Origin: a virus
IMG/VR virus record: IMGVR_UViG_3300036766_000293
Location: 1 to 25,883 of that record
Strand: one strand, 5' to 3'
DNA length: 25,883 nt
In this document: in pieces, positions 1 through 25,883 of the stretch
Layout of the letters: every line of letters starts with the position of its first letter
Position numbering within the stretch: position 1 is the first letter of the stretch
The notes under the pieces: model-generated
Told to the model about the DNA's origin: nothing
The model's database searches: none
What the model saw: only the letters and a program-made list of their open reading frames with translations
Position numbers and translations under genes: made by a program

Positions 1-1
1 G

Positions 2-46
2 AAGCGCAAGATCGGCGAGGCCAGCCGTAAGCGAATGGCCAACTGA
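2..46 (+). CDS. 3' end of an upstream gene (partial)
   Basis: An open frame enters from the left edge and ends at a TGA at 44-46, giving a lysine- and arginine-rich tail (KRKIGEASRKRMAN). The stop is followed 6 bases later by the strong Shine-Dalgarno site of the next gene, which fits a packed phage operon. Only 14 residues are visible, so the product cannot be named. Basic tails of this sort occur in many DNA-binding and structural proteins. Confidence 0.4.
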   Translation, partial: KRKIGEASRKRMAN

Positions 47-66
47 AACTCAGGGAGGAACTTGCC

Positions 67-486
67 ATGCCCGTCATCAATCCGAATACCGAAACGGATC
101 TGTTCCAACGCCTCACCAACCTGGAGGCCGCTGTGTTTCCGGCGGGCATCAATAATGGATTGCCCGTGACTGTCTATTCAGGAGCGGCGGACGCGATCAC
201 GATTCCTGGCACCGCCATCTTGGCTCGTTCGGGAGCCGTAGATGCCGCAACCCTGGCGGCACCGGTTGCCCTCCAGGATGATGGCAAGATGCTCCGGATT
301 TTCAACGGCACCACCCAGGCGAACACGGTGACCACCCCATCGGGCAAGATTCTGGATGGCACTTCCAGTGCGAAGGATAAGATCACCTTCGCCGCTTATG
401 CGGGCGGCTGCATCACGCTGTTCGCCTACGCTGGATACTGGTACGTGATCGACACCCCGCTGAATGCGACTCTCAGCGCAGTGTAG
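67..486 (+). CDS. Small beta-rich phage decoration or fibre-type protein
   Basis: A 139-residue protein with a clear ribosome site (GGGAGGAA at 53-60). Residues 4-21 form a tag (INPNTETDLFQRLTNLEA) that recurs almost unchanged at the start of the next gene and looks like a short amphipathic or coiled-coil segment. The rest is threonine-, alanine- and glycine-rich beta sequence. The stretch with DDGKMLRIFNGT, then TVTTPSG, then GYWYVIDT resembles a small beta-sandwich domain common in phage head decoration and fibre proteins. No catalytic motif or signal peptide is seen. The shared tag suggests this protein and its neighbour dock on the same virion site. The virion role rests on composition and context; the attachment site is unknown. 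Confidence 0.6.
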   Translation: MPVINPNTETDLFQRLTNLEAAVFPAGINNGLPVTVYSGAADAITIPGTAILARSGAVDAATLAAPVALQDDGKMLRIFNGTTQANTVTTPSGKILDGTSSAKDKITFAAYAGGCITLFAYAGYWYVIDTPLNATLSAV

Positions 487-521
487 TTGTAGTTGGTCAA
501 ATTTGAGATTGAGGAGGCGCT

Positions 522-1541
522 ATGCCGCCATCGATTAACCCGAATACCGAAGTTGATCTGTTCCAGCGCATCACGAACCTGGAGGCCAACCAAGCAATTC
601 TGAGCGGGATCGTGGCCGGCGGACTCGGGATCACCACGGGGACCACTTTCTACCTCGACCCGGTCAATGGCTTGGATGGCAACAACGGCCTTAGCCCGGC
701 GGCTGCCGTGAAGACACTCGCGGCAGGGTACGCCCTGCTGACTGACGGCCACAACGATGTACTGGTGCTGATCGGCAATGGGGTGATCGGCGGGTCGGTC
801 CTGATTAGTTCGGGTTTCACCTGGGCCAAGAACGCCGCGCATCTGATTGGGGCTTGTGCTCCCGGCCTGATTTCACAACGAGCGCGGATCGCGCCGGTGG
901 CGACCCCACCCTTCGCCAACTTCTTCACGGTTTCCGGCAACGGTTGCCTTATGAGCAACGTCGAATTCGTCACGGACTTCACCGTGGGAATGGCTGCCGA
1001 AATTTGCATGACCGTGACGGGCGGGCGCAATGTCTTCGATCGGTGCCACATTGCCGGGATGCTCGGCGCGACGGCAGCCGGTGACACGAGCAGCCGAAAT
1101 CTCCTGGTTTCGGGAAGCACGGGCGAGAACCTGTTCAGGAAATGCACCATCGGAGTTGACACTACCGCTCGCACGGCGCTGAACGCTTCCCTTCAGTTCG
1201 CGGGCCAATCAAACCGCAACATCTTCGAGGAATGCATCTTCCCGATCTACGTGAGCGGGGGCGGGACTGCGGCCTTGGTGATTCTTGCTACGGGCTCCTC
1301 TCCGTTGGATCGCTGGAATCTGTTTACCCGCTGCAAGTTCCTGAACGCGGCGGCCAGAGCTGGAGGTTCTGACCTTGCGGCGCTGGCAACTATCGTCGTC
1401 GCCTCGGGCGGGGAAATCCTGCTCGATAATTGCCAAGCCACGGGCATCACGGCCATTTACAGCGACTCCGCCACGCAAGCTCAGATTCGCTTGGCAGGCC
1501 CGGTGCAGTCTCAAGTTTTGGCAATGTCAACGCCGAGCTAA
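522..1541 (+). CDS. Beta-helix-type fibre or spike protein
   Basis: A 339-residue protein preceded by GAGGAGG at 511-517. Residues 5-22 repeat the tag of the preceding gene (INPNTEVDLFQRITNLEA). After a linker comes YLDPVNGLDGNNGLSPAAAVKTL, the usual opening of right-handed parallel beta-helix proteins (substrate-binding spikes and pectate-lyase-like folds). Coils of about 20-30 residues follow, with recurring N-x-F/I and C residues (for example GNGCLMSNVEFV, NVFDRCHIAG, NLFRKCTIG, NIFEECIF, NLFTRCKFL). The recurring 'N-[VLI]-F-x-[RKE]-C' rung is a visible internal repeat. A virion adhesin or depolymerising spike is likely. No catalytic residues could be assigned. It is shorter than most enzymatic tailspikes. 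Confidence 0.7.
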   Translation: MPPSINPNTEVDLFQRITNLEANQAILSGIVAGGLGITTGTTFYLDPVNGLDGNNGLSPAAAVKTLAAGYALLTDGHNDVLVLIGNGVIGGSVLISSGFTWAKNAAHLIGACAPGLISQRARIAPVATPPFANFFTVSGNGCLMSNVEFVTDFTVGMAAEICMTVTGGRNVFDRCHIAGMLGATAAGDTSSRNLLVSGSTGENLFRKCTIGVDTTARTALNASLQFAGQSNRNIFEECIFPIYVSGGGTAALVILATGSSPLDRWNLFTRCKFLNAAARAGGSDLAALATIVVASGGEILLDNCQATGITAIYSDSATQAQIRLAGPVQSQVLAMSTPS

Positions 1542-1600
1542 AAGGCAAGCTGGCGAACAGAACACGGCAAAGCGGTGAGCTGCGCCACTCGATCTCGACC

Positions 1601-1626
1601 AAGAGGCCGCCTCGCGCGGCCTTTTT
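1601..1626 (+). terminator. Intrinsic terminator
   Basis: The arms AGGCCGC (1604-1610) and GCGGCCT (1616-1622) are perfectly complementary around a 5-base loop and are followed by a run of five T (1622-1626). The stem can extend by a G-U and two A-U pairs (1601-1603 with 1623-1625). It lies 60 bases after the beta-helix gene and 26 bases before the next fibre gene, inside a same-strand operon, so it may lower expression of the downstream fibres or need antitermination or read-through. Confidence 0.8.
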
Positions 1627-1651
1627 GGTATAAGCGCCTGCGAGGTGGACT

Positions 1652-2497
1652 ATGTGGACCTTTTCGGTAACCAATGCCCAGGCCGCGATTATCGCACCGC
1701 ATAGTGGGGCGTTTGCGGTCGCAGTCAGAGAGAATTCCGCCACGCCCACGGCTGTCTTCACCGCTTGGTTTGGTCCGAATCCTCCAGCCGCGGGGGCGGT
1801 CGGAGCCATCTTCGCAGCCGGTCAGACCGTCGTTTTCTACGCACCCAAGGATTCCCCCTTTCTCGCGGGCCAGGTCGTCGGCTACATCCAGTCGAGCGGC
1901 GCCGGACCCTATACTTTCGTGGCGCTCGAAAGCCCCACGCAGGGAGCGTTCACATCGGGTGGGGATCTCGCTGGCACTACCACTTCGCAAACCGTCGTAG
2001 GACTCGAAAATGTGCCGCTGGACGCAGTTACCGTGGGCGCACCCGCTGACGGTGATCTAGTTGTTTACAATGGTGCTACGGGCAAGTATATCGCGGCGCA
2101 TGGGAAGGCCGTCGTTTCCGTAACGGCGGCGGAACTGAAAGACTTGGTTGCGCATCCGAAGCAGCTTGTGGCCGCGCCTACCGCTGGCAAGATCATCATT
2201 CCTGTCCGGTCGTTCATTCAATATAAAGCAGGGGCCACTCCTTACACTCTTGCCGTTGGCACGCCCTGTTTGTATATCAGTTGGGCGGCGGCGGTCATGG
2301 TTGGGGATTACATCCTCCAGGCGGACTTCCTCAATCAAGCGGCGAATAGAATGGGGTCGGTGAGTGCGAATGGTGGTGGGGCGGCACAGACGGCGGGCGA
2401 TGGTACGGCTCTGGTTCTTGGTTCTGACAGTGATCCAACCCTGGGTGACGGCACCCTGGTTGTGACGGTCTGGTACAGACTTGCGGACCTCTATTGA
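1652..2497 (+). CDS. Phage fibre-like structural protein
   Basis: A 281-residue protein preceded by GAGGTGG about 4 bases before the ATG. Residues 1-95 form a beta-rich head. A typical phage-fibre linker follows, in which GDLAGTTTSQTVVGL leads to GAPADGDLVVYNGATGKYIA; this pattern is common in tail and head fibres. The C-terminal third starts VVSVTAAELKDLVAHPKQLVA, continues through GKIIIPVRSFIQYKAGATPYT and ends in a valine-rich YRLADLY. It reads like a compact beta-sandwich tip domain seen repeatedly in phage virion proteins. It follows an intrinsic terminator and is coupled to a short gene 8 bases downstream. The receptor or attachment site is unknown. An appendage role is inferred from motifs and neighbours. 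Confidence 0.6.
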   Translation: MWTFSVTNAQAAIIAPHSGAFAVAVRENSATPTAVFTAWFGPNPPAAGAVGAIFAAGQTVVFYAPKDSPFLAGQVVGYIQSSGAGPYTFVALESPTQGAFTSGGDLAGTTTSQTVVGLENVPLDAVTVGAPADGDLVVYNGATGKYIAAHGKAVVSVTAAELKDLVAHPKQLVAAPTAGKIIIPVRSFIQYKAGATPYTLAVGTPCLYISWAAAVMVGDYILQADFLNQAANRMGSVSANGGGAAQTAGDGTALVLGSDSDPTLGDGTLVVTVWYRLADLY

Positions 2498-2505
2498 GCC
2501 CGACG

Positions 2506-2673
2506 ATGTTGAACCTACATCAGCGAGTGGCGGAACAGGAACAGCGAATGGTGGCGTTGGAAATATCGCTCCCAGCACCATCCAATCCTCCGCCCGGGAA
2601 TTGCAAGGTAACTAATTTGTACGTGAACGCAGAAGGTAAACTCATCGTCGAATACGACGACACACCAGTTTGA
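2506..2673 (+). CDS. Small coiled-coil protein with shared C-terminal motif
   Basis: A 55-residue gene starting 8 bases after the previous stop, probably translated by coupling because no strong Shine-Dalgarno site is seen. Residues 2-20 (NLHQRVAEQEQRMVALE region) look like a short amphipathic helix or coiled coil, followed by a proline-rich hinge. The C-terminus (NAEGKLIVEYDDTPV) matches the end of the next protein (DATGKLQVTYDDVAV): G-K-L-x-V-x-Y-D-D-x-x-V at the same distance from the stop. That match, together with codon use like its neighbours, is the main reason to accept it as real. It may be a small virion or assembly peptide; the function is not recognised. Confidence 0.6.
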   Translation: MLNLHQRVAEQEQRMVALEISLPAPSNPPPGNCKVTNLYVNAEGKLIVEYDDTPV

Positions 2674-2683
2674 GGGAGGAAAC

Positions 2684-3001
2684 ATGGCGCTTCTACAGAT
2701 GACTCTCGATCCGAACGCAGCGGCCTATAGTGATAACGAAATTGTGGGCAAGATCAATGCGGCGACGGCGCAGATCACGAGGGCCGCAGCGGTAGCGGCG
2801 GCGGCTAGGCCCATTGCGGCCGGCGAGGTGGACAACACCGCTTTAGCCAGTGGCACCGCGAAAGCGAATCTCGACGCGCTGGCCGATACCGTACGCGGCT
2901 ACGTGAAAACCTCTCCGATAAGCACTCAGTTCAAAGTAGTCGCTATCCAACGCGATGCAACGGGGAAGTTGCAAGTAACCTATGACGATGTGGCTGTCTA
3001 A
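2684..3001 (+). CDS. Small virion-region protein of unknown function
   Basis: A 105-residue protein with a strong ribosome site (GAGGGAGGAA, 2672-2681, overlapping the preceding stop). It is alanine-rich and probably helical over residues 15-75, with no cysteines, membrane segments or catalytic signature. The last 15 residues share the GKLxVxYDDxxV motif with the 55-residue protein just upstream, suggesting a common docking or oligomerisation tail. The stop overlaps the next start by one base (TAATG), so it is translationally coupled to the collar-domain gene and may be its partner or chaperone. No family was recognised. Confidence 0.55.
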   Translation: MALLQMTLDPNAAAYSDNEIVGKINAATAQITRAAAVAAAARPIAAGEVDNTALASGTAKANLDALADTVRGYVKTSPISTQFKVVAIQRDATGKLQVTYDDVAV

Positions 3002-3408
3002 TGGCGCTTCAAAGTGAGTATCTTGTTCCTGCCGGCGCGATCTTGATGTGGTCCGGGATCTTAGCCAATATCCCGGCTGGCTGGAATTTGTGCGACGGCA
3101 CGAACGGCACGCCAGATTTGCGGAGCAAGTTTATCAAATCAGTTGCGGCTAGTGAGAACCCCGGAGTTACCGGCGGGAACTTAACCCATACTCATGCTGA
3201 TCATGTGTATACGCCTGTCGGAACTGTCGGCGGGATTATCGCCTCGCTCACGGCGGCGGTCAAGATCGGCACAAGTTCCACTTCGGGAGCAGCCAACACA
3301 CACACGCATCCCGCACCAAGTTTTGCCGGGATACAAGCGAACCTGGCACACGATTCTCCGAACCACGAGCCGCCATATTTTAAACTGGCGTTCATTATGA
3401 AATTGTAG
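3001..3408 (+). CDS. Phage tail-collar-domain fibre protein with HxH motifs
   Basis: A 135-residue protein. Residues 10-46 carry the collar-domain pattern: PAGAILMWSG, then IPAGWNLCDGTNGTPDLRSKFI. The C-terminus EPPYFKLAFIMKL is the usual closing strand of that family. Between them are two histidine clusters, H63-T-H65 with H68 and H101-T-H103. In short tail fibres such as T4 gp12, and in T4 gp37, HxH motifs of this type bind metal ions inside a trimer, so a metal-knitted trimer is likely here. It is close to a minimal collar domain without a long shaft, so it may attach to a partner fibre or act as a small knob. It starts by a one-base overlap with the preceding gene. Confidence 0.75.
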   Translation: MALQSEYLVPAGAILMWSGILANIPAGWNLCDGTNGTPDLRSKFIKSVAASENPGVTGGNLTHTHADHVYTPVGTVGGIIASLTAAVKIGTSSTSGAANTHTHPAPSFAGIQANLAHDSPNHEPPYFKLAFIMKL

Positions 3409-3477
3409 GAGGGCGCCTGACATCACTTCGGTTCTTAGTGCTGTTAAGATTGGATAGATCATCAAAAAGGAGGAGTC

Positions 3478-4245
3478 ATGAATCCCCACATCGCAGGAAG
3501 CGCGAAAGCGGCCATGAACGCGGGCCTCGGCATGGGAGCCGCCTCGATCCTGTCCGCGCGCGCAGAAAACTTCTGGAAGTTTGAGGACTGGCGCCGCCCG
3601 GACCATTGCGCGTGCGAGGGCTGCCGCAACTATCGCCGGCAGGAAGCCTGGGTCTTGGCGCAGCTCGGATGGGCCCACGCACCCGATGGCACGCAGAGCG
3701 CCGTCGAACAACTCTTGCTCAATCAGACCTGGCTCGATCTACCCGCAGAACTGGCCGTCCTGCCGGTCAAGTGCGAACACCTCGATCTCGCCTGGAAAGA
3801 AGAAGTCCCGAACCTGGTGGTGACCGAAGGCAAGGATGACCTGCTGACGAATTACTTGAAGGGCATCGGCTACACGGCCGCCTTCTACGTGGGTCTCATC
3901 GACAATGCGGGCTGGACGGCCTATGCCGCAGGCGACACGGCCAGCAAGATCACGCTCGCCGCCAACCCGCCGACCACGAACGGTTGGCAAGAAGGCGAGC
4001 CCTACTCGAACGCTACGCGCGTGGCTTGGGTGGGAGGTACGGCGGCAGCGGGGTCGATTGATAACTCCCTGTCACCTGCGGCCTTTCTGATCAATGCCAC
4101 TCTGACCGTCCGAGGCGGCTTCCTGGATACGGCCAGCGGGAAACACGCGACGACAGGTGTGCTTTATGGTGAGGCGGACTTCGGGACGGCGCGGGCGGTT
4201 CTGACGGGTGATACCCTGAACTGTACGGTGACCTGTACCGTATAG
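3478..4245 (+). CDS. Phage structural protein with C-terminal beta domain
   Basis: A 255-residue protein with a strong ribosome site (AAGGAGGAG, 3467-3475). Residues 1-105 are helical and basic, with a cysteine cluster (HCACEGCRNYRR, about 43-54) that could bind a metal, though no full zinc motif is evident. From about residue 112 (NLVVTEGKDDLLTNYLKG) begins a domain seen in many phage genomes near structural genes. It runs through YVGLIDNAGWTAYAAGDTA, GWQEGEPYSNATRVAW, GSIDNS and a final strand (GDTLNCTVTCTV), and is probably a beta-sandwich virion decoration or fibre module. The helical N-terminal part may be an added anchoring domain. A homing-endonuclease gene follows directly after the stop. 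No enzyme activity is predicted. Confidence 0.6.
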   Translation: MNPHIAGSAKAAMNAGLGMGAASILSARAENFWKFEDWRRPDHCACEGCRNYRRQEAWVLAQLGWAHAPDGTQSAVEQLLLNQTWLDLPAELAVLPVKCEHLDLAWKEEVPNLVVTEGKDDLLTNYLKGIGYTAAFYVGLIDNAGWTAYAAGDTASKITLAANPPTTNGWQEGEPYSNATRVAWVGGTAAAGSIDNSLSPAAFLINATLTVRGGFLDTASGKHATTGVLYGEADFGTARAVLTGDTLNCTVTCTV

Positions 4246-4269
4246 CAAATTTGCGCAGCGGAGCATCGG

Positions 4270-4881
4270 ATGGACGATATTAACGGTCAACGGTTCGGAA
4301 GGTTGACTGTCGTAGAAAGGGTTGGCTCTAAACTTTGCGGCAGCAAGGAGAAACTTCGTTCACTTTGGCTCTGCCGATGCGACTGTGGCAATCTTACAAG
4401 GCAACCGCGTATCAGTCTAACCACTGGTCATACGATTTCCTGTGGTTGTTTGAGGCGGGATGCCCCAAATAGATTAAAGCATGGACACGCTGGCCATCGG
4501 AGTAAAACGTATCTGGCATGGGTAAATCTGCGAAATCGGTCTTATGGGCGGCAACTCGTTGCTTATGATCCCCGCTGGGATTCTTTTGAGAATTTTCTCG
4601 CTGACATGGGAGAATCTCCCGAAGGATCACAACTGGATCGCATTGATGCCAATGGGTCATATTGCAAAGAAAACTGTCGTTGGACCGATCAGAAAACGAA
4701 CACGCGCAACCGCACAATAACTTTCAAAGTGAACGGCATCCCTTTTGCACAGATCGCCGAAGAAGCCGAAGTTGGATATTACAGGCTTTTTCATCAATTT
4801 GTGACAAAGCACCTGCCTCTTGATATTGCTATCGCCAACGCGAAGGCATTGGAGGCTGGGCGGCAGGCTTGCACGGTGTAG
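4270..4881 (+). CDS. HNH-like homing endonuclease with zinc ribbon
   Basis: A 203-residue protein of a phage mobile-endonuclease family. Residues 5-16 (NGQRFGRLTVVE) open the typical N-terminal domain. C35-x-C37-x-C39 and C58-x-C60 form a probable zinc ribbon (LCRCDCGN, SCGCL). The nuclease core is the HNH-like stretch in which LDRIDANGSY leads to NCRWTDQKTNTRNR, about residues 120-147. A C-terminal FAQIAEEAEVGYYRLFHQF looks like a helix-turn-helix, fitting DNA-site recognition. GC is about 48-50% in sampled lines, lower than the genes around it, and codon use differs, supporting horizontal acquisition. No strong promoter or Shine-Dalgarno site was seen. Its last codons (CTV-stop) echo the end of the structural gene just upstream. 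It is not expected to serve virion assembly. Confidence 0.8.
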   Translation: MDDINGQRFGRLTVVERVGSKLCGSKEKLRSLWLCRCDCGNLTRQPRISLTTGHTISCGCLRRDAPNRLKHGHAGHRSKTYLAWVNLRNRSYGRQLVAYDPRWDSFENFLADMGESPEGSQLDRIDANGSYCKENCRWTDQKTNTRNRTITFKVNGIPFAQIAEEAEVGYYRLFHQFVTKHLPLDIAIANAKALEAGRQACTV

Positions 4882-4894
4882 ATAGAGGTAAGAG

Positions 4895-6076
4895 ATGGCA
4901 GACCGAACATTCATTGCGGCGGAGATCCCGAATGATCTCACCAACGTGGCTGCTCCCGGCACTCCGGGGGCCGGGAAAACTACGCTTTGGACGGACTCCA
5001 CGGATAAGAGTCTGAAAGCAAAGGATGATGCCGGGGTCATTACTGAAACGGTCCCGGTTCCCCTGCCGATTACGAAGGGCGGCACGGGGCAGACCACCAA
5101 AGCGCCAGCCTTCGATGCCCTGGCTCCCACGGCCACACGCGGCGACCTCATTGTGCGCGGTGCCTCTGCCAACGGAGCCTTGGCTATTGGTACTTCGAAC
5201 CAAGTGCTTAGCACGGATGGTACTGATCCGATTTGGCGAAACCGTTCGTTCCCCTTTGGCGATGGCAGTGACGGAGATGTGACTATCGCGGCTCCGACCA
5301 CCCTCACCCGCGACATGATGTATAACAATCTAACCGTCAATGCGGGCCAGACGCTCAAGACGGCCGGGTTTGTCGTGTATGTCAATGGGACACTGACCGT
5401 TGCGGCCACCGGGGTCATCGACGGTTCGGGAGGGGCGGGGGGCAACGGGGTAAACGGTGCGCCGTTTACGGGCGGAGCGGCCGGGGCTCCGCCCTATCTC
5501 ATCGCCATAAATTCCATGGTGCCCATGGCGGGGGGGGCGGGCGGAAACAGTGTGGCGGCGGGGACCACCCTCAAAGCCGGTGGGGCTGCGTCGCCACCGC
5601 TAAATTACAACATTTATTTTCCCTACAAGCGTTTGCACTCGGCTGGGGGCGGTGGCGGGGGCGCCCATGGTTCTGCGGCTGCCACTGCGGGTGTAGGTAC
5701 ACCTGCGCCCTACGAAACGCTCGTGACGGGTACAAGGGGCGGGGTAGGCGGAGCTGCTGGGGCTGGCACCGGGTCGGCAGCGCTGTCTGGTGGTGGGGGC
5801 GGGTCAGGCGGGGGCTGGCTCGAGATTCGCGCCCTAACCATCAACAATGCCGGGAGCATTCAATCGCTTGGCGGTCACGGCGGCGAGGGCGTGACCTCTG
5901 GGTCGGACGCATCAGGCAACGGCGGGGGTGGCGTAGGAGGGGTAGTAGTGGTGTACTACCGGGCGACCGCAGGCAGCGGGGTAGGAAGCCTGAGTGCCGC
6001 TGGCGGCGCTCCAGGCACCAGCGGCAACGGTGGGACGGCGGGGGCCGCTGGTTACACGGCCAGTTATCAGATTTAA
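4895..6076 (+). CDS. Glycine-rich phage fibre or adhesin
   Basis: A 393-residue protein with GAGGTAAG just before the start. Residues 1-110 are typical fibre shaft: ITKGGTGQTTKAPAFDALAPTATRGDLIVRG, then GTSNQVLSTDGTDPIW, a pattern frequent in tail fibres. Residues 115-175 look like a beta-helix cap (NNLTVNAGQTLKTAGFVVYVNGTLTV). The C-terminal half is extremely glycine-rich, with GGAGG, GGGGGGA, GGGGGSGGG and GNGGGGVGG blocks. This recalls adhesins whose glycine runs pack as polyglycine-II helices around receptor-binding loops. The G-rich coding DNA includes a run of eight G (5530-5537), a possible slippage site. A receptor-binding role is inferred from composition; the attachment site is unknown. 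Confidence 0.7.
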   Translation: MADRTFIAAEIPNDLTNVAAPGTPGAGKTTLWTDSTDKSLKAKDDAGVITETVPVPLPITKGGTGQTTKAPAFDALAPTATRGDLIVRGASANGALAIGTSNQVLSTDGTDPIWRNRSFPFGDGSDGDVTIAAPTTLTRDMMYNNLTVNAGQTLKTAGFVVYVNGTLTVAATGVIDGSGGAGGNGVNGAPFTGGAAGAPPYLIAINSMVPMAGGAGGNSVAAGTTLKAGGAASPPLNYNIYFPYKRLHSAGGGGGGAHGSAAATAGVGTPAPYETLVTGTRGGVGGAAGAGTGSAALSGGGGGSGGGWLEIRALTINNAGSIQSLGGHGGEGVTSGSDASGNGGGGVGGVVVVYYRATAGSGVGSLSAAGGAPGTSGNGGTAGAAGYTASYQI

Positions 6077-6092
6077 CCTGGGAGGGAAAGAC

Positions 6093-6383
6093 ATGCCGGA
6101 CATGAGATTACTTGCGAGTGGCAAGGTAGAAGTGGACAAGACGATAACCGATGTGGTGAGTTTGGTTTCTCTGGACGAGCAGATTCAACGGCTCAAGGAG
6201 GCCATCGACGCGGAGAAGTTTCGTTCCACCCAGGCCGTAAATAATCTTGAAACTCGGCTCGCCAGTCTGGAGTCCTTGCGAACGGAGATGGTCACAACTT
6301 TCCCGGAGATCATGGAGGCAGCTTATTCCAAGATCGAGGAAGCTCCTGTGGAGCTTCCCATCGGAGAAGCCACGAAACTGTGA
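6093..6383 (+). CDS. Small coiled-coil protein
   Basis: A 96-residue protein. The start at 6093 is chosen because GGAGGG at 6081-6086 sits at proper spacing; an in-frame ATG at 5994 lies inside the preceding gene and has no such site. Residues 1-30 are beta-like, and residues 30-75 (LDEQIQRLKEAIDAEKFRS, then NNLETRLASLESLRTEMV) show heptad-like leucine spacing and charge, predicting a coiled coil, probably a trimeric or dimeric stalk. The acidic tail lacks motifs. It sits between a glycine-rich adhesin and the 20-residue-repeat protein, three bases before the latter, so it may be a trimerisation partner or chaperone for one of them. No family was recognised. Confidence 0.6.
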   Translation: MPDMRLLASGKVEVDKTITDVVSLVSLDEQIQRLKEAIDAEKFRSTQAVNNLETRLASLESLRTEMVTTFPEIMEAAYSKIEEAPVELPIGEATKL

Positions 6384-6386
6384 AGT

Positions 6387-8951
6387 ATGGGCGCAACGTA
6401 TCTCTATATTAACGACAGCGGGGCAAACACCTGGCAGATCGGGGTGGACGATGGCGGCATTCTCAACTCGACCGCTGTGGCTCCACAGACGCCGGCGCTC
6501 CTGCATCTCAAGGACTACGCCACTGGAGCAACCAGCTGGCTCCTGGGTGTAGATACCAGCGGTCGTCTGACGCTTACGAGCGTTGCCCACAATCCCGCTT
6601 ATCCCAATAGCCTTCCTCTGATTTCACCCGGTAGCAATAGTTTTGCCGTGACGGTGACCGCCACGGGGTTGTTTGTGACGATGGTTGCGGTCATCTTCAA
6701 TGAATCCATCTCGCTTGACGGCACAGCCGGTGAGACGGTGACTTTGAAGCTGGTCTTGATAGCAACGCAGGCGCTGGTGGGCATGGCGGCTATAGCCGAA
6801 GCAACACAGATGGACCTCGTTGCGGCAGAATCTTTGGTGGCCTCAGCGGCTTTGGCGGATGCAGCTAAAGTGGAGATACTTGTTGCTGAAACTCTCGTGG
6901 GAAGTGCTGCCCTCACGGAAATACCAGCGAATCAGATTCCTGTGAGCGAGACTTTGGCGGGCGCGGCGGCGCTTAGCGATTCGGCACTCGCAGGTTTGGC
7001 CGCTTCCGAGACTTTGGTGGGCGCGGCCTCCATCACTGAATCCGATAAGATGACCATGCTGGCGTCTACGGCATTAGCCGCGACCGCCCAGGTTAGCGAA
7101 TCTCCCTCCAATTTTATCCCGGTAGCAGAAACACTGGATGGAAGCGCAGGCTTCACGGATTCACCAAATCTTGAAATTCCTGTCAGCGAAACGCTGGCAG
7201 CGGCAGCGGACTTGGCGGTGTCACCCTCGAACTCGATCCCGGTATCGGAAGCTCTGGCTGCGACCGCCGCCCTTACTGAATCGGTACAATCGGACCTACT
7301 CGCTAGCGTGGCTGCTTCGGCCACGGCTGACATCACGGAAGATGTCACTGCGGAAATGCCGGCATCGGTAGTCGCAGCTGGAAGTGCCGGAATAACCGAA
7401 GTTCTGAGTCTATCCATGCCCGTTGCTGAAACGCTTGGCGGATCGGCCCAGGCAACCGCATCTCCGGCCAACGTGATGCCGGTCACTGAACAATTGGATG
7501 TGGTGGCTGACGCCATAGTCACTCCCGGACTTCAAATGGACGCGGCGGCGGCGCTCGCGGCCTCTGCGGATATGACGCAAAGCGCGGTCACCAAACTCGG
7601 CGCGGCAGTCAGTTTGGATGCTACGGCGGACCTCACATTCAGCGAAGTGATGGCGCTCCTGGCGGCCTTGGATTTGCCTGCCGCTGCGGGTATCAGTGCG
7701 GAAGCTGGCCAGATTCACGTGGCCTCTTTGATCCTCGCGGGCGCGGCAGACGAAATACTGGCGGGCGTGCTCGATATGTCCCCGGATGTAACCCTGGCGG
7801 GCGCTCCCGATGTGGTCTTTGTGCCGGCGCTGGTCATGCGCCCGAGCTTGAGTTTGGACGCGGTCGGCACCACCGATGCGCTGGCAGTCACGACGATGCC
7901 GGTAGCCCTCACGCTGCCGGGCGGCGCTTCCATCAATGTGGACGCGGTGCGGCTGATTTCCGCAGCCCTCACGCTCGCAGGCAACGCGGGAATTTCAGTC
8001 GAGACAGCCCTGGTCGTACTCGTCAACTTGACGCTCGCCGTAGCCGCAGACCTGGCGGTTTCGGGGCCGGTCTGGAACGAAAGCGTGGGCCTGCCTGCTT
8101 CGGCGGATATGAGCCTGGGCACGCGCATGGACATGGCCGAATTGGTGGCGCTGGCGGCTCAGGCACAGGTCGTGCAAGTCCCGCGCTTGACCATGAATCC
8201 GGACGCAGACTTGAATGCGGCAGCGGCCGTGGCAGCGCAGGCCGTGATGATTCTGCCCACCTCGATCATACTGCCGGGCGGAGCGACTCTAACGACGGAT
8301 GGCGTGAGGCTCATCCAGGCGGCAATGGCTCTCGCGGCCAGCACCGGGGTGTCCGTGCAAGTGGCGCTCGCGGCGGTAGCGCGGGCGGTGGTGGGCGCAA
8401 ACGCTGACCTCAATCTTTCGAGCTTGATGGACCTGGTGGCCTCGGCCAACCTGACGGGCCAGGCGGCGGTAGCGGCGCGCGGCATCCTGGTCATGGATGC
8501 GGCCACCCTGCTCCAAGCCTTTGCGGATGTGGCAGCAGTTGGAGGCTTCCCCATCCAGGAAGCGATTGGCCTGGTGGCCTCTGGCGACCTGAGCGCCACT
8601 TCCGATCTCATTAAGGCGATCCTTTCCATCGTGGGCGTGGGCTCTGTCAAACCAATGGGCGGGCTTGGGGTGGTGTTGGGAGTGGATGGTGCCGGCAAGG
8701 CCACACCGATAACGGGTGAGGATCTCATTGTCGCCCGGCCTGGACAAGTAGCAGCCAGCCGTGTTTTTGAGAGTGAATCAGTCGAGATTTCTGCCGGAGC
8801 CGGAACGGTCCACGCCACGTCGGGCGCTGGTGGCCCCACGATAGTTCAAGGAACCGGCGCAGTCGGTCCTACGAGCGGGAAGGATGGAGTGGCGGCCGCT
8901 CCGGGCGAAGTCCGCGCCGTCACCGTGGCCGGGAAGGGTCAAGTGAACTAG
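6387..8951 (+). CDS. Giant 20-residue-repeat fibre-like protein
   Basis: An 854-residue protein starting 3 bases after the previous stop, probably by coupling. Residues 1-70 hold two copies of a short beta motif (TWQIGVDDGGILNSTAV and SWLLGVDTSGRLTLTSV) found in phage fibres. Residues 126-744 consist of 31 consecutive repeats of 20 residues (one of 19). The consensus is x-[SA]-x-x-L-x-x-x-A-[DA]-[LI]-x-x-[SA]-x-x-x-x-[MIL]-[PAV]. The fixed period, small residues and alternating hydrophobics suggest a regular beta-solenoid or stacked beta-hairpin shaft, though no structure is known to me for this exact consensus. Residues 755-854 are glycine-rich and may be a tip. There are no cysteines in the repeats, no signal peptide and no membrane segment. 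A long appendage is the likely role; cohesion or host binding is inferred. Confidence 0.6.
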   Translation: MGATYLYINDSGANTWQIGVDDGGILNSTAVAPQTPALLHLKDYATGATSWLLGVDTSGRLTLTSVAHNPAYPNSLPLISPGSNSFAVTVTATGLFVTMVAVIFNESISLDGTAGETVTLKLVLIATQALVGMAAIAEATQMDLVAAESLVASAALADAAKVEILVAETLVGSAALTEIPANQIPVSETLAGAAALSDSALAGLAASETLVGAASITESDKMTMLASTALAATAQVSESPSNFIPVAETLDGSAGFTDSPNLEIPVSETLAAAADLAVSPSNSIPVSEALAATAALTESVQSDLLASVAASATADITEDVTAEMPASVVAAGSAGITEVLSLSMPVAETLGGSAQATASPANVMPVTEQLDVVADAIVTPGLQMDAAAALAASADMTQSAVTKLGAAVSLDATADLTFSEVMALLAALDLPAAAGISAEAGQIHVASLILAGAADEILAGVLDMSPDVTLAGAPDVVFVPALVMRPSLSLDAVGTTDALAVTTMPVALTLPGGASINVDAVRLISAALTLAGNAGISVETALVVLVNLTLAVAADLAVSGPVWNESVGLPASADMSLGTRMDMAELVALAAQAQVVQVPRLTMNPDADLNAAAAVAAQAVMILPTSIILPGGATLTTDGVRLIQAAMALAASTGVSVQVALAAVARAVVGANADLNLSSLMDLVASANLTGQAAVAARGILVMDAATLLQAFADVAAVGGFPIQEAIGLVASGDLSATSDLIKAILSIVGVGSVKPMGGLGVVLGVDGAGKATPITGEDLIVARPGQVAASRVFESESVEISAGAGTVHATSGAGGPTIVQGTGAVGPTSGKDGVAAAPGEVRAVTVAGKGQVN
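6762..8618 (+). repeat. 31 imperfect 60-bp coding repeats
   Basis: Reading the protein in steps of 20 residues aligns 31 units without gaps apart from one missing residue in unit 22. Examples are VAETLVGSAALTEIPANQIP, VSETLAGAAALSDSALAGLA, VAETLDGSAGFTDSPNLEIP and AALTLAGNAGISVETALVVL. Early units (3-9 and 12) are most alike and often begin V-[AS]-E-T-L. Later units diverge (L-x-L-[AP]-G-x-A). The DNA copies differ strongly, so the array is old or held at protein level rather than recently expanded. Confidence 0.85.
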
Positions 8952-8953
8952 CC

Positions 8954-9931
8954 ATGCCTATTATGAGTCTGCCGCGCAAGACGAATTTCACGTTGAGCTG
9001 GACCCTGACGGATAGCCAGGGAAGCCCGATCAATTCAGCCACGGTGACGGCAACGCTTTACTCCGGGCGCGTGAATGGCACGGGGGGTACGGTAGTGACC
9101 CCGATTAACGCCCTGCCACTGGTGTATGTGCCTGGATCGGCCGGTCTTTATTCGGCGCAGGTTCTTGCCACACTCGACCCGGCAGCAGGGCTCACTGATT
9201 TTGTCCTGGTCGTCGAGGCCGTCGTGGCGGGCCTTCTGGTCTACCACATCGAACAGCCGGTCGTGACTGTTTATCCTCCGGCCGTGGACTTGACCACGCT
9301 CGACCGGGTGAAGTCCTGGATCGGCGTTCTCAGCAGCAGTGATGACGCCAACATTTCCGCCTGCATCACGGCGGCGTCGATGTATTGGCTGTGGCGCACG
9401 GGACGCCTACCGGCCAATGGTGATGTGCCTCTGGCCTCTCCTTTGGTGCAGCCGGTGGCTTTCAACGAGTGGTACTCCGGGAATGGATCGGCGCAGATGT
9501 TCTTGCGGCAGACACCCATTCGGACGGTCACAGCCGTGGTTATCAATGGGCAAACCATCGCGCAATCGACCGCCTACGGAATCTCGGGGTGGGTGATTGC
9601 CGATGACGGCAAGAGCTTGCTGCTTCGTCCCGGAGGCAACTCCAGTTCGTTTTCTACGTCGTTCTATGGAATGTGGTCGGCAGGGCCCGCTTTCACGAAG
9701 GGCATCATGAATATCAACGTCCAGTACCAAGCCGGTTACCGGATGACGCCGCCCGATATTGAATTGGCCTGCTGCCAGATGATAGCCGTGAATTATAAAA
9801 GAAGGAGTTGGACAGATCAAAGGTCTCAGGCTATGGCTCAAGGGGCTGGAACCATTAGCTTTAGAGATTGGGAACTTCCTCCCGAGATTGTAAGAGTGAT
9901 GGTTGCGTATACACCGACAGCCGTAACTTAG
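8954..9931 (+). CDS. Head-tail connector (neck) protein with Ig-like N-terminus
   Basis: A 325-residue protein. Residues 1-105 form an immunoglobulin-like beta domain (NFTLSWTLTDSQGSPINSATVTATLY). From residue 113 comes the connector core: LTTLDRVKSWIGVLSSSDDANISACITAAS is the usual first helix pair of gp6-like head-tail adaptors, which bind the portal and close the neck. The C-terminus is WELPPEIVRVMVAYTPTAVT. From about 9790 to the stop the DNA falls to about 45% GC (64 of 141 bases by hand count) and its codons change. A GC-rich version of the last 20 codons lies at 10591-10655, beyond a minus-strand endonuclease gene. The present 3' end therefore appears imported. The endonuclease gene overlaps the last 71 bases on the other strand. 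Confidence 0.75.
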   Translation: MPIMSLPRKTNFTLSWTLTDSQGSPINSATVTATLYSGRVNGTGGTVVTPINALPLVYVPGSAGLYSAQVLATLDPAAGLTDFVLVVEAVVAGLLVYHIEQPVVTVYPPAVDLTTLDRVKSWIGVLSSSDDANISACITAASMYWLWRTGRLPANGDVPLASPLVQPVAFNEWYSGNGSAQMFLRQTPIRTVTAVVINGQTIAQSTAYGISGWVIADDGKSLLLRPGGNSSSFSTSFYGMWSAGPAFTKGIMNINVQYQAGYRMTPPDIELACCQMIAVNYKRRSWTDQRSQAMAQGAGTISFRDWELPPEIVRVMVAYTPTAVT

Positions 9932-10550
9932 CTTTGCGTGTGGCCCAACTCTTTCTGACGATGGAACTTCGATGTTGACCAAATGCTGGATTAGCAGCAC
10001 CGCTTTGCTTCGCAGACATTCGCCGACGTGTTTCCACAGAATGCCTGCGCCCATAGAAGGGATTATCCACTCCCTTGCGGCGGTCAGCAAGTTGCTTCTT
10101 CCACTCTTCGGTATGCGGAATATGGCGTCCGAACATTCCATTGGCTGGCCCGCGCAGTCCCTTGCCAAACATGGGATTCTTGGGGCCAACCAACTTTCCG
10201 CGCATCGCCTTGAGCCATTTCTGGCGGTGCTCTTCCGACCAAGGTGGGCCTCCATCGCCTCCTGGCGTCCGGTTATAGCCAAGCCCGTCCGCAGGCGGGT
10301 GGGAGTGCAAACGGGCGATATGAAAGCGTTCGAGCTGATTAAGTTCCGTTCCGGTTTCGGCTCCGCAAATCTCCGTGATCGTAAATGCTTCCGGCCCGTA
10401 GCGGCGAATAGCTCTCGAAAGAAGCGATTTACTTGCGGGGTTCTTGAAGGCACTGGACAAATGACAGATCCACCGGCGTTTCAATGTGGTGGTCGTCTTC
10501 CCAACGTAAACTTTTCCATTAACGGTGTTGGTGACCAGATAGACGGTCAT
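9861..10550 (-). CDS. GIY-YIG homing endonuclease with NUMOD3 repeats
   Basis: A 229-residue protein on the minus strand. The catalytic domain runs from residue 3: VYLVTN and VYVGKT form the GIY...YIG pair, followed by R25/R26, H30, E74 in QLERFHIARL and N93 in GYNRTPGG, all expected of an active enzyme. Residues 104-215 carry four NUMOD3-like DNA-binding repeats (NPMFGK, NGMFGRHIPHTEEWK, NPFYGRRHSVETRRRMS, NPAFGQHRSS). The start ATG at 10550 is chosen because the domain begins there. No Shine-Dalgarno site is seen, but TTGACC about 40 bases upstream could be a -35 element with a weak -10. Its last 23 codons and stop lie antisense to the end of the connector gene. It is a selfish element that cleaves and invades phage genomes lacking it. 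Confidence 0.9.
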   Translation of the reverse strand: MTVYLVTNTVNGKVYVGKTTTTLKRRWICHLSSAFKNPASKSLLSRAIRRYGPEAFTITEICGAETGTELNQLERFHIARLHSHPPADGLGYNRTPGGDGGPPWSEEHRQKWLKAMRGKLVGPKNPMFGKGLRGPANGMFGRHIPHTEEWKKQLADRRKGVDNPFYGRRHSVETRRRMSAKQSGAANPAFGQHRSSIVRKSWATRKAKLRLSVYTQPSLLQSREEVPNL

Positions 10551-10590
10551 CGCACGAAGGTAACGCAGTACCCATCTCAGGTCAAGACTA

Positions 10591-10655
10591 ATTGGGAACT
10601 GCCCCCGGAGGTCGAGCGGGTCATGGTCGCTTACACGCCGACGGCACTGGCTTAA
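10591..10655 (+). pseudogene. Displaced original 3' end of the connector gene
   Basis: These 65 bases encode WELPPEVERVMVAYTPTALA and a stop. They match the last 20 codons of the connector gene (9867-9931) at 16 of 20 residues and 45 of 65 bases (hand count). Both copies begin with the same ten bases (attgggaact). No similarity is evident upstream of that point in this copy. This copy is about 63% GC, like surrounding phage genes, whereas the functional copy is recoded and lower in GC. There is no start site, so it is a relic. It ends 2 bases before an 18-bp palindrome and 21 bases before the next gene. Confidence 0.85.
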
Positions 10656-10656
10656 T

Positions 10657-10674
10657 TGTTGATTCGAATCAACA
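10657..10674. promoter_or_regulatory. 18-bp perfect palindrome
   Basis: TGTTGATTCGAATCAACA is its own reverse complement with no central spacer. It fills the space between the relic stop (10653-10655) and the ATG of the next gene (10677), where a Shine-Dalgarno site would be expected but none is seen. With no loop it is a poor RNA hairpin and looks more like a site for a dimeric DNA-binding protein or nuclease. Its function is unknown. Confidence 0.5.
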
Positions 10675-10676
10675 TT

Positions 10677-11189
10677 ATGGCGATTCAGCTCAGGTTCGAG
10701 GACAACATCAAGGAAGTGGCAGGGCGGCTCGAACAGCGCACTCCGGCCATCCTGGAAGCCCTGCGCACGCGCATGAACTCCCTCCTGGTGCGCCTGCAAA
10801 GCCAAGTCCAGCTCCGGCACCTGTCAGCGCCATCCGGGTTCAGCGCCACTCAGCTCCACCAGCGCAGCGGGAAGCTCATCAGCTCGATCCGCGTGACGCC
10901 CGCGGAGCAGACTGATACCGGGCTGGAAGGATCGGTCCACGGGGCCGGGGGTCCGGCTTGGTACGGTCGTGTGCATGAGTTCGGGGGGAGCTGGACGGTT
11001 CCGGCGCGTGAGGCGGTTCGACAGCGGTTTTCCAAGACCGGCAAGCTCATTGGGGCCAAGACCTTTGGCGTTAAGGGGGGCACGGTCACGATGCCCGAAC
11101 GCAGCTTCATGCGAGCGAGTCTGGCCGAATTGAAGGATGCGATCATCACGGAGATGCGCGAGGCGGTCAAGACCGGCCTGGGGACGTAG
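10677..11189 (+). CDS. HK97 gp10-like neck or minor tail protein
   Basis: A 170-residue protein. ATG at 10677 is preferred over TTG at 10656, because the latter would place an 18-bp palindrome inside the gene; neither has a Shine-Dalgarno site. Residues 1-60 are helical (LRFEDNIKEVAGRLEQRTPAI). The core has the signature of the HK97 gp10-like family of head-tail joining and tail-completion proteins: SGKLISSIRV, then GPAWYGRVHEFGG, then a C-terminal MPERSFMRASLAELKDAI. Its place between connector and tail terminator matches the standard neck order in siphophages. It probably acts at the head-tail interface during joining. The six 10-bp units follow its stop codon at once. Confidence 0.8.
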   Translation: MAIQLRFEDNIKEVAGRLEQRTPAILEALRTRMNSLLVRLQSQVQLRHLSAPSGFSATQLHQRSGKLISSIRVTPAEQTDTGLEGSVHGAGGPAWYGRVHEFGGSWTVPAREAVRQRFSKTGKLIGAKTFGVKGGTVTMPERSFMRASLAELKDAIITEMREAVKTGLGT

Positions 11190-11249
11190 CGGTAAAGTGC
11201 GGTAATTCACGGAAAAGCGCGGAAAAGCGCGGAAGGTTGCGGTAAGTAT
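11190..11249 (+). repeat. Six 10-bp tandem units filling an intergenic gap
   Basis: Starting at the base after the stop codon and ending one base before the next ATG, the DNA reads as six units of exactly 10 bases: CGGTAAAGTG, CGGTAATTCA, CGGAAAAGCG, CGGAAAAGCG, CGGAAGGTTG, CGGTAAGTAT. The consensus is CGG[TA]A[AG] plus four free bases. A 10-bp step places each CGG on nearly the same face of the helix. No normally spaced Shine-Dalgarno site is present; the best is GGAAGG at 11231-11236, 14 bases before the ATG. Confidence 0.75.
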
Positions 11250-11250
11250 C

Positions 11251-11733
11251 ATGTTCGACCCGGAAGCCATTGAAGTGGCGCTCTTTAACTTATTGCAGAA
11301 CGCGGTCACCGCGCTGCCCTTCAAGACCATCAGCCGTCATGCCAAGATTTGGGGCAATGCTGTGCCTCCCGACCAGCCGGCGCTTTACCTGGTGCCGCTG
11401 GGGGGCCCGACCGTACAGGACCAAGCGTTTGGAGCGCCCAAGTACCACCTCAAGTATGTGGTCTTGATCTATGCGCGCGCCGACGCGGCCCTGAACTCTA
11501 CGGTCATGCCGCAGACGCTGTTGAACAACGCTTGGAAGGCGATTAACAACGCCATGTTGGGAAAGCCCATAGATCCGGTGCAGGCTGCGGCCTGGTTGCC
11601 TCATGGAGAGAAACAGACTTTGGGTGGCCTAGTCGAGAACGCCTGGGTCGACGGCGAGACCACCATGCAGGCGGCCATTCTTGACCAGCAAGGGGCTATT
11701 GAGATCCCGCTCAGCGCACTTACCGGGGTCTGA
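11251..11733 (+). CDS. Tail terminator protein
   Basis: A 160-residue protein, typical in length for the lambda gpU / DUF3168 group, which caps the tail tube and joins it to the head neck. Visible features are an N-terminal helix (FDPEAIEVALFNLLQNAV), the strands around QPALYLVPLGG and YHLKYVVLIYARAD, and a helix (TLLNNAWKAINNAM), all in the order expected for this small alpha/beta fold. It sits between the gp10-like protein and the tail tube gene, the classic place for a terminator. The upstream gap consists of six 10-bp units, so its translation start is unusual. The assignment rests on size, fold pattern and position rather than a diagnostic motif. Confidence 0.7.
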   Translation: MFDPEAIEVALFNLLQNAVTALPFKTISRHAKIWGNAVPPDQPALYLVPLGGPTVQDQAFGAPKYHLKYVVLIYARADAALNSTVMPQTLLNNAWKAINNAMLGKPIDPVQAAAWLPHGEKQTLGGLVENAWVDGETTMQAAILDQQGAIEIPLSALTGV

Positions 11734-11763
11734 GGCTCAAATAGTTGTTGCACGCTCAAAAAC

Positions 11764-11792
11764 TGGCGTCTAGCGTTTTGACCGAGACGCCA
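11764..11792 (+). promoter_or_regulatory. mRNA leader hairpin before tail tube gene
   Basis: TGGCGTCT (11764-11771) and AGACGCCA (11785-11792) are exact complements around a 13-base loop. No T run follows, so it is not a standard terminator. It lies 26 bases before the tube ATG, just upstream of the purine-rich ribosome site (GAGGAAGAGGAG, 11800-11811). It could protect the 5' end of the transcript of this highly expressed gene or mark an RNA processing point. Confidence 0.5.
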
Positions 11793-11818
11793 CTAATCCG
11801 AGGAAGAGGAGAAAAGCC

Positions 11819-12559
11819 ATGCTGCAATTTGGAATCGGAGGGATGTACGGCAATCCAATCGGCGGAAACTATGGGTCGCCCACCGGACCACAACGGTTCG
11901 GCACACTCCAAAACATCGATCTGGAAATCAGCCAGAAGCTCGTGTCGCTGTATGGCCAGAACAAATTCCCGGACGATGTGGCGCCCAGCGACATGAAGGT
12001 TTCCGGCAAGGGCGGATTCGCCGCGATCGAGATTGATGTTTACAATGCCCTGTTCTACGCGGACACGATCGCCGCAGGCATCAAAGCGGTTTCGCCGGAT
12101 GAGAGCCACGCCATTGGCTCGACCGTCGTGATCACGCCGCCAAGTTCCGGAGTCTGGTTCTTGGACTTGGGCGTGCGCAACGGCACCACGGGCCGGCCCA
12201 TGATTAAGACCAGCGGCGCCCCCGGTGTCGGCTACTACCAGAACACTGGCACGAGCACCTACACGTTCAACGCGACCGACGTGTCGAGCGGCTTCCCGGT
12301 CCTCATTTCCTACGCCTACACTCTGAGCACGGGCCGGACGCTCACCGTCACGAACCACCTGCAAGGCTATGGGCCTGTCTTCGAGCTGTACCTACTGGAA
12401 CCCTATCAGGGCACGAACGGCGTGCACCTGTACAGCGTCCGCGCTTCGAAGATGTCCAACCCGCTGAAACGTGACAACTACCTCATCAGCGACTTCGAGT
12501 TCGAAGGCTTTGCGAACGCGGCCGGCCAGGTGATGGACTTCTTCCAGATTTCCGCGTAA
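11819..12559 (+). CDS. Major tail tube protein, copy 1
   Basis: A 246-residue protein with an extended purine-rich ribosome site. It starts MLQFGIGGMYGNP, continues with TLQNIDLEISQKLVSLYGQNKFPDDVAPSDMKVSGKG (residues 29-65), then FAAIEIDVYNALFY, and ends LKRDNYLISDFEFEGFANAAGQVMDFFQISA. The size, beta-rich makeup, FFQISA-type tail and place between terminator and chaperone fit a siphovirus tube subunit that stacks as hexameric rings around the tape measure. It is a close paralogue of the next gene, which has an extra domain, and their cores are nearly identical in protein although very different in DNA. It may form the bulk of the tube, with copy 2 as a decorated or minor subunit. Confidence 0.75.
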   Translation: MLQFGIGGMYGNPIGGNYGSPTGPQRFGTLQNIDLEISQKLVSLYGQNKFPDDVAPSDMKVSGKGGFAAIEIDVYNALFYADTIAAGIKAVSPDESHAIGSTVVITPPSSGVWFLDLGVRNGTTGRPMIKTSGAPGVGYYQNTGTSTYTFNATDVSSGFPVLISYAYTLSTGRTLTVTNHLQGYGPVFELYLLEPYQGTNGVHLYSVRASKMSNPLKRDNYLISDFEFEGFANAAGQVMDFFQISA

Positions 12560-12634
12560 GCGGGCTGGATGGCAATACGAACTTTGGAAAGTTGGAATCG
12601 GCGGGTATCGAAAATAACGTAGCGGGAGGAACCC

Positions 12635-13624
12635 ATGCTGCAATTTGGTATTGGTGGAATGTACGGCAACCCCACAGGGGGCAACCTGGCAACGCCGAGT
12701 GGTCCGCAGAGATTCGGGACGTTGCAGAACATCGACCTCGAGATCTCGCAGAAGCTCGTCTCCCTCTACGGGCAGAACAAGTTTCCCGATGATGTCGCGC
12801 CTTCGGACATGAAGGTGTCGGGGAAGGGCGGCTTTGCGAACATCGAAATCGACGTGTACAACGCCCTGTTCTATGCCGAGACCATTGCCACGGGCATCAG
12901 TGCCGTGGCTCCGGATGAGCTGCATCCAATCCCGGGAGCCAGCGGCATCGAGGCAGCGGTCATCGGGACGCCTGGCACGCTCTATAGCGTGGGCGACATC
13001 TGCCCGGTGACCAGCGGCGGCGGCACGGGCGGCAGCGTGAAGATTCTGGCTGTCAGTACGGGCGGCATCCCGACCGTCATCCAGATTTACGCTTGCGGCA
13101 CGGGCTACTCGACGACCGCAGGCGCAACCACCAGCGGTGGCACGGGCAGCGGCCTGACCGTGGACATCACAGTTTCCGGCACCTACACCGTCACCGTGGT
13201 TAATGCGGCGACGGGCACAGTGGACTTGGGCGTGCGCTATGCGAGCACTGGCCAGCCCTTCATTAAGGTCACCACGCCCTCAGCGGCAGGCGAGTATGGA
13301 GTCGCTACACCCTATGACGGCATCTACACCTTCGACGTGGCCGATGCTGCGGTGGCGGGTGGCGTACTCATTAGCTACGTCTACACGAACGCTTCCGGGC
13401 GCACACTCACGGTTGCCAACCAACTCCAGGGCTATGGTCCGGTCTTTGAACTCTACTTGCTCGAACCGTACCAGGGCACCAACGGCGTCCATTTGTACGC
13501 AGCACGGGCGTCCAAGATGTCGAACCCCTTGAAGCGCGACAACTACCTGATCTCGGACTTTGAATTCGAGGCATACGCGAACGCCGCGGGGAGCATCCTC
13601 GACTTCTTCCAGATCAGCGCCTAA
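12635..13624 (+). CDS. Tail tube protein, copy 2 with inserted domain
   Basis: A 329-residue paralogue of the preceding tube protein, with ribosome site GGGAGGAA (12624-12631). Residues 23-68 are identical to copy 1. The C-terminal stretches LQGYGPVFELYLLEPYQGTN (running on to GVHLY) and RASKMSNPLKRDNYLISDFE are also identical. Between residues about 102 and 181 (bases 12938-13177) it carries an extra glycine- and threonine-rich beta domain (YSVGDICPVTSGGGTGGSV, then GTGYSTTAGATTSGGTGSG) that copy 1 lacks. The same kind of domain sits in the distal tail protein downstream. It probably projects from the outside of the tube. In SPP1, tube subunits with and without an extra domain are made from one gene by frameshifting; here two genes may serve that purpose. 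Confidence 0.75.
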   Translation: MLQFGIGGMYGNPTGGNLATPSGPQRFGTLQNIDLEISQKLVSLYGQNKFPDDVAPSDMKVSGKGGFANIEIDVYNALFYAETIATGISAVAPDELHPIPGASGIEAAVIGTPGTLYSVGDICPVTSGGGTGGSVKILAVSTGGIPTVIQIYACGTGYSTTAGATTSGGTGSGLTVDITVSGTYTVTVVNAATGTVDLGVRYASTGQPFIKVTTPSAAGEYGVATPYDGIYTFDVADAAVAGGVLISYVYTNASGRTLTVANQLQGYGPVFELYLLEPYQGTNGVHLYAARASKMSNPLKRDNYLISDFEFEAYANAAGSILDFFQISA

Positions 13625-13715
13625 GTTTGGGCCGCAGGGCTCAAAGGTCCCGATGCTCCAGGGCGGTGGGCTGCGACACCGACACGAACGCAGAAACTTC
13701 TTAGGAGCAACGACT

Positions 13716-14084
13716 ATGCAACTGCGGAAAAGGACCGTGGAATTCGATGGGGTGAAATTCGTGATTGCGCCCCTCACGCTGGATCAGGTGGAAAAGTATT
13801 TACAAGGTGAGATCGACCAGGGCAATCGCGGAGAACTCACCATCAAGAACTCCGACCTCATTTGCCTATCGCTGAACAACGCGCTGGGCGAGCAGGCGGA
13901 AGATGGTGAAAAATGGACTCCGGAACGGTGCAAGAAGGAACTGGATCCCAAACTGTTTTGGCATCTGTTGCCGGACGCCATCATGGACTTTACGGGCTTG
14001 GCGCGGGTCAAGCAACGTCTAGCGGCCGGGGAGCCTGTTGTACCAGGCGCACCGGGGGAAGCACCTGCAACCTCGGGGACTTAA
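13716..14084 (+). CDS. Tail assembly chaperone, short form (gpG-like)
   Basis: A 122-residue protein. The ATG at 13716 follows AGGAG (13703-13707). It starts MQLRKRTVEFDGVKFVIAPLTLDQVEKYLQGE, the usual beginning of siphovirus tail assembly chaperones that coat the tape measure before the tube polymerises, and ends in a proline- and glycine-rich tail. Its position between the tube genes and the tape measure, and a second open frame running on in the -1 frame, match the lambda G/GT pair, in which a small share of ribosomes shift to make a longer form. Function is inferred from position, length and the frame arrangement. Confidence 0.75.
   Translation: MQLRKRTVEFDGVKFVIAPLTLDQVEKYLQGEIDQGNRGELTIKNSDLICLSLNNALGEQAEDGEKWTPERCKKELDPKLFWHLLPDAIMDFTGLARVKQRLAAGEPVVPGAPGEAPATSGT
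14054..14060 (+). promoter_or_regulatory. Candidate -1 ribosomal frameshift site
   Basis: In the zero frame the codons are CCG GGG GAA. With the G at 14054, a ribosome slipping back one base keeps perfect pairing in the P site (GGG to GGG) and changes the A-site codon from GAA to GGA. It is not a perfect X-XXY-YYZ heptamer. A second G-GGG at 14075-14078 is an alternative. The site is 24 bases before the zero-frame stop and leads into the gpT-like frame. Confidence 0.4.
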
Positions 14085-14413
14085 TCCGCGACATCCGGGG
14101 TTGCTTTGCGGTCGCATTTCATTGGACGCTAGATGAGATCGGTGGACTCGAATTTCCGAGAGTGTTGGAATTGTGCGACTATTTGCGCCGCTACCCACCT
14201 ACGCACCTGGGCCTGCGTCAATTGACGCAGATGGTGGCTCATTCGCTCGGCTACAAGGCTGACAGCCACGCCCCCTCATCAGGAGCTTCCTCGCTGGAAA
14301 AAACTGTGATGGCCCGCACCGGGTCCTTGCCGTTTAGCACTTTGCCGCCCGATGTTCGCGCCTTAGCGGAACAGGGCCGGGCGCAGAGAGGAGGCACCAA
14401 TGGCCGCGGATGA
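14060..14413 (+). CDS. Tail assembly chaperone extension (gpT-like, by -1 shift)
   Basis: This open frame lies one base back from the chaperone frame and continues for 117 codons to a stop at 14411-14413, 14 bases into the tape measure gene. It reads GDLIRDIRGCFAVAFHWTLD and then EIGGLEFPRVLELCDYLRRY. An F-H-W-x-x-x-E-[IL] stretch is typical of the second chaperone domain in siphophages, which binds the tape measure. No start codon with a ribosome site lies near 14060, so expression as a fusion with the short form by -1 frameshifting is the simplest reading. The exact junction is not certain; 14060 assumes slippage at 14054-14060. Confidence 0.65.
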   Translation, partial: STCNLGDLIRDIRGCFAVAFHWTLDEIGGLEFPRVLELCDYLRRYPPTHLGLRQLTQMVAHSLGYKADSHAPSSGASSLEKTVMARTGSLPFSTLPPDVRALAEQGRAQRGGTNGRG

Positions 14414-17400
14414 GGAACTTAAACTTACTCTGAGCGTCGATGGGGCCGCAGAAACCAAGGAACGCATCGAAGCGGTAACCAAGGCGATTCAGCAGCAGGC
14501 GGAGATCGTCTACGAAAGCCGCGTCACGATTGCTCCCGACACGGCTGAGCAAGCCAAAGAACGGGCAGAATCCGAGGCCGCTGCAACTCGTGCCTTCGTT
14601 GAATCCGAAGCCACCCGCAACAAAGCCAGGCTGGAAACAGCCAGCGGTGAAGAAGAAGCTGGCAGAAAAAAACTAAGCATTGACGCCGAAGTAGAAAGCT
14701 CGGTCCGCCGCGAAGCGAGCGTATCTCATCAGACCATCGCTGAATATCTGCGCGGTCAAGGCCGGTCACTCGAAGATGTCCAGGGAGCGTACAAATCCTT
14801 TGGCATCACGGGCAAGGCAGCCGCCGATGAAATTGCCCGCGCCTTTGGCGCACCCTCCGAACAGGTAAAAGCTTTTCAGAACCTATTGTCCACCGCCGCA
14901 ACCAAGATGGGTGTGCCCGTGGGTGAAGTCTCCACGCGCATTGCCCAACTGGGCACGCTCTTGGGCGGTACCGGCGCGGCCATTCTCGAAATCGGAACTG
15001 TGGCTGGCATCGCGGCTGTGGGCATGTACGAACTGGGCAGCTCGTTTGCTCAGACCTCCGAAAGCATCGTGGTCCAATCGGCAATCCTCGGGCTCTCGAC
15101 CGACATGTACCAGATGGTCGGGCGCGCGGCAGAACACGCTGGCTTATCAGCGGACGGCGCCCGCTACGGGTTCATGATGCTCAGCCGGCAATTGGCGCAG
15201 GCGTCGGATGAGGGCGGAGCCTCGGCCGACAAAATGGAGAAGCTGGGCATTCTTGGTCTGAGCACCAGTGAAGCGGTCGGGAAACTGGTGGAGTCGTTAA
15301 AGAACGAGGCGACTGCGGGAGAGATGACAGCTCGTGTCCGGGAAACCCTTGGAATGCGCGGCATCCGGCTGTTGCCCATCCTCCAGCAGATGGCCGACGA
15401 ATCCAAGCGGACCGGCAAAAGCGTTGCGGAACTAACCGAGGACGAGAAATACGCGGGCATCATTTTCGACGAGGTGAGTCTCGCGGCTGGCAAGCAGGCC
15501 AGGGTGGAGGTGCACGAACTCGAAGATAGGTGGACGGCGCTCTACAACACCATGAAGAAGGGCGCGCTGCCCGTATTCGAGGATATCCATGTCGTGCTGG
15601 TCGGGGTAAGCCAGGTGGTCATTGAGGTGGCTGCCACGGTGCACGCGGCCGGCGAGATCTTTGCTGGATTCATCCAGACCGACATTCTCATGCTGCAAGC
15701 TCTGGTGGATTTGGCTACCTGGGATGGAGACGCGTGGAGCCGGCACTGGCACGAATGGCTCGGGGCCCTCAAACTCGATTGGCAAGACTTGGTGCATTGG
15801 TTCGGCATCGGGCTCAAGCCTCCGGAAGCGCCCACCGCAGCCACGGCAGCGACACTCAATCTGGCCAAAGCTACGAAGGAACTGGCCGCAGCGCAGGCAG
15901 CAGCGGCAACACAGGGCGCGGCCGGCGACGCCAAGATGACCGAGGCGCTGGCGAACTATCGCACAGCCCTCGATGCTGTGGAAGCGGAGAAGAAGAAAGC
16001 GGCTGCCGCGCCCAAGCCCGCAGCCCCAGTCGATTACGACAAGGAACTCAAGCAACTGAAACGCAATTTGGACGACCGCTTGGTCTTGGTCGCTGGGAAC
16101 AAGGCCGCAGAATCGGCGGCCACCGCTGATTTCAATAGCAAACAGTTGGCCCTGGAAAGAGCCCATGCTGAAAGCCTCAAAACGGCTATCACTGCCGCCA
16201 AGCCAGGAGCGGGGCAAGAAGCTCTGCTCAATGAACTCGACAATGTTAACAAGAAAATCATTAAGTCGCAGCACGACCTGACGGCGGCGCAGATCGGCAT
16301 GGCAGCTCCCGGCGAGGCCATGTCCGAAGCCCAACTGGAAGCCCAAAAGAAAACCAATGACGCTCGCTTCGCGGAAGAGGCGGCTGCCATCAAGAACCGC
16401 CGCACTCTCAACCAGACCAACGAACTCGAGGAATTGGCCGAGACGCGGGACCTCAATGCCCGGAAGATCGAAGCCGAAATTGCCTATCTCAAAGCCAAGG
16501 AATATCTGGAAGTCCAGAAGGCGGGAGTTGCCCGCAAGCCCACCGCGCCCATCGTGGAAAAGTATGAGGGCGAGGTCGAAGCCAAAAGGATCGAGGCCGC
16601 CACCGACGCGGCGCGCACGACGGCGACAATTAACGCCAAAGAGGTCGCTCAGGGTGCTGAACTTGCCCGGGTGACCGTGGCAGGCTACAAGAGCAGCTCC
16701 GATCAGGTCATCGCCCTCCAGGAATTCACCGACAAGGAACTGTACGATGACCGCGTTATGAGCGCAGACCAATACGCCAAAATCTTGGAGAATCTCGCTA
16801 CCAAGCGGACGAACATCGAAATTGCGGAAGCCACTACCCTGCGCGATATTGACATTGCCGAAGGGGGAAAGACTGTCGCGCAGTTGCAGGCCGACGAGAA
16901 CAAAATCACGGCGGCCGTGGAGAAAGGCGAAGCGGACAAGGCCAAGGCCAAGGCCGAGGGGCACAAAGCCATCGAAGATGCAGAGAAACGGGGGCTTGAC
17001 CGCCAATTAGCGATTGAGGATGAAGGGCTCAAGCACAGCATCGAGATGACCAAGCTGACCAATGACGAGCAGGTCCGGATTGGTGCTATGTCGCGGGCCC
17101 AGCAGCTCTCAGATGAGAAAGCTGCCCTCAACCGGCAATATGAAGCCGACCGCGCTGCCCTGCAACGCCAATTAGATCTGGAAGCAAGGCAGCACAGCCA
17201 GCAAACCGATAACTATAAGCGGATGCTCGACCAGATGACGGCGCTCGACCATCGGCACGAGTTGGAATCCAAGCGCATCGACAATGCCATCGCGGACGAA
17301 AGCCGCCGCTCTCTGACTCGCATCGGGGAAGCGATTCGTGGCTCCATGACGAGTGTGATCACCGGCCAGACTCGCTTAAAGGATGCCTGGGCCTCCTTGT

Positions 17401-18137
17401 GGAACGCGATGGTCGCCCGTGCCGCACTAGCGATACTCGAAATTGGCGCCAAGTTTCTTCTTTTGGAAGTTCTCCACCGGAGCAGCTTGGCACGCCAGCT
17501 CGGAGCTTGGGTTCTGCATCTTGGAGCCAAAACCACAGCAGAGGGCGCGTCACTGACCCAACAAATCGCCGCGCAACTGGCTGGTGATGCCGCCAAGACC
17601 GCCTCAGTCGCGACAGCGGCAACAACCCAAGCCGCCGCAGAAGCGACAGCCTCTACCGCCAAGGTTGCCCTCAATAAAGCAACAAATATGCTCATCGTGA
17701 CCAGTGAGGCAGGCTTGGCTGGTGCTGCCCAATTTGCTAACGTGATGGTAGCGGTCCCCTTCCCAGCGAACCTCTCGGTTGCGCCGGCCATGGCGCTGGC
17801 CGCTGTTGCGGAAACGATGTCGTTTGGTATTGCCGAACGCGGGGGCTTGCTCAAAGAAGAAATGCTGCTGATCGGGCACCCCAAGGAACTGGTGCTACCG
17901 GAACACATCTCGACGCCGCTGCAAGAGGCGCTGCATCCTCCGGCCTACCGGCCCACGCTGATGCCGCCGGCGAGCGACAGAGGAAGCCGCTCGGGACCGC
18001 CCATGCGCATGACTTACGCGCCGCAGATTCGGGGGAATGCTGATTCCGACACGAAGAAAATGCTGGCGCAACACTCGCGCGACGTGGCGCTGATGGTCCG
18101 CCGCGAAGTGCGGAGAGGGAGTCTGTCCCCACGATGA
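14400..18137 (+). CDS. Tape measure protein
   Basis: A 1245-residue protein with GGAGG at 14390-14394, overlapping the chaperone extension by 14 bases. It is largely helical. Coiled coil spans about residues 7-100 and 540-975, rich in alanine, lysine and glutamate. Hydrophobic segments lie at about 186-217 (GTGAAILEIGTVAGIAAVGM), 390-440, 1001-1040 and 1113-1147. The C-terminal GGLLKEEMLLIGHPKELVLPEH is a usual tape measure ending. Such proteins set tail length, fill the tube and are ejected into the host envelope. At about 0.15 nm per residue the tail would be near 185 nm. No lysozyme or peptidase motif was noticed inside it; a separate NlpC/P60 enzyme is coded downstream. Confidence 0.9.
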   Translation: MAADEELKLTLSVDGAAETKERIEAVTKAIQQQAEIVYESRVTIAPDTAEQAKERAESEAAATRAFVESEATRNKARLETASGEEEAGRKKLSIDAEVESSVRREASVSHQTIAEYLRGQGRSLEDVQGAYKSFGITGKAAADEIARAFGAPSEQVKAFQNLLSTAATKMGVPVGEVSTRIAQLGTLLGGTGAAILEIGTVAGIAAVGMYELGSSFAQTSESIVVQSAILGLSTDMYQMVGRAAEHAGLSADGARYGFMMLSRQLAQASDEGGASADKMEKLGILGLSTSEAVGKLVESLKNEATAGEMTARVRETLGMRGIRLLPILQQMADESKRTGKSVAELTEDEKYAGIIFDEVSLAAGKQARVEVHELEDRWTALYNTMKKGALPVFEDIHVVLVGVSQVVIEVAATVHAAGEIFAGFIQTDILMLQALVDLATWDGDAWSRHWHEWLGALKLDWQDLVHWFGIGLKPPEAPTAATAATLNLAKATKELAAAQAAAATQGAAGDAKMTEALANYRTALDAVEAEKKKAAAAPKPAAPVDYDKELKQLKRNLDDRLVLVAGNKAAESAATADFNSKQLALERAHAESLKTAITAAKPGAGQEALLNELDNVNKKIIKSQHDLTAAQIGMAAPGEAMSEAQLEAQKKTNDARFAEEAAAIKNRRTLNQTNELEELAETRDLNARKIEAEIAYLKAKEYLEVQKAGVARKPTAPIVEKYEGEVEAKRIEAATDAARTTATINAKEVAQGAELARVTVAGYKSSSDQVIALQEFTDKELYDDRVMSADQYAKILENLATKRTNIEIAEATTLRDIDIAEGGKTVAQLQADENKITAAVEKGEADKAKAKAEGHKAIEDAEKRGLDRQLAIEDEGLKHSIEMTKLTNDEQVRIGAMSRAQQLSDEKAALNRQYEADRAALQRQLDLEARQHSQQTDNYKRMLDQMTALDHRHELESKRIDNAIADESRRSLTRIGEAIRGSMTSVITGQTRLKDAWASLWNAMVARAALAILEIGAKFLLLEVLHRSSLARQLGAWVLHLGAKTTAEGASLTQQIAAQLAGDAAKTASVATAATTQAAAEATASTAKVALNKATNMLIVTSEAGLAGAAQFANVMVAVPFPANLSVAPAMALAAVAETMSFGIAERGGLLKEEMLLIGHPKELVLPEHISTPLQEALHPPAYRPTLMPPASDRGSRSGPPMRMTYAPQIRGNADSDTKKMLAQHSRDVALMVRREVRRGSLSPR

Positions 18138-19348
18138 GCAATGCGATCTTTCCCGCGAACGTCCGGGGCCTGACCTACACGGTGCTCAAAGCCGCGGAAT
18201 ACAACACGCTCATTCAGCCGGCACCCAATAAGATGGAGACGCGCATCGCACAGACGCAGAACCCAATCTGGCATTGGGCGTTGATCTACGAGTATCTCTA
18301 CAACGACCCTAACAACGTCATCACGGGAGAAACCTTCACCGACCTCTTGCTAATGATGGGATTCTACAATTTGCGCCAGGGGTCGTTTGACGACTTCCTC
18401 TACCACGATCCCGATGATTACACGGTGGGCCCGGGTGTCCTCACCACGGCTTGGGCCGCGAACACTTATTACCCGCTCAATAGCGGCCTCCTGGTTGCTG
18501 GCCATTATCAGAAGGCAACTGTGGCGGGCCTATCGGGATCGAGCGCGCCGACGTTCAGCACCACGGGGCCGATTAGTTTACTTGACGCAACCCCTACGGC
18601 CGGGGGAATTAACTACGACCAAGCGGACGTCGGGACTTTCCTGACCATTACCACGGGCAGTGGGACGGCCACAGTCGAGATTCTGGAAGTGAACGGCGGG
18701 TCGGGCACCGGCCCCGTCACGGAAATTGCCACAACGCCCACGGTCGCCGGCACGGGCTATGCCATCGGCACCGGAAAGCCTACCACGGGCGGTACCGGGA
18801 CGGGCTGCACGGTCAGCATCACGGGAGAAGCTGGAGGGGGGCATGTCCACGAAGGACCCAGCTCGCCGCAACTGACCTGGACGGACGAGGGCGCGACCTA
18901 CACGCACATTCCCAACGTCTTGGCGGAATTGCCGCTGGTCCAGGACACCGTGACCGGACTCTGGTATTCGCCGTTGCAGCGCAACCTGGGCGGATTTTAT
19001 GAGGACATCACCGACCTCGATCAGACAAGCGTGACGCCCACTTTCTACGCCAATGGTGTGCAGCAGACGGCGGGAACCTCGCCCACCGGCACTTATTCGC
19101 TCTCGACGACACCGGGCTTGGCCATTCCGGGGTACGCTTACATGGGGCAATACGTCGCCTGGAACAGCGGCGTCACACCCGTGGCGCCGATCACGGCTCT
19201 TTTTAACTTTTACTTTCGCGTCCGATTCGAGGAAGATATGCAAGACTTCGAGAAGTTCATGGCTTTGATCTGGACCATCGGAGGCGGGCAAAGCAAGTCC
19301 GGGAGCGGGCAGGTCAAGTTCCGCAGTTCAAGAATTCCGAGGATCTGA
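18134..19348 (+). CDS. Distal tail protein, DUF2460-like, with nested insertions
   Basis: A 404-residue protein beginning within the tape measure stop (ATGA overlap). Residues 1-95 (IFPANVRGLTYTVLKAAEYN, then WALIYEYLYNDPN, then MMGFYNLRQGSFDDFLYHDP) and 260-404 (ending FRVRFEEDMQDFEKFMALIW, then QVKFRSSRIPRI) match the DUF2460 family. That family includes gene-transfer-agent gp12 and forms the ring joining tube to tip. Residues about 103-256 are an insertion resembling a small carbohydrate-binding type domain (WAANTYYPLNSGLLVAGHYQ, then GLSGSSAPTFSTTG, closing with LTWTDEGATY). Within it lies a second glycine-rich domain (about 153-231) like that in tube copy 2. DUF2460 proteins are usually shorter. 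The stop overlaps the next start. Confidence 0.8.
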   Translation: MSNAIFPANVRGLTYTVLKAAEYNTLIQPAPNKMETRIAQTQNPIWHWALIYEYLYNDPNNVITGETFTDLLLMMGFYNLRQGSFDDFLYHDPDDYTVGPGVLTTAWAANTYYPLNSGLLVAGHYQKATVAGLSGSSAPTFSTTGPISLLDATPTAGGINYDQADVGTFLTITTGSGTATVEILEVNGGSGTGPVTEIATTPTVAGTGYAIGTGKPTTGGTGTGCTVSITGEAGGGHVHEGPSSPQLTWTDEGATYTHIPNVLAELPLVQDTVTGLWYSPLQRNLGGFYEDITDLDQTSVTPTFYANGVQQTAGTSPTGTYSLSTTPGLAIPGYAYMGQYVAWNSGVTPVAPITALFNFYFRVRFEEDMQDFEKFMALIWTIGGGQSKSGSGQVKFRSSRIPRI

Positions 19349-20268
19349 TGCGACAGGTTATCAGCGGCACGGGCGCGGACACCACGGCAACCGTTAAAGC
19401 TTACCTGGCAGCCGGGAATGAACTGCGCCTCGCTGACCTTTATCTCATAGGGGAGGCGGATGACCCGCTGGCTCTCTGGCTGACGAATTGGGAATCGCCG
19501 CTTCTTTGGTCTGCTTGGGGAACCTTTCAGCCGGCCGTCATTACGCGCGGCTCGATCATCAGCGAAATTGGCCTGGACAGCAAGACGCTGGATGTCAACT
19601 GGTCGCCCAAAATCCCCACGTTCACTTCCTCGATTCTCACCACAAGCCCTTATGCGCTGGCGCGCCTAGGAACCTACGACAATCGGCGCTTCCGGCTCTG
19701 GCGCTGCTTCATGCCGACACCGGGGGACGCCAACACTTACGGGGCAATGGAATTATTCGGGGGTGTCATCGGCAACTGCGAAGTCACGCGCGGCAGTATC
19801 AAATTCACGGTGCAGGATTATCTCTACGTCCTTGACCAAAAGGTGCCGACCGGCGTGATCGAATGCACGAATCCCCTGGCGAGCTACATAGGCGGGACGC
19901 CGCCCGCAGGCATGTCAGTGATTCCAGTGTTCGAGGTGGTCACCGGCAGCGTCGAGAACATCATCTATGGCGACTGCATCACGTCTGGATTCACCGGGCA
20001 CATCTTCACGACCGACTCGCTGAATAACGGCTACCTGGTCTTTGCCCAGGACAGCACGCTCGCGGGATTGTACAGTGTTGTAGCACGCAACTCTGAATTC
20101 ATCGACGGTGGCAGCGTCCATCACAACCAATTTCAAATCTATTCCCCGATGCCCTGGGTGCCGACGCCTGGCGACAAGTTTTACGTGAGTGCGCAAAGCC
20201 CGATTGATTCGGCAGATCCCGGGTCTTATCCGTTCCCCTACGTTCCGAGCCCGGAGACCGCGATATGA
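19348..20268 (+). CDS. Tail-tip hub protein, DUF2163-like
   Basis: A 306-residue protein starting within the previous stop (TGATG). The central part reads SIISEIGLDSKTLDVNWSP, then YALARLGTYDNRRFRLWRCF, then GAMELFGGVIGNCEVTRGSI and FTVQDYLYVLDQKVP. This is the pattern of DUF2163 proteins (gene-transfer-agent gp13), which form an inner hub ring of the tail tip. In some relatives a C-terminal cysteine cluster is present; here only ECTNP at about residue 172 is seen, so an iron-sulphur site is not supported. It lies in the fixed order DUF2460, DUF2163, NlpC/P60, hub. It ends with a four-base ATGA overlap with the peptidase gene. Confidence 0.7.
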   Translation: MRQVISGTGADTTATVKAYLAAGNELRLADLYLIGEADDPLALWLTNWESPLLWSAWGTFQPAVITRGSIISEIGLDSKTLDVNWSPKIPTFTSSILTTSPYALARLGTYDNRRFRLWRCFMPTPGDANTYGAMELFGGVIGNCEVTRGSIKFTVQDYLYVLDQKVPTGVIECTNPLASYIGGTPPAGMSVIPVFEVVTGSVENIIYGDCITSGFTGHIFTTDSLNNGYLVFAQDSTLAGLYSVVARNSEFIDGGSVHHNQFQIYSPMPWVPTPGDKFYVSAQSPIDSADPGSYPFPYVPSPETAI

Positions 20269-20732
20269 AAACGCGAGCTGAGGCTGTGGTTATCGCGCGG
20301 AGTTGGGTTGGCACTCCTTATGTCCTGGGAGGACGAATCAAAGGTGCCGGCGCGGACTGTGCATCGTTGCTCGCGGAGTATCTCATTGAAATTGGCGCGG
20401 CCGAGCGGCAAGCCTTGGGCCTTTACTCACATGATTGGTTCCACCACACAACGGAGGAGCGATACAAGTTCGCGCTTTTGAAACACGCAAAGCAATTGGC
20501 CGAGACCGTCGCTTTTGGCAGGCCGGATGCACAGCCGGGGGACCTGGTGCTGTTCAAAGTGTGCAAGAGCCGCGTCTACAATCACGGCGCGATCGTAACG
20601 AAGTGGCCGATGGGAGTCCATGCCTTCGATGTCCGGGTGCTGGAGGTTAACCTGGTAACTCATGCCGTAACCGGAAACAGTCAGATGGCTATTTTCACGC
20701 CTTGGAGTGACGCCGATGATGGGAAAAGGTAA
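20265..20732 (+). CDS. NlpC/P60 tail peptidase
   Basis: A 155-residue cysteine peptidase. The N-terminus ARSWVGTPYVLGGRIKGAGADCASL carries the nucleophile C32. H107 (YNHGAIV) is the expected base and H119 (VHAFD) the third polar residue, the full NlpC/P60 set. PGDLVLF (91-97) is a further family mark. Phage members of this family, such as gene-transfer-agent gp14 and the C-terminal part of lambda gpK, cut peptide bonds in peptidoglycan during DNA entry and belong to the tail tip. There is no signal peptide, in keeping with a virion enzyme. It overlaps the genes on both sides, so expression is coupled with the hub proteins. Confidence 0.9.
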   Translation: MKTRAEAVVIARSWVGTPYVLGGRIKGAGADCASLLAEYLIEIGAAERQALGLYSHDWFHHTTEERYKFALLKHAKQLAETVAFGRPDAQPGDLVLFKVCKSRVYNHGAIVTKWPMGVHAFDVRVLEVNLVTHAVTGNSQMAIFTPWSDADDGKR

Positions 20733-23700
20733 GAACCAAAGCGCCACGAAACCCACGGCGCTGGGAACGCTTCTGCAAGCCTCGACCTATGGCATGACCA
20801 TTCCATCCATCATTGGAATGACGCGCTCCCCTCTGCTCGCTATTTGGGCCAACGATCTGCGCCAAGTTGGGGGCAGTGGCAAAAAAGGCAACAAAGGCAA
20901 AAAGGGGGGACCGCCTACCTACGTTGAAAGCATTGACTTCCTGCTGGGCCACGCGCCGCTGCGGGCCGTTTTGCAGATGTGGTCGAACAGCACGAAGTAC
21001 CCAATGGACTTCGCCTCGCAGTTATTCGATCCTCCCTATGCGTGGACGTTCACGGTGACCGATCCTAATTTCTACGCGGTTATCGCGGTCACGGCGATGA
21101 TTCCCTACAATCTGGTTTCGCCGGTGGAGTATGGGGGAAGCCCGATCAGCACAAGCGGCTGGTTTGAAGCGCCGATGTGGAACGTGCTGGAAGCCGGCGC
21201 CAATCCGAGCGACCCGAACGCCTGCAACCTCTGGCCTTTAAGCTACGGGTGGGAACCCGGCTACGGGGCCACCGTCTATATCGAGGGCTTGCGGGCCGCG
21301 TCCATCGGCTCAATCGCTTACAACGGCATCAAGGTTTACTACGCGAAAATCAACTCAACCCTGGGCATGACGCCGCTCGCCAAACTCCGCCTTTCCTTTG
21401 AATCAGAACTTGGGTCTGGCAGTGAATACGCCAGCCATCCCACCGAGCAAATCATCTATCCGTGGTACGCGGGCGCGGGATCTCCGAATATCGACCTGGG
21501 ATCGAGCGGCAGCCTTCCGTCACTGAAAGCGGAAATGCTTGGCAAGTGGTCGCTGCATCCCTCGGGCGATGGCGACTTCGTGGACATGATCGAGGAGATT
21601 GTCAGTTCCGGCTATGGACAGTGCGCCCTGGGAAGCGGCCACGGCGCGAGTCCGATCCAGCGCGGGGCGAACTGCTTTGACTACCCTGGCGTCGTGCAGA
21701 AAAAGTACGTCAGCGTCAATTACTACGGCACGCAGACCATCGCCTATGATATGGCGAACACGGCCGGCAACATCCTGTTGGCGTTCGTCTACACGCCGCG
21801 GGGTGACATTACCGGCGTGACGGATTCCATCAACGGCGCGTGGACGTTGACGGAGCACATCGAACCCTGTCTGGACATCCCAGCCTACGGCACGGGAGCG
21901 GTTGCGGTCTATCGCTTCGTCGGCTGTGCGGCAGGTATGGCCTTGGTGGATTTCACGTTCACGGGCGGCGGTTCTCCCCTTCCCATGAGCTTCGTGATGA
22001 TGTTGGAGATCACCGGTGTCGATACTTTTGATACAAGCTCATCTGCGACGGGGTTGCGCCCGACCGTGTCCGTCACGACGACGAACGATCCGGGTTCCGT
22101 GGCCTTGCTGTATGCGTTTACGGCGCGCTATGCCGAGTATGCTGAGAGCAACCTGGGGCAGCTACCGCAGTGGCCGGTGATTATGAAGACCGGGGCTAAT
22201 TGGGCGGCATGGTACGCAGCGAATTTTGCCCAGCAACGGCGCGTGACGATGCCTGGAACCTACTCGATGCAGTGGCGCGTAGCGTCCTTACATAGTGATG
22301 CGCCCTTGATCGTCGTGGCGTTCAAGGCCACGAATCCGCCTACTTATGCCAAGGCACTGCCCCCCATTCTTGACGTGACGACGAAAGAGTTAACGCGGCG
22401 CCAGTGTTGGGCGGGCGGCCTGTGGGGTTCACTGGCCTTGGACTCCCAACAAGCGGCGCGCGATTGGATCGAGAATTTGTGCGTGGCGGCCAACTGTGCG
22501 GCAGTCTGGTCGGGATTCAAGTTGAAATTGATTCCCCGCAGCGAAGTCTCGGCAGCCGGCAACGGGGCGGTTTACATCTCGCCTACGGCCGCAGGCCCGG
22601 TGGCCAACCTCACCACCGAGAATGGAGATTTCGTCGCGGAGGCTGGCGTGTCACCTATTAACGTCGTACGCACGGCCCGGACGGATATCAAAACCGTTCT
22701 CCAAATGCAGCACATCAACCGGACTTCGAACTACGCGCAGATCACGACTGGCGACCCCGACGCGGCCGGCATCGCTCTCTACGGCGTCCGGAAGGCCGAC
22801 CCCATTACGAACAATGCCATCCAAGATGTCACGGTGGCGCGGGCGATTCTGCGCATCATGACGCGGCGCTACAATTACATCAGTAATGTGGCCTACAAGT
22901 TCAAGCTGAACGCTCGCTGGCAACTCCTGGAACCGATGGACTTGGTGACGGTCACCGACCCTCTGGCCGACATCAATTTGGTCCCAGTCCGGTTAACCAA
23001 AGTCGAGGAAACCGACACACACGAACTGGACTGCGAGGCTGAGCCCTTCAGCTATGGCATCCACGCTCCGCAGAACATCACCGTCACTCAGCCGGTAGCT
23101 TATGCGCCGAACACGGAGATTTCAGCCGGAGACGTGAACGCGCCCGTCATCTTCGAACCGGTAGCCCGGCTGTCCAACAACGTGAACCAGATTTGGTTCG
23201 TGGTCTCATCGCCAGATGCAAACTACGGCGGCTGCCAAGTCTATGTCAGCACAGATGGCGGCACATCCTATAACCTTTTGGGAAGCTGCACGGGCAATGG
23301 CACCACGGGCCTATTGAACGGCTCCTGGGCAGCGCACGCGGATCCGGACACGACCAATGATCTGGCGGTTGACCTTACCGAGTCTCTTGGCACCCTGGCG
23401 GACTACGCCGTAGCCGATGAGGATAACTTCACCTACCCCTGCTACGTAGAAGATGGCGTGACTGCTATCCCTTATGAGCTGATGACTTATGGGCTGCGGA
23501 CCCTGACATCGGCCTACAACTACACACTGCTGGCCACCGGGGGTGGGACGAACCACTTGCGGCGCGCGGTCTTTGGAGCGCCAGGCGCAGCCGGCGTACT
23601 TCATGCCAGCGGCAAGCGGTTTGCCTTCTTGACTGGCGAGGGAATTCTGAAAGTGAATATGGATCCCGATTGGATCGGTAAGACGCTCAAATTCAAGTTT

Positions 23701-24159
23701 TTGTCGATGAACACCTTTGGCGGGGGCGTGCAATCGCTGAGTGACGTGTCACCCTACACTTATGTACCCGTGGGCACGGGGAACACTGGCAACCTCAACT
23801 GGCAGAGTTACGTCCAGACTCCGGGCAGCGCGCTGACCAATCCATCGTCCACGCAGATTTCCATGGCGGCGGTGAGCGTGGCGTTCCCGGCAAACACAGC
23901 CGCCTACCAAGCGCGGAACTTCGCTATCGGCGCGCCGGGTAGTCCCACGATGTACTATGTTTTTGTGGCAGACCCCGGAGCGACTGGTGATGCAGCAGGA
24001 AGCCCGAAGACTTCTTATTGTGAAGCGAGCACGGCGAAGATCGGCGTGGCGGGTTACGTTTTCATTGGAGCAATTCAAGCACTACCAGCCGGTGGCGGCG
24101 TAAACGTGATTCCCGGAGGTTTCCCGCTACCCGCTGGCTTCCTTATCAATGGGTCTTGA
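20716..24159 (+). CDS. Central tail hub / host-specificity protein
   Basis: A 1147-residue protein. ATG 20716 is preferred to GTG 20707, because GGAG at 20704-20707 is then correctly spaced; it overlaps the peptidase gene by 17 bases. The N-terminus ALGTLLQASTYGMTIPSIIG is typical of siphophage tail hubs. Residues about 315-550 are a beta-sandwich insertion (KKYVSVNYYGTQTIAYDMAN, later FVMMLEITGVDTF), a kind often found in surface-binding proteins. After it the hub domain (Phage-tail_3 type) resumes with LTRRQCWAGGLWGSLALDSQ and WQLLEPMDLVTVTDP, a gp27-like ring element. The C-terminus (MYYVFVADPGATGD, then GYVFIGAIQALPAGGG) is a common hub tail. It probably seals the tube and contacts receptors, like gene-transfer-agent gp15 or lambda gpJ. 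Its last 33 bases are overlapped by an antisense endonuclease gene. Confidence 0.8.
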   Translation: MMGKGKNQSATKPTALGTLLQASTYGMTIPSIIGMTRSPLLAIWANDLRQVGGSGKKGNKGKKGGPPTYVESIDFLLGHAPLRAVLQMWSNSTKYPMDFASQLFDPPYAWTFTVTDPNFYAVIAVTAMIPYNLVSPVEYGGSPISTSGWFEAPMWNVLEAGANPSDPNACNLWPLSYGWEPGYGATVYIEGLRAASIGSIAYNGIKVYYAKINSTLGMTPLAKLRLSFESELGSGSEYASHPTEQIIYPWYAGAGSPNIDLGSSGSLPSLKAEMLGKWSLHPSGDGDFVDMIEEIVSSGYGQCALGSGHGASPIQRGANCFDYPGVVQKKYVSVNYYGTQTIAYDMANTAGNILLAFVYTPRGDITGVTDSINGAWTLTEHIEPCLDIPAYGTGAVAVYRFVGCAAGMALVDFTFTGGGSPLPMSFVMMLEITGVDTFDTSSSATGLRPTVSVTTTNDPGSVALLYAFTARYAEYAESNLGQLPQWPVIMKTGANWAAWYAANFAQQRRVTMPGTYSMQWRVASLHSDAPLIVVAFKATNPPTYAKALPPILDVTTKELTRRQCWAGGLWGSLALDSQQAARDWIENLCVAANCAAVWSGFKLKLIPRSEVSAAGNGAVYISPTAAGPVANLTTENGDFVAEAGVSPINVVRTARTDIKTVLQMQHINRTSNYAQITTGDPDAAGIALYGVRKADPITNNAIQDVTVARAILRIMTRRYNYISNVAYKFKLNARWQLLEPMDLVTVTDPLADINLVPVRLTKVEETDTHELDCEAEPFSYGIHAPQNITVTQPVAYAPNTEISAGDVNAPVIFEPVARLSNNVNQIWFVVSSPDANYGGCQVYVSTDGGTSYNLLGSCTGNGTTGLLNGSWAAHADPDTTNDLAVDLTESLGTLADYAVADEDNFTYPCYVEDGVTAIPYELMTYGLRTLTSAYNYTLLATGGGTNHLRRAVFGAPGAAGVLHASGKRFAFLTGEGILKVNMDPDWIGKTLKFKFLSMNTFGGGVQSLSDVSPYTYVPVGTGNTGNLNWQSYVQTPGSALTNPSSTQISMAAVSVAFPANTAAYQARNFAIGAPGSPTMYYVFVADPGATGDAAGSPKTSYCEASTAKIGVAGYVFIGAIQALPAGGGVNVIPGGFPLPAGFLINGS

Positions 24160-24672
24160 AAGATGTTTCCAGCTTCGGCGGCGCAAAATATGCTGTACGC
24201 AACTTCGGCTAAGATTGAAGGTTTTCGCAAGTCTTCGAGAACTCAGGCCATTATCAGAGAGCCTGCGGAGTTCCAAGACTATCTGTTCTGTGATGATCGC
24301 CCGGGGATGGGATTCTCCCCGCGATGGATGAGTGGGGCCAGCGTGCGATTCGCGATGTCGCAGTACCATGTCCCGGCTATTGTCTGCCTGAGTTCCGGCA
24401 TAAAGATGCTGCTTGTTCACACACGGCGGATTATCGCAATGATGGAGAATATCTTTGCCTTCCGGGATCGTGCCGTGCACGAGAAAATAAGCGTATCGGT
24501 GCGCCTTAATGGCTTTCTTGCGATGAAGTTCAAAGATGCCATATCCTCCTTTGTCCGTGCAACCAGTCCATGTCCAGCATGGGCCGAGTTGCGGGCAGTG
24601 TTGGGGAATTGGACCGTTCTTGTTTACTTTTTGCCAGAAGCGGGATTGCGGTGGTTTAGAATGGGATGGCAT
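24127..24672 (-). CDS. HNH homing endonuclease with helix-turn-helix
   Basis: A 181-residue protein on the minus strand with an excellent ribosome site (AAGGAG at 24678-24683, five bases before the ATG). It reads RFWQKVNKNG (11-20), CWTWTG (32-37), GGYGIF, AHRYAYFLVHGTIPEG (57-72) and HHCDNPPCVNKQHLYAGTQA (77-96), the HNH_3 pattern with H77/H78, N86 and H89 as likely metal and catalytic residues. Residues 125-170 (AIITEQIVLELRRLSDNGLS, then SRRLAKTFNLSRSCVQHI) form a helix-turn-helix for site recognition. The last 10 codons and stop lie antisense to the end of the tail hub gene. An extended -10 promoter stands upstream. It looks like a self-contained homing cassette between hub and fibre genes, with GC lower than its neighbours in several sampled lines. 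Confidence 0.9.
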   Translation of the reverse strand: MPSHSKPPQSRFWQKVNKNGPIPQHCPQLGPCWTWTGCTDKGGYGIFELHRKKAIKAHRYAYFLVHGTIPEGKDILHHCDNPPCVNKQHLYAGTQADNSRDMVLRHRESHAGPTHPSRGESHPRAIITEQIVLELRRLSDNGLSSRRLAKTFNLSRSCVQHILRRRSWKHLSRPIDKEASG

Positions 24673-24700
24673 TCGATCTCCTTCTCAGATCGGATGTTCA

Positions 24701-24735
24701 GGGCCGCCTTGATGCTTAGAACATCTTGGTGGCCC
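24701..24735. promoter_or_regulatory. Hairpin in leader of the HNH gene
   Basis: GGGCCGCC (24701-24708) pairs with GGTGGCCC (24728-24735), with one G-U. After a two-by-two internal loop, GATG (24711-24714) pairs with CATC (24722-24725) around a 7-base loop. On the minus strand the hairpin would form almost at the predicted 5' end of the endonuclease messenger; there the G-U becomes an A-C mismatch. No T run follows on either side, so it is unlikely to be an intrinsic terminator. Confidence 0.4.
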
Positions 24736-24739
24736 TTCC

Positions 24740-24748
24740 ATTATAGCA
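24740..24748 (-). promoter_or_regulatory. Extended -10 promoter for the HNH endonuclease
   Basis: Read on the minus strand this is TGCTATAAT: a perfect TATAAT -10 with the TG of an extended -10 one base upstream. No good -35 is seen at normal spacing, which extended -10 promoters tolerate. Transcription would start near 24733, about 60 bases before the endonuclease ATG and divergent from the fibre gene at 24762. This would let the cassette be expressed by the host sigma-70 polymerase regardless of late phage transcription. Confidence 0.65.
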
Positions 24749-24761
24749 TCGAGGGCGCGCA

Positions 24762-25763
24762 ATGCCTACGATAAGTCCTTTAATTAACCTCAACGACTTG
24801 CTCCCGGCAGCACCGAGCGGGAAGTCAAATATCAAGTGGCAGGCTGACGCCCTCAACCCGCGCAATGTGTCGGCTTACGTCGATTCGGGCGGAGGCGCGG
24901 CAGGAACTATCTTCTACGTCGGGTCTGGCCCGGGATTGTACGCCACGATTGATGACGCGATCACCGCTTTGCTGGCCGCCTACACGCCCTCCTTCACCAA
25001 CCCTGGCTGCATCTTCATCTATCCCGGCACCTACACGATGACCACCCAAATCACGGTGCCGGCCTGGACGGGGATCGTGGGCGTGCAGACGGACATGACC
25101 AACCTCATTAACGATACGACCAACATGTTCCTGATGTCCGGCAATAACTGGTTTATGAACTTCTGCATCCAGGGCAGCGCGACGGCTGGCCTCTACGTGT
25201 TTGACGGCAACAACACGAATGGGAACTGGATCACCCATGTGAACATGTACAACAACGGGGGCACGGCCAAGCAGTTGTGGCTGAAAATGTTTGGCTCAAC
25301 CTGGCGCGCCCTGCTGATCGAGCATTGTCTGGTCGATGGGTGGAACACAAGCGACTACCTCATCAAGCTGAGGGATACGTCCGGGACGACGCGCTTCTGC
25401 GACGTGGACATCAACGACATTTTCTTCGATACCTGGCACCTGACGAACTATGGCGGCTCCATCGAGATTCAAGGCTGCCAGGACGTGCGCATCCACAATT
25501 CACAGATTCGCGGGTCGTCCCCCAAAAACACGGGAGTTCGTCTTGAGAAGTACGGGATAACCGGGACGCCTCACGTGAGAATAAGCCACTGCTACCTGGA
25601 GGGCGGCGTCCCGCTTTACAATGAGTCGGGCACCCTGATGAATGTGTACAACACGGACGCGGCTGGGTCTATTTTCGCCGGGTCCTCCAACGTCCACAAC
25701 AGTTACGTGGGGGCGGCATCTCCCACGAACCTGTCTGATATTGTGCCCCCGCCTGGCTCGTGA
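24762..25763 (+). CDS. Beta-helix tail fibre or spike protein
   Basis: A 333-residue protein with GAGGG (24751-24755) before the ATG. The N-terminal 40 residues (MPTISPLINLNDLLPAAPSG, later NPRNVSAYV) form a short attachment segment of a type often seen at the start of phage fibres. Then comes FYVGSGPGLYATIDDAITAL and IFIYPGTYTMTTQITVPAWT, the classic opening of a right-handed parallel beta-helix. Coils follow with asparagine-rich turns and repeated surface strands (NWITHVNMYNN, RALLIEHCLVDGW, VRIHNSQIRGS, VRISHCYLEGG). It is probably a receptor-binding or glycan-cleaving appendage bound to the tail tip coded just upstream. Catalytic residues cannot be assigned from sequence alone. Confidence 0.75.
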   Translation: MPTISPLINLNDLLPAAPSGKSNIKWQADALNPRNVSAYVDSGGGAAGTIFYVGSGPGLYATIDDAITALLAAYTPSFTNPGCIFIYPGTYTMTTQITVPAWTGIVGVQTDMTNLINDTTNMFLMSGNNWFMNFCIQGSATAGLYVFDGNNTNGNWITHVNMYNNGGTAKQLWLKMFGSTWRALLIEHCLVDGWNTSDYLIKLRDTSGTTRFCDVDINDIFFDTWHLTNYGGSIEIQGCQDVRIHNSQIRGSSPKNTGVRLEKYGITGTPHVRISHCYLEGGVPLYNESGTLMNVYNTDAAGSIFAGSSNVHNSYVGAASPTNLSDIVPPPGS

Positions 25764-25775
25764 TCGGAGCAAACG

Positions 25776-25883
25776 ATGGCTGAAAAAGCCGTGGGAGCAA
25801 CGGAGAAAGAAGGAACCAAAAAGATGGCCGAGAAACCCCTGCACTGTGGCTCCACCGAAAACCCTTTGTGCCTGGAGTGCCGG
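25776..25883 (+). CDS. 5' end of a small cysteine-containing protein (partial)
   Basis: An ATG at 25776 follows GGAG (25766-25769), 12 bases after the previous stop, and the frame stays open to the right edge (36 codons). The N-terminus is lysine- and glutamate-rich (MAEKAVGATEKEGTKKMAEK) and is followed by HCGSTENPLCLECR. The C-x-x-C together with an upstream H-C suggests a zinc-binding knuckle. A second in-frame ATG at codon 16 lacks a better ribosome site. Function cannot be assigned from the visible part. Confidence 0.55.
   Translation, partial: MAEKAVGATEKEGTKKMAEKPLHCGSTENPLCLECR

Follow-up and report, generated by a model that had tools for sequence, protein, structure and literature searches.

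Our analysis revealed that the head-tail connector gene of this virus carries a foreign 3′ end, that an end of native style lies stranded beyond a neighbouring endonuclease gene, and that the same layout recurs in other phages. The window analysed is the whole 25,883-nucleotide stretch of the IMG/VR virus record IMGVR_UViG_3300036766_000293. We read the locus as a homing endonuclease cassette, free-standing and equipped with its own replacement for the end of the connector, and put the probability of this at roughly two in three.

The connector locus and its two gene ends

The features of the locus are as follows.

8954–9790, plus strand: head-tail connector (adaptor) gene, native portion (phrog_442 head-tail adaptor, E 4.7e-20; Pfam Phage_connect_1; GC3 0.72)
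9791–9931, plus strand: putative replacement 3′ end of the connector, 46 codons and stop, in foreign low-GC codons (GC3 0.35; left boundary uncertain, 9779–9794)
9861–10550, minus strand: GIY-YIG/NUMOD3 homing endonuclease gene, 229 aa (PF01541, E 1.4e-8; PF07460, E 1.9e-19)
9867–9931, plus strand: inner (functional) copy of the repeat, spanning the final 20 codons and the stop (identical to 10591–10655 at 45/65 bases and 16/20 residues)
10590–10655, plus strand: outer (stranded) copy, most likely the connector's own 3′ end, displaced and abutting the neck gene (GC3 0.76; L085 match; E 7e-7)
10656–11189, plus strand: tail completion/Neck1 protein gene (phrog_5/26/222; junctions in relatives)

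The whole connector ORF extends from 8954 to 9931 (325 aa), and its inner copy already codes the full conserved C-terminus and the stop. A protein search of the record recovered the second copy of this end (E 7e-7). A duplicated connector end had been proposed in a sequence-only reading of this DNA, and all its details were reproduced: 45 of 65 bases and 16 of 20 residues match, both copies open with the same 10 bases (attgggaact), and the copies at 9867–9931 and 10591–10655 are 724 bases apart. The 71 bases said to be common to the connector in sense and the endonuclease in antisense were verified as the overlap of the two ORFs at 9861–9931, within the replacement end.

Codon usage indicates which end is foreign. 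The GC3 of the connector is 0.55–0.80 as far as about 9790 and then 0.35 to the stop. A change-point scan placed the boundary of the foreign tract at 9779–9794 with a log-likelihood ratio of 18.6, while the highest segment ratio in the 18 other genes of the window was 10.6. The stranded copy, with a GC3 of 0.76, resembles the rest of the phage. On these values (0.35 against 0.76) the attached end has a foreign style and the stranded one a native style. The low-GC end described earlier is therefore real, but it begins upstream of the repeat. The foreign tract comprises about 46 codons, and a stranded counterpart exists only for the last 20–21 of them. Since the native 25 codons 5′ of the repeat have no such counterpart, the exact insertion event is not reconstructed.

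Relatives were found in IMG/VR with a tail-tube query, and further ones with a connector alignment; the connector alone, used as query against the viral contigs, gave no relatives. The closest relative, L085, is of a phage type shared with L083, L084 and L102. Its connector is 67–68% identical and has no GIY-YIG gene, and ends in DWELPPEVERVMVAYTLTALA before the stop. The stranded copy (NWELPPEVERVMVAYTPTALA and stop) agrees with L085 in 19/21 residues and 54/66 bases, and the attached end (DWELPPEIVRVMVAYTPTAVT and stop) in 16/21 residues and 44/66 bases, the residues being counted from the printed sequences. Where a residue is identical, its codon is also that of L085 in 50/102 cases for the connector body, 9/17 for the stranded copy and 7/34 for the replacement tract (body versus replacement, p 0.005; stranded versus replacement, p 0.03). 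The comparison of the stranded copy with the inner end only (9/17 versus 3/14) is not significant alone (p 0.14). This test of direction rests on one close relative (67–68%) and a stretch of 21 codons.

The sequence-only reading had predicted that connectors without the endonuclease would match the stranded copy and join the downstream gene directly. The L085 alignment bears out the match to the stranded copy rather than to the working end. The direct junction was found in L086, L095 and most other relatives, where the connector stop abuts the neck gene like the stranded copy in the window, but not in L085, whose connector and neck gene are separated by a small additional gene (about 110 aa, approximately 2939–3289). 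This additional gene indicates that the connector/neck junction takes insertions in more than one lineage. A relative with the low-GC end and no endonuclease, which would have refuted that reading, was not found. No GIY-YIG gene was present at the connector site in any of 16 distinct related connector loci; one of eight relatives' records contained GIY-YIG genes, located elsewhere. Because of the L085 match and the absence of the nuclease at these 16 loci, the stranded copy is most likely the displaced native end of the connector. The earlier suggestion that the old end was left as a relic is thus supported, both by L085 and by the GC3 of 0.76.

The product of the endonuclease gene combines a GIY-YIG catalytic domain with a NUMOD3 DNA-binding module, and has 80 relatives in viral contigs. 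It meets the criteria of a free-standing GIY-YIG gene: domain and binding module, no intron, and a site that is empty in related phages. Its site-specific cutting, immunity, and homing or biased inheritance are inferred. Two further endonuclease genes were seen in the window, an HNH/AP2-like gene at 4270–4881 and an antisense HNH_3 gene at 24127–24672, which overlaps the 3′ end of the gene at 20707–24159 by 33 bases. No duplicated gene end was detectable at either of them, and none was found in eight annotated phage isolates that have related GIY-YIG genes, several of whose GIY-YIG loci are split terL genes.

Repetition of other kinds was also observed in the window. The tandem genes at 11819–12559 and 12635–13624, likely tail-tube paralogues, have near-identical N- and C-terminal ends and different middles, and an 854-aa ORF at 6387–8951 consists of degenerate alanine-rich repeats with a motif like PVSETLAAAAALTES.

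Duplicated gene ends at other phage endonuclease loci

We compared the translated left and right flanks of each phage endonuclease gene on the same strand. The sample contained 248 loci in 199 clusters, and the queries were the GIY-YIG gene of the window, the GIY-YIG-type genes of L048 and L069, and one HNH gene of the window. Most of the endonuclease loci had no duplicated end. About ten loci besides the window had the same layout, eight with duplicated 3′ ends and two with duplicated 5′ ends. Their nucleases are GIY-YIG, HNH or HNH-like, and recJ, dcd, DNA ligase, integrase, head-completion, dnaX and thyX genes are among those interrupted.

L048: DHH/RecJ gene, 3′ end; NVTAQIIVEDFEVVAKEDEIEWIF versus NVTPQILIDDFELEENEDEWIF; the stranded end now forms the C-terminus of the nuclease ORF
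L055: M15 peptidase, 3′ end; RPDGMHFEVAIP versus RPDGMHFELVQP; again with the stranded end fused to the nuclease
L069: unassigned gene (HNH-like by eye), 3′ end; 53 residues
L136: tyrosine integrase, 3′ end; AVENLDL terminates both copies
L178: dCTP deaminase, 3′ end; 35/50 residues
L210: ATP-dependent DNA ligase, 3′ end; 22 residues
L251: head-completion protein, 3′ end; 16/20 residues
L264: head-morphogenesis-like protein (MuF-like, weak similarity), 3′ end; 10/16 residues
L162: dnaX clamp-loader, 5′ end, with a GIY-YIG gene (2292–2459, 2495–3304, 3301–4326); the first 47 codons are stranded upstream
L184: thyX, 5′ end (2332–2460, 2450–3250, 3225–4205); duplication around FPVLDYGF, the stranded N-terminal fragment ending in FPVLDYGFVSLVD

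Every accepted case has the body-attached copy next to the nuclease and the stranded copy beyond it. Antisense nuclease genes occur in the window, L178, L251 and L264; those of the remaining cases run in the direction of the interrupted gene. The closest parallel is L251, where an HNH nuclease gene lies antisense to the head-completion gene and the GC3 falls from 0.84 in the body to 0.45 in the attached end and is 0.90 in the stranded end. This reproduces the codon signature of the window exactly. In the other cases the GC contrast between the copies is weaker or absent. The duplications of L055, L136 and L264 are short and weaker, and are supported mainly by the fact that both copies end at the stop or within two codons of it and stand in the expected order. 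In L162 the full dnaX gene, with a different start, lies downstream, and the break is immediately 5′ of the Walker A codons; comparison of its ends with the streptococcal phages MS1 and Dp-1 favours neither copy decisively. Against the isolate relative PIS 136, the stranded copy of L178 scored 35/47 and the working copy 36/52, which does not decide between them either.

Across eleven cases, the two copies have 182 identical residues and use the same synonymous codon for 72 of them, with 73.6 expected if the codons of the copies were independent. An agreement at chance level means that the attached end is not a recent local duplicate. As far as codons can tell, the attached ends derive from a strongly diverged homologue or are fully recoded. 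The breaks sit in conserved stretches (WELPPE in the window, the DGMH motif of the M15 peptidase, the integrase C-terminus, Walker A and the thyX motif), which is consistent with the preference of homing enzymes for conserved codons.

The layout is enriched at endonuclease genes. A score of at least 60 was reached at 9 of 173 true endonuclease genes and at 3 of 460 pseudo-insertion placements on the same contigs (p 0.0007). Of the three control hits, two fall on second nuclease genes or nuclease-like stretches and the third on a repetitive stretch. Without L243 and L292, which were not accepted as gene ends, the counts are 7/173 and 1/460 (p 0.0006). When left flanks were compared with the right flanks of other loci, two rounds gave three hits, none above 54.

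Several candidates were set aside. In L216 the repeat consists of two HNH paralogues and is no gene end, in L292 two related small genes flank the nuclease and the case is ambiguous, and L181, at a contig edge, was left undecided. The repeat of L243 is sequence upstream of genes and likewise no gene end: a stretch (GTGTTATGGTTTACCTACCAACAC...) is repeated 5′ of two genes (1722–1880 and 2842–3075) and is possibly start-associated. No relic was detectable at L225 or L237, where HNH genes lie by head-completion and MuF-like targets. As a separate observation, an HNH gene is antisense at the end of a head-completion gene in two unrelated phages, at 2351–3309 of L251 and 1869–2760 of L225. It was also noted that the stranded gene end is in frame with the nuclease C-terminus in L048 (3953–4744) and L055 (3989–4843), so that annotation would conceal it inside the nuclease ORF.

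Proposed mechanism and alternative explanations

The proposed cassette would consist of the endonuclease gene back to back with the last 46 or so codons of a connector in a different coding. It would have inserted near the 3′ end of the connector gene, where the incoming end would restore a complete protein and the old last 20 codons would persist as a relic separating the endonuclease from the neck gene. We infer that the nuclease would cut the native connector end of co-infecting relatives, and that repair of the break from the carrier genome, with homology arms provided by the connector body on one side and the relic and neck gene on the other, would copy the nuclease and the replacement end jointly. 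The divergent spelling of that end may protect the carrier from its own enzyme, and may also leave little homology for crossovers that would part the nuclease from the rescue. It is plausible that the recoded end blocks cleavage, but there are no cleavage data, and part of the target site could survive in it since the copies share their first 10 bases. Joint transfer likewise remains an inference.

The main rival, which we consider unlikely, is that an ordinary homing endonuclease truncated the connector and later recombination with a diverged phage supplied a one-off end, without any mobile unit. The replacement tract extends beyond the relic on the left, as expected of a recombination patch, and the duplicated end is missing at most of the screened endonuclease loci. 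In addition, the search of viral contigs for relatives of the nuclease and of the connector gave no second phage with the same nuclease and replacement end, and the mobility of the two as a unit is therefore not shown. However, a truncated connector would probably have been lethal before the patch, the endonuclease ORF extends 71 bases into the replacement end, and the order of inner copy, nuclease and stranded copy recurs about ten times in unrelated genes and at both 3′ and 5′ ends. The data leave both orders possible, an end that came with the nuclease gene or one added by a later patch.

An exchange unrelated to the endonuclease, which would merely sit between the copies of a gene end duplicated or acquired by mosaic exchange, is already disfavoured and has in our judgement only a slight chance. 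The mosaic nature of phage genomes and the matches at 3/460 control placements are in keeping with it, but it does not account for the enrichment at endonuclease genes (9/173), and the randomised synonymous codons exclude a recent local duplicate as the inner copy. We rejected a group I intron, by which splicing would join the connector body to the GC-rich end as last exon, as very improbable. GIY-YIG genes are indeed common in phage introns, e.g. in terL of PH15, 6ec and VD13. However, no ribozyme core was found between the putative exons: positions 8900–11300 gave no Rfam match with E up to 5, and no intron reached the Rfam gathering threshold in the window or nine other loci. Moreover, the nuclease gene is antisense, and the inner copy itself supplies the full conserved C-terminus and stop.

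Beyond the single locus, we suggest only tentatively, at somewhat less than even chances, that phages hold recurrent natural home-and-rescue elements. These would involve several nuclease families that target conserved codons of essential genes, with a differently coded 3′ or 5′ end giving both immunity and nuclease–rescue linkage, and would account for a few per cent of the homing endonuclease loci of phages.

Significance and comparison with known systems

Free-standing homing endonucleases are usually thought to be harmless through sites between genes or in introns or inteins. A nuclease that brings the missing end could enter essential coding sequence, i.e. sites closed to other elements, and would be hard to lose because its deletion risks the end that the gene needs. 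Such elements would move gene ends between diverged phages and create chimeric structural and replication genes, and phage coinfection offers an easy setting in which to test the mechanism. They would also be a natural counterpart of engineered target-rescuing drives. In synthetic home-and-rescue gene drives, the nuclease reportedly hits an essential gene and is accompanied by a functional substitute for the end of that gene; in these drives the substitute end is recoded. The phage element would work in the same way if our inference is right, whereas the drives are engineered CRISPR systems in insects. The comparison is a mechanistic analogy only, and no membership is claimed.

Among phage systems, the Seg and Mob endonucleases of T4-like phages are free-standing GIY-YIG or HNH genes near phage genes that can be cut, and spread by break repair with co-conversion of the flanks (PMC2988022). 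They differ in that they sit between intact genes, usually cutting at a distance, or split genes, as in nrdA of Aeh1 and gene 60 of T4 (same source). A survey of phage nuclease genes (PMC10448857) and the T4 review (PMC2988022) treat free-standing, intron-borne and gene-splitting endonucleases, and the parts of both accessible to us describe no duplicated gene end. In the open-access literature we found no published phage example of an endonuclease with a duplicated end, which is not proof of absence.

Mobile ORFs in fungal mitochondria are much closer. The sequence-only reading had pointed to endonuclease elements with duplicated gene ends (atp6) in these genomes, and this is correct: mobile ORFs in atp6, atp9, cox2 and nad3 of Glomus and in atp6 of Allomyces bring a foreign C-terminal end, and the native end is displaced wholly or partly beyond the endonuclease gene (PMC3630166). 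The two ends of Glomus atp6 share 63.5% of nucleotides and 91% of amino acids, and the native end agrees with that of a relative in 91.2% and 100%, respectively (PMC3630166). Three of the four Glomus elements encode LAGLIDADG enzymes and the atp9 element a GIY-YIG enzyme (PMC3630166). As in these fungi, the phage endonuclease gene lies between a foreign attached end and a displaced native end, and it is the displaced end of the window that resembles an element-free relative, here a single close one. Unlike the fungal elements, which lie downstream of the gene and within its transcript (PMC3630166), the phage nuclease gene is antisense in the window and at three other loci. The window, moreover, is an IMG/VR virus record with phage morphogenesis genes and not an organelle, and HNH types and 5′-end versions (dnaX, thyX) occur only in the phage set. 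On sequence comparison, without RNA data for the phage, the fungal mobile ORFs are the same kind of element in another setting and its closest, direct precedent. This kind of element is thus already known in fungal mitochondria and apparently new for phages.
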